Below are positions 1 through 64,000 of a stretch of 64,000 nt of DNA, piece after piece; position 1 is the first letter of the stretch; every line of letters starts with the position of its first letter. The translations under genes were made by a program, and so were the position numbers. This stretch comes from Neobacillus dielmonensis. Lineage in GTDB: Bacteria > Bacillota > Bacilli > Bacillales > Cytobacillaceae. The stretch covers positions 1-64,000 of the forward strand of contig NZ_HG942054.1 of the NCBI RefSeq assembly GCF_000612665.1. The letters run 5' to 3'. The notes under the pieces were generated by a model. That model had not been told where the DNA came from, did not search any database, and saw only the letters and a list, made by a program, of their open reading frames with translations.

Positions 1-133
1 GCGCTCGACTCCTGCGGGAGTACGGGGCTGGGGAGACCCCGCAGGCGCTTCAGCGCCGAGGAGGCTCCCCCCGGCACGCCCGCGGGTTCGCTGAGCGACT
101 GGAGCGGAAATCAACAGCCAAATGAGCAGAGCC
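1..133 (-). repeat. Dispersed palindromic repeat, copy A (truncated by window edge)
   Basis: GC-rich, strongly self-complementary non-coding segment. Read on the minus strand it begins GGCTCTG at 133 and continues through CAATCAACAG-type and GCTCAGCGAACCCGCGGG-type blocks shared with the copies at 45690, 50607 and 61371. It is in the opposite orientation to those three. Its right end lies only about 25 bases before the proI start codon, so any promoter for proI must be inside or beyond the repeat. The left end is outside the window. Confidence 0.75.
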
Positions 134-157
134 TAATGATAAAAAGGAGGAATACTT

Positions 158-997
158 ATGCAAAAAATCGTTGTTGTGGGTGCCGGTTCGATGGCTGAAG
201 CCTTAATTTCCGGTATTCTCGAAAAGAAATTAATCGATAGAAATAATGTTTGGGTAACAAATAACTCTAATAAGGAACGATTAACCGAATTACAGGATCG
301 TTATGGAATCCAAGCTACCTATGACTTGCCAACACTTTTTGAAGGTGCAGAAATGGTGATGCTGGCCATGAAGCCAAAGGATGCGGGGAATGCCATCGAA
401 TCTATTCGTGAGCATTTAAACAAGGAAATGCTGATTGTTTCCGTGCTGGCCGGTGTATCAATGAAGACCATCGAATTGCTGGCAGATAAGCCACTATCGA
501 TTGCCCGTTCCATGCCGAATACATCTGCGGCGGTTGGGAAATCCGCAACTGCCATTGCCGTCAACGAGCGGGTGACCAAGAGCCAAGTAGAAACCGCGAA
601 GATATTATTTGAGTCTGTAGGTTTAGCAGCTTTTGTGGAAGAAGAACAGCTTGATGCAGTTACTGGGCTATCCGGTAGCGGCCCCGCCTACATTTATTAT
701 TTAATCGAGGCAATGGAAGAGAGTGCGGCGGAAATTGGGCTTGAACAGCAAATGGCGCAACAGCTTATTATCCAAACTTTAATCGGCGCGGCGGAAATGG
801 TGAAAAACTCAATTAAGTCACCGGAGCAATTACGCCGTGAAGTGACCAGCCCAGGAGGTACAACGGAAGCCGGAATCCGTGTCCTGGAAGAACATGGGGT
901 GCAACAAGCATTTGTTTCGTGTATTAAAGCAGCCACTGCCCAATCGAAGAAACTGGGCGAAGCATTGAGTTCTAAGCTAACCGTAGGGAAACATTAA
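158..997 (+). CDS. proI: Pyrroline-5-carboxylate reductase
   Basis: Catalyses the last step of proline synthesis, NAD(P)H-dependent reduction of pyrroline-5-carboxylate, in the cytosol. The 279 aa length is normal for ProC/ProI. An N-terminal Rossmann motif GAGSMAEA starts at residue 8; a GSGPAYIY segment lies near residue 172; the family signature SPGGTTEAGIRVLEEHG is near residues 237-253. The ATG follows a strong AAAGGAGGAA ribosome binding site. Its neighbour namA matches the yqjO-yqjM arrangement of B. subtilis, which favours the ProI paralogue over ComER. A dispersed repeat sits directly upstream. Confidence 0.93.
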   Translation: MQKIVVVGAGSMAEALISGILEKKLIDRNNVWVTNNSNKERLTELQDRYGIQATYDLPTLFEGAEMVMLAMKPKDAGNAIESIREHLNKEMLIVSVLAGVSMKTIELLADKPLSIARSMPNTSAAVGKSATAIAVNERVTKSQVETAKILFESVGLAAFVEEEQLDAVTGLSGSGPAYIYYLIEAMEESAAEIGLEQQMAQQLIIQTLIGAAEMVKNSIKSPEQLRREVTSPGGTTEAGIRVLEEHGVQQAFVSCIKAATAQSKKLGEALSSKLTVGKH

Positions 998-1042
998 TTC
1001 CAAAGTGCCCGAGCGCAAGAACACATGAGGTACTCCAACATT

Positions 1043-1051
1043 TGCTATACT
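1043..1051 (+). promoter_or_regulatory. Candidate extended -10 promoter of namA
   Basis: TGCTATACT (TGn plus TATACT, 5/6 to consensus) lies about 36 bases before the namA ATG. No good -35 is seen at 17 bases, as is usual for extended -10 promoters. Inference from sequence only. Confidence 0.4.
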
Positions 1052-1086
1052 AGTTATGGTATTAAACAAACAGGAGGGCTTTTCTA

Positions 1087-2109
1087 ATGGCAGCAAAATT
1101 ATTTACTCCCTACACAATCAAGGGCTTGACGCTTAAAAATCGCATTGTCATGGCGCCAATGTGTATGTATTCCAGCCATAACCAAGATGGCCGTGTCCAA
1201 AACTGGCACCGGACTCACTATACCACGAGGGCGGTAGGCCAGGTTGGGCTAATCATTGTCGAAGCTACCGCCGTCACTCCACAAGGCCGGATTTCACCAG
1301 AGGATTTGGGAATCTGGAGTGAAGATCATATCGAGGGTTTACAAGAATTGACCGGGCTTGTAAAAGAGAATGGCGCCAAAATAGGCATTCAACTCGCCCA
1401 TGCCGGTAGAAAAGCGGTATTGGATGGAGAAATCATCGCTCCTTCGGCGATTGCTTTTAACGAAAAAAGCAAGATTCCTAAAGAGATGACTTTAGAGGAT
1501 ATTAAAGAAACTGTGGCTGCTTTCAAAGATGGCGCGGAACGGGCAAAGAAAGCCGGGTTTGACGTCATTGAAATTCACGGCGCCCACGGCTATTTAATTC
1601 ATGAATTCCTCTCCCCACTAAGCAACAAACGAAAGGATCAGTATGGCGGTTCAGCAGAAAATCGCTATCGAATTCTCCGCGAAGTCATTGATGCGGTGAA
1701 AACGGTTTGGGACGGACCGCTATTTGTTAGAGTTTCAGCTCATGATTATACAGAGGGCGGGCTATCTCCTGAGGATTACATACGGTTTGCCAAATGGATG
1801 AAAGAGCAGGGCGTGGATTTAGTTGATGTAAGCTCGGGCGCGGTCGTACCTGCACATATTCATACCTATCCAGGCTACCAAGTGCCATACTCTGAAACGA
1901 TTCGAAACGGCGCTGACATCTCCACAGGTGCTGTAGGATTAATTACTTCCCCTGTCCATGCAGAGGAGATTTTGGAAAACAACCGCGCTGATTTAGTCTT
2001 TCTTGCGAGGGAACTGCTGCGTGACCCATACTGGCCAAGAAGGGCAGCTAAAGAACTTGGAGTGTCCCTCGAGTCACCAAAGCAATACGAACGAGGCTGG
2101 AATATTTAA
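1087..2109 (+). CDS. namA: NADPH dehydrogenase, old yellow enzyme family
   Basis: FMN-dependent ene-reductase that reduces activated C=C bonds with NADPH; linked in B. subtilis (YqjM) to oxidative and electrophile stress. At 340 aa it has the YqjM hallmarks: Cys26 and Tyr28 in MAPMCMYSS, the substrate-binding [14 protein letters not shown] block near residues 164-178, the YGGSAENR segment, and the inter-subunit arginine at 336 (ERGW near the C terminus). The ATG follows CAGGAGGGC. It is the downstream neighbour of proI on the same strand, with an imperfect terminator after it. Confidence 0.95.
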
Positions 2110-2122
2110 ATATTTATTAATT

Positions 2123-2195
2123 GGCTTTGTTAAAGGACAGTGTTGATTTTTTTTACCAGTTGATTGGGAAGGCAACGACCAAGTTTAACACAGCC
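2123..2195 (-). repeat. Short divergent member of the dispersed repeat family, copy E
   Basis: A 73-base element with near-perfect terminal inverted repeats (GGCTTTGTTAAA at 2123 and TTTAACACAGCC ending at 2195, 11 of 12 matching). Its interior carries the TGTTGATTTTTTT and TTGATTGG words seen in the minus-strand reading of the copies at 50607 and 61371. The GC-rich core of the longer copies is absent. It lies between namA and its terminator and holds no ORF. Confidence 0.55.
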
Positions 2196-2200
2196 ATTAA

Positions 2201-2248
2201 AAAGAGCTGACTCACAGGGGTAGAAACCCTATTGTGAATCAGCTCTTT
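2201..2248. terminator. Bidirectional terminator between namA and the oxidoreductase gene
   Basis: Inverted repeat AAAGAGCTGA...TCAGCTCTTT with an inner TCACA/TGTGA extension. On the minus strand it is followed by TTTTTAA, so it best serves the gene ending at 2282; on the plus strand the T tract is weaker. Confidence 0.75.
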
Positions 2249-2281
2249 ATTATTGGTTTTGATTTGGCTACTTATTACTCC

Positions 2282-3400
2282 CTATCTATAATTTTTCACC
2301 GATTGGTTGATTTTTTCTTGTAATTTTTCATAATAGAAGTCGGGATTGACTGGTAATTCTATCGTTTGATTTAACCATGAAGACAAGTAAATGGCATTGG
2401 CGAGTTCTACTCCCTTAATGCCCTCTTCTCCTGGCGCAAGTAGTGGGGTTCCTTTGGTGATCGCATCAATCCAATTTTGGATGATCCCTTGGTGGGCTGT
2501 GTTTTCACCTGCTACCGGAATATCAATTGTCCAGCATTCCGGTTTTCCAAAACCGCCTTTATACGTTGCATTAAATTCTCGTTCCGACTGGGTCAATCGA
2601 TAAAAAGTAAGGGCATTATTTTCAACTACGATTTTTCCACGGTCGCCCTGAATTTCGAAACGGTTCGTCCCCGGAGCCTCACCTGTCGAGGCGATGAATA
2701 CACCTGTTGCACCATTTTCATATTCTACATAAGCCGTGACATCATCCTCAACTTCAATATCATGGTATTTACCATTATGGCAAAACCCATGGACACGCTT
2801 TGGCTCAAGACCGGTCGTCCATTGCCACAAGTCTAATTGATGTGGCGCTTGATTTAAAAGTACGCCTCCACCCTCACCTTTCCATGTGGCCCGCCAATGG
2901 CTTGAATCATAATAACTTTGGGAACGGTACCAATCCGTGATAATCCAATTTGTCCTTTTGATTTCGCCAAGCTCACCAGCAAGGATTAGATTCCGTAATT
3001 TTTGATATAACGGGTTAGTCCGCTGGTTAAACATCATAGAAAATACTTTTCCACTTTTTGCTGCCGCCTGATTCATCTCTATTACATTCTTTGTGAAGAC
3101 CCCAGCAGGCTTTTCCAGCAGAACATGCATACCTTTGGCAAAAGCTTTCATCGCAAGCTCCGGATGGCTGTAATGCGGGGTAGCAATTAATAAAGCGTCC
3201 ATTTTGGCTTCATTAAAAAAAGCATTTTCATCATCGAAAAACTTTACTTCAGCTTTCAGATTTGTTGTTACCCATTCCTGCTGGGTGTTCCGGCCGCAAA
3301 CGGCAGATAACTCCGCCCCAGCAATTAAGCCCTGGTCTAATGTAAGGGCATAGGATTTCCCCATATTTCCAATTCCAATGATCCCAACCTTAATACCCAT
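2282..3400 (-). CDS. Gfo/Idh/MocA family NAD(P)-dependent oxidoreductase
   Basis: Cytosolic dehydrogenase of the glucose-fructose oxidoreductase/inositol dehydrogenase superfamily; substrate not predictable. At 372 aa it begins with a Rossmann fold (GIGNMG at residues 9-14), has the superfamily EKPAG motif near residue 96 whose lysine is catalytic, and a C-terminal alpha/beta domain with the long GGGVLLNQAPHQLDLWQW segment (about residues 175-192). The start ATG follows a GGGGGAAGA site. It stands alone between namA and rnz, convergent with namA, and is not part of the usual B. subtilis order here, so it may be a strain-specific insertion. Confidence 0.85.
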   Translation of the reverse strand: MGIKVGIIGIGNMGKSYALTLDQGLIAGAELSAVCGRNTQQEWVTTNLKAEVKFFDDENAFFNEAKMDALLIATPHYSHPELAMKAFAKGMHVLLEKPAGVFTKNVIEMNQAAAKSGKVFSMMFNQRTNPLYQKLRNLILAGELGEIKRTNWIITDWYRSQSYYDSSHWRATWKGEGGGVLLNQAPHQLDLWQWTTGLEPKRVHGFCHNGKYHDIEVEDDVTAYVEYENGATGVFIASTGEAPGTNRFEIQGDRGKIVVENNALTFYRLTQSEREFNATYKGGFGKPECWTIDIPVAGENTAHQGIIQNWIDAITKGTPLLAPGEEGIKGVELANAIYLSSWLNQTIELPVNPDFYYEKLQEKINQSVKNYR

Positions 3401-3456
3401 ATTTCTTCCCCCATTTGCAGTTTATTTTAATTAGACAATACATACTTACTCGTAAA

Positions 3457-4383
3457 TTATTTTGAAGGAGGAATTGAGATTTCCTTAAAGTCTTCCGCTA
3501 TGTCAATATTAGCAAAGACTTCCATCGCCTCTTTCACTAACTCTTTGGAAGCATTTCTGTCGTACCTGGCACTGATATGGGTTAAACATAATTGCTGGCA
3601 GCCAGCTTGTTGAGCAACGATTGCCGCCTGATTGGTGGTCGAGTGGAAATACTCGTTTGCTAGTTTTTCTTCTCCCTTGGCAAATGTTGCTTCATGGACT
3701 AACAAATCTGCATTTTGAGCAAGCTTTACGGCATTCTCGGTAAAGCGAGTGTCCCCTAGTATCGTAACAATTCTGCCCTTTTGTGGAGGACCAAGGAATT
3801 CTTGCGGATTGATCACCCTGCCATCATCAAGTGAAACGGCTTCGCCACTTTTTATTTTTCTAAAAATTGGGCCCGGTTGTATGCCTGCTTCCTTAAGCTT
3901 ATCAGCAAGCAAGGTGCCCGGCTTGTCTTTTTCCACAATCCGATATCCGTAGGATGTGATTCCATGGTCCAAAAGCCGTGCTTCTACCAAGAATTGGCCG
4001 TCTTCAAAAATAACACCCTCGTCAATCTCGATGACGGTTAATGGGTATTTTAAATAAGTCTGGCTAACCGAAAGGCTTGCATGGATGTAATCTTTAATGC
4101 CTTTTGGCCCATAAACGGTAACTTCGGACTCTCCGCCTTGAAACGATCTGCTTGCCAATAAGCCGGGGAGTCCATAGATATGATCACCATGGAGATGGGT
4201 AATAAATATTTTTTCAATCCTCCGTGGTTTAATGGATGTATGTAAAATTTGATGCTGGGTAGCTTCGCCCGCATCGAACATCCAAATGGCTCCCCGTTCA
4301 TCAAGGAGCTTAAGAGCTATCGATGTGACATTACGAAGTTTTGCGGGCACTCCTGCGCCTGTCCCTAAGAAAAATACCTCCAT
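3457..4383 (-). CDS. rnz: Ribonuclease Z
   Basis: Zinc-dependent endonuclease that removes 3' trailers from tRNA precursors lacking encoded CCA. The metallo-beta-lactamase signature THLHGDH is near residues 62-68, preceded by the DAGEATQHQ block; further metal ligands are in LGDTRF and LTHISARY near the C terminus. The start chosen is the ATG at 4383, giving 308 aa, because AGAGAGGCG lies 8 bases upstream; an in-frame TTG two codons earlier is also possible. It is divergent from zwf, as rnz and zwf are also neighbours in B. subtilis. Confidence 0.95.
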
Positions 4384-4582
4384 TATCAACGCCTCTCTTT
4401 CCTGCCCTGCTTATAGGGTAACTATAGCATAAACTTTTATTTAATGCTCCATAGGTCGATAAAGCATAAAAGAATTGTTTACATGCAATCCATTATATTT
4501 GAGAATTCTAAGAAAAACCGTTAAAATTTAATCAGTTTTTGTACATAAGAAAAATATGCCAGTTAAAAGAGAGGTTTCGATT

Positions 4583-6079
4583 GTGGAACAAAACATGTCT
4601 TCCTTAATTATGATTTTTGGGGCTACTGGCGATTTAGCCAAGCGGAAATTATTTCCCTCCCTTTATCGGTTATATGAGAAAAACAGACTACATAAATTTG
4701 CCGTTATAGGCGTTGCCAGAAGGTCGTTAACAAACGAGGAATTTCAGCAGAATGTCCGTGATTCCGTCGTGTCATCATTGGGTATCAAAAACGATCTGGA
4801 TGAATTTGTTTCACATTTTTATTATCAATCACATGATGTGACGGATTCAGCCTCCTATGTCGCATTAAAAAATTCCGCTGACCAAATCGATGTGCGCTAC
4901 GAGTTGGAAGGAAACCGTATTTTTTATCTCGCCATGGCACCTGAATTCTTTGGTACCATTGCCCTTCACTTAAAATCAGACGGCCTGACGGATGTAACTG
5001 GGTACAAGCGGCTGGTGATTGAAAAACCATTTGGCCACGACCTTGCTTCAGCCATAGAATTAAACAATCAGATACGAACAGCCTTTTCTGAAGATGAAAT
5101 CTATCGGATTGACCATTATTTAGGAAAGGAAATGGTCCGGAATATTGAAGTAATCCGATTTGCTAATGCCATTTTTGAGCCACTTTGGAATAACCGTTAC
5201 ATCTCCAATATTCAAATTACCTCCAGTGAAACACTGGGAGTAGAGGAACGGGGCCGTTATTACGAGACAAGCGGGGCCCTAAGAGATATGGTGCAAAACC
5301 ATATGCTGCAAATGGTGGCTTTGCTTGCAATGGAACCACCGATTCGCCTGACAACTGATGAAATTCGCTCTGAAAAGGTTAGAGTATTTCGGGCGCTTAG
5401 AATGATTGAAGGAGAACAGGTCAAAGATTATTTTGTCCGCGGACAGTATGGGGAAGGTACCATTGATGGTAATCCCGTACCTAAATATCGCGATGAACCA
5501 ATGGTAAATCAAAATTCAAATACGGAGACGTTTGTGGCAGGAAAATTTAAAATCGATAATTTCCGCTGGGCTGGCGTTCCGTTTTACATCCGAACGGGGA
5601 AGCGGATGGCAGCCAAAACAACAAAAATCGTGGTTCAATTTAAAGATATCCCAATGAATTTGTATTATCAGACCGAAAAGGTTTTAAATCCTAACCTCCT
5701 GGTCATTCACATCCAACCAGAAGAAGGAATTACCCTTCATCTTAATGCCAAAAAAGCCGGCGGACACCTCGATGCACAAGAGGTTAAACTAAGTTTTGCC
5801 AATACCGGAACAAATGCCATGAATACTCCAGAGGGCTATGAGAAATTGCTTTTTGATTGTATGCGGGGAGATGCTACTAACTTTACGCATTGGGATGAAG
5901 TGGCCTATTCCTGGGCCTTTGTTGATAAAATCTCAGCTTATTGGGAACAGACTAAAGAGGATAACTTTCCAAATTATCAGGCAGGCTCCATGGGACCTAA
6001 AGCAGCCGATGAGCTAGTAGAAAAAGACGGATTCTTTTGGTGGCCAGTCAATAATATGGATGTCGATGTCTGTAAATAA
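4583..6079 (+). CDS. zwf: Glucose-6-phosphate 1-dehydrogenase
   Basis: First enzyme of the oxidative pentose phosphate pathway, making 6-phosphogluconolactone and NADPH. It shows the N-terminal GATGDLAKRK dinucleotide motif, the active-site block RIDHYLGKEMV, the EKPFGHDL substrate segment, and C-terminal conservation throughout (FYIRTGKRM, HWDEVA). An in-frame ATG exists at 4556, but the GTG at 4583 is preceded at 8 bases by AAAAGAGAGG and matches the family N terminus, giving 498 aa. gndA, next to zwf in B. subtilis, is absent; a strong hairpin separates zwf from convergent dinB. Confidence 0.93.
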   Translation: MEQNMSSLIMIFGATGDLAKRKLFPSLYRLYEKNRLHKFAVIGVARRSLTNEEFQQNVRDSVVSSLGIKNDLDEFVSHFYYQSHDVTDSASYVALKNSADQIDVRYELEGNRIFYLAMAPEFFGTIALHLKSDGLTDVTGYKRLVIEKPFGHDLASAIELNNQIRTAFSEDEIYRIDHYLGKEMVRNIEVIRFANAIFEPLWNNRYISNIQITSSETLGVEERGRYYETSGALRDMVQNHMLQMVALLAMEPPIRLTTDEIRSEKVRVFRALRMIEGEQVKDYFVRGQYGEGTIDGNPVPKYRDEPMVNQNSNTETFVAGKFKIDNFRWAGVPFYIRTGKRMAAKTTKIVVQFKDIPMNLYYQTEKVLNPNLLVIHIQPEEGITLHLNAKKAGGHLDAQEVKLSFANTGTNAMNTPEGYEKLLFDCMRGDATNFTHWDEVAYSWAFVDKISAYWEQTKEDNFPNYQAGSMGPKAADELVEKDGFFWWPVNNMDVDVCK

Positions 6080-6131
6080 GATACCGGCTACGGACTTCTT
6101 CAAGCGGAATTGCTCTCATGGCCTCATAAAT

Positions 6132-6170
6132 AAACAGGCTCCAGTTGCTATCATGCAATGGAGCCTGTTT
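6132..6170. terminator. Bidirectional terminator between zwf and dinB
   Basis: Perfect 12-base inverted repeat AAACAGGCTCCA / TGGAGCCTGTTT with a 15-base loop, ending in TTTTAG on the plus strand. It abuts the dinB stop codon. Confidence 0.85.
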
Positions 6171-7453
6171 TAGTCTTCATCTTCCAGTTTGTTCGGAAAA
6201 GAACGAAGAAAGTCCTTATTAAAACTTGTTGCAGTACCAACATCAGCTGGGTCTTCCTTGTGGGTACCAGCTGTTTCAATGATAGAATTGCCGTACTTGT
6301 CTCGAAGATCTGATAATGTTTTTAACAATGGTTCTTTTTTTGCATCTTTTTCAAAGGTAAATAAATCTAACTGCTTATAGGCAGAATCCTGCTCGATTAA
6401 GTCGTAGCCGGTAATCCCTAATAAGCGGACAGGGTCGCCATTCCAATGCTTTAGGAAAAGCTGTTTAGCAACATTTGCAAGATCCTCCTGATACTGCAGC
6501 GGATTTGCAAGTTTCTTGCTTCTTGTTATGGTCTTACGGTCTTTATATCGGATAGTAATCCCTACAGTCGCCGCAAGAACGTTCTTTCGCTTCATGCGGA
6601 TTGAAACGGTTTCCGCAAGCGACTCAAGTACGTGGAAAAGTTCCTGCTGATGGCTGACATCTTTAGGCAATGTGGTGGAGTTACCAATGCTTTTAAATTC
6701 CTCAACGGAAGCTGGATCGACCTGGCGTTCATCCATTCCGTTTGCCCGTTCCTTCAGTCGGACACCATTTATGCCGAGCAGTGTTTTCAACTGCAATTCA
6801 TTGGCCTTTGCCAAATCACCAATCGTTACAATTCCAATAGTTTTTAATTTCTCTGCCGTTTTCTTTCCCACCCCGTGCATTTCACCTGAAGGTAAAGGCC
6901 ACAGAATAAGCGGAATATCTCGTTTACGAAGGATCGTAATTCCCATTGGTTTTTTCATATCGGAGGCCATTTTGGCTAGAAATTTATTAGGAGCGATTCC
7001 GATGCTGCAGGGTAAATCAAGCTGCTCATATATCCGCTTTTGTATGTTTTCGGCAATTTCGACGGGGCTGCCCAGTTCATACGATTGGGTAATATCCATA
7101 TATCCCTCATCAATCGAGACAGGCTCGACCAAATCTGTATAGTTACGTAAAATGGTAAACATGCCCATAGAAGCCGCACGATACCGATCGAAGTTAGGCG
7201 TTTTGACGATTAGCTGCGGGCATAGTTTTTTTGCCTCCCAAAGCGGCATCGTCGTTTTCACTCCAAATTTTCTCGCCTCGTAACTACAGGTAACAATGAT
7301 GCCTCTCCGCTCTTCCGCATTGCCGGCAATCGCCACCGGCTTTCCTTTTAAACGCGGGTCATAGGCCATTTCAACCGAAGCATAAAAGCTATTCATATCA
7401 ACATGTAAAATGACCCGCCCTTTTTTCGGATACATTTCTTTCAACTTGATCAT
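6170..7453 (-). CDS. dinB: DNA polymerase IV (Y family)
   Basis: Error-prone translesion polymerase, orthologue of B. subtilis YqjH (PolY1). In the 427 aa protein the first metal-binding motif HVDMNSFYASVE is near residue 17, the catalytic SIDEGYMD near residue 113, then two helix-hairpin-helix regions, the little finger domain, and a C-terminal beta-clamp binding motif QLDLF near residue 373. The ribosome binding site is weak (AAGTAAGG close to the ATG), and a second in-frame ATG six codons on is an alternative start. Convergent with zwf. Confidence 0.93.
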   Translation of the reverse strand: MIKLKEMYPKKGRVILHVDMNSFYASVEMAYDPRLKGKPVAIAGNAEERRGIIVTCSYEARKFGVKTTMPLWEAKKLCPQLIVKTPNFDRYRAASMGMFTILRNYTDLVEPVSIDEGYMDITQSYELGSPVEIAENIQKRIYEQLDLPCSIGIAPNKFLAKMASDMKKPMGITILRKRDIPLILWPLPSGEMHGVGKKTAEKLKTIGIVTIGDLAKANELQLKTLLGINGVRLKERANGMDERQVDPASVEEFKSIGNSTTLPKDVSHQQELFHVLESLAETVSIRMKRKNVLAATVGITIRYKDRKTITRSKKLANPLQYQEDLANVAKQLFLKHWNGDPVRLLGITGYDLIEQDSAYKQLDLFTFEKDAKKEPLLKTLSDLRDKYGNSIIETAGTHKEDPADVGTATSFNKDFLRSFPNKLEDED

Positions 7454-7485
7454 CCTTACTTCTGTCTATAACTTTAGTATAACAA

Positions 7486-7510
7486 AAAGGAGAGTCAAAG
7501 ACCCTCCTTT
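7486..7510 (-). terminator. Terminator of the M20 peptidase gene
   Basis: Stem AAAGGAG(G)GTC / GAC(T)CTCCTTT followed on the minus strand by TTTTTGTT, 9 bases after the stop codon of the gene at 7519. Confidence 0.75.
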
Positions 7511-7518
7511 GGAAATCC

Positions 7519-8640
7519 TTATTGATTAGCGACAATATCAATAATCGCCAAAGTCATATCTGCCAATTTATACAATTCATCAATAGACATTCGTTCATTA
7601 GTAGTATGAATTTCTTCATAACCGACAGCAAGGTTGACAGTAGGAATCCCTAAACCGTTGATGACGTTCGCATCACTGCCACCGCCACTTTCCTGCAATT
7701 CACAGCTGCGGCCAATTTTTGCTGCTGCACTGCGGGCAATTTCCACCACTTGGTCACCTTCGCCAAATTTGAATCCTGGATACATGACTTTCACTTCGAC
7801 TTCGGCTCGGCCGCCCATTTCTTCTGCAGCCGATTCAAATGCCTGTTTCATTTTGTTTACTTGGGCTTCCATTTTTTCAGGAACTAGTGAACGGGCCTCA
7901 GCTAAAATATCCACACGATCGCAGACAATATTGGTTGCTTGGCCGCCTTCAAATCGGCCAATATTAGCAGTCGTTTCTTTATCAATTCTGCCTAATGGCA
8001 TTTTTGAAACCGCCTTTGCGGCAATCGTGATTGCTGAAACTCCTTTTTCCGGTGCAACACCCGCATGAGCCGTTTTGCCGTATATTACAGCGTTTACTTT
8101 TGCCTGGGTAGGAGCAGCTACCACTACGTTTCCTACAAGCCCATCACTATCAAGTGCGTAGCCGTATTTTGCTTTTAACAATGAGGCATCTAGGGCTTTT
8201 GCGCCAACAAGACCAGACTCCTCTCCAACCGTAATCACAAACTGAATCAGCCCATGTTGGATATTTTGTTCCTTCAACACCCGAATGGTCTCCAGCATAA
8301 CGGACAAACCGGTTTTATCGTCCGCACCTAAAATTGTGGTGCCATCCGTTACCACATATCCATCCTTAATCGATGGCTTTACGCCTTTTGCCGGTACAAC
8401 GGTATCCATATGGGATGTAAAGTAAATGGGATCAACTCCGTCTTTTGTTGCTGGAAGAGTGCAAATTAAGTTGCCAGCACCATGTCCGGTAACAGAGGTA
8501 GTATCATCTTCCACTACTTCAAGACCTAAGTCGGTGAACTTTTGTTTTAAAACTTTGGAAATTTGTGCTTCATTTTTTGTTTCCGATTCAATTTGAACGA
8601 GCTCTAAAAATTCATTTAACAGACGTTCCTGATTAATCAT
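7519..8640 (-). CDS. yqjE: M20 family metallopeptidase, PepT-like (YqjE orthologue)
   Basis: Zinc aminopeptidase of the peptidase T/M20B type, expected to release N-terminal residues from small peptides in the cytosol; exact substrate unproven. Metal-site motifs are visible in order: SHMDTVV near residue 78, GADDKTG near 103, GEESGLVGA near 139, and a C-terminal THTTNE-like HTTNERM segment near residue 350. The length of 373 aa is slightly shorter than classical PepT (about 410), fitting the PepT-like branch. The ATG follows GGAGGTCTTCT. Position between dinB and yqjD matches yqjE. Confidence 0.88.
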   Translation of the reverse strand: MINQERLLNEFLELVQIESETKNEAQISKVLKQKFTDLGLEVVEDDTTSVTGHGAGNLICTLPATKDGVDPIYFTSHMDTVVPAKGVKPSIKDGYVVTDGTTILGADDKTGLSVMLETIRVLKEQNIQHGLIQFVITVGEESGLVGAKALDASLLKAKYGYALDSDGLVGNVVVAAPTQAKVNAVIYGKTAHAGVAPEKGVSAITIAAKAVSKMPLGRIDKETTANIGRFEGGQATNIVCDRVDILAEARSLVPEKMEAQVNKMKQAFESAAEEMGGRAEVEVKVMYPGFKFGEGDQVVEIARSAAAKIGRSCELQESGGGSDANVINGLGIPTVNLAVGYEEIHTTNERMSIDELYKLADMTLAIIDIVANQ

Positions 8641-8732
8641 CTAGAAGACCTCCATAATATGTACTCACTATATCAGTATACCTTTTCCGATTGCTGCCAT
8701 CAAATGAAAGGCTGGCTGATACAGATGTAGTG

Positions 8733-10283
8733 TTATAAAGGAATATTCCCGTGCTTTTTAGCAGGTCTTGATTCTTGTTTATTCCGCAGCATTTCTAATG
8801 CTTGAACAATCTTAATTCGCGTATCCCTTGGGTCAATTACATCATCCACCATCCCTCTGCTGGCAGCAACATACGGATTGGCAAACTTTTGGCGATACTC
8901 TTCAATCTTTTGCTGGCGGGTCAATTCAGGATTTTCACTGTTTTGGATTTCCTTAGCAAAAATAATATTGGCTGCCCCTTGCGGCCCCATAACTGCAATT
9001 TCGGCATTTGGCCAAGCAAAAACGAGGTCAGCTCCGATCGACTTACTATTTAGGGCCACGTAAGCCCCTCCATATGCTTTTCTTAAAATAACGGTAAGTT
9101 TCGGAACAGTGGCTTCTGAATAAGCAAACAATATTTTCGCTCCATGTCGAATTATTCCGCCATGCTCCTGTTTAACACCTGGGAAGAAGCCCGTGACATC
9201 CTCGAACGTAATAATTGGTATATTAAAAGAATCACAGGTCCGAATAAACCGGGCTGCCTTATCTGAGGAATCAATATCCAAGCCGCCAGCCATTACCTTA
9301 GGCTGGTTGCAGACCAGTCCAACGGCTTCTCCTTTCACTCTAGCAAATCCGACAACAATGTTTTTAGCAAAATCTTGGTGAATTTCCATAAAGGAATTTT
9401 CGTCCACAACTTGTTCAATGACTCTGCGGACATCATAGGGACGCACAGCATCAAATGGGACTACATCGATTAAGTCTGGTCGATAATCATCATCGTGCTG
9501 CTGTTCAGATCTTGGAGTCTTCTCTTGGTTGTTTTGTGGAAGATAGCTTAGGAGCTTGCGAACGTGTTGCAGCACTTCCTCTTCTGATGCGGCTTTAAAA
9601 TGGGCATTACCACTGATTGAATTATGGACGGCAGCTCCGCCAAGATTTTCCGGAGAAATTTTTTCCCCTGTCACTGTCTCAATTACTTTTGGTCCTGTAA
9701 TAAACATCTGGCTGGTGTTTTCTACCATAAAAACAAAATCTGTAATTGCTGGCGAATAAACCGCTCCCCCGGCGCACGGTCCCATTATGACGGAAATCTG
9801 TGGAATAACACCGGAGTAAATCGCATTCCGGTAAAAAATATGTCCATATCCATCCAGTGAAACGACTCCTTCTTGAATTCGTGCCCCTCCAGAGTCATTC
9901 AATCCAACAAATGGTGTCCCATTCTTGGCGGCCAAGTCCATGACATTAGCAATTTTCTTGGCATGCATTTCACCTAATGCCCCACCAAAAACAGTAAAGT
10001 CCTGTGAAAATAAGTAAATCGGACGGCCGTTAACTTTCCCAAAGCCAGTAACGACCCCATCTCCAGGGCCTTTTTGCTCATCCAAGCCAAAATCATTGGT
10101 CCGATGTTCAATAAATGGATTTAACTCGACAAAGGTGCCTCTGTCAACTAACAAATCAATCCGTTCACGGGCTGTTAATTTTCCTTTAGCATGCTGTTGA
10201 TCAATCCGCTCGTCGCCGCCGCCAAGTTCAATCTCCCTTCTTTTATCATATAATTCATTGAGTCTTTCGAAGATGTCCACCAT
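8733..10283 (-). CDS. yqjD: Acyl-CoA (propionyl/methylmalonyl-CoA) carboxylase beta subunit
   Basis: Carboxyltransferase subunit of the PccB/MmdA type, moving carboxyl groups between biotin and an acyl-CoA, most likely propionyl-CoA because methylmalonyl-CoA epimerase is next door. Two crotonase-fold halves are seen, with oxyanion-hole glycine pairs in SGGARIQEG and GGAYVALNS. The start is the ATG at 10283 (516 aa): it overlaps the mce stop codon as TAATG, with GGAGATGAAGGGG just upstream, indicating translational coupling; an in-frame start at 10310 would run into mce. No biotin carboxylase partner is adjacent; accC/accB are 32 kb away. Confidence 0.9.
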   Translation of the reverse strand: MVDIFERLNELYDKRREIELGGGDERIDQQHAKGKLTARERIDLLVDRGTFVELNPFIEHRTNDFGLDEQKGPGDGVVTGFGKVNGRPIYLFSQDFTVFGGALGEMHAKKIANVMDLAAKNGTPFVGLNDSGGARIQEGVVSLDGYGHIFYRNAIYSGVIPQISVIMGPCAGGAVYSPAITDFVFMVENTSQMFITGPKVIETVTGEKISPENLGGAAVHNSISGNAHFKAASEEEVLQHVRKLLSYLPQNNQEKTPRSEQQHDDDYRPDLIDVVPFDAVRPYDVRRVIEQVVDENSFMEIHQDFAKNIVVGFARVKGEAVGLVCNQPKVMAGGLDIDSSDKAARFIRTCDSFNIPIITFEDVTGFFPGVKQEHGGIIRHGAKILFAYSEATVPKLTVILRKAYGGAYVALNSKSIGADLVFAWPNAEIAVMGPQGAANIIFAKEIQNSENPELTRQQKIEEYRQKFANPYVAASRGMVDDVIDPRDTRIKIVQALEMLRNKQESRPAKKHGNIPL

Positions 10284-10696
10284 TACCCCTTCATCTCCTT
10301 TTTTTCGCATAGCTCAACTAACACACCGGAGGCTGATTTTGGATGCATAAAGGCGATTTGTGCTCCCCCAGCACCTAGCCTTGGGCTCTCATCAATCATC
10401 CGGATTCCTTGCTCTTGCATTTCACTAATTCTTTCTTCAATCGATTCGACCCCCAACGCAACATGGTGAATTCCCTCACCTCGTTTTTCAATAAACTTGG
10501 TGATTGTGCTCTCCGATGAAATCGGCTCCAAGAGCTCAAGCTTGGTTTCCCCTGCCTGTAAAAAAGCTACTCTTACCTTTTGGCTTTCAACCTCTTCAAT
10601 CTTTAACAGCGGCAGCTTGAGCACCCCCATGTAAAAAGGAAGAGCCGCATCAAGTGACTTGACTGCTATACCAATATGGTCAACCTTCTTAATCAT
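10283..10696 (-). CDS. mce: Methylmalonyl-CoA epimerase
   Basis: Interconverts (S)- and (R)-methylmalonyl-CoA ahead of the B12-dependent mutase. The 137 aa VOC/glyoxalase-fold protein has the metal ligand His in VDHIGIAV at the N terminus, HHVALGV mid-protein, and a C-terminal Glu in VLVELCEKK. The ATG follows GGGGAGAAATC. It forms a two-gene unit with yqjD, overlapping by one base (TAATG). With mutA/mutB at 15.8-19.8 kb it completes a propionyl-CoA to succinyl-CoA route. Confidence 0.93.
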   Translation of the reverse strand: MIKKVDHIGIAVKSLDAALPFYMGVLKLPLLKIEEVESQKVRVAFLQAGETKLELLEPISSESTITKFIEKRGEGIHHVALGVESIEERISEMQEQGIRMIDESPRLGAGGAQIAFMHPKSASGVLVELCEKKEMKG

Positions 10697-10801
10697 GATT
10701 TCTCCCCTTATCTCAATATTAACATTTTTTCGATAATTAAATTATTCTAGAAAAAATTCATAAATCCTTCCTATTTTCCCAGATCCGTTCCGTTGTTTAA
10801 C

Positions 10802-10830
10802 TTGACTCGTCCATGTAAAATGTTTGTATA
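10802..10830 (+). promoter_or_regulatory. Candidate promoter of prli42
   Basis: TTGACT (5/6 to -35) and TGTATA (weak -10) with 17-base spacing, about 30 bases ahead of the prli42 GTG. The -35 is good and the -10 poor, so this is tentative. Confidence 0.35.
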
Positions 10831-10859
10831 GCAGTTTGCAATAAGGAGGTATTTACCCA

Positions 10860-10958
10860 GTGAGAAATAAAAGAACAAGAAAAGTAATTGTCTATTTAAT
10901 GCTAATCGCTATGCTTGCCTCTACCCTCCTCCTTGGTATTGCCCGGTTTCTTTCCTAA
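10860..10958 (+). CDS. prli42: Stressosome-associated protein Prli42
   Basis: A 32-residue membrane miniprotein. The translation starts with a basic stretch (RNKRTRK), then a single hydrophobic segment VIVYLMLIAMLASTLLLGI, and ends GIARFLS; this KVxVYLMLxAM pattern is the recognised Prli42 signature in Listeria and Bacillus, where it tethers the stressosome (RsbR/S/T) to the membrane. The start is GTG with an ideal AAGGAGG site 11 bases upstream. A bidirectional terminator follows. Too short for routine gene callers; function is assigned by resemblance to the family. Confidence 0.85.
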   Translation: MRNKRTRKVIVYLMLIAMLASTLLLGIARFLS

Positions 10959-10966
10959 TCCACATA

Positions 10967-11018
10967 AAAAGAGGATGACTAAACGGGTACTGAGCCCAAA
11001 TGAAAGTCATCCTCTTTT
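10967..11018. terminator. Bidirectional terminator between prli42 and the L,D-transpeptidase
   Basis: Long inverted repeat AAAAGAGGATGACT / AGTCATCCTCTTTT around a 23-base loop; T tract on the plus side and A/T tract on the minus side. Confidence 0.85.
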
Positions 11019-11021
11019 CCA

Positions 11022-11543
11022 TTATTTGATCGCACCGTATTCTTTTGCTAACTGTTCAAAAGATTGATTTGAACGGATAATTAGTATTTTTGTACCTAAT
11101 GGAATCATCGGGAATAATGAGGTGATTACCTCATTTTGTGAACGGATACAGCCCTGTGATATATATTTCCCCACTGATGCAGGTTGATTAGTCCCATGGA
11201 TGCCATAAATTCTGCCGTCAGTTCCTCTAGCATCAAACCCTATCCAACGGGCACCAAGCGGGTTCTTCGGGTCTCCACCAGGGATATTGCTGCGACGGTA
11301 ATAGGGATTTTTTGCTTTTACTGTTATGGTAAATAAGCCTTCAGGAGTCATTTCTTGCGTTTTACCTGTACCCACGCTTACTGTCGTTTGAACTCGGTTA
11401 TCCTTAATATACGCTAGTTCGTTTGTACTTTTATTCACAATAACAAACGGGTCACCTGGTAATGGGTTGGGACCTAATGGCCACAGTGGCGATAGGAAAA
11501 TTGTAAACAGGACTGATGATAAAATTTTTAGCAAATAAACCAC
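11022..11543 (-). CDS. L,D-transpeptidase (YkuD family)
   Basis: Exported enzyme predicted to make 3-3 crosslinks in, or otherwise modify, peptidoglycan. The 173 aa protein starts with a hydrophobic export segment (residues 4-22), then a YkuD catalytic domain with the signature IHGTNQP near residue 117 and the active cysteine in SQGCIRSQNEV near residue 132. The domain fills the whole protein and there is no LysM module, unlike YkuD itself. It stands alone between two terminators. The substrate and stage of expression cannot be told from sequence. Confidence 0.9.
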   Translation of the reverse strand: MVYLLKILSSVLFTIFLSPLWPLGPNPLPGDPFVIVNKSTNELAYIKDNRVQTTVSVGTGKTQEMTPEGLFTITVKAKNPYYRRSNIPGGDPKNPLGARWIGFDARGTDGRIYGIHGTNQPASVGKYISQGCIRSQNEVITSLFPMIPLGTKILIIRSNQSFEQLAKEYGAIK

Positions 11544-11611
11544 CTGCCTTTTTCCTTAGTTTCCCTTGATTTATCTCGCTCATTCATGTTCCATTTTTCT
11601 GACAAAATAAA

Positions 11612-11635
11612 AAGATGGCCTATTAAGACCATCTT
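11612..11635 (-). terminator. Terminator of the art operon
   Basis: Stem AAGATGG / CCATCTT with a 10-base loop, followed on the minus strand by TTTTTATTTTG; 15 bases after the artR stop. Confidence 0.75.
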
Positions 11636-11649
11636 GAATCAAAAAGTTT

Positions 11650-12372
11650 TTATAACATTTTTTGTAAGAATTCCTGTGCCCTCGAGCTCTTGGGATTAGT
11701 AAAGAATTCTTGTGGTGGACTGTCTTCAACAAGCATCCCATTATCCAAGAAAAGCACACGATCCGCTACTTCTTTGGCAAAGCCCATTTCATGCGTCACA
11801 ATCGCCATTGTCATACCTGTATGGGCTAATGACTTCATAACGTCTAACACTTCTTTTACCATCTCAGGGTCAAGGGCGGATGTTGGTTCATCGAAAAGCA
11901 TGACCTCCGGCTGCATGGCCAATGCCCTTGCAATCGCTACCCGCTGTTTCTGACCTCCTGACAGCCGATTAGGAAATTCGCTCGCCTTGTCGGACAAACC
12001 TACCCTTTCCAGCAGCTCTAAACCTATTTTTTCTGCTTCCGCTTTCGATAAGCCTTTCACCTTGATTGGTGCATAGGTCAGATTCTCCAGGACCGTTTTA
12101 TGAGGAAAAAGATGAAAGTGTTGAAACACCATGCCGACATTTTGTCGGACCTTCATAATATTTGTTTTCTTATCAGTTATTTCCTGATCACCAAACCAAA
12201 TCTTCCCGTCCGTCGGTTTTTCTAAATAGTTCATGCAGCGCAAGAAAGTAGACTTTCCGGACCCGGATGGCCCAATAATAGCCACTACTTCCCCTGTTTT
12301 TATGGAAGTGGTAATCCCTTTTAATACCTCAAGTTTTCCATAGTTTTTATATAATTTCTCTATCTTAATCAC
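11650..12372 (-). CDS. artR: Amino acid ABC transporter ATP-binding protein (arginine type)
   Basis: Energy-coupling ATPase of a polar amino acid importer. It has Walker [10 protein letters not shown] near residue 34, Q-loop VFQHFHLF, the ABC signature [15 protein letters not shown] near residue 137, Walker [15 protein letters not shown] and the H-loop THEMGFA. The 240 aa length is standard for GlnQ/ArtR proteins. Its start overlaps the artQ stop by 8 bases, so the two are translationally coupled. Synteny with brxB and the yqj genes matches artPQR (yqiXYZ) of B. subtilis; arginine specificity is by synteny. Confidence 0.9.
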
Positions 12373-13024
12373 TGCGTCTCATTCTCCCTTCAACTGCTTT
12401 TCCCAAGAAGGTTAAGGCAATAACCAGCACATAATAAATCAGACCGGCAATTAATAATGGTTCAAAGTATGAATAATATTCCGCGCCTACCTGATAAGAA
12501 CGGCGCATAACATCCATTACTCCAATTGTGGTGACAATGGCTGATTCTTTGGTCAAGGAGATAAATTCATTCAACAATGCGGGCAAGATATTTTTTAATG
12601 CTTGCGGCAGGATAATATCCCACATCATTTTTCTATAAGGTACGCCTAATGCCATCGCTGCTTCCTGTTGTCCCTTATCAACCGCTAGAATTCCGGCACG
12701 GATAATCTCTGAGATATAGGCTCCGGAATTTAGTGAAAAGGATAATACAGCAGCCGTATAAGGTTCTATTTGATAACCAAAGATTTGCGGTGACCCAAAG
12801 TATATCAGCATAAGCTGTAGAACAAGCGGAGTTCCGCGGAAAATCGACGTATAGAGATCGGCAAACCAGCCGAGAACTTTGATCGAACTTATCTTAAACA
12901 AAGATAAAATAATACCAAAAATAAATCCCAATACCCCCGCTAATAGAACAATTTTCAAGGTTACTAAAACACCTTTTAAAATATAGGGCAGAGAAGGGAT
13001 AAATTGTGCAAAATCCAAATTCAT
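12365..13024 (-). CDS. artQ: Amino acid ABC transporter permease (arginine type)
   Basis: Membrane channel subunit of the His/Glu/Gln/Arg permease family, 219 aa with about five hydrophobic helices. The EAA-loop motif [22 protein letters not shown] is split here as [10 protein letters not shown] followed by [14 protein letters not shown], near residues 141-168, and contacts the ATPase. The family signature [15 protein letters not shown] is near residue 65. It lies 81 bases after artP with a strong hairpin between, and overlaps artR. Confidence 0.9.
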
Positions 13025-13053
13025 TATTATCGTCCTTCCTATTAAAAATAGCA

Positions 13054-13090
13054 GAGACGTCCGGAAGCAATTCTTTTTTCCAAACGTCTC
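13054..13090 (-). promoter_or_regulatory. Intra-operon hairpin between artP and artQ
   Basis: GAGACGTTTGG / CCGGACGTCTC forms an 11-pair stem (two G-U), followed a few bases later by ATTTTTAAT. Probably a partial terminator or mRNA-stabilising 3' end that lets the binding protein be made in excess over permease and ATPase, as is common in ABC operons. Inference. Confidence 0.55.
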
Positions 13091-13105
13091 ATTGGGTAAT
13101 CGATG

Positions 13106-13885
13106 TTATTGTTTGTCGCCAAACCATTTAATGACTAATTTATCCAGTTCGCCATTTTCTTTCATTTCCTTTAGCTCTTTATTAAACTTTTCAGTTAGAT
13201 CACTGTTTTTAGGAAACGCAATGGCAGAGCCTGCTTCAGGATCGTCCTTAAGTGTAAAGCCTTCCAGCTCGGTTTCTTTGGTAAAATAGCCCTTCGCAAC
13301 GGTGTCCTCAATGATTGCCGCATCAAATCGGCCTGATTTGATTTCTTGGATAAGATCTTGGATGCGATTGCGATCTTCAATTTTGATCGGGGTCTCTTTA
13401 TTAATTTCTTTTGCTTTATCTGCTTGAATCGAGCCAAGCTGGACACCAACCGTTTTGCCTTTTAGGTCTTCTACTTTGGAAATGCCGCTGTCTTTTTTGG
13501 AAACAATCATGAATTTCGCGTTATAGTAGATATCACTGAAATCCACATTTTTCTTTCTTTTTTCCGTAGGAGTCATACCAGCTAAAACAAAGTCTGCCTG
13601 ACCTGATTTTAGAGCTTGTACAAGACCATTGAAATCCATGTCTTTGACTTCCATCTTATAGCCAAGTTTGCTGGTAATCGACTTTGCCAAATCCACGTCA
13701 AAACCAATGATTTCGTCACTTTTCTCTGTTTCGATATACTCGAATGGCGCATAATCCGCGGAAGTTCCCATTACCAATACTTTCTTATCACTGGCAGCTT
13801 TGCTTGTCTTTTCACTCGAACCACAAGCAGCCAATAATCCTGCTGCCAAAACCATTGAAGTTAATAAAATAAATCCCTTTTTCAT
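13106..13885 (-). CDS. artP: Amino acid ABC transporter substrate-binding lipoprotein (arginine type)
   Basis: Extracellular solute receptor anchored by lipid. The 259 aa precursor has a lipoprotein signal peptide with lipobox LLAACGSS (Cys about 21), then a type II periplasmic binding fold (SBP family 3) with ADYAPFEY, GFDVDLAK and the DFNGLVQALKSGQADFVLAGMT region, where acidic and aromatic residues bind the amino acid head group. The ATG follows TAGGAGGAAAAC. First gene of artPQR. Tandem ARG-box-like sequences upstream suggest repression by AhrC, whose gene is also in this window. Confidence 0.92.
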   Translation of the reverse strand: MKKGFILLTSMVLAAGLLAACGSSEKTSKAASDKKVLVMGTSADYAPFEYIETEKSDEIIGFDVDLAKSITSKLGYKMEVKDMDFNGLVQALKSGQADFVLAGMTPTEKRKKNVDFSDIYYNAKFMIVSKKDSGISKVEDLKGKTVGVQLGSIQADKAKEINKETPIKIEDRNRIQDLIQEIKSGRFDAAIIEDTVAKGYFTKETELEGFTLKDDPEAGSAIAFPKNSDLTEKFNKELKEMKENGELDKLVIKWFGDKQ

Positions 13886-13984
13886 ATGTTTTCCTCCTAT
13901 AAGTTATCTGACTATTCTTATTAATATTTTCTACATATTCTGAATACATTACGATACTATTCAGTAGAATAATAGTGTATTAAG

Positions 13985-14034
13985 TTAATAATTATTCAAC
14001 GTATTGAATTTTAACACAGTTTAATAATTATGCA
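13985..14034 (-). promoter_or_regulatory. Tandem ARG-box-like operators upstream of artP
   Basis: On the minus strand TGAATAATTATTAA (13985-13998) matches the ARG box core TGAATwwwwATTCA at 13 of 14 positions, and TGCATAATTATTAA (14021-14034) at 12 of 14, 36 bases apart. TTGCAT-N16-TAAAAT at the upstream box could be the promoter. Control by the arginine repressor AhrC is inferred. Confidence 0.5.
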
Positions 14035-14083
14035 AATATATTTTTAAAAATTCCTCGATATTTTTATAATGTAAGTTTTACCA

Positions 14084-14126
14084 AATAAAAAAGACCATTT
14101 TCGATAGGAAAATGGCCTTTTTTATT
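14084..14126 (-). terminator. Terminator of brxB
   Basis: AAAAAAGGCCATTTTCC / (G)GAAAATGGTCTTTTTT type inverted repeat with T runs on both sides; it starts 10 bases after the brxB stop codon and could also insulate the art promoter. Confidence 0.85.
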
Positions 14127-14136
14127 TGCTAATAAT

Positions 14137-14574
14137 TTATACTTCTTCACAGTATTTTTCAAATTCTTGTTGTAGTTTTGCCACAACAGTTGCTGGATCA
14201 TTACCTTCAATTTGATGTCTTTCCACCATCGTACAAATTTTTCCGTCCTTTAACAGAGCAAATGATGGTGAGGATGGCGGATATCCGGTGAAATAGCTTC
14301 TTGCTTTTTCCGTGGCCTCTTTATCCTGTCCGGCAAAGACAGTTACCAAGCGGTCAGGGCGCTTATCATAATGCACGGCATAGGCCGCTGCAGGACGGGC
14401 GACACCACCGGCGCAGCCACAGACAGAATTGATCATGACCAATGTGGTGCCTTTTTGTGTTAGTGCCTCATCTACTTCTTCGGGTGTTTTTAGTTCTTCA
14501 TATCCAGCAGAAACGATTTCTTGCCGTGCTTGGCGAACAACATCGTTCATGAATATATTAAAATCCATGCTCAT
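14137..14574 (-). CDS. brxB: Bacilliredoxin
   Basis: Small thiol-disulfide protein that removes bacillithiol from S-bacillithiolated proteins after oxidative stress. The 145 aa protein belongs to the YphP/YqiW family and carries the family CGC active site in [13 protein letters not shown] near residues 53-65. The ATG follows AGAAGGAGTGATCTT. It sits between artPQR and the methylmalonyl-CoA mutase genes, as yqiW sits near yqiXYZ in B. subtilis, and ends in its own terminator. Confidence 0.93.
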
Positions 14575-14654
14575 AAGATCACTCCTTCTTAAATCTATAT
14601 ACCTATATCATAACAGTTAAAATAGGATTAGTTCAAATGAATGAGTTCCATATG

Positions 14655-15776
14655 CTACTTTTTCTGATCCATAAACAGTCGGTATAGTGTTTCAGCTGCA
14701 CTGGCGACCGTCATTTCTCCAGCAATCACCTGGTTCTCCAACTTTGGAAGTTCAACTTTTACATTGGGATGATGATAAAACTGAAAATGGAGTTGATCGG
14801 CAATGATTGAATATAACCACTCCCTTGATTGTGCTTTTCTTCTTGCCTCGAATACACCAGAAGCTTTTCCTGAGTCTACAAACATTTGAATCATCTGCCA
14901 CAACTCGCTAATCCCCTCTTTTGTTAAGGAGGAACACGTATAGGCTTTGGTTTCCCAACCTTTTGTCGCAGGCTGCAGGAAGTGTAAAATCCGATTATAT
15001 TCCTGCTTTGTTTTTTCGGCCTTTTGTTTATTGGCACCATCTGCCTTATGAACAATGACGGCGTCTGCAAGCTCCATAATTCCCTTCTTCATCCCTTGCA
15101 ATTCATCCCCAGCACCAGTTAGAACTAACAGCATGAAAAAGTCGACCATATCGCGAATTAAGACTTCACTTTGGCCAACCCCGACGGTTTCAATGAGAAT
15201 CACATCGAAACCTGCGGCTTCACAAATCAGCATCGCTTCCCTTGTTTTGCGATGAACTCCACCTAACTTCCCCGCAGTTGGAGATGGCCGAATAAATGCC
15301 TGTGGGTGTTTTGACAGTTGTTCCATCCTCGTTTTGTCACCAAGAATACTTCCTCCGCTAATGCTGGAACTAGGATCAATCGCCAAAACGGCGACACGAA
15401 ACCCTTGTTCACATAAAAACATTCCGAAGGATTCGATAAATGTGCTTTTTCCCGCCCCAGGCACCCCGGTAATTCCGATTCGGAGCGAGTTTCCAGTGTA
15501 AGGCAGTAATCTTTGCAACAGGGATTGGGCTTTTTGAAAGTGTTGCTCTGCATTGCTTTCTGCAAGCGTAATGGCCCTAGCCAAAACGCTCCTGTTTCCG
15601 CGAAGAATTCCTTCAAATAATTCATCTATCGATGGCTCGTTATTTTTGCGTTTTTGAAAACGGATATTTTTTTGAATGGAATCTGGAAGAATCTCATGCT
15701 CCAAGCCTTGTTTAATCGTGGTCAAAAACGTCCTTTGTCCAGTGGGGCTGCTTTCAGGGCGTTCGTCCATAGCCAT
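14655..15776 (-). CDS. meaB: Methylmalonyl-CoA mutase-associated GTPase
   Basis: G3E-type P-loop GTPase that guards delivery and repair of the adenosylcobalamin cofactor in methylmalonyl-CoA mutase. The 373 aa protein has Walker A GVPGAGKST near residue 103, DPSSSISGGSILGDKTRM, the ETVGVGQSEV switch, and the base-recognition VHKADGANK segment near residue 244. Start ATG overlaps the mutB stop as TAATG, so it is translationally coupled to the mutase. An annotation as ArgK/LAO ATPase would be the older name for the same family. Confidence 0.93.
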   Translation of the reverse strand: MAMDERPESSPTGQRTFLTTIKQGLEHEILPDSIQKNIRFQKRKNNEPSIDELFEGILRGNRSVLARAITLAESNAEQHFQKAQSLLQRLLPYTGNSLRIGITGVPGAGKSTFIESFGMFLCEQGFRVAVLAIDPSSSISGGSILGDKTRMEQLSKHPQAFIRPSPTAGKLGGVHRKTREAMLICEAAGFDVILIETVGVGQSEVLIRDMVDFFMLLVLTGAGDELQGMKKGIMELADAVIVHKADGANKQKAEKTKQEYNRILHFLQPATKGWETKAYTCSSLTKEGISELWQMIQMFVDSGKASGVFEARRKAQSREWLYSIIADQLHFQFYHHPNVKVELPKLENQVIAGEMTVASAAETLYRLFMDQKK

Positions 15777-17974
15777 TACTGCGCCACTTCCTCATAACCC
15801 AACTGTTTATAGATTTCCTTGATTACCTTTTGCGCTGCCACCGGAATGATGGTACCTGGCCCAAAAATAGCCGCTGCTCCATGATCATATAAATATTGAT
15901 AATCTTGTGCAGGAATGACACCACCAACTACTACTAATATGTCTTCCCGGCCCAGTTTCTTCAATTCTGCCACAAGCTGAGGCAACAGCGTCTTGTGACC
16001 GGCGGCTAGCGAACTCATGCCGATTACATGAACATCGTTTTCAACTGCCTGCATGGCGGTTTCTTCTGGTGTTTGAAACAGAGGACCGACATCAACGTCA
16101 AACCCTAGATCAGCAAATGCTGTGGCAATGACCTTTGCCCCGCGGTCATGACCATCTTGGCCCATTTTTGCAATCAAAATCCGCGGCCTTCTTCCCTCGT
16201 TTTCGAGAAACTCTTCTGTCATTTTTTGAACTTCTTGGATGTCCTCTTCATTATTGAAGGCTTTGCTGTATACTCCGCTAATCGAACGAATCATGGCTTT
16301 GTGCCGTCCAGCCGCTTTTTCAATTGCATCGGAGATTTCCCCCAATGTCGCCCGCACTCGTGCTGCCTGAACAGCCAGTTCCAATAAGTTACCTTCTCCA
16401 CCTGCCGCTGCCGCAGCAAGAGCATTTAGAGCTTCTACTACTTTTTGTTCATCACGGCTTGCTTTCAGTTGATTCAATTTTTCAATTTGTTTTAATCTTA
16501 CAGCTGTATTATCGATGTCCAATATATCAATTGGCTCTTCTTTTTCCAATCGGTAGCGGTTTACACCCACGATGATTTCTTTGCCGGAATCAATTTGTGC
16601 CTGCCTTTTGGCTGCTGCTTCTTCAATTCGCATTTTTGGCAGACCGGTTTCAATCGCTTTTGCCATACCACCTAAACTCTCAATTTCTTCAATGTGCTCC
16701 CATGCCCGTTTGATTAATTCATCCGTAAGCTTCTCCACATAATAGGATCCTGCCCACGGGTCAATGACTTTTGTGACGCCTGTTTCCTCTTGCAAGAATA
16801 ATTGCGTATTTCTGGCAATCCGCGCGGAGAAATCAGTAGGAAGGGCAATCGCTTCATCCAATGCATTGGTATGCAAGGATTGGGTATGGCCCATGGCTGC
16901 CGCATGTGCTTCTACTAGGGTCCTGGTTACATTATTAAACGGATCCTGCTCCGTCAGACTCCACCCAGATGTTTGCGAATGTGTTCGCAATGCCATTGAT
17001 TTTTCGTTTTTAGGATGGAATGATTTCATCATCTTTGCCCAAATAAACCGTGCCGCCCGCATTTTGGCCACTTCCATAAAATAATTCATGCCAACTGCCC
17101 AGAAAAATGACAGCCTTGGCGCAAAGGAGTCGATATCAATTCCCGCCTTCAGCCCGGTTCTTACGTACTCCAAACCATCAGCCAGTGTGTAGGCCAATTC
17201 AAGATCAGCAGGGGCCCCCGCTTCCTGCATATGATAGCCAGAAATACTGATACTGTTAAACTTTGGCATGTACTTTGACGTATATTCAAAAATATCAGCA
17301 ATAATTTTCATCGACATTTCCGGGGGATAAATATACGTGTTACGGACCATGTATTCTTTTAAAATATCATTTTGAATGGTACCTGAGAGCTTATCTTGGG
17401 TAACCCCCTGCTCCTCTGCCGTGACGATGTAAAAAGCCATAATCGGCAGGACCGCCCCGTTCATGGTCATCGAAACGGACATTTTGTCTAATGGGATATC
17501 CTCAAACAGGGTTTTCATATCTTGAATCGAATCAATGGCAACCCCAGCTTTACCAACATCGCCCACTACCCTTGGATGATCAGAGTCGTAGCCTCTATGT
17601 GTAGCCAAGTCAAAGGCCACCGATAATCCTTTTTGACCCATTGCCAGGTTTCGACGATAAAACGCGTTGCTCTCCTCCGCTGTTGAAAATCCGGCATATT
17701 GCCGGACGGTCCAAGGCCGGTTTACATACATCGTCGGATACGGCCCTCTTGTATATGGCGGAATGCCAGGCAAATGATGAATATGCTCTAATCCATTCAA
17801 ATCCGATTTGGTATAAATCGGTTTTAAGTGAATTTGTTCATTTGTTTCAAAAAGCAAATTTTCTATGGAAGCTTGCAGTTCTTTTTCGGCCAATTCTTCC
17901 CATTCTTCCTTATTAAGTAAGTTAGGTGTATCAAACAAGGGCAAACCTTTAAAATCAGGCTTTTGTTTCTTCAA
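15776..17974 (-). CDS. mutB: Methylmalonyl-CoA mutase, large (alpha) subunit
   Basis: Adenosylcobalamin-dependent isomerase converting (R)-methylmalonyl-CoA to succinyl-CoA. The 732 aa protein has the N-terminal TIM barrel with the substrate segment [20 protein letters not shown] (about residues 74-93) and a C-terminal B12 domain bearing the axial-histidine motif DGHDRGAKV near residue 608 followed by GGVIPAQDY and a glycine loop. The start is a TTG at 17974 preceded by GGAGGTG at 7 bases, overlapping mutA by 20 bases. meaB is coupled downstream. Confidence 0.95.
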
Positions 17975-19823
17975 TGGATGACACCTCCAGGCTAGTCAAA
18001 ATGGCTGAAATGGTTTCATAACAATTGCTCTTTGTATGAATAAATTGCTCAATCCCCTCTTTTTCCCACTGCTCCTGCTTACCTTTTTCCGGAAGTCCTG
18101 CTAAACAGATGAATAGATTGGGAAAGGCTGTCTTTATTGAAGCAAGCAGTTCATGTCCAATTTGTTCATATTGGTCGTTGGTGCCGCAAATGCATACCCA
18201 TTTTGGTTGTTCCTGCTGTAAAAATTGTATTGCGTGCTCCAAATGGAATAACTGGCTGCTTTCAATAGTTTGTATTCCCCCAGCAGCTAAAAAACCTTTC
18301 ATAAAATCAAGCCTTGGTTTATGCTGCTTTAGCTCACCAAGACAAAGCATTCCGACCGTCACAGACACACCCATTTTAGCCTCGAGTCGTTTCACCCTGT
18401 TTCTTAGCTGTTCAAAGGGTTCAGATAACCTCCTTTGCGGAATCTTTGTAAATGGGATTCCTAAGCCGAAACCAGCATCTTCCTGATCATAGCCTTGGTT
18501 GGTCTGTACTAACTCAGGAAGGGATTCATCAACTTTTGCATAAACGTTGGTACCAACAATACTTCGCTTTCTCGTCAAGACATCTTTGTTTCTTTTAATA
18601 AAAACGGTTTCAATTTGCTCTTGCAGCCAATTGTTCTGTAAAACTTCAAGTATGCCGCCTTTCGATTCGATTTCTTGGAAAAATTTCCAAGCCTCCTCTG
18701 CTAACTGATTTGTCAGTGATTCAAGATACCACGATCCGCCGGCTGGGTCGATGATTTTCTTAAGCTGGGCTTCTTCTTTTAAAATCAGCTGAACATTGCG
18801 GGCAATCCGTTCAGATAAAGGGGTTGAACCGGTTATTTCATCGAACGGTGTAATGTGCAGCCACTGTACACCAGCTAAAACGGCGGCAAACGCCTGATTC
18901 GCTGTTCGAAGCAGATTAACATGCGGGTCAGTAAGCGTCATCGTAAATTGGGAGGTCTCTGCCGCAATCTCCATTCCTTGCATTTGTGGTTTTGCTCCAA
19001 AAAGGGAGGTAATTCTTCCCCATACAATTCGGGCTGCCCTAATTTTGGCTAACTCTGTAAAAAATTCGCTACCGACGGAGAATTGAAAAACCATTCTAGA
19101 AAGGACTTTATCTAGTTCGAGCCCCGCTTCCATCAGCTTTTCAAGATAAAATATGCCTGTCGCCGCAGCGATACCAATTTCTTGTACGGCGGATGCTCCA
19201 CCGTTATGATAAGAGGACATATCAACAAGAACTGTTCGAAGTTTTGGAAGATATTGATTTGCTTTTACAATATAATCTGGCCAGGACTTTAATAAGTTTT
19301 GGTCAAGTTCACCACGTTCTGCCGAAAGGGAAAGGGGATCATTAGCAATATATCCGGTTACTTCACCGGCAACATGCTGTTTGTTTAGGAGGTACGTTAA
19401 AAATTCTGCATAGTCCCATTTCGAATTGATGGCAAAAGGGCTGTGAGAGCAGAACTCTAAATAACTATTACTTTCTATTAGACCTTTTGTTACCTCAAAC
19501 GAAATGGCTGTTTGGCCGTTTTCAAATGCCACCCTAAGCCTATCCCTAAGTTCCCTTGGTGTAACAGCTTTTATCCGCTGGGCGATTTTCCACTCCCTAG
19601 TCAAATATCCCAATGGGTTAATTCCCCTTCTCCAATCTGAACCACCGGGATACTGGGGTACTACCTGCTCATCATCTTGGGTATAGATTGGTTTCAATGT
19701 AATATTTTCATATGTAACACTCTCTAGTGTTTCTAGCGGTTTGCCTTTTAAAGACTCTCGAGCTCGTTCCTCCCATTCTTGAAATAATGGAAAAGGAAAA
19801 GACTGATTTCTGATATTTTGCAT
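17955..19823 (-). CDS. mutA: Methylmalonyl-CoA mutase, small (beta) subunit
   Basis: Non-catalytic partner of MutB in the heterodimer. The 622 aa sequence keeps the barrel domain ([17 protein letters not shown] near residue 57, [16 protein letters not shown] near 363) but its C-terminal region lacks the DxHxxG cobalamin-binding motif, as expected for this subunit. First gene of the mutA-mutB-meaB operon, with a recognisable sigma-A promoter overlapped by a cre-like site. Spacing of the ribosome binding site from the ATG is long (GGGGAATG), so the exact start is less certain. Confidence 0.9.
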
Positions 19824-19881
19824 ACCTTTTTCATTCCCCTTTCTAAAGAGTTGTCAAAAATCATAAAATTCAATTAATTTT

Positions 19882-19910
19882 ATTGTAGAATAGAAAACGC
19901 TATCAATCAA
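19882..19910 (-). promoter_or_regulatory. Promoter of mutA-mutB-meaB with overlapping cre-like site
   Basis: On the minus strand TTGATT (19905-19910), 17 bases, TACAAT (19882-19887). Within it TTGATAGCGTTTTCT (19892-19906) matches the cre consensus WTGNAANCGNWNNCW at 14 of 15 positions. A CcpA complex bound here would cover the -35 and spacer, so carbon catabolite repression of propionyl-CoA use is inferred. Confidence 0.6.
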
Positions 19911-19918
19911 TATAAATA

Positions 19919-19942
19919 ATCGCTGCCATTTTCGACAGCGAT
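19919..19942 (-). terminator. Terminator of the bkd operon
   Basis: ATCGCTG / CAGCGAT stem with a 10-base loop just after the bkdB stop, followed by ATTTAT; the T tract is modest. It separates bkd from the mutA promoter. Confidence 0.6.
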
Positions 19943-19947
19943 TTTCT

Positions 19948-21246
19948 TTAATATATTGAAGTAGTAGTTTTGGATGTATTTTCAATAATCTGTTTTACAC
20001 GCTGCAGGAATCGCCCACAAATCAAACCGTCCAATATCCGATGGTCCAGTGACATACATACATTTACCATATCCCTTACAGCAATCATTCCATTTATGAC
20101 AACCGGTCGTTTTACAATGGACTCTACCTGTAAAATAGCGGCTTGCGGGTAATTAAGGATCCCCATGGACTGGACAGAACCAAAAGAACCAGTATTATTT
20201 ACGGTAAATGTACCGCCCTGCATATCCTCCGGACGAAGCTTGCCCGTTCTGGCCTTTACAGCCAGCTCAGATATTTCTCGGGCGATTCCTTTTATCGTTT
20301 TCTCATCGGCATTTTTAATTACTGGAACGAATAATGCATTGTCGGCTGCAACTGCAATGGAAATATTGATGTCCTTTTTCTGAATGATTTTATCCCCTGC
20401 CCACATCGAATTAATCTGGGGGAATTCTTTTAAGGCCTGGGCAGCCGCTTTAACAAAGAAAGCAAAGTAGGTTAAATTGAAACCTTCCTTGGACTTAAAT
20501 TCTTCCTTGATAGAATCTCGGTAACCAACAAGGTTGGAAGCATCGACTTCAACCATGGTCCAAGCGTGCGGTGCCTCATGCTTACTACGCAACATGTTTG
20601 TCGCGATTGCTTTACGGACACCACTCACGGGAATCTCAATGTCTCCTATAGCGACTGGGAAATTAACTGGTGGTGGTGCTGAAATGCCCCCAGTTGCCGA
20701 CATCCCCACATTAGCTTGCTCAAGCTTCTGATCCTCTTTTGGCTCTACAGCCGAAATCATCCTTTCAGCCTGCTGAGCTGCTGTAGGAATGGTGCCTGAC
20801 TCAATGAGTTTTAGTAAATCTTTTCTTGTAATCCGGCCGCCAGCACCTGTTCCTTTCACCTGTGTTAAGTCAATGTTGTGCTCTTGAGAGAGCTTTAACA
20901 CAGCAGGAGAGTAGCGTGCCTTTGCTTCCTGATAATCCCCAGTTTCAGCGGTCTTAACATCAGGTTGTTTTTCCTGAACCGCAGCAGAAGCTTCAACTTT
21001 GCTTTCCTCTAGTTCAATCGTACAAATTACCTCTCCAACAGACAGTGCATCTCCCTCTTCGGCAATTAGTTCTTTAATAACACCTGAAAAGGAAGAGGGT
21101 ACCTCCGCATTTACTTTATCGGTCATGACCTCTGCTAGCGGGTCATATTTATTTACGTGGTCTCCAGGCGCAACAAGCCATTTACTTATTGTACCTTCCG
21201 TAACACTTTCGCCTAATTGCGGCATTTTAATTTGTTCAACAGTCAA
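19948..21246 (-). CDS. bkdB: Branched-chain 2-oxo acid dehydrogenase E2, dihydrolipoyl acyltransferase
   Basis: Core of the branched-chain keto acid dehydrogenase complex, transferring the acyl group from E1 to CoA. The 432 aa protein has an N-terminal lipoyl domain with the lipoyl-lysine motif MTDKVNAEV near residue 42, a linker, a peripheral subunit-binding domain (YSPAVLKLSQEHNIDL near residue 111, GTGAGGRITRKDL) and a C-terminal catalytic domain with the active-site MSLDHRILDG near residue 399. The start is TTG with GGGGGT upstream. Last gene of the operon. Confidence 0.93.
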   Translation of the reverse strand: MTVEQIKMPQLGESVTEGTISKWLVAPGDHVNKYDPLAEVMTDKVNAEVPSSFSGVIKELIAEEGDALSVGEVICTIELEESKVEASAAVQEKQPDVKTAETGDYQEAKARYSPAVLKLSQEHNIDLTQVKGTGAGGRITRKDLLKLIESGTIPTAAQQAERMISAVEPKEDQKLEQANVGMSATGGISAPPPVNFPVAIGDIEIPVSGVRKAIATNMLRSKHEAPHAWTMVEVDASNLVGYRDSIKEEFKSKEGFNLTYFAFFVKAAAQALKEFPQINSMWAGDKIIQKKDINISIAVAADNALFVPVIKNADEKTIKGIAREISELAVKARTGKLRPEDMQGGTFTVNNTGSFGSVQSMGILNYPQAAILQVESIVKRPVVINGMIAVRDMVNVCMSLDHRILDGLICGRFLQRVKQIIENTSKTTTSIY

Positions 21247-21318
21247 TGGTCATACCCCCTGTGAAACTTCTGTTCCAGCACAGATTTAAGCGGCAGAATC
21301 CTACCGCCATTGTTTTGA

Positions 21319-22302
21319 TTAAAACTCGGCAAGTTCCCGCATAGCTTTTTCAACCTTATCCGGATTTACCATAAAATACTTCTCCATTGTTGGTGCATAC
21401 GGCATAGCCGGTACATCAGGCCCAGCCAGCCGCTTAATTGGTGCATCTAGATCAAACAGACAATGTTCGGCAATAATGGCCGCCACCTCACTCATGATAC
21501 TGCCTTCTTTATTGTCCTCTGTAATCAACAGCACCTTTCCTGTCTTAGAAGCAGCTTCAATAATGGCGTCTTTATCAAGCGGGTATACGGTACGTAAATC
21601 AAGAATGTGTGCCGATACGCCATCCTCTGCTAATTTTTCAGCTGCCTGCAAGGCGAAGTGCACACAAAGGCCATAGGTGATTACCGTGATATCTTCACCT
21701 TCCCGTTTGACACCTGCTTTCCCGATTGGCAGTGTATAGTCCTCTGCAGGCACCTCGCCTTTAATTAATCGATAGGCCCGTTTATGCTCAAAAAATAACA
21801 CAGGGTCATTATCACGAATGGCAGCTTTTAGGAGCCCTTTTACATCATACGGAGTCGAAGGCATTACAATTTTTAATCCCGGCTGATTGGCAAATACGGC
21901 TTCAACTGACTGGGAATGGTATAGTGCTCCATGAACACCGCCGCCATATGGAGCCCGAATGACAATCGGACAGTTCCAATCATTGTTGGACCGATAACGT
22001 ATTTTGGCAGCCTCTGAAATAATTTGATTTACAGCGGGCATAATAAAATCAGCAAACTGCATTTCTGCAATTGGACGCATACCATACATAGCAGCGCCTA
22101 TTCCCACACCTGCTATCGCAGATTCCGCCAGCGGGGTATCGATTACCCGTTCTTCTCCGAATTGTTCATATAAACCTTGAGTGGCCTTAAATACCCCGCC
22201 CTTTTTCCCTACATCTTCCCCGAGTACAAACACCTTCGGGTCACGTTCCATTTCTTCACGGATGGCCATGGTTACGGCATCAATGTATGAAATAATCGCC
22301 AT
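21319..22302 (-). CDS. bkdAB: Branched-chain 2-oxo acid dehydrogenase E1 component, beta subunit
   Basis: With BkdAA forms the thiamine-diphosphate-dependent decarboxylase of the complex. The 327 aa protein is typical of transketolase-like E1 beta: FVLGEDVGKKGGVFKAT near residue 25, the pyrimidine-domain EMQFADFI segment near 79, RAPYGGGVHGALYHSQS near 116, and the C-terminal transketolase domain (ILDLRTVYPLD near 224). It starts 12 bases after bkdAA with an AAGGGGGAAGG site, indicating cotranscription. Confidence 0.94.
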   Translation of the reverse strand: MAIISYIDAVTMAIREEMERDPKVFVLGEDVGKKGGVFKATQGLYEQFGEERVIDTPLAESAIAGVGIGAAMYGMRPIAEMQFADFIMPAVNQIISEAAKIRYRSNNDWNCPIVIRAPYGGGVHGALYHSQSVEAVFANQPGLKIVMPSTPYDVKGLLKAAIRDNDPVLFFEHKRAYRLIKGEVPAEDYTLPIGKAGVKREGEDITVITYGLCVHFALQAAEKLAEDGVSAHILDLRTVYPLDKDAIIEAASKTGKVLLITEDNKEGSIMSEVAAIIAEHCLFDLDAPIKRLAGPDVPAMPYAPTMEKYFMVNPDKVEKAMRELAEF

Positions 22303-22314
22303 ATTCCTTCCCCC

Positions 22315-23307
22315 TTACTCGCCATATACATAGTTCAGAGCATGCTCTGGTGCTGCATATGGAGCATTCTCCGCGTAATCCGTCGCTTCGTTAACAGCCT
22401 CCATGACTCTGTTGTTGATTTGGGATTCAAGCAGGTCATCAAGGACGCCCACTTCTTTTAAATAGGCACCAAAAGTAATAATAGGGTCCTGTGTTTTGGC
22501 TGCAGCCACCTCATCCGGTGCCCGGTAGGAACGATCATCATCATCGGATGAATGCGGCGTTAAGCGGTAGGAGACGGTTTCAATTAAGGTTGGTCCATCA
22601 CCCCTGCGGCCACGGTCAGCAGCTTCCTTTACAACCCGATAAACCTCCAACGGATCATTTCCATCTACCGTAAACCCGGGCATTCCATAGCCGATAGCAC
22701 GATCGGAAACCTTTTCACAGCCCAGTTGTTTCTCAACAGGAACGGAAATCGCATACTTGTTATTTTCACACATGAATATGACGGGAAGTTTATGAACCCC
22801 CGCAAAATTTGCCCCCTCATGAAAATCCCCTTGATTAGAGGAACCTTCCCCAAAGGTTACGAACGAGACAAAATCCTTTTTTTCCATTTTCCCTGCTAAA
22901 GCGATACCTACTGCATGAGGCACTTGTGTTGTTACCGGGGATGACCCTGTAACTATACGGTTCTTTCTTTGTCCAAAGTGTCCCGGCATTTGCCGGCCAC
23001 CGGAATTTGGATCCTCCGCCTTTGCGTAACCAGACAGCATGATTTCCTTAGCCGTCATCCCAAAGGTTAGTACCACCCCCATATCACGATAATATGGGAG
23101 CACATAATCCTTACTCCGATCCAGAGCAAAAGCAGCACCAACTTGGGCTGCTTCCTGCCCTTGGCATGAAATGACAAACGGTATTTTACCGGCACGATTT
23201 AACAGCCACATCCGTTCATCAATGCGCCGGGCTAAAAGCATGGTTTCGTACATATCTAATACAGCTTCATCACTTAAACCTAATGATTCGTGACGCTTTT
23301 TAACCAT
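22315..23307 (-). CDS. bkdAA: Branched-chain 2-oxo acid dehydrogenase E1 component, alpha subunit
   Basis: Carries the thiamine-diphosphate site of the E1 decarboxylase. The 330 aa sequence has the ThDP motif beginning GEGSSNQGDFHEG near residue 152 and ending with the NNKYAIS segment, plus the phosphorylation-loop-like SYRLTPHSSDDDDRSYR stretch near residue 242. The ATG at 23307 has GGAGGTAGACATGG in front; another ATG four bases upstream is out of frame. Sits between lpdV and bkdAB in the canonical order. Confidence 0.94.
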   Translation of the reverse strand: MVKKRHESLGLSDEAVLDMYETMLLARRIDERMWLLNRAGKIPFVISCQGQEAAQVGAAFALDRSKDYVLPYYRDMGVVLTFGMTAKEIMLSGYAKAEDPNSGGRQMPGHFGQRKNRIVTGSSPVTTQVPHAVGIALAGKMEKKDFVSFVTFGEGSSNQGDFHEGANFAGVHKLPVIFMCENNKYAISVPVEKQLGCEKVSDRAIGYGMPGFTVDGNDPLEVYRVVKEAADRGRRGDGPTLIETVSYRLTPHSSDDDDRSYRAPDEVAAAKTQDPIITFGAYLKEVGVLDDLLESQINNRVMEAVNEATDYAENAPYAAPEHALNYVYGE

Positions 23308-23343
23308 CCATGTCTACCTCCTGACTGTCCATAATAATCCATA

Positions 23344-24765
23344 TTATCCATGCAAGGCTCTTCCATCAACTGCCAATGCCGCTTCCCCAATCGCTTCCGA
23401 TAAAGTTGGATGCGGATGGATAGTATGGGCGATTTCCCATGGCACCGCATCCAACACCATTGCTAAACCCGCTTCCGAAATCATGTCCGTAACATGGGGC
23501 CCAATCATGTGTACCCCTAGGATGTCATCCGTTCCTGTATCAGCAACAATTTTGACAAAACCATCAGCTTCCCCATAAACGAGAGCTTTCCCAATAGCCC
23601 GAAAAGAAAATTTACCAACTTTGACTTGAAAACCTTTTTGTATTGCCTGTTCTTCTGTTAGTCCTACACTCGCAGCTTCCGGATTACTATAAATACACCT
23701 AGAAACCAAATGATAATCAAGAGGAGCGGGGTTTTTTTCCGCCATATGCTCTACAGCTATGATTCCTTCATGGGATGCAACATGTGCCAGCTGCAGTCCC
23801 CCGATCACATCACCGATTGCATAGATATGGGATTCCTTTGTTTGAAAGAATTGATTGGTGACAATAAGCCCCTTTTCTATTTGTATTTCTGTATTTTCCA
23901 AACCTAATCCTTCTGTATTTGCCTGCCGCCCAACGGAAACTAGAAGTCGCTCTGCCGTATATTCTCTATTGGCCCCGTTCACATCCGCTGAAATGGATAC
24001 GCCTGCATTTTTACTTAGCGTTTCAGGCAGTACTTTGGCATTGGTGATGATCTTTATCCCCTTTTTCTTTAACAACCGTTGCATTTCCTTTGAGACTTCC
24101 TTATCCTCTGTCGGGATAATCCGATCTTCGTACTCTAGAACGGTCACTTCTGCACCAAAATCAGCGAGCATCGATGCCCACTCTATCCCGATGACCCCAC
24201 CACCTACGATGATAACCGATTTGGGTAATGTTTCTAATTCCAATGCTTCATCAGATGTCAGGACATACTCCCCATCAATTTCTAAACCTGGGAGCGACCT
24301 AGGTCTTGAGCCAGTGGCAATAATGACATTTTTAGGTAGCAGCATCTCATTTTCTTCCCCGTTGTTCATTTCAACCGAGATCGTACCAGGCAGTGGAGAA
24401 AAAATAGAGGGGCCAAGAATCCGGCCTATCCCACCATAAATATCTATTTTCCCTTTTTTCATTAATTGCTCTACACCACGGTGGAGCGTTTCAACAATGG
24501 TTGATTTTCGTTCTTGAACTTTTGCAAAATTAACAGTTACTTCGCTTGTAACAATCCCATAGTTCTCGCTTTGTCTAGCTGTTTTATAAACTTCTGCACT
24601 CCGCAGCAAAGCTTTACTTGGTATACAGCCTTTATGGAGGCAGGTTCCTCCTAGTTTCCCCTTTTCAACAATAGCTGTTTTTAAGCCAAGCTGTGAGGCG
24701 CGAATAGCGGCAACATAACCGCCCGTGCCGCCGCCAATAATGACTAAATCATACTCTTGTGCCAC
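23344..24765 (-). CDS. lpdV: Dihydrolipoyl dehydrogenase (E3) of the branched-chain complex
   Basis: Flavoprotein that reoxidises dihydrolipoamide with NAD+. The 473 aa protein has an N-terminal FAD motif GGGTGGYVAAIRA near residue 11, the redox-active disulfide GGTCLHKGCIPSKALL near residue 39, an NAD-binding GGGVIGIEWASML near 187, and the C-terminal HIHPHPTLSEA catalytic histidine region near 449. The start is GTG with AAGGGAGGAAAAATT upstream. It is placed between buk and bkdAA, as in B. subtilis. Confidence 0.95.
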   Translation of the reverse strand: MAQEYDLVIIGGGTGGYVAAIRASQLGLKTAIVEKGKLGGTCLHKGCIPSKALLRSAEVYKTARQSENYGIVTSEVTVNFAKVQERKSTIVETLHRGVEQLMKKGKIDIYGGIGRILGPSIFSPLPGTISVEMNNGEENEMLLPKNVIIATGSRPRSLPGLEIDGEYVLTSDEALELETLPKSVIIVGGGVIGIEWASMLADFGAEVTVLEYEDRIIPTEDKEVSKEMQRLLKKKGIKIITNAKVLPETLSKNAGVSISADVNGANREYTAERLLVSVGRQANTEGLGLENTEIQIEKGLIVTNQFFQTKESHIYAIGDVIGGLQLAHVASHEGIIAVEHMAEKNPAPLDYHLVSRCIYSNPEAASVGLTEEQAIQKGFQVKVGKFSFRAIGKALVYGEADGFVKIVADTGTDDILGVHMIGPHVTDMISEAGLAMVLDAVPWEIAHTIHPHPTLSEAIGEAALAVDGRALHG

Positions 24766-24785
24766 AATTTTTCCTCCCTAAAAAT

Positions 24786-25922
24786 CTACACTTTTACTGT
24801 CATATGGTGTTCAGGATATTCCCTAGCTTTCTCGTCACCTTGTAACACACGGAGCACGCCTTCGGCCAATGCCTGCAATTCGTCTTCACCGGGTTCCACG
24901 ATGGTATCAGCTATCCAACTAATCCGGCTAACAATGGATTTGACAAATTCTTTTCTATGCGCAAGTGGGCCAGTTAAAACAATAGCGTCAATTTTCCCCG
25001 AAAGGACCGCACTGGCGGAGCCGATTTCCTTGGATACCTGATAGGCCATTGCTTCATAAATAAGTCTTGCCTGCTGATTACCTTTGGTGATCTGGCCTTC
25101 CACTTCTAGGAGATTATTAGTTCCGAGATAACCAACGAGTCCCCCTTGTGTTACTAACATCTGCATAATAGCATCCTGGTTGTATTTTCCTGAGTACACA
25201 AGTGTGGCCAGGTCGCCTGCCGGTACGGTACCGGCGCGTTCAGCGCTGAATGGTCCATCTCCATTCAGCCCATTGTTTACATCAATGACTCTTCCATGTT
25301 TATGAGCGCCAACGGTTATTCCAACCCCCAGATGGGCGACAATAAAATTTAATTCACCATACGGCTTTCCAAGCTGTTTCGCAGCTTTTCTTGCTGCAGC
25401 CTTTTGATTTAAGGCATGAAAAATACTTTTTCTTTCTATAAAAGGCAAGCCTGAAATTCTTGCAATGGGATCCATTTCATCAACTACAACCGGATCAACA
25501 ATAAAGGCTGGTATATTTAGACCTGCTGCAATTTCACCAGCAATAATTCCTCCCAGATTGGAAGCATGCTGTCCGGAATAACCGATTCTCAAATCATCCA
25601 GCATACTATCGTTAACAGCATACTTACCTCCCTCGATTGGACGCAGCAAGCCGCCGCATCCGCATACTGCATCTAGTTTAGATAGATTAAAGCCCTCATG
25701 AACCAGTGTTTCCAAAATTGCATTCTTTCTAAAATCACTTTGGCTAAAAAATTCAGAAAAGGAATTCAGTATTTTATGATCGTGATTAATGTTTTTTTCA
25801 AATATACAAAATTCATTATCGAAAACTCCTATTTTAGTGGAAGTTGACACCGGGTTGATGACGAGTATTCGATGCTCCAAATTTGGCAAGTTGCAAACCC
25901 CCATATTTGTTATTTTAGTCAC
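24786..25922 (-). CDS. buk: Butyrate kinase (branched-chain acid kinase), altered phosphate loops
   Basis: ASKHA-fold kinase that would make branched acids plus ATP from acyl phosphates. Overall length (378 aa) and order of motifs fit Buk: [23 protein letters not shown] and [11 protein letters not shown] are all present. Two glycines are replaced by valine: NPVSTSTK where the family has NPGSTSTK, and HLGVGIT where it has HLGGGIS; both loops contact phosphate. The start is unclear (GTG 25922, ATG 25904 or TTG 25889, the last with GGGGG 8 bases upstream). The usual partner ptb is absent, so activity is doubtful. Confidence 0.85.
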
Positions 25923-25975
25923 TAATATGTCAACCCTAAACAGGAATCCATTTTTGTCCTTATGAAAGAGATTGC

Positions 25976-27079
25976 TTATCTTGTTCTCCTTCGGCTTAGA
26001 ATGTTATGTCCGTTTTGCAAAAATTGACTTCTGGAATTGCGTACTTTCTCGATTCGTTCTTCTGCCAGCCGGTCGGCGGCCAAATATGTTGGAATGCCAT
26101 CACGTTTAGATATTTCGATCACTTTTTCGATACTAGTGTATATCTGTTCTACTTTTTTCATTGCCCGGTCATGATTATATCCGTAAAGTTCATCCGCTAC
26201 GTTGATGACACCGCCGGCATTAATGACGTAATCAGGTGCATAGACGATTCCCATTTCATGAATTAGATCTCCATGGTGTGCATCCTTTAATTGATTGTTA
26301 GCCGATCCAGCAATGACTTTAGACTTTAACAAAGGAATGGTTTCATCGTTAATAGTTGCGCCCAACGCGCATGGCGCATAAATATCGCATTCCACTCCAT
26401 AAATCTCATTCGGATCGACAGCGCGTGCCCCAAACTCTTCTACTGCACGGCTCACAGCCTCTTTATTGATGTCCGTTACAATGAGCTCGGCACCTTCTTC
26501 GTGTAAATAACGGCAAAGTGTATAGGCAACGTTGCCGACCCCTTGGACTGCTACCACTTTGCCTTCGAGTGAGTCACTTCCAAATGCTTCTTTGGCAGCT
26601 GCTTTCATTCCCCTGTACACACCATAAGCAGTTACAGGCGAGGGATTACCAGATGATCCGAAGGCTGGGGATATACCGGTGACATAATCCGTTTCTTCAT
26701 GAATAATATCCATATCTGCAACTGTAGTCCCCACATCCTCGGCTGTAATATACCTTCCATTAAGACCTTGAATATACCTGCCAAAAGCCCTGAATAATTC
26801 TTCACTTTTGTCTTTGCGAGGATCTCCAATAATGACCGTTTTCCCACCGCCTAGATTTAAACCGGCAGCAGCATTTTTATAGGTCATGCCACGAGCAAGC
26901 CTGAGGGCATCTTCAATTGCCGCTTCTTCTGAAGCATACGTCCACATCCGCGTTCCACCTAAGGCAGGTCCGAGGGTTGTATCGTGTATCGCGATAATAG
27001 CCTTGAGTCCGGATGGCTTATCTTGACAGAAAACAAGCTGCTCATAATCATATTTTTCCAAGTATTTAAAGATTTCCAT
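25976..27079 (-). CDS. bcd: Leucine (branched-chain amino acid) dehydrogenase
   Basis: NAD-dependent oxidative deamination of Leu, Val and Ile to the 2-oxo acids used by the bkd complex. The 367 aa protein has the glycine-rich substrate motif [15 protein letters not shown] near residue 74 with catalytic lysine, the [11 protein letters not shown] segment near 114, and an NAD-binding GVGNVAYTL near 180. The ATG follows GAGGAGGAAAAGG. It is the first gene of the bkd operon here, directly after a sigma-54 promoter; in B. subtilis ptb precedes it. Confidence 0.95.
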
Positions 27080-27171
27080 ATTTCCTTTTCCTCCTCAAAT
27101 AAATAAAAACTCATTTTTTTCCCAATTTAGGTACGGTATAGTAGCTTACTGAAATACTCGTTAAAGTAATA

Positions 27172-27189
27172 TGCAATTTTCATGCCATA
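27172..27189 (-). promoter_or_regulatory. Sigma-54 (SigL) -24/-12 promoter of the bkd operon
   Basis: Minus strand TATGGCATGAAAATTGCA has GG and GC separated by exactly 10 bases (TGGCAT-N5-TTGC), the invariant spacing of sigma-54 promoters. It lies about 93 bases before the bcd ATG and just downstream of the sigma-54 activator gene bkdR. Confidence 0.85.
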
Positions 27190-27200
27190 TTTATCGCTAT

Positions 27201-27213
27201 GTAAACGCTTTAC
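27201..27213. promoter_or_regulatory. Palindrome GTAAACGCTTTAC upstream of the sigma-54 promoter
   Basis: Perfect GTAAA-CGC-TTTAC inverted repeat 12 bases upstream of the -24 element. It resembles a cre half-to-half arrangement with one extra central base, or it could be a binding site for an activator. Function not established. Confidence 0.4.
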
Positions 27214-27254
27214 TCATATATTAGAAATCTGCAATATTTTTCTTACTATGAAAA

Positions 27255-29330
27255 TTATTGCATGCTATTATTTTCAAGCTTATACTTTTCTAGCTTATAA
27301 TATAAATTCCGTACCGAAAGACCTAATGTTTTAGCAGTTACGGTCTTATTGCCATTGCATTGCAATAGCGTTTGTTGAATAACCCTAGACTCATATTCCT
27401 CTACCATTTTCGATAAAGGACGGCCAATACTAGATGACCCATTTTCATTAATAACAGCAGGTTCGCCTGCCTGCTTGCGGTTCATTAATTCAGGCAGGTG
27501 GTGAACATCAATGAGTGTTTCTGTGTAATGCATAAAAATAATGGCTCTTCCAAGGATATTTTCTAATTCTCTCACATTCCCAGGCCAATCATATCTCATA
27601 AGCTGATTTAATGCGGCTTCGGTTATTCCTTCTACATTGCGCCCATAATCACGATTAATTTTTGTAATCAATCTTTCACAGAGTGCAGGAATTTCCTGCT
27701 TTCTTTTCCTCAGTGGAGGTATATGGATAGGCATTCGATTTAACCGATAATACAAGTCTTCCCGAAACGTCCCTTTGGCAATCCCCTTCTCCAAATTGAC
27801 GTTTGTTGCTGCAATAATCCGCACGTTGATGGCTAGCGGCTTTGTTCCCCCTACCCGGATGATTTCATGTTCTTGAAGTACCCGAAGCAGCTTTGCCTGG
27901 GTATTGGCAGAAAGTTCCCCAATCTCATCCAAAAAAATGCTTCCGTTGTTGGCCTCTTCAAACAAACCCCTTTTTCCGCCCCTGACAGCACCAGAAAAGG
28001 CCCCTTCTTCATAGCCAAATAGTTCACTTTCTAATAAAGACTCAGAGATGGCAGCACAATTCACCCGGATGAATTTGTTATACTTTCTGTCACTTGCGTT
28101 ATGGATTGCGTGGGCAAATAGTTCTTTCCCCGTACCGGATTCCCCCCTCAGGAGCACTGTTGCAGGGGTTTTGGCTCCAAGTTTTGCCTGTTCAATAGCA
28201 AGCGTCATTTCATCTGAAATTCCAATAATATCCTCAAACGTGTATTTTGCCTCCAATGTCCTAATGAGCTGTCTGGCACGATTTAATTCCCTGCTGAGTG
28301 ATTTCATCTCCGACATATCGTGAATGACGCCAACACTCCCCTTTAACTTACCATTGACGATAATGGGAGCTACATTGACAATCACTTCTCGTTTACTTGG
28401 TCCCACTCTCATTGGAACTCCCCGCACAGCTCTTCTAGTTTGCAGCACCTTCATGTGCATACTCTCACCTTCAGAGATATCTGCAGTGGCCGGGTGACCA
28501 ATCACTTGTTCCTCGGTAAGACCCGTTAATCTTGTATAAGCAGGATTAATCAGAATCCCCCGTCCATATTCATCAACAACAGAAATGGCATCATCACTAG
28601 AGTGAATAATAGCTTGTAGCATGGTTTGAATTTCTTTTAAATCGGTGATTTCCTCAGCCAGGTTTACAACTTCCGTAATATCCTTAAATACTGCAAGCGC
28701 GCCTATTAATGTTCCGTTTTCCTCTAAAATTGGAATTCTTGTGGTAATGATCTTTCGCCCATTGCCCAAGAGCATTTCTTGGTTCGTTTCCACCCGTTTC
28801 GTTTTTAAAATAATTGGCAGCCTGCTTTTCGGTATCACGTCCACAACAAAACTACCGAGGGCATCCTCTTTTTTTACCCCCATCATCTCTTCAGCACGCC
28901 TGTTGAATAGAATGACAGACCCTTGGTTATCGATAACTACCATCCCATCATTAGTAGCATTAAAAATCAATTCTTGAAGATAGGATTCATACTGATGTTT
29001 TTGGATTAGTTCTTCCTTTTCCTCCATTAACTTTGAAACAAGAAATGCAACACTGCCAGGTATTAGGACCGTTCGCTTCGGCTTATGATCTCTTAAATTT
29101 TTAAAAACGAGATCATCCCCAGTAATCTCAATAATGATGTCTATGTTTTCATCCAAAAAAGGACCCCAATTTTCCCCCGTCGGGATCTTTTCTTTTCTTG
29201 CATATAAAATGCCCGGAGCATTTTGATTCTTGTCTATCACCGCTGTTAAATGAAACATTTCTGATTCCTTTAAGATTTTTAAAACGGCAGTGCCGCCTTT
29301 TCCAGCCCCGACAATCAGTACCTTTTGCAT
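27255..29330 (-). CDS. bkdR: Sigma-54-dependent transcriptional activator BkdR
   Basis: Activates the bkd operon with sigma-L in response to branched-chain amino acids. The 691 aa protein has an N-terminal Rossmann-like domain ([14 protein letters not shown]), two PAS domains (about residues 125-340), an AAA+ domain with Walker [12 protein letters not shown], the sigma-54 contact loop EEGAFSGA, Walker [10 protein letters not shown], and a C-terminal Fis-type HTH ending near NNSMQ. The start is the ATG at 29330 with GGGAGAGAAAG upstream; an in-frame start 14 codons earlier lacks such a site. Confidence 0.95.
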
Positions 29331-29496
29331 ATTCTTTCTCTCCCTTAACAATGAGTGGGCCAAAATTTTCAATACGAGGAAAAATATATGAAATCTTTTT
29401 CATACTTTCATTTTAGAACGAACCAGTTATCTTGACAAATCCTATCCATGTACTATTATTCTTGTAAGAGAAAAGAATGGTGGAAGGACTAAAAAA

Positions 29497-29736
29497 ATGA
29501 AGCGAATTATAGCTCTACTGATTTTGGTGTTCCCTGGAATACTTGCGGTGTGGGGAATAAAATTGATGCGGGACATGACATTTGGAATTTTGGATGCCCC
29601 TTTTCCTAAACTATGGCTTCAATTTGCAGCCGGACTCATTTTATGCGTAGGCGGTATTGGGTTTATTGCCGGTTTTATTTTGCACCGGGACCGAAAACGA
29701 AATAAAGTTCAAACTAAATTCAAAAAATCGAATTAA
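29497..29736 (+). CDS. yqzF: DUF2627 small membrane protein (YqzF)
   Basis: A 79 aa protein of unknown function with two predicted transmembrane helices (about residues 4-21 and 40-64) and a basic C-terminal tail (RDRKRNKVQTKFKK). The GIKLMRDMTFG segment between the helices and the WLQFAAGLILCVGGIGFIAG helix match the DUF2627 family as recalled. ATG after GGTGGAAGGA. It is divergent from bkdR and convergent with yqiK, the same place as yqzF in B. subtilis. Confidence 0.85.
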   Translation: MKRIIALLILVFPGILAVWGIKLMRDMTFGILDAPFPKLWLQFAAGLILCVGGIGFIAGFILHRDRKRNKVQTKFKKSN

Positions 29737-29739
29737 CCT

Positions 29740-29773
29740 AAAAAGGATGACTCTACGCAGAGTCATCCTTTTT
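29740..29773. terminator. Bidirectional terminator between yqzF and yqiK
   Basis: AAAAAGGATGACTCT-acgc-AGAGTCATCCTTTTT, a perfect 15-base stem with a 4-base loop. The last codons of yqiK form part of it. Confidence 0.93.
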
Positions 29774-30488
29774 GGTACAACTTTCTTAGTTGTATTGCCT
29801 TCACAGGGTCATCAGTAATAATGGCAGAACAGTTTATTTTAAAAAAACGGTGCATATGGGCATCTTTATTGACCGTATAAGGCCGAACAGCAATTCCATT
29901 TTCCATGGTTGTTTTGATAATATGGTCAGGTAATGTCGAATGCTTGGGATGAATTCCCTTCGCCCGAATGGATTGCGAATAAATCCACGGCATATAAATA
30001 CTCTCTATAAACAAGGGCGCTGTCTCAATTTCCGGGGCTAAGCGATAACTGTAGACAATGCTGTAATGATTAAAGGAAGAAAAAATAATCCTTTGTGATA
30101 AGTCATATTTACGGACAAGCTGAACTACTTTCTCCTCCATTCCGTCATATGGGATTAAACCATTTTTAAACTCGATATTACATTGGAGATTGTTCGTCTT
30201 TAACCATTCAAGAACTTCTTCTAATGCAGGAATTGGTTCTTTTTTAGCACCTTTTTTATTGGCATTCAGCTTTCTAAGATCTTTAAATAAAAAATCCTTT
30301 ACAAACCCGTAGCCGCTTGTCGTACGGTTCACTTTTTCATCATGAATGACGACAACTTCGCCATCTTTTGTTAATTGAACATCCAGTTCTATCCCATCTG
30401 CACCTGCGTTCCCTGCTTCGATAAAGGAACTCATGGTATTTTCTGCAAAAGAAGCGGAATATCCCCGGTGTGCAAAGATTTGCGTCAT
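29763..30488 (-). CDS. yqiK: Glycerophosphodiester phosphodiesterase (YqiK)
   Basis: Hydrolyses glycerophosphodiesters to glycerol-3-phosphate and an alcohol. The 241 aa protein is a GDPD TIM barrel with the catalytic HRG in FAHRGYSASFAENT near residue 7, the metal ligands GIELDVQLTKDGEVVVIHDE near 37-56, and the IEFKNG metal residue near 116. There is no signal peptide, so unlike GlpQ it should act in the cytosol. Convergent with yqzF and upstream of the spo0A terminator. Confidence 0.93.
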   Translation of the reverse strand: MTQIFAHRGYSASFAENTMSSFIEAGNAGADGIELDVQLTKDGEVVVIHDEKVNRTTSGYGFVKDFLFKDLRKLNANKKGAKKEPIPALEEVLEWLKTNNLQCNIEFKNGLIPYDGMEEKVVQLVRKYDLSQRIIFSSFNHYSIVYSYRLAPEIETAPLFIESIYMPWIYSQSIRAKGIHPKHSTLPDHIIKTTMENGIAVRPYTVNKDAHMHRFFKINCSAIITDDPVKAIQLRKLYQKG

Positions 30489-30597
30489 CTGCTCACTTCC
30501 TATCCATTTTGTGCAGAATAAATCTAAAAAAAACTTCCAAAACCAGCTTATGCACGTTCCTTTAAGTTTTCCCCTAGCACCGAACAGATTAATAAAA

Positions 30598-30625
30598 AAA
30601 AACCTCTAGACAGAGGCTTTTTTAT
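30598..30625 (-). terminator. Terminator of spo0A
   Basis: GCCTCT-gtct-AGAGG stem followed by eight or more Ts on the minus strand, 16 bases after the spo0A stop; A tract on the other side. Confidence 0.9.
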
Positions 30626-30640
30626 AGTGGACTTTTTTTA

Positions 30641-31435
30641 TTAAGATGCCTTATGCTCAAGACGCAGTTTATCCGCAACCATGGCGATGAATTCAGAGTT
30701 GGTTGGCTTTGCCTTTGACATGCTGACTGTATAGCCAAACAAAGACGAAATCGAATCAATATTTCCACGGCTCCATGCTACTTCAATCGCATGGCGGATG
30801 GCTCTTTCAACGCGGCTGGCTGTGGTATTATACTTTTTAGCAATATCTGGGTACAGTACCTTGGTAATCGACCCTAATAATTCAATATCGTTGAAAACCA
30901 TTGCAATGGCTTCACGAAGATAAAGATACCCTTTAATGTGAGCTGGAACGCCAATTTCATGAATAATACTTGTAATCGAAGCATCTAAATTTTTGGGTTT
31001 TTGTTCACTCTGAGCCCGGTAGCTTCCTGCTGTAGTCTTTCTTGCGGAAACTGTTGTTCTGCTGCCGCTGACTTGGCGAATGTGGCTTCCTAAGTTTTCC
31101 ATATCAAATGGTTTTAAAATAAAATAAGATGCTCCCAGTTCAACAGCTTTTTTTGTTACATCTTCCTGGCCAAAAGCCGTCAGCATGATAACGTTCGGCA
31201 GTACTCCTTTTTTCAGTTCACGTAGTCGTTCAAGAACAGCCAATCCATCAAGATGTGGCATGATAATATCCAAAACCAGAACATCTGGATCAGTTGAGCT
31301 TAAAATATCTAAACATTCCTGACCATTATGAGCGACGCCGACAACTTCCATATCTTCCTGAGATGATATATAGTCCTCTAATAATTCAACAAGTTCTCTA
31401 TTGTCATCCACAACGCAGACTTTTATCTTTTTCAA
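30641..31435 (-). CDS. spo0A: Stage 0 sporulation protein A, response regulator
   Basis: Master regulator of sporulation, phosphorylated through the Spo0F-Spo0B relay. The 264 aa protein has a receiver domain with the acidic pocket DDN near residue 10 and phospho-Asp in [11 protein letters not shown] near residue 56, a linker rich in basic and polar residues, and the conserved DNA-binding domain with [22 protein letters not shown] near residue 215. The start is TTG with GGAGGAACCAAG directly upstream. Preceded by a clear sigma-H promoter and three 0A boxes. Downstream of spoIVB as in other bacilli. Confidence 0.98.
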
Positions 31436-31507
31436 CTTGGTTCCTCCTCAATACGAATTCCATCTATTTTTTATTTAGCATAATCATCTAACTCTATTCT
31501 AAATTAG

Positions 31508-31536
31508 AAATTCGACAATGCAACAAAAATTCCTCT
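31508..31536 (-). promoter_or_regulatory. Sigma-H promoter of spo0A
   Basis: AGAGGAATT (31528-31536), 11 bases, GTCGAATTT (31508-31516): full match to RNAGGAWWW and RNNGAATWW. The -10 overlaps a 0A box, so Spo0A~P can act directly on its own promoter. Confidence 0.88.
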
Positions 31537-31647
31537 CATTTTTTTAATATTTCTTAAAATAGTGATAAAATCTTATCTTTTCTAAGTTATTCTCGTTTTT
31601 TCGACGAAAAGCGCAAATAAACCAATGATCAAAGTCTGCTTGTCGAA
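31511..31647. promoter_or_regulatory. Three 0A boxes in the spo0A upstream region
   Basis: TTGTCGAA on the minus strand at 31511-31518, TCGTCGAA on the minus strand at 31610-31617 (one mismatch), and TTGTCGAA on the plus strand at 31640-31647. These match the Spo0A binding word TTGTCGAA and indicate autoregulation. Confidence 0.75.
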
Positions 31648-31668
31648 AAATCTTTACATAAAAAAGAA

Positions 31669-31696
31669 GCAAAATAGGAGTTTACACCTATTTTGC
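31669..31696 (-). terminator. Terminator of spoIVB
   Basis: GCAAAATAGG / CCTATTTTGC perfect 10-base stem, 8-base loop, followed on the minus strand by TTCTTTTTT. Confidence 0.88.
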
Positions 31697-31703
31697 CCTT
31701 GGT

Positions 31704-32999
31704 TTAACTGGCTTTTTCTTTTGGCATTTCATATATGTTAATTCCCGCTTCATTTAACATCCATTCTATATGAACCCCATAACCAGACGTTGGGTCATTT
31801 ACAAAAACATGGGTTACAGCACCAACCAGCTTGCCGTTCTGAATGATTGGACTTCCGCTCATTCCTTGAACAATTCCTCCTGTTTTTTCCAGAAGTTTTG
31901 GGTCGGTTACCTTTATCACCATGCCTTTTGTTGCTGGAAATTTCTGCGGGATGGTACTGACAATTTCAACATTAAATTCTTCTACCTTGTCATTATCTAC
32001 CACTGTCAATATCTTCGCAGGTCCTTCTTTAACCTGATGTGATAAAGCGATTGGCAGAGGTTTGTCCATAATTCCATTACTTAAGTCTTTGTTTAGTTCA
32101 CCAAAAATACCAAATGGACTATTCTTTGTAATATTTCCAACTATTTCACGGTCTGATGAGAAACGGGCCAGTTTTTCACCTGGATCTCCGTTACTGCCCT
32201 TTTCAATTGAGGTTACTGTAGATCGGACAATTTGACCATCTTCGACAACAATCGGTTTCTTCGTATCCATATCCGAAATCACATGGCCTAATGCTCCATA
32301 TTTTTTTGACTCCGGATGGATAAAGGTCATCGTTCCAATACCTGCGGCAGAGTCTCTGATATACAAACCTAGCTTGTAGGTATTTTCCCCTTTATCCTTT
32401 AATGGAGTTAATTTTGTCGTAAATTTCCCATTTTCTCTGCTTATTACCATATCAAGTGATTTCCCGTTTTGACCAGCAGCTTGAACATATGGTGCTACAT
32501 CCGTCATTTTTTCAATTTTGTTCCCATTGATTTCGGTGATAATATCGCCAACTTTTATTCCTGCCAATTCACCTGGAGATTTTTTTCCGTTAGCCGTATT
32601 GACTAAATGATGACCTACCACTAAAACGCCAACTGTATTTAGTTTAACACCAATAGATTGACCACCTGGAAGTACCCGAAAGTCTTTTAAGACATTAACA
32701 TCTACCTTTTTTATTGGGATTCCTGCATATTCTAAAAGCATCTCATTTTTACCTGATTCCGATGCTGTTAAAGATATGGACCGTTTTCCCTGATCAAGTG
32801 TGAGATTGCTTTGGGACTTAAGCTGAGCTGAAACTGGAGAAGCTTTGGGTATCTTAATACTTTGTCCTTCAAAAACGGTAATCGTTTTCGGAATTTTTAC
32901 ATATTCACGCATAGGCTGAAAAAAAATAAGGCTAAAGATTGAAACAAGGAGAATTCCACCAATAATTCTTCGTAATAGCTCTAATTTCAAATTTTTCAC
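31704..32999 (-). CDS. spoIVB: SpoIVB serine peptidase
   Basis: Forespore-made S55 protease secreted into the intermembrane space, where it cleaves SpoIVFA to trigger sigma-K activation. The 431 aa protein has an N-terminal membrane anchor (about residues 10-28), a PDZ domain (about 110-200, including [16 protein letters not shown]), and the peptidase domain with [11 protein letters not shown] near residue 236 and the catalytic serine in QGMSGSPII near residue 382. A sigma-G promoter could not be picked with confidence in the 140 bases upstream. Confidence 0.95.
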
Positions 33000-33084
33000 T
33001 CTCCTCGCTTCTTTTCTACAATATAAATGGCTACATCTTTAATTTTGCCTCCTTACCAGTCATTTATAACTTTGCCCTTAATAA

Positions 33085-33111
33085 AAAAGCTACCCATGTT
33101 GGATAGCTTTT
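33085..33111 (-). terminator. Terminator of recN
   Basis: AAAAGCTA-TCC / (G)GGTAGCTTTT stem followed on the minus strand by TTTTTTAT; A-rich on the other side. Confidence 0.8.
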
Positions 33112-33141
33112 CATTTTTTTATAAAAATAACATGTTTTCGG

Positions 33142-34842
33142 TCATGAAACTGGGGTTTCTTCCTTAATTTTTACCGCCAACTGCAACAATTCTTCAGCAT
33201 GCTGTTTGGTTAAGCTCGTAATTTCCACACCGGAAATCATTCGGCCAATTTCTTTAATCTTTTCCGCTTCACTTAATGAATGTACCGATGTTTTCGTTCT
33301 CCCTGCATTAATCTCCTTAGAGATGAATAAATGGGTATCTGCCATAGCTGCAACCTGAGGCAGGTGGGAAATGCATAAAACTTGTGAATCAACTGCCACT
33401 TTATAGATTTTTTCTGCAATCGCTTGGGCAACCCTTCCACTGACACCCGTATCCACTTCATCAAAAATAATCGAGGTGACACCTTGATGTTTAGAAAAAA
33501 TACTTTTTAACGCAAGCATAATCCGTGATAATTCACCACCGGATGCTACTTTGGATAAAGGCTTTAGTGGTTCTCCTGGGTTTGTTGTAATATAAAATTC
33601 AACATGGTCCGCACCTGTATTTGAAAAATGCTGCAAATCCGTTTCAAAACGGATTTCAAATACTGTTTTTTCCATGTATAATTCCTTTAGTTCTTTATGT
33701 ATTAGTCCTGTCAATTTTTTAGCTGTTTTTTGACGAAGGTCACTCAGATTTCTGGCTTCTAAAGCCAGGTCTTTTCTTACGGATACCAGTTCTTTCTCTA
33801 GCTCTTCAATCCGTGATTCTTTATTTTGGATAGTATCACTTTCTTCTTCAATTTTTGCGGCATATTCTAATATTTCCTGAATCGTCTTTCCGTATTTTCT
33901 TTTTAAATGGTTGATTTCATTTAGCCGATCCTCAATTTCATTAAGTCTTTGAGGGTCAAATTCTAACAGGTCTAATTGTTGTCTTATTAGATTGGCGGCA
34001 TCCTCCAACTGATAAAAGGAATTCGCTACTGCATCGTATATAGAGCGGCTGCCCGTGTCAAGGGAAGCAGCATCCTCTAAATGGTTCATTGCCATACCAA
34101 GCCAATCAAGACCCTTTTGCTCCCCGTTTAAAGCGTTGTAGCTTAATTGGAAAGCTTCATAAACCTTCTCATAATTGCCTAATTTGCTTTTTTCTTCATA
34201 AAGCTCGTCATCTTCACCAAGTTTCAAATCTGCCTTTTGAATCTCATTCAATTGGAATATGATCAAATCGAGTCGATGGGCCATTTGTTGATCATTTTCA
34301 CTTAATGCCTTTAGTTTCTGCCTAGAATGTTCATATCGGCGGAAAACTTCCTGGTACTCTTTAAGTGAATTTGCAATCTCTTCTGCCCCAAACTGGTCAA
34401 GCAACGGTAAATGTCTTGTTTCATCCATAAGTTCTTGGTGTTCATGTTGACCATGAATATCGACTAGAGTGCCTCCGATTTCACGCAATGTAGAGATGGT
34501 AACCAGTTTGCCATTAATTCGGCAAACACTTTTTCCCGTTTTTGCAATATCCCTCCGTAGAATAATCATTCCTTCTTCAATCTCTATCCCAAATTCCAAC
34601 GCTTTTTGATACACAGGATGCCGGATATCATCTATTTGAAATAATCCTTCAATTTCAGCTTTATCCTCACCGTGACGGACAAATTCTGCCGATCCTCTGC
34701 CTCCTATTAATAAATGAATAGCATCAATGATAATGGACTTTCCTGCTCCCGTTTCCCCTGTTAGAACAGTTAAACCCTTTTCAAAAGAAATGGTTAATTT
34801 TTCAATGATAGCAAAATTCTTAATTGAAAGTTCTAAAAGCAT
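33142..34842 (-). CDS. recN: DNA repair protein RecN
   Basis: SMC-like ATPase recruited early to double-strand breaks. Walker A GETGAGKSIIIDAIHLL is near residue 30, long coiled-coil arms occupy about residues 160-360, and the C-terminal head has the signature ASGGELSRIMLALK and Walker B SIIFDEVDTGVSG. The start is the ATG at 34842 (566 aa), preceded by GGAGGAGTGTTTC; a start ten codons earlier would overlap ahrC. It lies 16 bases after ahrC, the conserved ahrC-recN pair. Confidence 0.96.
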   Translation of the reverse strand: MLLELSIKNFAIIEKLTISFEKGLTVLTGETGAGKSIIIDAIHLLIGGRGSAEFVRHGEDKAEIEGLFQIDDIRHPVYQKALEFGIEIEEGMIILRRDIAKTGKSVCRINGKLVTISTLREIGGTLVDIHGQHEHQELMDETRHLPLLDQFGAEEIANSLKEYQEVFRRYEHSRQKLKALSENDQQMAHRLDLIIFQLNEIQKADLKLGEDDELYEEKSKLGNYEKVYEAFQLSYNALNGEQKGLDWLGMAMNHLEDAASLDTGSRSIYDAVANSFYQLEDAANLIRQQLDLLEFDPQRLNEIEDRLNEINHLKRKYGKTIQEILEYAAKIEEESDTIQNKESRIEELEKELVSVRKDLALEARNLSDLRQKTAKKLTGLIHKELKELYMEKTVFEIRFETDLQHFSNTGADHVEFYITTNPGEPLKPLSKVASGGELSRIMLALKSIFSKHQGVTSIIFDEVDTGVSGRVAQAIAEKIYKVAVDSQVLCISHLPQVAAMADTHLFISKEINAGRTKTSVHSLSEAEKIKEIGRMISGVEITSLTKQHAEELLQLAVKIKEETPVS

Positions 34843-34858
34843 GAAACACTCCTCCAAA

Positions 34859-35308
34859 TTAGAGCATATCAAGGAATCTTTGTGTGATGGTCTCTGTGTC
34901 TTCCGGTGTACGGCAAATAATCAGCATGGTATCATCACCACAAATGGTGCCAAGTATCTCATCCCAGTCAAGATGGTCGATTAGTGCACCTATTGCCATA
35001 GCGTTTCCAGGCAGACATTTCATCACAAGCAAATGTCCCGCCGAATCAATCCTGATAAACGCATCCACTAATGCTCTTTTTAATTTTTGTAACGGGTTAA
35101 ACCTTTGGTCAGCCGGTAAGCTGTATTTATATCTGCCATCTGTTAAAGGCACTTTGACAAGATGTAACTCCTTAATGTCCCGTGAAACGGTTGCCTGGGT
35201 TACATTATAACCTGCGTTCCTTAGTTCATCGACAAGCTCATCCTGTGTCTCAATGTCATTACTGGCAATAATTTCTCTTATTTTAATATGTCGTTGTCCC
35301 TTATTCAT
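34859..35308 (-). CDS. ahrC: Arginine repressor/activator AhrC (ArgR family)
   Basis: Hexameric arginine-dependent regulator, repressing arginine synthesis genes and activating catabolism. The 149 aa protein has a winged-helix N terminus with the recognition element [17 protein letters not shown] near residues 37-53 and a C-terminal arginine-binding oligomerisation domain with [14 protein letters not shown] near residue 122. ATG after CGAGGTGAAAAG. ATGACA-N17-TAACAT upstream may be the promoter. Its likely target artP, with ARG-box-like sites, is in the same window. Confidence 0.96.
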
Positions 35309-35432
35309 CTTTTCACCTCGACGTTTAAAACATCTTAGTTATCTCTACTAACATGTCTCTTCTATCCATATGTTAGCCGATTTAACCAAATTTGTCATGC
35401 AAACTTTGTATGAAAATAAATGAAAATGTATA

Positions 35433-35463
35433 AAAAGGATAAGCTCAGGTCGCTTATCCTTTT
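35433..35463 (-). terminator. Terminator of tlyA
   Basis: AAAAGGATAAGC / GCTTATCCTTTT 12-base stem with a 7-base loop, 20 bases after the tlyA stop codon. Confidence 0.88.
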
Positions 35464-35482
35464 CTAAAAATTTTCATCAGAC

Positions 35483-36316
35483 TTATTCTTGTTTCGAATG
35501 TAACACTTTATGTGCTTCCTTTACTACTTCATCAGAAGAAAGCCGTAATTGATTACTTCCCTGATGTCCATCTTTTCCCTGCCATTTTAAATGAATAAGA
35601 AATTCGATATTCCCTTCCCCCCCGGTAATCGGAGAATAAGACAAATCTCTTACATCATATCCCTGTTCTAAAGAAAAGCGGATAATCTTGTCAATGACCT
35701 GTAGATGGACTTTTTCATCCCTGACTATCCCCTTCTTGCCGACTTGTTCACGTCCTGCCTCAAATTGAGGTTTGATCAGGGCTACAATATCACTACCAGG
35801 TACAAGCAAGGTTTTTAATACTGGCAAAATTAACGTTAGCGAAATAAAGGAAACATCAATAGTAGCAAACGTTGGCATTTCTCCTTGCAAGTCAGCAGGA
35901 GTCACATACCGAAAATTGGTTCGTTCCATGACAATAACCCGTTCATCCTGTCTCAACTTCCAAGCCAGCTGATTGTATCCGACATCCAAAGCATAGGACA
36001 TTTTGGCACCGTTTTGCAAAGCACAATCCGTAAATCCACCTGTCGATGCACCGATATCCAACATGACCTTATCTGCTACAGATACATCAAAAACCTTTAA
36101 CGCTTTTTCCAGCTTTAATCCCCCCCGGCTGACGTAAGGGATAGCATTACCTTTTACATGAAGCGGGATATCGATTCCTACTTTTTCACCGGGTTTGTCG
36201 AGCCGCTCTTCATTTGTATAGACCAAGCCCGCCATAATCGCCCGTTTTGCTTTTTCTCGGGTCTCACACAAACCTCTTTCAACCAATAAAACATCTAAAC
36301 GTTCTTTCATTTTCAT
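35483..36316 (-). CDS. tlyA: TlyA family rRNA 2'-O-methyltransferase (YqxC)
   Basis: Predicted S-adenosylmethionine-dependent methyltransferase acting on ribosomal RNA. The 277 aa protein has an N-terminal S4 RNA-binding domain (RLDVLLVERGLCETREKAKR, about residues 5-24) and an FtsJ-type catalytic domain with SAM motif DIGASTGGFTDCALQNGA near residue 88. Homologues are sometimes called hemolysin A. It begins 4 bases after the dxs stop codon, so it is cotranscribed and probably coupled; an in-frame ATG two codons on is an equally good start. Confidence 0.92.
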   Translation of the reverse strand: MKMKERLDVLLVERGLCETREKAKRAIMAGLVYTNEERLDKPGEKVGIDIPLHVKGNAIPYVSRGGLKLEKALKVFDVSVADKVMLDIGASTGGFTDCALQNGAKMSYALDVGYNQLAWKLRQDERVIVMERTNFRYVTPADLQGEMPTFATIDVSFISLTLILPVLKTLLVPGSDIVALIKPQFEAGREQVGKKGIVRDEKVHLQVIDKIIRFSLEQGYDVRDLSYSPITGGEGNIEFLIHLKWQGKDGHQGSNQLRLSSDEVVKEAHKVLHSKQE

Positions 36317-36320
36317 TTTG

Positions 36321-38216
36321 TTAAGCCCTTTGCTGTTTTTTCCCGGCCATAATCGAGATCCGTTTTACAGCTTCCTCTGAAGTCAGACCTACTTCTTCAA
36401 GGAGTGAAGCCACATCTCCATGTTCGATAAATTGATCCGGTATACCCATTCTGTCAATTTGCGTGTGATAATATCCCTGACTATGGGCATACTCAAGAAC
36501 GGCACTGCCAAACCCACCTTGTAAGATAGCCTCCTCTATCGTGAGGATTGGAATATTCATATCTAAAATTTTTATCAGCATGGTTTCATCCATAGGTTTA
36601 ATAAACCGGGCATTTACAACCTGTACCGAAATCCCTTGTTTTTCGAGCTGCATGGCAGCTTCCATTGCCATAGGTATAGTGGTACCAAAGGTTAAAATAG
36701 CAGCATCATAACCTTCTTTCAAAACCTCCCAAGACCCGATAGGAATGGCTTTTAAATTCTCGTCTAATGGCACACCGATTCCGTTACCGCGCGGAAATCT
36801 CATGGCAATTGGCCCGTCATCGTAATTTAGAGCCGTATAAACCATATGCTGGCCTTCATTTTCATCCTTCGGCATCATTAACACAATATTAGGAATATGT
36901 CTTAAAAACGCGATATCGAAAACTCCTTGGTGGGTCTCTCCATCTGCACCAACTAATCCTGCACGGTCAATGCCAATAAAGACATTTAAGTTTTGCCGGC
37001 AGATATCATGCACAACCTGGTCGTAAGCCCGCTGCAGAAAGGTGGAGTAAATCGCCAGAAACGGCTTCATATCCTGAGTTGCAAGGCCTGCAGCAACAGT
37101 TGCTGCATGCTGTTCTGCGATCCCTACATCATACATACGATCCGGGAATTCATGGGCAAATCCCTCCAGTTTAGAACCGACAGGCATTGCCGGTGTGATC
37201 GCTACTACTCGGTCATCTTCACGAGCAATTCGCCTAACGGTCTCACTTACCAAACTGCTCCAAGCTGGTGGTTGTTTTTTGCTAGGTTTCACAAAATCCC
37301 CAGTATCCATTTTATATGGACCTGTTCCATGCCAAGTCCCTACTTTATCAGTTTCTGCTGGTTTAAACCCTTTGCCCTTTTTAGTTAGAACGTGAAGGAG
37401 AACCGGTCCTTCGGTTTTCTTGGCATAAGCGAGATTCTCAAATAATGCTTCAAAATTATGGCCATCAATTGGACCTAAATAGGTAAAGCCCAATTCTTCG
37501 AAAAACATGCCGGATACAAATAGATATTTCAGACTGTCTTTGATCCTCTCTGCAGTAGCAGCCAATTTCCCGCCTACAGCAGGAACCTTTTTCAATAGGA
37601 CTTCAAGTTCATCCTTTACCCATTGGTACTTACCAGCTGTCCGCAATTGTCCAAGTATATTATGCAAGGCACCTACATTAGGCGCAATTGACATTTCATT
37701 GTCATTTAAAATGACAATCATATCTTTCTTTTCATGTCCAATATGATTCAACGCTTCCAGCGCCATACCGCCGGTTAACGCCCCATCACCAATCACCGGT
37801 ACCACATAATGCTTTTCTTTTTTTAAATCTCTAGCAATTGCCATACCCATGGCTGCTGATAAGGAGGTAGAACTATGTCCGGTCTCCCAAACATCATGAG
37901 CACTTTCCACCCTCTTTGGAAAACCACACAAACCTTTAAACTGTCGTAGTGTATCAAATTCTGCAGCTCTTCCTGTTAGAATTTTATGGACATAAGACTG
38001 ATGTCCGACATCCCAAATGAGTTTATCTTTTGGACTATCGAAGCATTTATGTAAGGCAATCGTTAATTCCACTACCCCCAAATTCGGTCCAATATGGCCG
38101 CCGGTAACCGAAAGCTTTTCGATAAGAAAACGGCGGATGTCTCTGCTTAATACCTCCAACTCGGCGTTTGACATTCCTTTAAGAAAGGAAGGGTCTTTTA
38201 TTGATAATAGATCCAT
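36321..38216 (-). CDS. dxs: 1-deoxy-D-xylulose-5-phosphate synthase
   Basis: Thiamine-diphosphate enzyme condensing pyruvate and glyceraldehyde 3-phosphate, the first step of the MEP isoprenoid pathway. It shows [21 protein letters not shown] near residues 36-56 in part, the ThDP motif [18 protein letters not shown] near 150, [12 protein letters not shown], and the transketolase C-terminal region with [14 protein letters not shown]. The ATG at 38216 (631 aa) fits the family N terminus [14 protein letters not shown]; an in-frame GTG at 38231 is an alternative and neither has a strong ribosome binding site. Next to ispA. Confidence 0.95.
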
Positions 38217-38251
38217 ATCTGGATCACTCACTTTCGTAACTTTTTCTTCTC

Positions 38252-38278
38252 TAGCGGCAATTTAAAAATAAGCCGCTA
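38252..38278. promoter_or_regulatory. Hairpin in the ispA-dxs gap
   Basis: TAGCGGC / GCCGCTA perfect 7-base stem with a 13-base A/T-rich loop, about 36 bases upstream of the dxs start. There is no T tract directly after it, so it may be a leader structure or a weak terminator. Confidence 0.35.
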
Positions 38279-38365
38279 ACACGGACGTGATAACGGCATT
38301 GTTCACGGTTTCTAGATTTCAACTCATTATAACATACTAATTATATTGCCTCAAATAACTGTTTT

Positions 38366-39259
38366 TTAACGATCCCGTGAAGCAACTAAATCCGTCAGTT
38401 CCATTAGAAGGGTTGTGTTTAATCCCGTCTTTTGAAGACTTTCCTTGGCGTTCATAATTTGCTGCTTTAAAGCATCCTTGGCACCTTCCAATGTCAATAA
38501 TCTAGGATAAGTGCTTTTGTGATTTGCTGTATCGCTTCCTACAGGTTTACCGATCACTTGCTGATTGCCCACCAAGTCAAGAATATCATCCTTGATTTGA
38601 AAGGCAAGACCCAGGTGATGAGCAAATTTCCGGAGATAGTCAAGTACTGCCTGGTCAGCCAAGGCCAAAATCGCACCGGCTTGGACACTATAACCCAACA
38701 GCTTACCTGTTTTATGGATATGGATATACTCAAGTTCCTCAAGGGTAAGTTCCTGGTTTTCTCCTTCCATATCAGCCACCTGACCGCCAACCATTCCTTC
38801 GGCACCGGCAGCCTTGGCCATTTCGAGCATCAATTTAAGTTTAGTTTCAGCAGTGGCAAATTCAACAGGTGTATTTCCTATCACTTCGAAACTGTAGGTT
38901 AACAGTGCATCTCCTGCTAAAGTAGCTACAGCATCTCCGAATACAATATGATTGGTTGGCTTTCCTCTTCTTAAGTCATCATTGTCCATACTGGGCAGGT
39001 CATCATGGATGAGCGAATAGGTATGAATCATTTCGATCGCTGCTGCCGCCCACAGCCCATTTTTTGGATTAACGTCAAAAGCATCAAGGGTAGCAAATAA
39101 AAGCAAAGGCCGTATCCTCTTCCCGCCGGCTTCTAAAGAATAAATCATCGAGTCCTTAAGGATTGGTGGAGCATCTAGCTGTTCTACTAACCTGCGGAGT
39201 TCATTATCCAGCAGATTTTTATATTCTCGAGCAAATGAATCTAACCTGGTTTCCACCAC
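38366..39259 (-). CDS. ispA: Farnesyl diphosphate synthase (polyprenyl synthetase)
   Basis: Condenses isopentenyl diphosphate with allylic diphosphates to make farnesyl diphosphate. The 297 aa protein has the first aspartate-rich motif in LIHDDLPSMDNDDLRRG near residue 84 and the second in FQIKDDILD near residue 224, each chelating magnesium, plus GGKRIRPLL near residue 45. Its start overlaps the xseB stop codon by one base. Part of the folD-xseA-xseB-ispA-dxs-tlyA run typical of bacilli. Confidence 0.95.
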   Translation of the reverse strand: MVETRLDSFAREYKNLLDNELRRLVEQLDAPPILKDSMIYSLEAGGKRIRPLLLFATLDAFDVNPKNGLWAAAAIEMIHTYSLIHDDLPSMDNDDLRRGKPTNHIVFGDAVATLAGDALLTYSFEVIGNTPVEFATAETKLKLMLEMAKAAGAEGMVGGQVADMEGENQELTLEELEYIHIHKTGKLLGYSVQAGAILALADQAVLDYLRKFAHHLGLAFQIKDDILDLVGNQQVIGKPVGSDTANHKSTYPRLLTLEGAKDALKQQIMNAKESLQKTGLNTTLLMELTDLVASRDR

Positions 39260-39492
39260 TAATCCTCCTCATCGATTGAAAAACTCTCAGTACTTCCATC
39301 CTCTGTAATGATTTGAGTTAATTGTTCCTCAACACTTTTTAATTTATCATGACATAGTTTTGATAGTTCCATGCCCTCTTTGTAAATACTAATGGCCTCT
39401 TCCAAAGGAACATCTCCTTCTTCAAGCTTTTCTACAATCCGTTCCAGTTTTGTCATCGCTTCTTCAAAAGATAAATTATTTTCCGATGGCAT
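39259..39492 (-). CDS. xseB: Exodeoxyribonuclease VII small subunit
   Basis: Short helical partner of XseA in the ssDNA exonuclease VII complex. The 77 aa protein shows the family pattern [26 protein letters not shown] (residues 9-34 in part) and [15 protein letters not shown]. It overlaps xseA by 17 bases at its start and ispA by one base at its end, so the three are translationally coupled. Confidence 0.95.
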
Positions 39493-40840
39493 TTTTATCG
39501 CCCCCCTCTATGGTCTCTACTTTACAGTATACCTGCCCATCATTTAATTGTATTTGAACTTGTTCGTCTGGTTTCACTTGCGTTACACTTTTTAAAATCT
39601 GATTGTTTTTCGTATAAGCCAAACTAAAGCCTCGTTCCATGATTCTCAACGGGCTCAAAGCTTGAAGAGTAGCAAGTATTTTGTCAAAATCAGTTTGTTT
39701 TTTAGTTACTGTTTGTTGAAGTGCCCGGTTCATGTCTCTATCCATTCTTTCAAACTTGTGTTTAGCTTCGGTTAAAACCTGTCGGGGATGGTTCCGCGTG
39801 AACCGTTTATTAAGGGAATCGTGCTGTTCCTTTTTTCCCGTAATTAATCGCGACGTATTTCGTACGAGCATTTCAGTAAGCTTGTCAGTCTGTTCTAGCT
39901 TTTGCTCATATAATCGTTTCGGGTAGCGGAAGGCATACGACCTTTGAACCCGATTCAGACGCTCTGTTTCAAATCGGAATCTTTCCCTTATGGATCGCAT
40001 GAGTCTCGTCTGCCGCTGTAATACACGGTCCATTAATTCTTCAATGTGTGGGACAGCCAGTTCCGCAGCACCCGTAGGGGTTGGTGCTCTAAGGTCTGCA
40101 ACAAAATCCGCTATGGTAAAATCCGTTTCATGACCGACAGCGGAGATAACCGGAATCCTTGATTGATAAATCGCTCGGGCGACAAGTTCCTCATTGAAAG
40201 CCCATAATTCTTCAATAGAGCCACCACCCCGGCCAACGATTAATACGTCAATCTCCCCCATCGCATTGGCCTTTTCAATAGCTTTGGCAATCGACGGAGC
40301 AGCTTGTTCACCTTGGACTAGAGCAGGCAAAACAAGAATCCTTCCAATCGGATATCGTCTTTTAATCGTTGTAATAATGTCCCTAATTGCAGCTCCTGTC
40401 GGTGAAGTGATGACCCCGATCGTGTTTGGAAATAACGGCAATGGCTTTTTATTTTGAGCTGCAAACAAACCTTCGGTTTCCAGTCTTTGTTTTAATTGTT
40501 CATATGCTAAAAATAATTCGCCAACGCCATCTGGCTGCATGGCTTTGACATAGATTTGATACTGTCCGCTTGGTTCAAATACCGTGATATCGCCTTTCAC
40601 AATGACTTTCATTCCATTTTCAGGAATAAACTTCATGTGCCTGGTATTACTAGAAAACATTACGGCCAAGATACGGGCCTTTTCATCCTTTAAGGTAAAA
40701 TACATGTGACCGCTTGAATGCTGTTTAAAGTTTGAAATTTCTCCACGGACATGGATATCACGCAAATGCGGGTCAGCATCAAATTTTCGTTTTATGTATT
40801 TAGTTAACGCATTCACAGTTAGGTATTGTTGTTCCTGCAT
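39476..40840 (-). CDS. xseA: Exodeoxyribonuclease VII large subunit
   Basis: Catalytic subunit of exonuclease VII, degrading single-stranded DNA from both ends. The protein has an N-terminal OB-fold ([34 protein letters not shown]), a central catalytic domain with [12 protein letters not shown] and the [14 protein letters not shown] motif near residue 190, and a coiled-coil C terminus. The ATG at 40840 (454 aa) is chosen because AAGGAG lies 7 bases upstream and it fits the family; the frame stays open 37 codons further up. A long hairpin separates it from folD. Confidence 0.95.
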
Positions 40841-40873
40841 AACGGCTCCTTCATAAAAGAGAGAATAAAAACT

Positions 40874-40949
40874 GTCCTTATCCATTATAGTATCAGCCAA
40901 TGAATTTGTCCGCAAAATGACCGGCTGATTACCATTATAAGATAAGGAC
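40874..40949. repeat. 76-base imperfect inverted repeat between folD and xseA
   Basis: Outer arms GTCCTTATC (40874-40882) and GATAAGGAC (40941-40949), inner arms ATCAGCC (40892-40898) and GGCTGAT (40923-40929), with A/T-rich unpaired segments between and a 24-base loop. It lacks a terminal T tract. It could be a processing site or attenuator between folD and xseA, or a small palindromic repeat. Confidence 0.6.
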
Positions 40950-40964
40950 AATTTTAATTACTCA

Positions 40965-41819
40965 CTATCGGTCTAAACTTTGTGACGCAGATTTTAAGGT
41001 ATTATACATCAGCATGGTAATTGTCATTGGGCCAACTCCCTTAGGCACTGGGGTAATATACCCAGCCTTCTCGCTCACCTCATCAAATTTCACATCACCG
41101 CAAAGTTTCCCTGCTTCGTTGCGATTGATTCCTACATCAATCACGACTGCCCCTTCTTTAATATGGTCGGCCGTAATAAAATTAGCGATTCCAACGGCTG
41201 CTACCACAATATCAGCCTGCTTAGTATGTAACTTCAAATCTTTGGTCCTGGAGTGACAATAAGTAACTGTTGCATTTTGGTTTAAAAATAATTGTCCAAC
41301 TGGTTTGCCAACAATATTACTTCTTCCCACGACAACGACATGTTTGCCTTCAATGTTGATCCCCGTCTCCTCAAGCAGCACCATAATTCCATATGGCGTA
41401 CAAGGCAAGAAGGCATCTTGTCCTGTCATCATTCTCCCAATATTAATGGGGTGGAAGCCATCAACATCTTTTAAAGGTGATATAGTTTCAATTACCTTAC
41501 TTTCTTTAATATGGTTAGGAAGCGGAAGCTGTACCAAAATCCCATGGATCGCGGGGTCATTGTTTAATTCTAGAATCTTATCAAGTAATTTATCCTCAGC
41601 CACATCTTCATCTAGTTCAATCAGCAAAGAATTCATGCCAAGTTCTTGGCAAGTTTTTTCTTTATTGCGGACATATGTCCTAGAGGCATCGTTGTTGCCT
41701 ACCAGAATAACAGCCAACCCTGGGGTAACACCCTTTTTCTTTAAGTCCTTCACCTTTTCTGCAATTTCTATTCGTTTTTTAGCGGCAATTTCTTTTCCAT
41801 TAATCAACACTGCAGTCAT
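40965..41819 (-). CDS. folD: Bifunctional methylenetetrahydrofolate dehydrogenase/cyclohydrolase
   Basis: Interconverts 5,10-methylene-, methenyl- and 10-formyl-tetrahydrofolate. The 284 aa protein has the substrate segment [16 protein letters not shown] with catalytic Lys near residue 54, [11 protein letters not shown] near 94, [13 protein letters not shown] near 139, and the NADP-binding [18 protein letters not shown] near 161. ATG after AGGGGGAGAAAA. Between nusB and xseA as in B. subtilis. Confidence 0.96.
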
Positions 41820-41861
41820 TTTTTCTCCCCCTTGCCCTTTCCTGCACCTTAAATTTTTTCA

Positions 41862-42254
41862 TTAGCTAAGCTGTTGTTTCACTTTTGAAAGCACGCCATT
41901 AATAAATTTGCTTGATTGATCATCTCCATAGACTTTGGCAATTTCAATTGCTTCGTCTAAAACCACATTCCCTGGGACTTCATCAAGTAAATACTTTAAT
42001 TCATAAGCGGCGATTCTCAGAATGTTCCGGTCTACAGGTGCCAAACGATCCATCGACCATTTTTCAAGGTTTTTACCAATAAGCGGGTCTATTTCAGACA
42101 TATGTTCAACCACACCGAAAACAAGCTTTGATAGGTATTCATCACCTGCTTGTCCATCCAATACATGATGAAGTGCTTCTGATGGTTCACTGTTGCTGAC
42201 ATCAATTTGAAATAGTGCTTGCAATGCTTTTTCCCTGGCTGTTCGTCTTTTCAT
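41862..42254 (-). CDS. nusB: Transcription antitermination factor NusB
   Basis: RNA-binding helical protein that assembles with NusE/S10 on boxA of rRNA transcripts. It shows MKRRTAREKALQALFQID at the N terminus, the DxLIGKNLEKWSMDRLAPVDRNILRIA core, and the GNVVLDEAIEIAKVYGDDQSSKFING C-terminal signature (split here only for reference). The ATG at 42254 (130 aa) has AAAGGAGAT upstream; the open frame extends 41 codons further with no family similarity and is not used. Confidence 0.95.
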   Translation of the reverse strand: MKRRTAREKALQALFQIDVSNSEPSEALHHVLDGQAGDEYLSKLVFGVVEHMSEIDPLIGKNLEKWSMDRLAPVDRNILRIAAYELKYLLDEVPGNVVLDEAIEIAKVYGDDQSSKFINGVLSKVKQQLS

Positions 42255-42402
42255 TATACTTATATCTCCTTTAACCATTTCAACTAGTTTTGCCCATTTA
42301 TATACATTATTTAGTATTAAACAAATAGAAAACCTTACACATAAAAAGATAATAGCATAACTAACAGGGATTCGCACTGTTTAGAAATGATTGTTTCAAT
42401 AG

Positions 42403-42431
42403 AAAAACCAAAGGTTGACCCTTTGGTTTTT
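42403..42431 (-). terminator. Terminator of the accB-accC-yqhY operon
   Basis: AAAAACCAAAGG / CCTTTGGTTTTT perfect 12-base stem with a 5-base loop, immediately after the yqhY stop codon. Confidence 0.9.
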
Positions 42432-42435
42432 AAAA

Positions 42436-42843
42436 TTAGACTTCTTCCTCGATGGCAGGTTCTTGCTTTTGATTTTCAAATTGAACGCCAACGACATGGA
42501 TATTAACTTCCTCAGCCTCTAAAGCTGTCATGTTTAGTAAAGCCTGACGAATATTTTCTTGTATTTTTCCAGCAACTGTAGGAATGGAAATGCCAAATTT
42601 AATTAAACAGTACACATCAATTTTTATGCCAGTTTCAGATAGCTCTACCTTCACACCTTTGCCATGGTTTTTCCTACCTAACCGCTCCACTACTCCTGTG
42701 GCGAAGTTACCGCGCATCCCTGACACGCCTTCCACCTCAGATGCTGCAATGCCTGCAATTACTTCGATGACTTCGGGTGCGATCTCAATCTTGCCCAGGC
42801 CATCATTATCCTGTTCCATCTCTAAAATATTAAACTCACTCAT
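42436..42843 (-). CDS. yqhY: Asp23/Gls24 family protein YqhY
   Basis: Cytosolic member of the alkaline-shock family, associated with acetyl-CoA carboxylase genes across Firmicutes and proposed to restrain carboxylase activity. It contains GKIEIAPEVIEVIAGIAASEVEGVSGM and the KGVKVELSETGIKIDVYCLIKFG stretch (each typical, quoted as landmarks near residues 18 and 62). Start ATG at 42843 (135 aa), preceded by GGAGGTG; a TTG five codons upstream is less likely. 18 bases after accC, before a terminator. Confidence 0.9.
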   Translation of the reverse strand: MSEFNILEMEQDNDGLGKIEIAPEVIEVIAGIAASEVEGVSGMRGNFATGVVERLGRKNHGKGVKVELSETGIKIDVYCLIKFGISIPTVAGKIQENIRQALLNMTALEAEEVNIHVVGVQFENQKQEPAIEEEV

Positions 42844-42861
42844 CCCAAACACCTCCAATTA

Positions 42862-44217
42862 TTATACAGTTTTCATTACATCATATATTTCCAGGAATTT
42901 TGTATTAAATGCCCCTTCAACAAATTTTTCATGTTCAAGTAACTTTAAATGAAACGGAATGGTGGTGTGAATGCCTTCTACCACAAATTCACTCAGTGCA
43001 CGCTTCATTCTGGCAATTGCCTCATCCCTGGTACTGCCATATGCGATCACTTTGGCAATCATGGAATCATAATAAGGTGGAATGGTGTAACCAGGATATG
43101 CTGCAGAATCAATTCGGACTCCAAGTCCACCTGGCGGCAAGTACATTTTAATTTTCCCTGCTGATGGGAGAAAGTTTTTCTCCGGATTTTCAGCATTAAT
43201 CCGGCATTCTATTGCCCATCCCGTGAACGTGACGTCTTGTTGGGTCAATGAAAGCTTTTCCCCATTAGCTACCCGAATCTGTTCCTTAATTAAATCCACC
43301 CCAGTGACAAGCTCCGTAACGGGGTGCTCCACCTGAATCCGAGTATTCATTTCCATAAAATAAAATTTACGGTTGCGGTAATCATATATAAATTCTACTG
43401 TTCCAGCACCAGAATAATCAACTGCTTTTGCAGCCTTTACAGCGGCATTTCCCATTTCAGTACGAATTTCTCCATCTAATGCTGGCGAAGGTGATTCCTC
43501 TAGAAGCTTTTGGAGACGACGCTGGATGGAACAATCCCTCTCGCCTAGATGAATGGTATTTCCATAATTATCAGCGAGAATTTGGATTTCAACATGCCGA
43601 AAATCCTCTATATATTTTTCCAGATAGACGCCTGAATTACCGAAAGCTGTTAATGCTTCCTGCTGAGTAATATTAATGCCTTTAATTAATTCTTGTTCGT
43701 TTCTTGCAACACGAATTCCTTTTCCGCCGCCGCCAGCAGTGGCCTTTATGATAACTGGATACTCAATTTTGTTCGCCAATTCAATTGCTTCATCAACATC
43801 ACTGATAATTCCTTGAGATCCAGGTACAATTGGAACGCCTGCTTCTCTCATCGTTTCTCTGGCAATATCCTTGGTTCCCATTTTGTTTATGGCTTCTGGA
43901 CTTGGTCCGACAAAGGTAATACTGCATTCACGGCAAAGTTCAGCAAAATCGGCATTTTCAGCTAAGAAACCATAACCCGGGTGAATGGCGTCGCAACCTG
44001 TCAACTTGGCCACACTGATGATATTGGCCACGTTTAAGTAACTGTCTTTTGAAGATGTTGGTCCAATACAATAGGCTTCATCAGCCAGTTGAACATGCAA
44101 TGCCTCACGATCTGCCTCAGAAAATACAGCCACCGACTCGATTCCCATATCTCGGCAAGCCCTAATGATTCTGACTGCAATTTCTCCTCTATTTGCAATT
44201 AACAGTTTTCTTATCAT
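42862..44217 (-). CDS. accC: Acetyl-CoA carboxylase, biotin carboxylase subunit
   Basis: Carboxylates biotin on AccB with ATP and bicarbonate, the first half-reaction of fatty acid synthesis. The 451 aa protein has an N-terminal preATP-grasp domain ([15 protein letters not shown]), an ATP-grasp fold with glycine loop [12 protein letters not shown] near residue 163, catalytic [14 protein letters not shown] near residue 287, and the C-terminal biotin carboxylase domain ([10 protein letters not shown]). It follows accB by 17 bases. Confidence 0.97.
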
Positions 44218-44234
44218 CCTGTTACGCTCCTAAC

Positions 44235-44741
44235 TTAAGGTCTTACCAAAAATAATGGCTGGCCATATTCTACTAGCTGTCCATTTTTCACCAAAACTTC
44301 TACAATTTCTCCATCCACTTCAGCTTCAATTTCATTGAATAATTTCATAGCCTCGACGATACAGACTACGGTATCCTTTGATACCTTTGAACCTGGTTTT
44401 ACGTACAAATCAGCATCTGGACTTGGGGAAGCATAAAAAGTGCCCACCATAGGTGAAGTGATTTTATGTAAGTTTTCTACAGAAACTGATTCTTTGTTTG
44501 CTTGTTCTTGTGCGGGCTCCTGTACAGAAACTGGTGCCGCCTGCTCATTAACGGCAACAGGTGGTACCTGAAGTGCAGCAGGGACTTGAGGTGCTTGGAC
44601 AACAGGCTGTAGCGTTGCCACTGTGGCTGTTCCAGTCTTTTTCATTTTAATTTTCGAGCCTTCATTTTCATATACAAACTCATCAATGCTTGATTGGTCT
44701 ACTAGTTTAATTAATTCACGAATTTCTTGTATTTTCAGCAT
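44235..44741 (-). CDS. accB: Acetyl-CoA carboxylase, biotin carboxyl carrier protein
   Basis: Carries covalently bound biotin between AccC and the AccDA transferase. The 168 aa protein has an N-terminal helical segment ([20 protein letters not shown]), a long Ala/Pro/Gln/Val-rich linker (about residues 40-85) and a C-terminal biotinyl domain with the biotinylation site [14 protein letters not shown] near residue 130. First gene of accB-accC-yqhY; it is preceded by a 365-base gap holding its promoter and a long leader. Confidence 0.97.
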
Positions 44742-44886
44742 GAAGATACACCCCTTGTGCTTTTAAATTTTCATTTCATTACCATTCACCATCTAAACTT
44801 TTAACTCATTAGTAGTGCAACTGCGACTTTGTCTTAACCTTAAGGGTTCATTAGCCGGCGAGTATTATTCATGACTAGCTACTAAT

Positions 44887-44916
44887 ACTATACGATAATA
44901 TCTCCTATTAGTTCAA
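44887..44916 (-). promoter_or_regulatory. Promoter of accB-accC-yqhY
   Basis: TTGAAC (44911-44916), 18 bases, TATAGT (44887-44892) on the minus strand; both hexamers match consensus well. The predicted 5' leader is about 140 bases. The gap 44742-45106 otherwise holds only the spoIIIAH terminator; no ORF, riboswitch or clear FapR operator was recognised in it. Confidence 0.65.
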
Positions 44917-45043
44917 TAAGCTATTTTTCGTAATATGGAGAAACTCCCCTTCTTTCATCATAATATTTTCTGGTAAAAATGTGAAATATGATGTCCATTT
45001 ATAACTATTAAAAGTTTATTTTTTCCTTTTTAACGTAAATTAA

Positions 45044-45073
45044 ACAAAGGAAAGCCATTCAGCTCTCCTTTGT
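45044..45073 (-). terminator. Terminator of the spoIIIA operon
   Basis: ACAAAGGA / TCCTTTGT perfect 8-base stem with a 14-base loop, 33 bases after the spoIIIAH stop, followed on the minus strand by TTAATTTACG; moderate T richness. Confidence 0.65.
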
Positions 45074-45106
45074 ACACTTTAACAATGCGTTCTGTTTTTT
45101 CATTAC

Positions 45107-45664
45107 TTATTTAGAAGGCTGAAAAGTAACAGCGACAAAATTCGTTTCTCCTATTTCTTTCTTTACTTCAAGAATAATCTTGTTAGCCTCAGAAGCAGAA
45201 GGTTTATTTTTGGATTTTACTGTGACATTCACTTTCTCCCCATCTGCTCTGACAAGGACATCCTCATAGCCCATTGTCTTGATGAAAGACTCCAGCATTT
45301 CTTCCTTTTGCGCAGTCTCAGTCAGCTTTTCCATTTGGTCTTTGGCTTTGCTTCGCTCGTCTGCTGGAAGATTGGTGGATGCAACAATATTTGTTAACTG
45401 CTCTTGCTGCTTGCTGCGAGATTCCTCAAGAGCCATGCGCAGTTTTTCAAATTCAGCATCTCCGGCAATGGTAGAAACAATAGTCTTATCATCCTTGGCT
45501 TCGGTGTTCGTTTTTGTTTTAGTTTTCGCTTCATCCTTGGCTTCCTGCTTCACTTGTGCAACGTCATTTGTTTTTTGTTCTGGGGAAGTAATGTAATAGA
45601 CGGATAGGACAACTACAAGACTTAACATTGTTAATAACCAAACTGTTTGTTTTTTTAATAGCAT
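45107..45664 (-). CDS. spoIIIAH: Stage III sporulation protein AH
   Basis: Mother-cell membrane protein that binds SpoIIQ across the intermembrane space to build the feeding-tube channel. The 185 aa protein has one N-terminal transmembrane helix (about residues 8-25), a Lys/Glu/Thr-rich linker (about 30-60), a helix, and a C-terminal YscJ/FliF-like ring domain ending near FVAVTFQPSK. ATG after AAAGGAGGATTTTAATC. It is separated from spoIIIAG by a 160-base gap almost wholly filled by a dispersed repeat, which is unusual in this tight operon. Confidence 0.95.
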   Translation of the reverse strand: MLLKKQTVWLLTMLSLVVVLSVYYITSPEQKTNDVAQVKQEAKDEAKTKTKTNTEAKDDKTIVSTIAGDAEFEKLRMALEESRSKQQEQLTNIVASTNLPADERSKAKDQMEKLTETAQKEEMLESFIKTMGYEDVLVRADGEKVNVTVKSKNKPSASEANKIILEVKKEIGETNFVAVTFQPSK

Positions 45665-45689
45665 GATTAAAATCCTCCTTTTATTTTTT

Positions 45690-45825
45690 GCTCTATTAAT
45701 TTGGCTGTTGATTTCTGCTCCCGGCGCTTAAGCGTTCCCGCTGGCGGGCCCGGGAGCCTCCAACTCCCGGAGGAGTCGAGCACCTTCCGCTCCAATCAAC
45801 AGAGTTAAAAAAATTTGACAGAGCC
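45690..45825 (+). repeat. Dispersed palindromic repeat, copy B, inside the spoIIIA operon
   Basis: Begins GCTCTATTAAT-TTGGCTGTTGATT and ends TCCAATCAACAGAGTTAAAAAAA...TTTGACAGAGCC, with inverted CTGTTGATT / AATCAACAG inner arms and a GC-rich core (GGCGGGCCCGGGAG). The last base overlaps the spoIIIAG stop codon, and the first is 11 bases from the spoIIIAH ribosome binding site. Same orientation as copies at 50607 and 61371. Confidence 0.8.
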
Positions 45826-46493
45826 TATTTTTTAGGGAATACCCCAACCCGATGGCTAGGTACTCCTAAGACTTTGGTTACAGCTTCTACAATCCATTTT
45901 TTTACTTGGATATTTTCTGCACCCTTGGCTACAACCATGACGCCGCGTATGTCAGGCTTTTTGGTTTCTACTACAATCGGAACCTCTTTTTCTCCATTTC
46001 GAATGATAACAACCTGTTCATCGGTTGAGATATCTTGTACCTTTCTTTGCCCGCCTTCCCGGTCAGTTTCCTCGGTTGTCTGTTCCTTTGTCACTTGATT
46101 TTTTTCGAGAACTTTACGAGCGGTTGAATCAATTGTAACCACCACTGTTACATCCTTTACACCTAAGACTTCTTGGAGGGCCTTCTCTAACTGTGTCTCA
46201 TACTTTTCTTCATAGTCTTCAATTGCCTGATTACTAGAACTTTTTTTCACCCCGAAGGCAGGAACATCCTCGCCTGGTTCTGTTTGATTTGTACTTGCCT
46301 GTTTGTTTGCTTCAGTACTGCCTCCTGGTGTCAGGACTACATTGCCCACAATCATAAAGGCTGCACCAATACAAAGGACAAGCACCATATATTGATATTT
46401 GCTTGGTTTTTTTCCTGGTTTATCTTCGCTAGTTTCGTTGTCAAGTTTTAGGAGTTTTTTGAACCATGAAAACGGTCCATGATTATTACTCAT
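45825..46493 (-). CDS. spoIIIAG: Stage III sporulation protein AG
   Basis: Forms the large ring of the sporulation channel in the mother-cell membrane. The 222 aa protein has a cytosolic N terminus, a transmembrane helix near residues 34-53, a polar linker, and a ring-building domain (YETQLEKALQEVLGVKDVTVVVTID and the final VTKVLGVPSHRVGVFPKK as landmarks). Start overlaps spoIIIAF by 8 bases. Its stop codon coincides with the end of a dispersed repeat. Confidence 0.95.
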   Translation of the reverse strand: MSNNHGPFSWFKKLLKLDNETSEDKPGKKPSKYQYMVLVLCIGAAFMIVGNVVLTPGGSTEANKQASTNQTEPGEDVPAFGVKKSSSNQAIEDYEEKYETQLEKALQEVLGVKDVTVVVTIDSTARKVLEKNQVTKEQTTEETDREGGQRKVQDISTDEQVVIIRNGEKEVPIVVETKKPDIRGVMVVAKGAENIQVKKWIVEAVTKVLGVPSHRVGVFPKK

Positions 46494-47115
46494 TTTTGTT
46501 TTGGATCCCCCCTTCTATCGATACTTCAATTGTTTCTTTGGATACATCCCATTTTTTTGCTAGAAATGCAGCAACTTTATCTGTTTCATCTGATGCTTTT
46601 TGAGATGGAAGAGGTGTTTCAGTGTTTATTTGTATTGGTTTAATTGCTTCCACTACCTTACTGTCTGTATCCGGCTGTTTTAATTGAATCATTACCTTTT
46701 GGAGGTTATCTGGAAATGCTTTGTCCCCTTGTTCATTCCTTTCAATATCGATTTTTGCTATCTCCAATCCGTATTTCTCCATCAACTCCTCTTTAACTCC
46801 GCTTTTCAGCTGAACAGCCGTTTCTTCTAAAATATATGCATCTTGGGAGGCTTGTATTTCTTTTTTCTTCAAATCTATTAAATTTTTCATATTTTTTTCT
46901 TCAGAAGTTCCAACAGATGGAATCGCTGCAATCGTTGATTCAAAATCCTTAGAGATGACTTTTAAAATCGGGGTGAGAATAATCGCAATCAATAGTAACC
47001 CTGTTACCATTTTTGTGTATTTTTGAAAGCCTGAATTGGGAAGGAGCATATCTATAACGGTTGCTAGCAGAATAAAGAGAATGATGCTGGTTACCCACTC
47101 TTTTAAAAATTCCAT
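46486..47115 (-). CDS. spoIIIAF: Stage III sporulation protein AF
   Basis: Channel component with two N-terminal transmembrane helices (about residues 9-27 and 36-53) and an extracytoplasmic alpha/beta domain ending SKETIEVSIEGGIQNKNE. The 209 aa length is normal. It starts 16 bases after spoIIIAE and overlaps spoIIIAG. Made in the mother cell under sigma-E. Confidence 0.93.
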   Translation of the reverse strand: MEFLKEWVTSIILFILLATVIDMLLPNSGFQKYTKMVTGLLLIAIILTPILKVISKDFESTIAAIPSVGTSEEKNMKNLIDLKKKEIQASQDAYILEETAVQLKSGVKEELMEKYGLEIAKIDIERNEQGDKAFPDNLQKVMIQLKQPDTDSKVVEAIKPIQINTETPLPSQKASDETDKVAAFLAKKWDVSKETIEVSIEGGIQNKNE

Positions 47116-47131
47116 TTTAATTACGCACCCC

Positions 47132-48331
47132 CTATCTCATCATCATGGTTAAATTTCCAGCGGCCACAATTACCGTGATGCTTAAAAAGAACATAAGGGA
47201 AACAATGCTTAATGCCGCAAAAACATAAATTACACTTTTGCTGATAATATCCAAGCAGGTAATGATTGGCCCCCCGCCTAATGGCTGCAGGATGGCGGCT
47301 GCAAACTTATAAATAAAAGAGATCATTAAGATTTTAAGAGCCGGGAATGCAACAATTAACAACAGAATCGCCACACCGGCAATACCAACGGTGTTTTTTA
47401 ACAAAACAGAGGCACTGACAACCGTATCAGTGGCATCGGTAAACATTCTCCCAATAACCGGGATAAAATTCCCTGTGATAAACTTGGCAGTTCGGATCGC
47501 AATTCCATCCGTAACGGCTGCTGACACCCCCTGTACAGATATAACCCCTAAAAATATCGTTAAAAATAAACCCATTAAGCCAATACTCCAATTTCGCAAC
47601 AATCCAGCCAATTGTGTAACCTTATACTGTTCCGATATGGTGCTGACAACGCTGAGTAAGGTGCCTAAAAAAAGCAGCGGAAGGATAATATATTGCATAA
47701 ACATCCCGCTTATATTCATTAAAAACAGGATAACCGGATGGAAAAAGGCTGCTGAAACAAGCCCGCCAGAAGCAGCCATTAAGGCAAGTAAAATCGGAAT
47801 CAGAGCAAGCACGAATGAAATCATCGTTTCAATCGCTTCGGTGGTATAGGTGATAGCAATATGGAAGCTATTGAGTGCAAGTATCATCAAAACCATATAA
47901 ACGATGGCATAGGCAACCTTGCTAATATTGCTTTTCTCAAAAGCGTTTTGCATCGACTGCAGGAACATGCTGAAAACAGCCAACATAATTAAGGTTCCAA
48001 GTAGTTTTCCATTTGCAGTAAATTCATGAAAGATAAATTTTAAAAATCCTTGCCCCCACTGTTTAAACGAGAAGTCTTTCTCCCCTTTAATAAAATCATA
48101 TAGACTCCCCTTTTGGCTTTCCGGCAAAAAGCCGCCATATTTATCGGTAATATCTTCCCAAAACTTTGTCAGTTCAGATAAATCCAATGTGTCCAGCTGA
48201 GCATCAACCAGTTCCTGAGGTGAGTGAGGAGTGGTGGTATCTTCCGTATTTTCAATGGCTTGTACACCTGACGGTAAAAAAAGTAGATAGAAAATAATAA
48301 TTATTGGAATAAACTGCAGCCTCTGCTTCAA
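47132..48331 (-). CDS. spoIIIAE: Stage III sporulation protein AE
   Basis: Polytopic membrane protein of the channel complex. It has an N-terminal signal-like hydrophobic segment (residues 4-22, ending SGVQA), an extracytoplasmic region, then about eight transmembrane helices including GGLVSAAFFHPVILFLMNISGM and the C-terminal GGGPIITCLDIISKSVIYVFAALS (landmarks). The start chosen is the TTG at 48331 (399 aa), 7 bases after AAAGAGGT; the GTG three codons earlier would overlap that site. Confidence 0.93.
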   Translation of the reverse strand: MKQRLQFIPIIIIFYLLFLPSGVQAIENTEDTTTPHSPQELVDAQLDTLDLSELTKFWEDITDKYGGFLPESQKGSLYDFIKGEKDFSFKQWGQGFLKFIFHEFTANGKLLGTLIMLAVFSMFLQSMQNAFEKSNISKVAYAIVYMVLMILALNSFHIAITYTTEAIETMISFVLALIPILLALMAASGGLVSAAFFHPVILFLMNISGMFMQYIILPLLFLGTLLSVVSTISEQYKVTQLAGLLRNWSIGLMGLFLTIFLGVISVQGVSAAVTDGIAIRTAKFITGNFIPVIGRMFTDATDTVVSASVLLKNTVGIAGVAILLLIVAFPALKILMISFIYKFAAAILQPLGGGPIITCLDIISKSVIYVFAALSIVSLMFFLSITVIVAAGNLTMMMR

Positions 48332-48355
48332 TGAATACACCTCTTTAGGAACGTA

Positions 48356-48389
48356 AGCGCTCCTGCTCCCGCCAATTGGACTGAGCGCT
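48356..48389. other. GC-rich inverted repeat in the spoIIIAD-spoIIIAE gap
   Basis: AGCGCTC (48356-48362) and GAGCGCT (48383-48389) flank a 20-base loop in a 77-87 base gap. The words resemble pieces of the dispersed repeat core, so it may be a remnant; no function is assigned. Confidence 0.3.
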
Positions 48390-48417
48390 CCGTTTGCTTT
48401 ATCCTTCAGTCCTGGAT

Positions 48418-48807
48418 TTAACTTGGAATCAACTTGATTATGGTCTCAATTAACACGGTCAAAATTGGTATTGCCATTGCTAGAATGATAATCTTCCCTG
48501 CTAATTCAATTTTTGAAGCAATGGCTCCTTGTCCAGCATCTTTGGTAATCTGGACTGCAAATTCAGCAATATAAGCAATGCCAATAATTTTAAGAATTGT
48601 TTCCACATATACCATATTTACCTTGGCATTTAACGCAAGGCGTTCGAGCATGTGGATGATCTCATAGATCTTATCTACCAAAAAAAGAAAGATGGAACAG
48701 CCGACAAACACAATTAACAGGAAGGCAAGGTTAGGTTTTTGCTCTTTAACAATTAAAGATAGAAAAGTAGCGATCAGCGCGATGCCGACTATTTTAAGAA
48801 TTTCAAT
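48418..48807 (-). CDS. spoIIIAD: Stage III sporulation protein AD (probable ATT start)
   Basis: Small membrane protein of the channel with three to four helices; the C-terminal half carries NMVYVETILKIIGIAYIAEF and DAGQGAIASKIELAGK. From the first conventional start (GTG 48711) the product would be 97 aa and lack the first helix. In-frame codons upstream encode IEILKIVGIALIATFLSLIV, matching the family N terminus, with no ATG, GTG or TTG before them. The ATT at 48807 lies 7 bases after AGGGAGGG, so it is the probable start, giving 129 aa; B. subtilis SpoIIIAD is about 133. Confidence 0.85.
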   Translation of the reverse strand: MEILKIVGIALIATFLSLIVKEQKPNLAFLLIVFVGCSIFLFLVDKIYEIIHMLERLALNAKVNMVYVETILKIIGIAYIAEFAVQITKDAGQGAIASKIELAGKIIILAMAIPILTVLIETIIKLIPS

Positions 48808-48823
48808 CGCAAAGCCCTCCCTT

Positions 48824-49027
48824 CTATTGGAACAAAAACACCGATTTTATTTTTTGGAACAAATCATTCACAATGGATGCCACTTGAAACAAAATGTAGA
48901 TAAATCCAAACAGTGTTACCCACTGGGCGTACTCTTTTTTACCTACCTGATCTAAGACGGTATGCAGAAATGCCACTACAATGCCTACTCCGGCTATCTT
49001 AAAAATAATATCCACTTCTAAACCCAT
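48824..49027 (-). CDS. spoIIIAC: Stage III sporulation protein AC
   Basis: A 67 aa membrane protein with two hydrophobic helices (about residues 5-25 and 36-55) and the family core VGKKEYAQWVTLFGFIYILF. It starts 11 bases after spoIIIAB and stops just before the spoIIIAD ribosome binding site. SpoIIIAC and AD resemble each other and are thought to be related by duplication. Confidence 0.95.
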   Translation of the reverse strand: MGLEVDIIFKIAGVGIVVAFLHTVLDQVGKKEYAQWVTLFGFIYILFQVASIVNDLFQKIKSVFLFQ

Positions 49028-49038
49028 TGCTTTTCCCC

Positions 49039-49554
49039 CTAAAATAGTAGAATAATCAACAGCAAGCCTGACAAAAATCCCAGACTCTTGACCATTTTTT
49101 CATATTTTGCTTGTGCTTGGACAGCGTTAGCTTCTTCTCTTTCTAAATGGGTAAGAGTCAGCATAATCTGCTTTTGTTGGGAAAAGCGATCATGGCGTCC
49201 TAGGGTTTCTCCAAATTGCTTCATAATCTCAAATTCTGCATTTTTGAGAGCCGTGGCACCCCATACTTCCTTTAAGCTGGTTTGCCATGCTTCTTTAACG
49301 GTCGTTTCCGTATCCATTAATTTCTGAGAAAAGGTCCCAAAGAAAGTGGATAGCGGCTTTGACAACTGTTCTGCCAACCTCCTTGATGCCTCATGCAAAG
49401 GGGTGTGCCCATACATGATTTCAGCCTCAAGTGATTGCAATGCGCTCCTTAAAGCCCGTAACTGTTTGGGCCGATCACTAAAGTGCCTGGAAGCCTCGAA
49501 TCCTGTCAATGTTGTCGCAACAATAATAAATATGGCGCCAATTAATTTAACCAT
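49039..49554 (-). CDS. spoIIIAB: Stage III sporulation protein AB
   Basis: Membrane-anchored helical protein with a type II secretion GspF-like fold: an N-terminal transmembrane helix (residues 2-20), a long helical domain with FSDRPKQLRALRSALQSLEAEI (landmark near 26-47), and a C-terminal hydrophobic helix LGFLSGLLLIILLF. The 171 aa product starts directly after spoIIIAA, whose stop is adjacent. Confidence 0.95.
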   Translation of the reverse strand: MVKLIGAIFIIVATTLTGFEASRHFSDRPKQLRALRSALQSLEAEIMYGHTPLHEASRRLAEQLSKPLSTFFGTFSQKLMDTETTVKEAWQTSLKEVWGATALKNAEFEIMKQFGETLGRHDRFSQQKQIMLTLTHLEREEANAVQAQAKYEKMVKSLGFLSGLLLIILLF

Positions 49555-50472
49555 TTATGTCACGCTCACTTTTTGCTTCAATTCTCTTCCAGACTCATCC
49601 AGTATATGAGTAATGGTTCCGGGACCAGCACTTCTATTAAGGACAATAAACCGCTGAAATATCTTTTGGTCGATAATTTGTTTTAGAGTAGGTCTCCCCG
49701 TTATCTCTTGCAGGCTCGTCCCGTGAGTTGTCATGACCAGTTTGATTCCGGCATGAACTGCCTCGAGTATTGCCTCCGTATCTTCCCAGCGTCCAATTTC
49801 ATCCACAATTAACACCTCAGGGCTCATAGAGCGGATCATCATCATCATTCCCTCGGCTTTTGGACATGCATCTAGTACATCTAAGCGATGACCAAATGAT
49901 AATTGTGGAACCCCATTGACACATCCAGCAATCTCACTTCGTTCATCAACAATGCCCACCTTGCTGGCAGGAATGTTTCTCTCCCCAGTTGAAATGATCC
50001 TGGCAATGTCACGAAGCAAGGTGGTTTTTCCCGTTTGCGGTGCCCCAATTACCATGGTATTCTGCCAGTTCCCCTTAAATATAAAGGGGATAACAGTGTT
50101 GGCGATGCCGATTTTTTCTCTAGCAACCCGAATGTTAAACGAAGAAACATCTCTAATCGCCTTTACCCTGCCTTCCTCTAAAATGACCTTACCGGCAAGA
50201 CCGATTCGATGCCCTCCTGAAACGGTGATATACCCACGCTTAAGCTCCTCTTCTAGGGTATAAATGGAGTAGCTGCTGATTTTATTTAACAGATGAAAGG
50301 CATCTTCCGGCTGAATGATATACGATAAAAAGTACGGCGTACCCTTTAACGACAATTCCATTGGACGATGAATCCTTATTCTAATTTCTTCTAATTCTTC
50401 GAGCTGTTTAGGAGGGATTTGTTTTATTTGTTCTACAATGTTTTTTGGCAAAAAGCTTAGAATCGTTTCCAA
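49555..50472 (-). CDS. spoIIIAA: Stage III sporulation protein AA (ATPase)
   Basis: Secretion-type ATPase thought to power the mother cell-forespore channel. It shows Walker A GAPQTGKTTLLRDIA, Walker B VLIVDEIGRWEDTEA and an arginine-rich ATPase core, with an N-terminal domain (LEEIRIRIHRPMEL). The start is the TTG at 50472 (305 aa), 7 bases after AAAGGAGGT, matching family length; the frame stays open 26 codons upstream across the sigma-E promoter leader. First gene of the operon. Confidence 0.95.
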   Translation of the reverse strand: METILSFLPKNIVEQIKQIPPKQLEELEEIRIRIHRPMELSLKGTPYFLSYIIQPEDAFHLLNKISSYSIYTLEEELKRGYITVSGGHRIGLAGKVILEEGRVKAIRDVSSFNIRVAREKIGIANTVIPFIFKGNWQNTMVIGAPQTGKTTLLRDIARIISTGERNIPASKVGIVDERSEIAGCVNGVPQLSFGHRLDVLDACPKAEGMMMMIRSMSPEVLIVDEIGRWEDTEAILEAVHAGIKLVMTTHGTSLQEITGRPTLKQIIDQKIFQRFIVLNRSAGPGTITHILDESGRELKQKVSVT

Positions 50473-50529
50473 AATGGCTACCTCCTTTATTGCATTGGTT
50501 TCCTGATTTTCTAGTATCTCGCTATTTAA

Positions 50530-50558
50530 AATGTATGCCTGCTTGGCCACATTATGAC
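50530..50558 (-). promoter_or_regulatory. Sigma-E promoter of the spoIIIA operon
   Basis: GTCATAAT (50551-50558), 13 bases, CATACATT (50530-50537) on the minus strand. The -10 is a full match to CATACAHT, and the -35 is close to KMATATT. It lies about 58 bases before the spoIIIAA TTG and 49 bases inside the edge of the neighbouring repeat. Confidence 0.82.
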
Positions 50559-50606
50559 TAGCAATTCACCCTATTCTTTTCTTCTATTTAATTCATTTAA
50601 AAACAA

Positions 50607-50862
50607 GGCTCTGTTAAATTTGGCTGTTGATTGCAGCGAAAGAAGCTCAGCGAACCCGCGGGCGTGCCGGGTACTCCCGCAGGACACTGAAAGTCACCCT
50701 CGAATCTACCCACGAAGAAAATGCGATAGCACAAGGAAAGCTTCCATAAACTTTTTTCGCACGAAATTATGCGAAAGCATAATGGAGGATTTTCGAGGAG
50801 TCGAGCGCCTTCCGCTCCAATTGACAGAGTTAAAAAATTTAACAGTATCGTTTAACAGAGCC
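50607..50862 (+). repeat. Dispersed palindromic repeat, copy C, with a nested 99-base insert
   Basis: Begins GGCTCTGTTAAATTTGGC and ends CGTTTAACAGAGCC, perfect 12-base terminal inverted repeats, with inner CTGTTGATTG / CAATTGACAG arms. At 256 bases it is about twice copy D. The extra length is 50699-50797, itself bounded by CTCGAA / TTCGAG and containing TTTCGCA / TGCGAAA. With the sigma-E promoter it fills the gap between spoIIIAA and the ccm operon. No ORF is credible in it. Confidence 0.85.
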
Positions 50863-50869
50863 AAGAACA

Positions 50870-50911
50870 AAAAAGAGGATTGAATCATTTAAATGATTCA
50901 ATCCTCTTTTT
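50870..50911. terminator. Terminator at the end of the ccm operon
   Basis: Perfect 42-base palindrome: AAAAAGAGGATTGAATCATTT and its complement back to back, with T tracts on both sides. It ends 3 bases before the stop codon of the gene at 50915. Confidence 0.93.
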
Positions 50912-50914
50912 ATA

Positions 50915-51424
50915 TTAATTATCATATTTTTTAGCCCAGTTGTATAACTGCATTTCAGTGACGGGGCCATTATAATGTTCTCTGATGATCCCCTGCTTAT
51001 CAATAACAAAGGTTTCGGGTTGTCCCGTTACATTAAATTGTTTTGAAACTTTTGCATTATAGTCAAATAAATAGGTCATTCCCTCCTTGTTGTTTTCAGA
51101 GACTTTTTTAATGCGGTCAACGGTTTCACCACGGTTGATCATTAATAAAGGATATTTAATTCCATAATCCTTTTGAAATGCCGCCAGTTCAGGAAATTCC
51201 TCCTTACATGGAGCACACCAGCTTGCAAAGTAGTTCAATATCACCACTTTGCCTTTAAAATCCTCAAGTTGGGTTGTTGTACCATTATAATTAGGCAGCA
51301 CGAAAGAATATGCCTGATCCCCCACATCTGTGTGTTTTCCTTTTGTGACCAGGCTATATCCAAAAAACCCAAACATGCTAATTACTAAAACTAACACGAA
51401 TAATTTAATAATCGGTTTTTTCAT
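50915..51424 (-). CDS. ResA/CcmG-like thiol-disulfide oxidoreductase
   Basis: Membrane-anchored thioredoxin-like protein expected to reduce apocytochrome c CXXCH thiols outside the membrane before heme attachment. It has a single N-terminal helix (about residues 6-24), a TlpA-like domain with the active site FASWCAPCKEEFPEL near residue 65, and the cis-proline TGQPETFVI near 132. The ATG at 51424 (169 aa) has TGGAGGCG upstream. It is the last gene of the ccm operon, so it most likely plays the CcmG role; a ResA copy for System II may exist elsewhere. Confidence 0.88.
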   Translation of the reverse strand: MKKPIIKLFVLVLVISMFGFFGYSLVTKGKHTDVGDQAYSFVLPNYNGTTTQLEDFKGKVVILNYFASWCAPCKEEFPELAAFQKDYGIKYPLLMINRGETVDRIKKVSENNKEGMTYLFDYNAKVSKQFNVTGQPETFVIDKQGIIREHYNGPVTEMQLYNWAKKYDN

Positions 51425-51493
51425 CGTAACGCCTCCATACGATCCTGGGGTGTTGTACAATACAGGCTGACTTCCTTGTCAGCCTTATTGGTT

Positions 51494-51625
51494 CTATTTC
51501 TCCAATTGCTTTAAAAATTCAATATCCTTCTTGAGCTTGCTTTGTTTTCTGTCCAAAATGAAAAGATAGCCAAAAATAACCACCCAAGCTACTGTATAGG
51601 CCGCATACATATATTGATAAGTCAT
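51494..51625 (-). CDS. ccmD: CcmD-like heme exporter small subunit
   Basis: A 43 aa membrane peptide with one helix (AAYTVAWVVIFGYLFILDRK) and a charged cytosolic tail (KLKKDIEFLKQLEK), the CcmD pattern. It would bind CcmC and help release holo-CcmE. ATG after TAGGAGGAATCAAG; it starts 11 bases after the ccmC stop. Too short for ordinary gene tables, found by reading the gap between ccmC and the thioredoxin-like gene. Confidence 0.85.
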   Translation of the reverse strand: MTYQYMYAAYTVAWVVIFGYLFILDRKQSKLKKDIEFLKQLEK

Positions 51626-51636
51626 CTTGATTCCTC

Positions 51637-52398
51637 CTAATTTTCGATATCCATTCTTAACTTTTCTTTATACTGCTCAACCTTTATTTTCAAATTTTCA
51701 AGTGTGACGCCTTTATTTAACAAGTAGGCATAAAGAATTGTAAAAGCTAAAATGGAAATTAACAATGCAGCAAGCATGGAAGGTGCAATGCCGCCTCCTG
51801 ATTGGTCCGATCCTTCGCCAAATACGACCGGATGCAATTTGGTCTGCCACCAGCGAATGGCAAAGAAAACAATGGGAACATCTACAAAACCAATAATGCC
51901 AAATACAGAGGCCAGCCGGGCCTTTTTATCCCAGACCCCATCCATTTGCCTGATCATGATATAAGCAATGTAGAGGAAGAAGAGAATTAGTGTGGTAATC
52001 AACCGCGGCTCCCAGACCCACCATGTATTCCAAGCTGATTTCGCCCAAATAGGACCTGTTGTTAAAACAATAATGGTAAAAACTACACCAATTTCAGCGG
52101 ACACATACGCGTATGTATCGTATATTCTTTGACGCTTAACCAGGAACAAAATACTAAATAAGCAAGTTATGAAAAAGGCAAAAAAGGCAACCCATGCGGA
52201 ACTGACATGAAAATAAAAAATCTTTTGAGCAGCCCCCATTGTCTTTTCTTCCTCTGCATAAAGGAAAATAAAATAAATTGATGTCAACATCGTAATAATG
52301 GTACTGCCAAGTAATACCTTTGGCAGATAGGCGCTCTTTGATTTTGAGAGCGGAGAATCAGGAAGCAGTGGTTTCTCTTGTTCGAGATTCATACTCAT
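51637..52398 (-). CDS. ccmC: Cytochrome c biogenesis heme-handling protein CcmC
   Basis: Loads heme onto CcmE at the outer face of the membrane. The 253 aa protein has six predicted transmembrane helices and the tryptophan-rich WWD motif AWNTWWVWEPRLITTLILFF near residues 122-141, with flanking histidines (FYFHVSSAW near residue 62, KLHPVVF near 188) as heme ligands. It lies 3 bases after ccmB, within the ccm operon. Confidence 0.92.
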   Translation of the reverse strand: MSMNLEQEKPLLPDSPLSKSKSAYLPKVLLGSTIITMLTSIYFIFLYAEEEKTMGAAQKIFYFHVSSAWVAFFAFFITCLFSILFLVKRQRIYDTYAYVSAEIGVVFTIIVLTTGPIWAKSAWNTWWVWEPRLITTLILFFLYIAYIMIRQMDGVWDKKARLASVFGIIGFVDVPIVFFAIRWWQTKLHPVVFGEGSDQSGGGIAPSMLAALLISILAFTILYAYLLNKGVTLENLKIKVEQYKEKLRMDIEN

Positions 52399-52401
52399 TG
52401 C

Positions 52402-53082
52402 TTAAACCTCCAGTACATAATCAATTAAGAATAATGAAATTACAAAGAAAATAACATCATAGGATGTAACCATCTGGGTCCAAGCCAGTGCGCTCGATAA
52501 TTTGCTCATATCCGATAAAACAATTCTCGTTGCCTGGGTAACCCCAATCAGGACAGGGCTTGCGATTGGAAACAGCAGTAACGGAAGCAACATTTCACTA
52601 CTTTTTGAGTTTCCAGCCAATGCAGCTAAAAACGTCCCAATGGAAACAAATCCAAAACTACCAACAAAAATGATAAGAATGAAATAGGGTATACTTCCGG
52701 CCATATTGAAATCAAACAGCAAAAACAAAAATGGAATAGCAATGGTTTCGACAATCATGATCATGGTAAAGTTAGCAATGAACTTTCCTAAATAGATTCC
52801 TGCAGGCTCCATCGGTGCCACTAATAGAGCATACATTGTGTCATTTCGCTGTTCGGAGACAATCGATCTGTTTAAGCCTAATATTCCTGCGAACACGATA
52901 ATAACCCAGATAATTCCCGGGATGACCGCCTTTGTCATATTATTGGACGGGTCAAAGGCAAAGCTGAATACCACAATCACCAAGCTGGCGAAGATAATTT
53001 GGGTAACAAGCACTTGTTTTGTTTTCCACTCAGAAAACAAGTCCTTTTTTGCTAGCAAAAGAGCGGATTTCACTAGGTTCAT
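52402..53082 (-). CDS. ccmB: Heme ABC transporter permease CcmB
   Basis: Membrane subunit of the CcmAB transporter that uses ATP to release holo-CcmE from CcmC. The 226 aa protein has six hydrophobic helices and the family landmarks KKDLFSEWKTKQ at the N terminus, LNRSIVSEQRNDTMYALLVAP near residue 70 and LLPLLLFPIASPVLIG near 165. Its start overlaps the ccmA stop by 4 bases. Confidence 0.92.
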   Translation of the reverse strand: MNLVKSALLLAKKDLFSEWKTKQVLVTQIIFASLVIVVFSFAFDPSNNMTKAVIPGIIWVIIVFAGILGLNRSIVSEQRNDTMYALLVAPMEPAGIYLGKFIANFTMIMIVETIAIPFLFLLFDFNMAGSIPYFILIIFVGSFGFVSIGTFLAALAGNSKSSEMLLPLLLFPIASPVLIGVTQATRIVLSDMSKLSSALAWTQMVTSYDVIFFVISLFLIDYVLEV

Positions 53083-53783
53083 GACACTCCCTCCAGTTGC
53101 CTCGCATACTTTTCAGTTACCAATTCGATTGATTGATCTTTCACTTGAAAATCGTCCACTAGTTTCCCGTTTTTAATAATAATAATCCGGTCACAAATTT
53201 CTGCCGCCTGTTTAAAATCATGGGTAACCATTAATGTGGTTGTCCCTTTATTTTTCATAGTTAAGATGACATTATTAAGGATCGTCATCGCACCTTGATC
53301 CAACCCTGTATGCGGCTCATCTAAAAGGAGGATTTCCGGGTCGTGGATAATCGCTCTGGCGATGGCAATCCTCTGTACCATTCCACGGGAAAAGTTTTTA
53401 ACGGGATCATGCAGAAAAAAGGATAACCCCACCTCTTTCACTAGTTGAACCGCCCTCTCTTCTACTTGTTCCACTCCATAAAGCTTCCCAAAAAAAACAA
53501 GATTTTCTAATGGTGAATAATGGTCATATAGTAAACTAGCATGAGGTAAATAACCGATACTTTTCTTTATTTCGAAGCCATCTTTTTTTATGTCCAAGCC
53601 TTTCATTTTAACTAACCCGGATGTTGGTTTAATCAAGCCTGCAATAATCTTTAACAATGTACTTTTTCCGGCACCATTTGGACCAAGTATAGCCACTGTT
53701 TCCCCTTTGCTTACCTTGATGTCAATACCACGCAGTATCAACTTATTATCTGCTTGCTTTGTCAGCTTGGTTATTTCTATCAT
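53079..53783 (-). CDS. ccmA: Heme ABC transporter ATP-binding protein CcmA
   Basis: ATPase of the CcmABCD complex. It shows Walker A GPNGAGKSTLLK near residue 36, signature NFSRGMVQRIAIARA near 128, Walker B ILLLDEPHTGLD and H-loop TLMVTHDF. The signature has SRG in place of SGG, seen in several CcmA proteins. The ATG at 53783 (234 aa) is used because GGGAGG is 8 bases upstream; eight codons further up is another possible start. Overlaps ccmB. Confidence 0.92.
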   Translation of the reverse strand: MIEITKLTKQADNKLILRGIDIKVSKGETVAILGPNGAGKSTLLKIIAGLIKPTSGLVKMKGLDIKKDGFEIKKSIGYLPHASLLYDHYSPLENLVFFGKLYGVEQVEERAVQLVKEVGLSFFLHDPVKNFSRGMVQRIAIARAIIHDPEILLLDEPHTGLDQGAMTILNNVILTMKNKGTTTLMVTHDFKQAAEICDRIIIIKNGKLVDDFQVKDQSIELVTEKYARQLEGVS

Positions 53784-53808
53784 TGGTTGTTCCTCCCTTA
53801 CTAGCAAG

Positions 53809-54804
53809 CTACTCTATGAATTCACGTAAACTTAATTTCACCTGTACTAAATGCTGTTTATAGGCATTAAGCTTTGCTTGATATTCATTCTCGGTCAGCT
53901 TCCCGTCACCAAAGGTTTCTTCTAGCTCAATAATTTTATCCATAATGGCTTTTTGCTTAGACATTAACAGCTTAAAGGCCTTCTCTTCTTTATCTGCACC
54001 AAGCCGCTCCTGCTCAAATCTAGCTTTTCTTCTAAAGTAAATATAGTAGGAAACACCCGCAATGACGATGGCACCCATAATAATTAAAAACACATGCGGG
54101 TTAAATCTGTGCAAAGGTGATTGGGCCCACATTCTTAAATGGCCTGGGTTATGGAAGGCAGGTGCCGTTCGTGTAACAGAGCTAGTACTTTTATTGGTGC
54201 TATCTGTCTCTGCCAGCGCCGTATCACTTTTAGGCTGTATGTCTTTGTTGTAGAAAATAGTGAATGTTTGATTCGCTTTTATATTTTCAATACTGTATCC
54301 CCAATAGTTTTGATCATCAAATTTGAAAAGACCTTGACTGGTATAATCCGTTCCTTTAATTTCTATACTGCCCATCCCCTCTGGCACAAGTATTTGGAAC
54401 AACTGGACCGAATAGTCTACAGTGAGGTTTATTTCTTTCCCTTTTTCGACCCGATAACTGTAGGGCAGTACCATGGTTTGATTTGCAGGTATTGGAGTTG
54501 TCGTAATAAAACCAGTTTCTGTCTGTTTAAAGGCAATTTTGCTATCCGAAAAATTTAAGTCCTTAATCCCTTTAGGAAGGGTAACCTTTAATACCGCCTC
54601 ACCTTGTCCGTCCCCTTTATAATCCTGATCTGAGGGATTCGAATAATTCACCATGTTCATCATATTGGTAGATTCGTCTTCCCCGGGACTAACAACGAGA
54701 TAATCCATATCAATTACAATGTTTGAGTCAGCAGCCGCTGCTTGCCCGAAATTTGGAAATAAAAACAGCCACCCAAGAAGGAATATGGTGATTTTCTTAA
54801 TCAC
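53809..54804 (-). CDS. Unknown exported membrane protein with beta-rich ectodomain, ccm operon
   Basis: Not recognised. The 331 aa product has a signal peptide (residues 1-24, ending QAAAA), a polar beta-rich extracellular region to about 235 with many YxV/T repeats, one transmembrane helix (PHVFLIIMGAIVIAGVSYYIYF), and a charged helical cytosolic tail ending in a SHOCT-like segment FGDGKLTENEYQAKLNAYKQ. It overlaps the CcmI-like gene by 4 bases and precedes ccmA by 25, so it belongs to the operon. Its architecture repeats in the 351 aa gene at 58170. No CXXCH or conserved histidine pair suggests heme binding. Confidence 0.7.
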   Translation of the reverse strand: MIKKITIFLLGWLFLFPNFGQAAAADSNIVIDMDYLVVSPGEDESTNMMNMVNYSNPSDQDYKGDGQGEAVLKVTLPKGIKDLNFSDSKIAFKQTETGFITTTPIPANQTMVLPYSYRVEKGKEINLTVDYSVQLFQILVPEGMGSIEIKGTDYTSQGLFKFDDQNYWGYSIENIKANQTFTIFYNKDIQPKSDTALAETDSTNKSTSSVTRTAPAFHNPGHLRMWAQSPLHRFNPHVFLIIMGAIVIAGVSYYIYFRRKARFEQERLGADKEEKAFKLLMSKQKAIMDKIIELEETFGDGKLTENEYQAKLNAYKQHLVQVKLSLREFIE

Positions 54805-55184
54805 TTTACATCCCCCTTTTGCTTCTTATAGCTTTTCATTTGCAGTTCAATTTCTTTTTCCACTTCGGCCATCAGCTCTTCGTCAATATTGACTGTTTGC
54901 AATCGTTCCTCTTCCTGAAGAATATTCGCAATTTCCACCTCATATTGCTTCCGTAAATTTTTATAGTCGGCGTGCGATATTTTATCCATTTTGTACTCGA
55001 ATTCCAATTCATTCAAAGTTGTTAACAGTGCTTCTTTTGAAATGGATAAATCCTGGCCGCCCGTCTTATGCTGAAAGTATGTATCCCACTTAAGTAACGG
55101 GGATAAGATTAAAAATAAACAAACCAATGTCAATGCTGCTGTAAATATTATGGAAATAAGGGAGATATCCGGCATAACGTTCAC
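54801..55184 (-). CDS. CcmI-like N-terminal domain protein
   Basis: The 127 aa protein has a transmembrane helix (about residues 9-29) and a helical segment ALLTTLNELEFEYKMDKISHADYKNLRKQYE (quoted as landmarks ALLTTLNELEFEY and KISHADYKNLRKQ) that matches the first domain of CcmI. The TPR part that binds apocytochrome in proteobacterial CcmI is missing. It overlaps the next gene by 4 bases (ATGA) and follows ccmH by 3. A role as a membrane scaffold for CcmF/CcmH is inferred. Confidence 0.65.
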   Translation of the reverse strand: MNVMPDISLISIIFTAALTLVCLFLILSPLLKWDTYFQHKTGGQDLSISKEALLTTLNELEFEYKMDKISHADYKNLRKQYEVEIANILQEEERLQTVNIDEELMAEVEKEIELQMKSYKKQKGDVK

Positions 55185-55187
55185 ATC

Positions 55188-55691
55188 CTAAAGATACTTT
55201 TTACGTTCTTCATCAATTAAGGAAGATAGGATTTCCCCCTCAACTTCCTCTTCTATATCCTGTACCGTTTCATTCGTCTCGTCAGGAGCTTTTCTTTTTA
55301 CCCATTTACGGATGACAAAGAACAATCCGGCTCCAGCAATGCCTATTGCTGCAAAAGGAAGAGTCCAGGCAGCTAAGCTAAAGCCGCTTTTTTCTGGGGC
55401 AGTGAGTATTTCTTCTCCATAAATGTTGACATAATAATCACGGATTTTATCTTTATCCCATCCTTTTTTCATCATATCAACTAAATCTTGCTTAAATTCT
55501 TTGGTCTCATTGCAGGTATTTGGATCACACTCAAAATGATCCTGCCCGCATCCGCAGGTACAGCGAAATTGGGAAGCCACCGCTTTGAATTCAGCAGATT
55601 TGTAATCAAATTCGGCTGCGTGTACCCGCAATAGCGGAGTTTGAAAAATGACGAACAGAATAAGGAAACCGAGATATACTTTATTCTTCAT
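55188..55691 (-). CDS. ccmH: Cytochrome c maturation protein CcmH-like
   Basis: Exported, membrane-anchored thiol protein that would resolve apocytochrome disulfides with CcmF. It has a signal peptide (residues 1-25), an ectodomain with a cysteine cluster FRCTCGCGQDHFECDPNTC near residues 44-62 in place of the proteobacterial LRCxxC, the helical FKQDLVDMMKKGWDKDKIRDYYVNIYG core, and one helix near 108-130. ATG at 55691 (167 aa) follows GAGGTGG. It starts 2 bases after ccmF ends. The Gram-positive style cysteine cluster has more thiols than usual. Confidence 0.85.
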   Translation of the reverse strand: MKNKVYLGFLILFVIFQTPLLRVHAAEFDYKSAEFKAVASQFRCTCGCGQDHFECDPNTCNETKEFKQDLVDMMKKGWDKDKIRDYYVNIYGEEILTAPEKSGFSLAAWTLPFAAIGIAGAGLFFVIRKWVKRKAPDETNETVQDIEEEVEGEILSSLIDEERKKYL

Positions 55692-55693
55692 GT

Positions 55694-57676
55694 TTATGCC
55701 ACCTCTTTGCACACCCCAGTGTACCTTGGAGTGACATTACCATATTTCCCATTCCAGATTGCAAAAAGTGCACCAATAACAATCATGAAAGAACCGACCC
55801 ATAGCCAATTCATCATTGGGTTAATTTTTACCACAAAGGTTGCTTTGCCGTCATCTTCCCATGCACTTAAAACGACATACAGGTCTTCTCTCATAGAAGA
55901 GATAATTGAGACTTCAGAGGAAGGCTGATCCCAATTTCCGTAGAATACCTTTTCAGGTTGATAGGTTCCTAGTTTTTTACCGTTTTTAAATACCGTTATA
56001 TCAGCATAAACGATATCATTGACACCTTCCTTTTTCTGATCAAGACGTTCGTAGTTGAGTCGGTAATCTTTTAATTCAATCGATCCTCCAAGCGGTACCG
56101 TTTTCATTGTCTCCAAATCATAGTTTTGTGATCCGATAATTCCCATCGCAATAAAAGCAATTCCTAAGTGAACCATATACCCGCCATACCTGCGACGATT
56201 ACGGATCATTAACCGATATAGAGCTACAAGTGGTTTTTCTTTGGTCATTTTTCTCCGCGCCTTGACACCACGGTAAAACTCCAAGAAATGAGTAATAAGT
56301 AAGAGGGCAATTACCCCATAGCCAATAACGGCCCATGCTTTATGCATACCCAAGAAGATCATTAATCCCATTGCAGCTACAGCAATTATAGCCGGCACGA
56401 GAAAGTTCTTTCTTAAATTCTTAACCGTAGATTTTTGCCAGGCTAACAAAGGACAAACCGCCATGACGAACATCATAGATAATAAAATCGGAGCTTCTAC
56501 TTTGTTAAAGAACGGCAGTCCGACTGTAACCTTGGTTCCTCTGACTGCTTCTGACACAAGTGGAAAAATGGTTCCCCAGAATGTTGCAAATGCAGCCCCA
56601 ACAAGCAAAAGATTGTTGACTAAAAAGCTGCTTTCTTTTGAGATAAGGGATTGAAACTCTCCTGCACTGCGTTTTAATAAATTGTAGCGGCTCATCAGCA
56701 CGTAGAGTGCTCCAATAACAGCAATTGCCATAAAGATTAAGAAGTAGAGACCCAAATTCGAGTTGGCGAATGCGTGTACACTTGTCAGTACACCACTTCG
56801 CACCAAGAATGTTCCAAAAAGGGTCAAAGCATATGATACAATTATTAGGCTAATATTCCACACCTTGAGCATATTTTTACGTTCTTGAATCATAACAGAA
56901 TGCAAGAAAGCAGTAGCTGTTAGCCATGGCATAAATGAGGCATTTTCAACCGCATCCCAGGACCAGTAGCCGCCCCAGCCAAGTTCAACATACGCCCATT
57001 GGCCCCCGAAAATATTTCCAAGACTTAAGAATAGCCAAGCAATAATCGTCCATCGCCTAGTCATCTTTATCCAAAAATCGTCAACATTTTTCAATATTAA
57101 CGCCGCCATTGCAAATGCGAACGGTATGGCAAGACCTACGTAACCAAGATAAAGCGTTACTGGGTGAATAATCATCCCTGGGTTTTGCAACATTGGATTC
57201 AAACCTTTACCTTCAATTGGAATTGCGTCTAGAATTGCAAATGGCTTAGAGACAAAGGCCAATATGAAGAAAAAGAATACCGCATTCGCCATTAGAATGG
57301 CAGAAATATAGGGAACCATTGGATTCCCTTTCATTTTTCTCGAGAAGGCAATCATTGCTGTGTAAAGGGTTAAGAAAAACGTCCACAATAACAGGGATCC
57401 GGAATTTCCTGCCCATAAGGCGGTAAGCTTGTAAATGATCGGCAGCTCGCTGCTTGTATAGTCTGATACATACACATATTGAAACTGCGATGTTCCCAAA
57501 AGATACAACAGTGATAGCATGGCTAAAGAAGAACATAAAAGCAGAGCAATAATTCCACCTTTTCCACTATTAACAAATTTTTGATTTTTCGTGCTGATTC
57601 CAAGAGTGATAATAAGAAGTGAGTATAACGAGATAGCTAATCCTAAATAGATTATTGCATTAGAGAATAAATACAT
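55694..57676 (-). CDS. ccmF: Cytochrome c heme lyase CcmF
   Basis: Core of the heme ligation machine, attaching heme from CcmE to CXXCH. The 660 aa polytopic protein has about 15 helices, the WWD-type motif GWGGYWSWDAVENASFMPWL near residues 234-253, and conserved histidines such as MIIHPVTLYLGYVG near residue 170 and LHSVMIQERK near 259. A large outer loop follows near residue 520 (ETMKTVPLGGSIELKDY). It lies between ccmE (25 bases upstream) and ccmH. Confidence 0.94.
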   Translation of the reverse strand: MYLFSNAIIYLGLAISLYSLLIITLGISTKNQKFVNSGKGGIIALLLCSSLAMLSLLYLLGTSQFQYVYVSDYTSSELPIIYKLTALWAGNSGSLLLWTFFLTLYTAMIAFSRKMKGNPMVPYISAILMANAVFFFFILAFVSKPFAILDAIPIEGKGLNPMLQNPGMIIHPVTLYLGYVGLAIPFAFAMAALILKNVDDFWIKMTRRWTIIAWLFLSLGNIFGGQWAYVELGWGGYWSWDAVENASFMPWLTATAFLHSVMIQERKNMLKVWNISLIIVSYALTLFGTFLVRSGVLTSVHAFANSNLGLYFLIFMAIAVIGALYVLMSRYNLLKRSAGEFQSLISKESSFLVNNLLLVGAAFATFWGTIFPLVSEAVRGTKVTVGLPFFNKVEAPILLSMMFVMAVCPLLAWQKSTVKNLRKNFLVPAIIAVAAMGLMIFLGMHKAWAVIGYGVIALLLITHFLEFYRGVKARRKMTKEKPLVALYRLMIRNRRRYGGYMVHLGIAFIAMGIIGSQNYDLETMKTVPLGGSIELKDYRLNYERLDQKKEGVNDIVYADITVFKNGKKLGTYQPEKVFYGNWDQPSSEVSIISSMREDLYVVLSAWEDDGKATFVVKINPMMNWLWVGSFMIVIGALFAIWNGKYGNVTPRYTGVCKEVA

Positions 57677-57701
57677 TTGGTCACCTTCTCAAGTTTGCCT
57701 A

Positions 57702-58154
57702 TTATTGTTCTTTCGCCGGCTGGTTTAGCTTGTCCTTATGTGTTTCAGGATCATAGTTTTTGATATTTTGACCTTCATATTTTGAAGGGCATCTTGTTTT
57801 CACTGTTTCTGCCACAAACGTATCTTTTTTAGTTGGAGCTCCCTCAAGGATGGTTATGACGCCTTCGACAAAGTTATCCGGTTTAGTGCCATGATGAATG
57901 ACATGCATCAAATTGCCTTTGTTGTCCTTCACATCAAATTGCAATTCAATTTTGTCCGGATTCCATTTAATCGAGTCCTCAATGAGTAAACCTTCTACTG
58001 TAACATAATCGTCTTGATGCTGGTCCTGAGTGGCCAAAAGCTTGTCCAACGTTAACTCCACTCCACTTGACCCTGGCGTAGCAGCCATAAGGAGGAAAAC
58101 AATGGCCCCTGCAATAATAAGCCCACCAATGACTACAAGCGTGTTTTTCTTCAT
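57702..58154 (-). CDS. ccmE: Cytochrome c heme chaperone CcmE, CxxxY variant
   Basis: Membrane-tethered OB-fold protein that holds heme covalently between CcmC and CcmF. It has an N-terminal helix (about residues 5-25), the OB strands with VIHHGTKPDNFVEG, and the heme-site segment VKTRCPSKYEG. At the position of the usual heme-binding His (HxxxY) there is Cys, giving CxxxY, as known in Desulfovibrio and archaeal 'System I*' CcmE. The ATG at 58154 (150 aa) follows AGAGGTGA; a GTG three codons upstream is less well placed. Confidence 0.9.
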   Translation of the reverse strand: MKKNTLVVIGGLIIAGAIVFLLMAATPGSSGVELTLDKLLATQDQHQDDYVTVEGLLIEDSIKWNPDKIELQFDVKDNKGNLMHVIHHGTKPDNFVEGVITILEGAPTKKDTFVAETVKTRCPSKYEGQNIKNYDPETHKDKLNQPAKEQ

Positions 58155-58169
58155 CCTGCTCACCTCTCA

Positions 58170-59225
58170 TTAAATTAACTTTTTCATCTCTTCTTCGTAC
58201 GTGTCCTGGTCAATTTTTCCTGTTAGGAGTTTTTTCCGGAGCTCCTTTTTTTCTTCCGCCCGGTCTTGCCGGCTGTCCTTTTTTATTGCTGTCGGTTTCT
58301 TCTGAGTTGGCTTGTTTGATTTTTCAGGCTTTGCAGCACTTTTGAAACTTACTTTTAATCCCAAATACACAAATATCCCGGCAATAATAATGGCGATCCC
58401 AATTATTGATGCACCGCCAATTCCAATGAGCGATTTGTTGGAATTAGAACTTTTGCTGCCTTTTGTGACCTGATCGGTAGCTGTGCCGTTCACCCCTGCA
58501 TGGTTCTCATCATCCGGAGGATTAAGTTTGCTTATCGCTTCCATTGATGATTCTGTCCCATCCTTTTTGTAGGAGAAGGTATATTTTAGCGGCTCACCCT
58601 TTTTCACATTGCTGTACTGATAAAAATAGAGATCTTCACCATAATCATCCTTGGAATTATCCTGTGCCTTTGGTTCCATTTGGATATCCTTGGAGTTCAT
58701 AGGGGCATAATAGATAATGTCTAATTGCTCAATATCAGCATTATTATTCAGTTCATATGTAAAGTTCTTGCTGTCATTTACCTCGATTGTTTGGGTATAG
58801 TACTCAATGACGTACTCATATGTTTCATTATTCTTAATAGGGTTAGATGGTTTCCAGGAAATGTTCCCCTTTTCTTTGTCAACATCGTATGGACGCTGTT
58901 CTTCAGGCTTATCCTTTTCTGGAAAATCAGCTACTAAGATCGCCTCAAAACCTTTATCGTTAGCAGGGACCGGTATTTCAATTTTCTCATTAAAATCTTG
59001 TCCACTCTTGTTTGTAATCGTTCCATATTGGCTTACTAATAAGGATGGGATGTCCCGTGATGGCCAATCCTGAGGATAGTCAAACTCCGGCATGATTTGA
59101 ACTTGCATGGATTTAAAGGGAAACTTTTCGGCCTGAAACTCAGTTTCGGCATACGCTTTTGGGGTTATAAAGCTGATTAGAAAAAAACCGATTAACAATA
59201 CTGCAAGTATCTTACTTGTACGCAT
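58170..59225 (-). CDS. Unknown exported membrane protein, first gene of the ccm operon
   Basis: Not recognised. The 351 aa product has a signal peptide (residues 1-26, ending KAYAE), an extracellular domain to about 262 rich in acidic and aromatic residues (MPEFDYPQDWPSRDIPSLLV near residue 44), a transmembrane helix (IGIGGASIIGIAIIIAGIFVYLG) and a basic cytosolic tail ending in a SHOCT-like KKLLTGKIDQDTYEEEMKKL. It is 15 bases before ccmE, with a good AGGAGGATC site. Architecture is like the gene at 53809; the two may be distant paralogues acting in apocytochrome handling or complex assembly. Confidence 0.7.
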   Translation of the reverse strand: MRTSKILAVLLIGFFLISFITPKAYAETEFQAEKFPFKSMQVQIMPEFDYPQDWPSRDIPSLLVSQYGTITNKSGQDFNEKIEIPVPANDKGFEAILVADFPEKDKPEEQRPYDVDKEKGNISWKPSNPIKNNETYEYVIEYYTQTIEVNDSKNFTYELNNNADIEQLDIIYYAPMNSKDIQMEPKAQDNSKDDYGEDLYFYQYSNVKKGEPLKYTFSYKKDGTESSMEAISKLNPPDDENHAGVNGTATDQVTKGSKSSNSNKSLIGIGGASIIGIAIIIAGIFVYLGLKVSFKSAAKPEKSNKPTQKKPTAIKKDSRQDRAEEKKELRKKLLTGKIDQDTYEEEMKKLI

Positions 59226-59255
59226 AAAGATCCTCCTTGATTTAAAAAAACGACC

Positions 59256-59400
59256 GCAAAATGTTAAAGCTTTCCACTATAGTCCTCTTTGAAATAAATA
59301 TATTATTTATGGATGCTCTACGGCGGAATCACTATTGAACATTTTGTTAAGAGGGCAAAAACGTTACGTTTTCGTCATAAAAAAACCACAAAATGTTCAA
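59256..59400. promoter_or_regulatory. Candidate control region of the ccm operon
   Basis: Holds three near-identical words: GCAAAATGTTAAA (59256-59268), ACAAAATGTTCAA on the minus strand at 59336-59348, and ACAAAATGTTCAA on the plus strand at 59388-59400. The last two are inverted around the perfect palindrome AAAACGT-T-ACGTTTT (59358-59372). The gap 59226-59445 has no gene. Regulator unknown. Confidence 0.5.
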
Positions 59401-59423
59401 AAGTCTAAATTATAATGAACAGC

Positions 59424-59461
59424 AAAAAACCCCTGTATGAACATTTCATTCAGAGGTTTTT
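59424..59461 (-). terminator. Terminator of the selenoprotein-cytochrome unit
   Basis: CCTCTG / CAGGGG stem (one G-U pair) with inner complementarity, preceded by AAAAA and followed by TTTTTT on the minus strand. It overlaps the last codons of the diheme cytochrome gene. Confidence 0.82.
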
Positions 59462-60120
59462 GGTTCGCTATGTTGTTCTAAGGATCGAATATAGGTTACA
59501 ATATCGGAGATTTCTTGTTTATTAAGTTGGCGGACTCCTTCTTGTCCCTTTAGGGATGGACCCATCCTAGTTTCTTCACGGCCATATGCTGTATCGCTCC
59601 ATATTTGGGTATCAGTTGTATATTTTAAATATTGAGGATTGGATAAGGCTGGTCCCATTTTTAGAATGCCGGCTCCTGCCTCTCCATGGCAGGAAAGGCA
59701 GTATAAGTTGTATAACTTCTCACCATCTTCCGAGCTTCCGGTTATGGTTTTAGGAATATCAAAGTTAATGTCCTCTGTCTGCCAATTTCTAATAAATACT
59801 GTAAGACTGTTTATCTCATTATCAGATAGCCTTGGGCCATATGCAGGCATAGCAGTGCTTTCCCGACCATGTTTAATATAGTTAAACAAGTCTTGGTCAG
59901 AAACATTGTTTAAAAAATGCTGGTTATTTAGAGCCGTTCCGGCATTTTTTCCTTCGCCTTTTCCCGTTTCACCATGGCAGATTAAGCAGTTTTTGTTGTA
60001 TACCTTTTCTCCAGCTGCCACTGCCTTAGAATTTTGATTATCAAAGATTCTGCTATTTCCTATTGCAAATACAATGCCGATCATAATCAAAATGTAGATT
60101 CCGAGTAAAATTTTCTTCAT
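59446..60120 (-). CDS. Diheme c-type cytochrome, membrane-anchored
   Basis: Electron carrier on the outer face of the membrane. The 224 aa protein has an N-terminal uncleaved signal anchor (about residues 4-21) and two cytochrome c domains with heme motifs CLICH (45-49) and CLSCH (141-145); likely sixth-ligand methionines are in TAMPAYGPRLSD (Met91) and TRMGPSLKG. It resembles the CcoP/SHE class of tandem cytochromes. It follows the selenoprotein gene by 10 bases and lies directly upstream of the ccm operon that would mature it. Its redox partner is not in the window. Confidence 0.88.
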   Translation of the reverse strand: MKKILLGIYILIMIGIVFAIGNSRIFDNQNSKAVAAGEKVYNKNCLICHGETGKGEGKNAGTALNNQHFLNNVSDQDLFNYIKHGRESTAMPAYGPRLSDNEINSLTVFIRNWQTEDINFDIPKTITGSSEDGEKLYNLYCLSCHGEAGAGILKMGPALSNPQYLKYTTDTQIWSDTAYGREETRMGPSLKGQEGVRQLNKQEISDIVTYIRSLEQHSEPKTSE

Positions 60121-60130
60121 GGGTTACTCC

Positions 60131-60577
60131 TTATTTTGGCTCTGGAGTTGGAGTGGGTTCCCCAAAATCTTCATATTTTTTTGTTATTAAATCATAAATT
60201 TTCGCAGGGCTTTTACCACTAAGATTCATGTCAATCGCCTCCCGGGCGATATCTACACAAACGTCTCAGGATATGCCCATAGGGTCCCATTCACTAACGG
60301 CATTGTCACCACCAAAATGGCCGATGAAGCAGTCTAAATTGCTTTTATGACCATCCGAAACACCACATCCGCAATAGCAGGGAACTTGAGCAACAACTTC
60401 CGGATAATTAGATACCATCTTATATGTCTCTTGAACTTTTTCAGGCGCATTTAAGACATAATCCGGTAGTGGTGCATGTTTTTTATCAAGTGTGACATTG
60501 GCCTTATTAGAGCTGCAGGCAGCCGCAATGAGTACAATAGCAAAACATAGTACCAATAGAGAAGAAAGTTTTTTCAT
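60131..60577 (-). CDS. PCYCF-motif lipoprotein, probable selenoprotein (in-frame TGA read as Sec104)
   Basis: Predicted lipoprotein: signal peptide with lipobox IAAAC (Cys21), then PCYCGCG at 66-72, HKSNLDCF at 77-84, and WDPMGIS ending at 103. A TGA at 60266-60268 follows, yet the same frame runs on for 44 codons to TAA with sensible sequence (DVCVDIAREAI, LSGKSPAKIYDLI). Read as selenocysteine the product is 148 aa with a UxxC motif (Sec104, Cys107). A 6-bp hairpin with GG in its loop begins 15 bases after TGA, fitting bacterial SECIS. The PCYCF family is known to include selenoproteins; function unknown, redox or metal handling inferred. Confidence 0.85.
60234..60250 (-). promoter_or_regulatory. 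Candidate bacterial SECIS hairpin
   Basis: In the mRNA AUCGCC-CGGGA-GGCGAU: a perfect 6-pair stem with a 5-base loop whose second base is G. The loop starts 22 bases after the UGA. An outer UGU/ACA pairing may extend it. These spacings fit the bSECIS model, which requires a short loop with an early G at 16-37 bases from UGA. Confidence 0.8.
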
Positions 60578-60717
60578 CAGTTAGTCACCCCTTTGCTCTA
60601 ATTTTGTTTGATTACGACTTCATTTTAGCAAATCAACTTTCCACAGGAAGTTAATAAATCTTACTATTTAGTGAAGTTTTATAAAATAATAAAAGTTAAT
60701 ACCATCCATTTGCAGAT

Positions 60718-60756
60718 AAAAAAATGCCAGAGATAAAAACATTCTATCCCCAGCAT
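60718..60756 (-). terminator. Terminator of the frameshifted membrane protein gene
   Basis: ATGCTGGGGATA / TTATCTCTGGCAT imperfect stem (with G-U pairs), followed by TTTTTTTAT on the minus strand; 9 bases after the stop codon at 60765. Confidence 0.65.
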
Positions 60757-60764
60757 ACAATCAT

Positions 60765-61261
60765 CTACATATTCATCGGATTGTGCCCGGCATTGCTGCT
60801 TGACCCTAATGCTGGATCAACCATACCAAAGATCATGGCAATATGGGAAATAATTAAAAACATCCCTACAAAAATCGCATGAATTTTCAATTTTTTCAAA
60901 GCCGATTTCTTTTTAAAGATGATTCCTAAATCTAGCAAAGCCATTCCTAGCAGGGGAACGATCCCTACAAATAAAAGGTTACAGCGACTACATCAATCCA
61001 TCCCTTCCAGTCACCATTAACACTTAAAGGAATATAGGCTGTTTTCAACAAATAGAAGAAAATCCCCGTGAAATAAATACCTCCAAAAATGGAGACGGCT
61101 TTATTTACTTTTTTTAATGTGCTATCAAGTTTGCGGGTAAAAAGTATGGCAAGTTCTGAAACAGCGATTGTTTCTGCACAGATAACCGGAATGGCCATAA
61201 AAATAATTAAGTTCCAAGGCTGGTTATCTGCCAACAGCCCCATATAATGTGTCATGTTCAT
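60765..61261 (-). pseudogene. Four-helix membrane protein gene with a 1-base frameshift
   Basis: The first frame gives 98 aa (three hydrophobic helices, from MNMTHYMGLLADNQPWNLII, ending at a TAG at 60965). The frame one base away continues without stop as LLFVGIVPLLGMALLDLGII, KIHAIFVGMFLIISHIAMIFGMVDPALG and ends NAGHNPMNM at 60765. One more T in the TTTT at about 60978-60981 would join them into about 165 aa, with a complete helix at the junction. It resembles an uncharacterised family of small membrane proteins (possibly DUF6803). Either a real mutation or a sequencing error in the T run. Confidence 0.75.
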
Positions 61262-61312
61262 TTGGTTTGCTCCCTTACAATTGGTGGTTACTCCCCTAAT
61301 GTAAGGACAAAA

Positions 61313-61334
61313 TATGCAGAAACTATGCAGAAAC
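61313..61334. repeat. Tandem 11-base repeat upstream of the membrane protein gene
   Basis: TATGCAGAAAC occurs twice in direct succession (61313-61323, 61324-61334). Between it and the gene start lies the inverted pair CCTTACA / TGTAAGG (61273-61306). Possible operator; no regulator recognised. Confidence 0.4.
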
Positions 61335-61370
61335 TTTGGATAAATTGTTAACGCTGTTTTTTAAATTAAA

Positions 61371-61490
61371 GGCTCTGTTAAATTTGGCTGTTGATTGAAG
61401 CGAAAGAAGCTCAGCGAACCCGCAGGAGTCGAGCGCATTCCGCTTCAATCAACAGAGTTAAAAAAATCAACATTATCATTTAATAGAGCA
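61371..61490 (+). repeat. Dispersed palindromic repeat, copy D
   Basis: The simplest copy, 120 bases: GGCTCTGTTAAATTTGGCTG at the left end, CGAAAGAAGCTCAGCGAACC in the core, and TCAATCAACAGAGTTAAAAA with ATTTAATAGAGC at the right end. It shares long identical stretches with copy C in the same orientation, and with it flanks the ccm island. It lies between the efp terminator and the start of the island. No ORF. Confidence 0.85.
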
Positions 61491-61504
61491 AAAATAAAAG
61501 AAAA

Positions 61505-61529
61505 ACAGGAGGCTTGGTTAGCCTCCTGT
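61505..61529 (-). terminator. Terminator of efp
   Basis: ACAGGAGGC / GCCTCCTGT perfect 9-base stem, 7-base loop, followed on the minus strand by TTTTTCTTTTATTTTT. Confidence 0.92.
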
Positions 61530-61537
61530 AAAGAAAA

Positions 61538-62095
61538 TTATGCGCGTGATACATAAGTTCCGTCTGTAGTATTAATAATTAAACGGTCTCCTTGGTTAAC
61601 AAAGAATGGAACCTGAACAACGTGTCCAGTTTCTAAGGTAGCAGGTTTTGTACCTCCAGAAGCCGTATCACCTTTAATACCTGGTTCTGTGTCAGTTACT
61701 TCCAACTCCACTGTATTTGGCAATTCTACACCTAGTGTCTCACCTTGGAACATCATGATATGAACTTCCATGTTTTCCTTTAAGAATTTCAATTCATATT
61801 CAATGCTTGCAGCTGGCAGTTCCACCTGCTCGTAAGATTCCATATCCATAAATACGTGTTGGTCACCGCTAGCATATAAATACTGCATTTTACGGTTATC
61901 AATTTGTGCCTTTTCTACTTTTTCACCCGCACGGAATGTTTTTTCTTGAATGGCACCAGTCCGAAGATTACGAAGTTTGGAACGGACGAAAGCAGCTCCC
62001 TTTCCTGGTTTTACGTGTTGGAAATCAATGACGCGCCAAATGCCGCCATCCACTTCAATGGTTAATCCAGTGCGGAAATCGTTAACTGAAATCAT
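61538..62095 (-). CDS. efp: Elongation factor P
   Basis: tRNA-mimicking factor that relieves ribosome stalling at polyproline. The 185 aa protein has the KOW-like N-terminal domain with the modified lysine position at residue 32 in [17 protein letters not shown], then two OB domains, ending with the C-terminal signature [20 protein letters not shown] after TAGGAGGATTC. It follows papA by 23 bases; in B. subtilis efp is followed by yqhV and spoIIIAA, but here an 11 kb island intervenes and yqhV is absent. Confidence 0.97.
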
Positions 62096-62118
62096 GTGTA
62101 TGAATCCTCCTAAATAAA

Positions 62119-63180
62119 TTACAAGATGATTAGTTCTTTTGCAGAATGTGTAAGCGGTTCGTTGTGTTCATTTGTGATAATCAAATCATCTTCAATTCGA
62201 ACACCGCCAAGACCTGGAATATAAATACCAGGTTCACAAGTTACCACCATTCCGGGCACTAAAACGGTATCTGACCGCATCGATAAACCAGGACCTTCAT
62301 GAACTTCAAGTCCGATGCCATGGCCGGTAGAATGTCCAAAATACTCACCATAGCCTTTTTCGGAGATATAATCTCTGGTTAAGGCATCTGCCTGCTTCCC
62401 TGTCAAACCTGGTTTAATGCCTTCCATCCCGCGCAGTTGAGCTTCTAGAACAATTTGATAAATCTTCTTAAGTTCTGCTGCTGGTTCCCCTACTGCAATG
62501 GTTCTGGTAATGTCAGATACATACCCTTTATAATAGGCACCGTAATCCATGGTAACCATATCGCCTTTTTCAATGACCTTTTCACTGGCCACACCATGTG
62601 GAAGTGCAGATCTAATTCCCGATGCAACAATCGTATCGAAGGAAGAAGATGTCGCCCCAGCTTTCCTCATGAAAAATTCTAACTCATTTGATACTTCCAG
62701 TTCAGTGACACCCGGGCGAATAAAGTCTAAAACATGTTTAAATGCAGCATCTGCAATGTCTGCTGCGTCCTTTAATATCTTAATCTCTGCGTCACTCTTA
62801 ATCAAGCGCAATTTTTCAACAATACCTGAAATGGGGACAAGTTCAGCTTCTACTTCATTTTCATATACTTTATAAGAAGAGTAAGTTAAAAAATCCTCTT
62901 CCACCCCAAGCTTATGAATTCCTAATTTTTTTGACTGTTCCGCCACTTCCTTTGGTATTGATTCAGAATACTTAACAATTTCAAATCCTTCACATTGTTT
63001 AGACGCTTGTTCAATGTAACGGAAATCCGTGATAAACTGGGCCTTCTCCTCACTGATTAACACGACTCCAGAAGTCCCGGTAAAATTTGATATGTAACGT
63101 CGGTTATAAGGGCTGGTAATCAAGATGCCATCGATTCCAAATTCGGCGAACTGTTCCCTCAGGTTTTCTAACTTTGCCAT
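62119..63180 (-). CDS. papA: Xaa-Pro aminopeptidase (YqhT, M24 family)
   Basis: Cytosolic metallopeptidase removing N-terminal residues before proline. It has a creatinase N-terminal domain and a pita-bread catalytic domain with metal ligands in [35 protein letters not shown] and [20 protein letters not shown]. The ATG at 63180 (353 aa, the B. subtilis YqhT length) has AAAGGAGAGTGG upstream; an in-frame start nine codons earlier is not supported. Gene pair papA-efp is conserved and fits with polyproline metabolism. Confidence 0.95.
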
Positions 63181-63243
63181 GGTTTCCACTCTCCTTTTGA
63201 TCCACACGGATAGAAATATTTTATCACAACAAAAGCAATCATA

Positions 63244-63753
63244 CTAATTAATTTCTGAGCCCAACTCTTCTTTAACAAGGAGTTTTTTGTTTTCGTATTC
63301 ATAATGGATTGAGTAACCGATAAAGAGTCCATATAGGACGAACAAACAAATTGATGTCATCAAGGTATTTCGGCTTAGGTCAACTATTGGCTTTATGCCA
63401 GGGAACAAGGGATTTAACACAAAAAATACGATAAAAAACAAAACGAGACCATAAGCCATTCCCACCCATTTTCCATTAAACTTTTTTAACAATCCATAGT
63501 AGATAAACGAAACACCGGCTGAGAGGATTCCTAGTAACAAAATAGAAAGCAGAGACCCGCCCCAGCCGTATCTCCAATCACCCGAAAACCAAGTTTCTAG
63601 AATGATATGAGGTCGTACCTCTGTTAAATGAAAGAAATAACATAGGTACCCGATAGTACTCCAAAACACCCCACCAAACAAACCTGTCCAAAACACCATA
63701 GCTGAAAATGTCATAGGTTTCTTATAAGAATGTGATTTACTCAAATCTGTCAT
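63244..63753 (-). CDS. yqhR: YqhR family membrane protein
   Basis: Uncharacterised four-helix membrane protein. The 169 aa product has helices at about residues 20-40, 70-90, 98-118 and 128-148, with the conserved GGVFWSTIGYLCYFFHLTEV and WFSGDWRYGWGGSLLSI stretches typical of YqhR. ATG at 63753 has TTGGAGGTC upstream; five codons earlier an alternative start lies within that site. Position upstream of papA matches B. subtilis. The remaining sequence to the window end (63754-64000) shows no gene that I can support. Confidence 0.88.
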   Translation of the reverse strand: MTDLSKSHSYKKPMTFSAMVFWTGLFGGVFWSTIGYLCYFFHLTEVRPHIILETWFSGDWRYGWGGSLLSILLLGILSAGVSFIYYGLLKKFNGKWVGMAYGLVLFFIVFFVLNPLFPGIKPIVDLSRNTLMTSICLFVLYGLFIGYSIHYEYENKKLLVKEELGSEIN

Positions 63754-64000
63754 TTGAAAGACCTCCAATTATGCACAATTTGAATTGGATAATAACCATG
63801 GATGAAAAATTGAGTTTCCTTGAAAAAATGCTTAATAGGAATAATATACCCCTTGGAGTTCGCTGTTTTGCATAAAAAAATTTTTTTCGTTTTAAATGGA
63901 AATATTGTGTCAACTTATAGAGGTTTTTTGTTTTTTCAAGTAGAATACATTTAAGTACAGAGAGTTTCAATCTCTATTGAAATGGCTCTAATACGTTTAG

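Follow-up and report, generated by a model that had tools for sequence, protein, structure and literature searches.

The DNA analyzed here is a stretch of 64,000 nucleotides from Neobacillus dielmonensis, which is referred to below as the window. On its minus strand, at 60131..60577, lies a gene for a putatively Sec-containing lipoprotein of the PCYCGC/CYCXC family, with a length of 148 amino acids including Sec104 and with TAA as its stop. The frame opens with the ATG at 60577, meets an in-frame TGA at codon 104 (60266..60268, minus strand), stays open for 44 further codons and ends at the TAA (60133-60131), with a gap of 10 bases to the ATG of the next gene, a diheme cytochrome, at 60120. 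The frame with its in-frame TGA and the short gap had been pointed out in the original prediction and were found again here. We read the TGA as selenocysteine from the TGA/Cys column of the relatives and the co-occurrence with selB; a gene caller that reads TGA as a stop would shorten the gene by 45 residues. Residues 104 to 107 spell U-D-V-C (60257..60268, minus strand), a UxxC motif that suggests a redox function. A pair of Sec104 and Cys107 had been proposed before, and both positions are invariant in our alignment A3 when Sec is counted as Cys. In the same alignment the pair is accompanied by His77 and four conserved cysteines. Three cysteines invariant in A3 (C67, C69, and C71) belong to the motif at residues 66-71 (60365..60382, minus strand), which had earlier been given as PCYCF; the correct spelling is PCYCGC, as in the name of Pfam family PF13798. 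The lipoprotein matches this family with 105.9 bits, above the gathering score of 25. With the NCBIfam equivalog NF041379, ‘CYCXC family (seleno)protein’, it scores 69.1 bits, below the cut-off of 90, and judging from the best E-value this cut-off is apparently missed by all 42 aligned members as well. Cys21 (60515..60517, minus strand), which follows a hydrophobic signal helix and is at least 90% conserved in A3, we take to be the probable lipobox cysteine. The relatives of the gene place the window in Neobacillus, and the nearest named one is found in Neobacillus muris DSM 110989.

The lipoprotein gene is the first of a System I (Ccm) operon for the maturation of cytochrome c, which spans 50915-60577 of the window with all its genes on the minus strand. 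It is followed by the two-domain (diheme) c-type cytochrome (59446..60120; PF13442 and PF00034, two stretches each), the protein P351 (58170..59225), CcmE (57702..58163; PF03100), CcmF (55694..57676; PF16327 and PF01578), CcmH (55188..55712; PF03918), P127 and P331 (53809..55184), and then an ABC ATPase that is CcmA by position, CcmB, and a cytochrome c assembly protein that is CcmC by position (51637..53807; PF00005, PF03379, and PF01578). The last gene encodes a thioredoxin-like protein (50915..51460; PF00578 and PF00085), presumably of the CcmG/ResA type given its position. For P351, P331, and P127, all three of which are conserved in the operon, no Pfam match was found. This System I operon stands in a Bacillaceae genome; for Bacillus subtilis, the available part of PMC12285233 describes System II (ResABC, CcdA).

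A hairpin of bacterial SECIS type, AUCGCC-CGGGA-GGCGAU (60234..60250, minus strand), begins 15 bases 3′ of the TGA and has a G as its second loop base. In its position, pairing and loop G it fits the bacterial SECIS model as laid out in the accessible sections of PMC4607533. When the 45-base hairpin stretch is folded alone, 5 of 200 dinucleotide shuffles fold as well or better (z -2.43), so that folding from the single sequence is only modestly unusual. This is one of two points in favor of the alternative that the TGA is a true stop which ends a lipoprotein of 103 residues and leaves the downstream codons as a remnant; the other is that a standard six-frame listing terminates the gene there. 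Since the significance of the single sequence is weak, conservation was used in its place, and it is the conservation across species that places the hairpin beyond chance. All six pairs are found in 62 of the 64 Sec genes, that of the window included, and five pairs in the other two, whereas none of the 16 Cys genes has all six. Compensatory variants of the stem occur, namely AUUGCC/GGCAAU, AUCGCG/CGCGAU, GUUGCC/GGCAAC, and AUCGCA/UGCGGU. Covariation was tested with 40 of 50 distinct Sec stretches. Of the cells, 99.6% pair, and two-sided changes are seen in three of the six pairs, in 10 cells. None of 500 shuffles equalled the real stretches in pairing, cell count or score, while 5 reached the number of two-sided pairs and 6 the pair types. 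Versions of the hairpin that are slid along the alignment pair in at most 63.3% of cells, although the +1 slide still has two pairs, with six cells, that show two-sided changes. The loop G (column 26) is invariant in the 40 rows of alignment A4. The arginine codon in the loop is CGG in 53 of the 64 Sec genes, whereas elsewhere in these genes CGG encodes 2 of 48 arginines, a contrast that is expected under a constraint at the RNA level. The hairpin of the original prediction was not only found again with its early loop G but also covaries among the Sec genes, and this covariation argues against a true stop.

What stands at position 104 in the relatives is also difficult to reconcile with termination. 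In a sample of 60 genomes of relatives, a homologue was found in 48, and 37 of the 52 matches listed contain one TGA. The column at position 104 holds TGA in 37 and Cys in 14 of the 51 translated matches (the remaining one is a short match), and among 79 named loci it holds TGA in 63 and Cys in 16; the two sets share genomes and are not independent. Among the 36 genomes of the same genus, 31 have the TGA form, four the Cys form only, and one has neither. An alignment of homologues had been suggested earlier as a way to refute the selenoprotein, and it gave Sec or Cys at position 104 and conservation of the 44 downstream codons. The Cys relatives continue straight past the site, and the codons downstream of the TGA are under purifying selection: compared with N. 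muris, dN is 0 and dS is 0.57, and the median dN/dS is 0.15 upstream and 0.18 downstream of the TGA (100 usable of 300 random pairs). By eye, the AAGGAG site that belongs to the next gene shares bases with the TAA at the end of the long frame, which also speaks for the longer product. In a sample of 150 genomes of the order, the lipoprotein family is present in 84 and selB in 75. A family member with TGA occurs in 16 of these genomes and selB in 16 of these 16; the genomes in which all family members are without TGA divide into 31 that are selB-positive and 37 that are selB-negative (Fisher 2.4e-5, uncorrected for kinship). The confinement of the TGA members to selB-positive genomes is a further point against a true stop, and we consider that explanation very improbable. 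Even less credible is readthrough of the UGA by an ordinary tRNA, or an assembly error, for which no supporting point was found: the identical TGA is shared by 63 named loci, which come from many different assemblies, and is always accompanied by the hairpin.

The decoding genes are present in the genome to which the window belongs. A search for selA, selB, selC, and selD, whose absence was to count against the selenoprotein, recovered all four: selA with 569 bits, selB with 352 bits, selD with 398 bits, and the tRNA-Sec with 63.3 bits against a gathering score of 47. Selenoproteins had been called rare in Bacillaceae, but for selB this did not hold: the gene is above the family cut-off in half of the sampled genomes of the order (75 of 150) and in all 36 same-genus genomes of the relatives sample, the window's own included. 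The SelD gene of this genome (G000:C36:9055-9981) itself has an in-frame TGA, and so do two further genes, one for a formate dehydrogenase above the family cut-off (G000:C27:45767-47776) and one that is formate dehydrogenase-like and scores below the cut-off (G000:C70:170875-171627). All three have a hairpin 3′ of the TGA, as seen in single-sequence folds that were made without shuffle controls. These TGA codons suggest that the Sec machinery has other likely clients.

Judging from the frame, the equivalence of UGA and Cys codons, the covarying hairpin and the decoding genes, which are visible in the DNA itself, as is the operon, the UGA at codon 104 is very probably decoded as selenocysteine. 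Conservation and the machinery suggest that the tRNA-Sec and SelB would do so with the aid of the hairpin 15 bases downstream. The product would be exported and anchored in the membrane as an extracytoplasmic lipoprotein, in which the Sec104-x-x-Cys107 pair would lie beside the PCYCGC cysteine cluster, and such a lipoprotein probably has a redox role.

The AlphaFold2 model of the lipoprotein, in which the TGA was read as Cys, is a confident one with a mean pLDDT of 90.5 and a pTM of 0.80, and residue 104 immediately precedes a predicted helix at 105-119. In a Foldseek search the first of 16 matches is a Pseudomonas CcmH (2hl7; E 0.85, prob 0.38, TMt 0.56). Comparison with VIA aligned 75 residues of the 82-residue chain of 2hl7 with Z 4.3 and an rmsd of 3.9. 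A Z of 2 was reached by two of 42 chains, this CcmH and an aminoglycoside phosphotransferase, and according to the notes of VIA itself Z values of such size are unspecific. In a sequence profile search of the PDB, another CcmH (2kw0) came second with E 0.26; an unrelated saposin ranked first with E 0.17. With hhalign, two overlapping CcmH sets gave 86% and 91%, while four other operon proteins, used as controls beside the first CcmH set, did not exceed 7.3%; these controls are fair at best, as the alignments fell on signal peptides and the CcmG set consists of two sequences. The second CcmH set includes 29 wider rows, of which L191 is empty, and shares Neobacillus rows with the first set. No match of the lipoprotein to the Pfam family of CcmH, PF03918, was found at the gathering score, and three of 42 relatives match it weakly, with a best E-value of 0.17. 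Filing the lipoprotein as a CcmH was rejected for want of a significant PF03918 match. Each of these lines is weak and below the usual thresholds, and together they let the predicted fold lean weakly to CcmH, which is the only structural match to rise above unrelated ones. In the CcmH set, a motif of CxCGC type aligns with the PCYCGC of the lipoprotein. A true CcmH and the lipoprotein are encoded in one operon. Compared with CcmH, the lipoprotein adds a probable lipid anchor, an extra β-hairpin segment and another redox pair, one that contains Sec. According to the available part of PMC3884852, CcmH has a three-helix fold and is involved in reducing apo-cytochrome c. Based on this role and on the leaning of the fold, we propose a selenol–thiol exchanger: a CcmH-like thiol/selenol-disulfide exchanger might keep apo-cytochrome c cysteines in the reduced state for the attachment of haem, and in other genomes it might act on the cysteines of copper-handling partners. 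A CcmH-like role of this kind, in the maturation of cytochrome c or of copper sites, has in our judgment somewhat less than an even chance of being correct.

The genomic neighborhoods bear on this question. The diheme cytochrome, ccmE, and ccmF lie downstream in 46 of the 63 Sec loci and in 7 of the 16 Cys loci, while cytochrome or ccm neighbors are missing from 16 of the 63 Sec loci, one of which (L168) sits on a 3.7-kb contig. In N. thermocopriae the Sec gene is kept and the ccm operon is gone between the Sec gene and spoIIIAA (L118 6001-6850), and no CcmH match was found in this genome (G033). In the order sample, 10 of the 16 genomes that have a TGA member likewise gave no CcmH match. A strict dependence of the gene on System I was ruled out, since genomes with the Sec gene and without a CcmH match exist. 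Sixteen loci outside the operon were inspected, and 10 neighbor proteins from six of them, chosen by eye, were typed. One possible option is that the selenoprotein binds or delivers metal, mainly copper, at the cell surface and has no part in cytochrome c maturation, so that the operon would be one context of the gene among several; this option is compatible with Sec decoding. Several Sec copies outside the ccm operon lie near copper or heavy-metal genes: L048 near a metal-sensing repressor and a heavy-metal P-type ATPase, L156 and L162 near heavy-metal P-type ATPases, L158 near SCO1/SenC, CopC, and CopD, and L050 near SCO1/SenC. The DsbD_2 membrane protein near L166 was counted on the same side, and the four conserved cysteines and His77 that flank the UxxC pair would suit a metal site. 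Yet the UxxC pair suggests redox work, most Sec loci are within the cytochrome c operon, one copy (L169) is in what appears by eye to be an arsenic-type cluster, and further inspected copies are near neither setting. We regard a role in metal binding or delivery as less likely than not.

The Sec and Cys forms of the gene probably have a history that differs from that of its surroundings. In a tree of the five neighboring genes, each of the seven Cys rows is a tip of its own surrounded by Sec rows, whereas the tree of the lipoprotein gene groups three Cys rows (L134, L136, and L146). The gene tree (79 rows), which has few columns and was made with a quick method, requires six changes between Sec and Cys, three of them forced by well-supported branches. 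The neighbor-gene tree (54 rows) requires seven changes, all seven forced, and in it the Cys label is unclustered, with 500 of 500 shuffles as low. The conflict between the two trees is likely due to the gene being a mosaic. For example, the Cys gene of N. drentensis NBRC 102427 (L134) and the Sec gene of AFS006103 (L132) are 69% identical at gene bases 178-400, which contain the redox motifs and the hairpin, and 99% identical over the rest of the gene, a contrast reached in 0 of 200 permutations; outside the gene their identity in 100-base bins is 85-100%, mostly at least 93%. The same pattern is found between L136 and L128 (67% inside the segment and 93% outside) and between L125 and L122 (69% and 94%), each with 0 of 200 permutations. 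Taken over L134 vs L132 or L130, L136 vs L128, and L125 vs L122, the mosaic segments lie at about gene bases 130-403. A middle segment that is simply hypervariable was ruled out as the cause by two Sec–Sec pairs: L129 and L130 are 98-100% identical across the gene, and L128 and L130 are 91% identical in the middle and 88% and 94% in the flanks. Among alleles of one class, the similarity in the segment is close to that in its flanks. For the Cys locus L143, two segment scans gave no mosaic segment (27 of 200 and 23 of 200 permutations), and its sequence looks like the product of a local change, with a remnant of the hairpin still present.

The redox segments with Sec and with Cys thus form intragenic mosaics, as if they had been swapped by recombination. 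The four Neobacillus genomes that have the Cys form only (G030, G026, G004, and G034) all contain selB, so that a switch between Sec and Cys would need no loss of the machinery. Conversions of Sec to Cys and remnant SECIS structures have been reported (PMC1794560), and no mention of segment exchange between Sec and Cys forms was noticed in the available part of that source. We can suggest that the alleles with UGA and SECIS and those with Cys and no hairpin are exchanged among Neobacillus strains as a cassette of ~200 bases by homologous recombination, so that switches between Sec and Cys, in either direction, would arise by swap of the segment as well as by mutation of the codon itself, and that the protein they encode serves cytochrome c maturation as a selenol reductase similar to CcmH; as a whole, this proposal is tentative and on balance doubtful.

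The family itself has a precedent. A ‘CYCXC family protein (hypothetical protein OS_HP4), PF13798, UxxC’ is listed among selenoproteins in PMC13188914, and OS_HP4 with UxxC is also listed in PMC9312934. As PF13798 is already listed as a selenoprotein family, the Neobacillus gene adds a member to a known one, with which it has the Pfam family and the UxxC motif in common. Judging from the conserved cysteines, the UxxC of OS_HP4 can only fall at the 104-107 pair. The accessible parts of the two listings are silent on organism group, operon, function, and SECIS alignment. The Cys-type PCYCGC lipoproteins of Bacillales, for example in Parageobacillus (PMC13068155, available part), share the family but have CxxC in place of UxxC; they differ also in having neither Sec nor an intact hairpin, and eight such rows form their own branch of the gene tree. 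In the open-licence literature that was searched, the occurrence throughout a genus, the cytochrome c operon, the leaning to CcmH and the mosaic of alleles were not found. The uncharacterised catalogue entry OS_HP4/CYCXC becomes testable in a genus with named cultured strains, where the gene is mostly at the head of a ccm operon, and natural Sec and Cys alleles in near-identical operons are ready-made pairs with which to ask what selenium buys. Multiple copies of the Sec gene in one genome, some of them in tandem, are seen with L055 (G024), L156 6001-6958, and the Bacillus marasmi, DNRA2, and PS3-12 loci.
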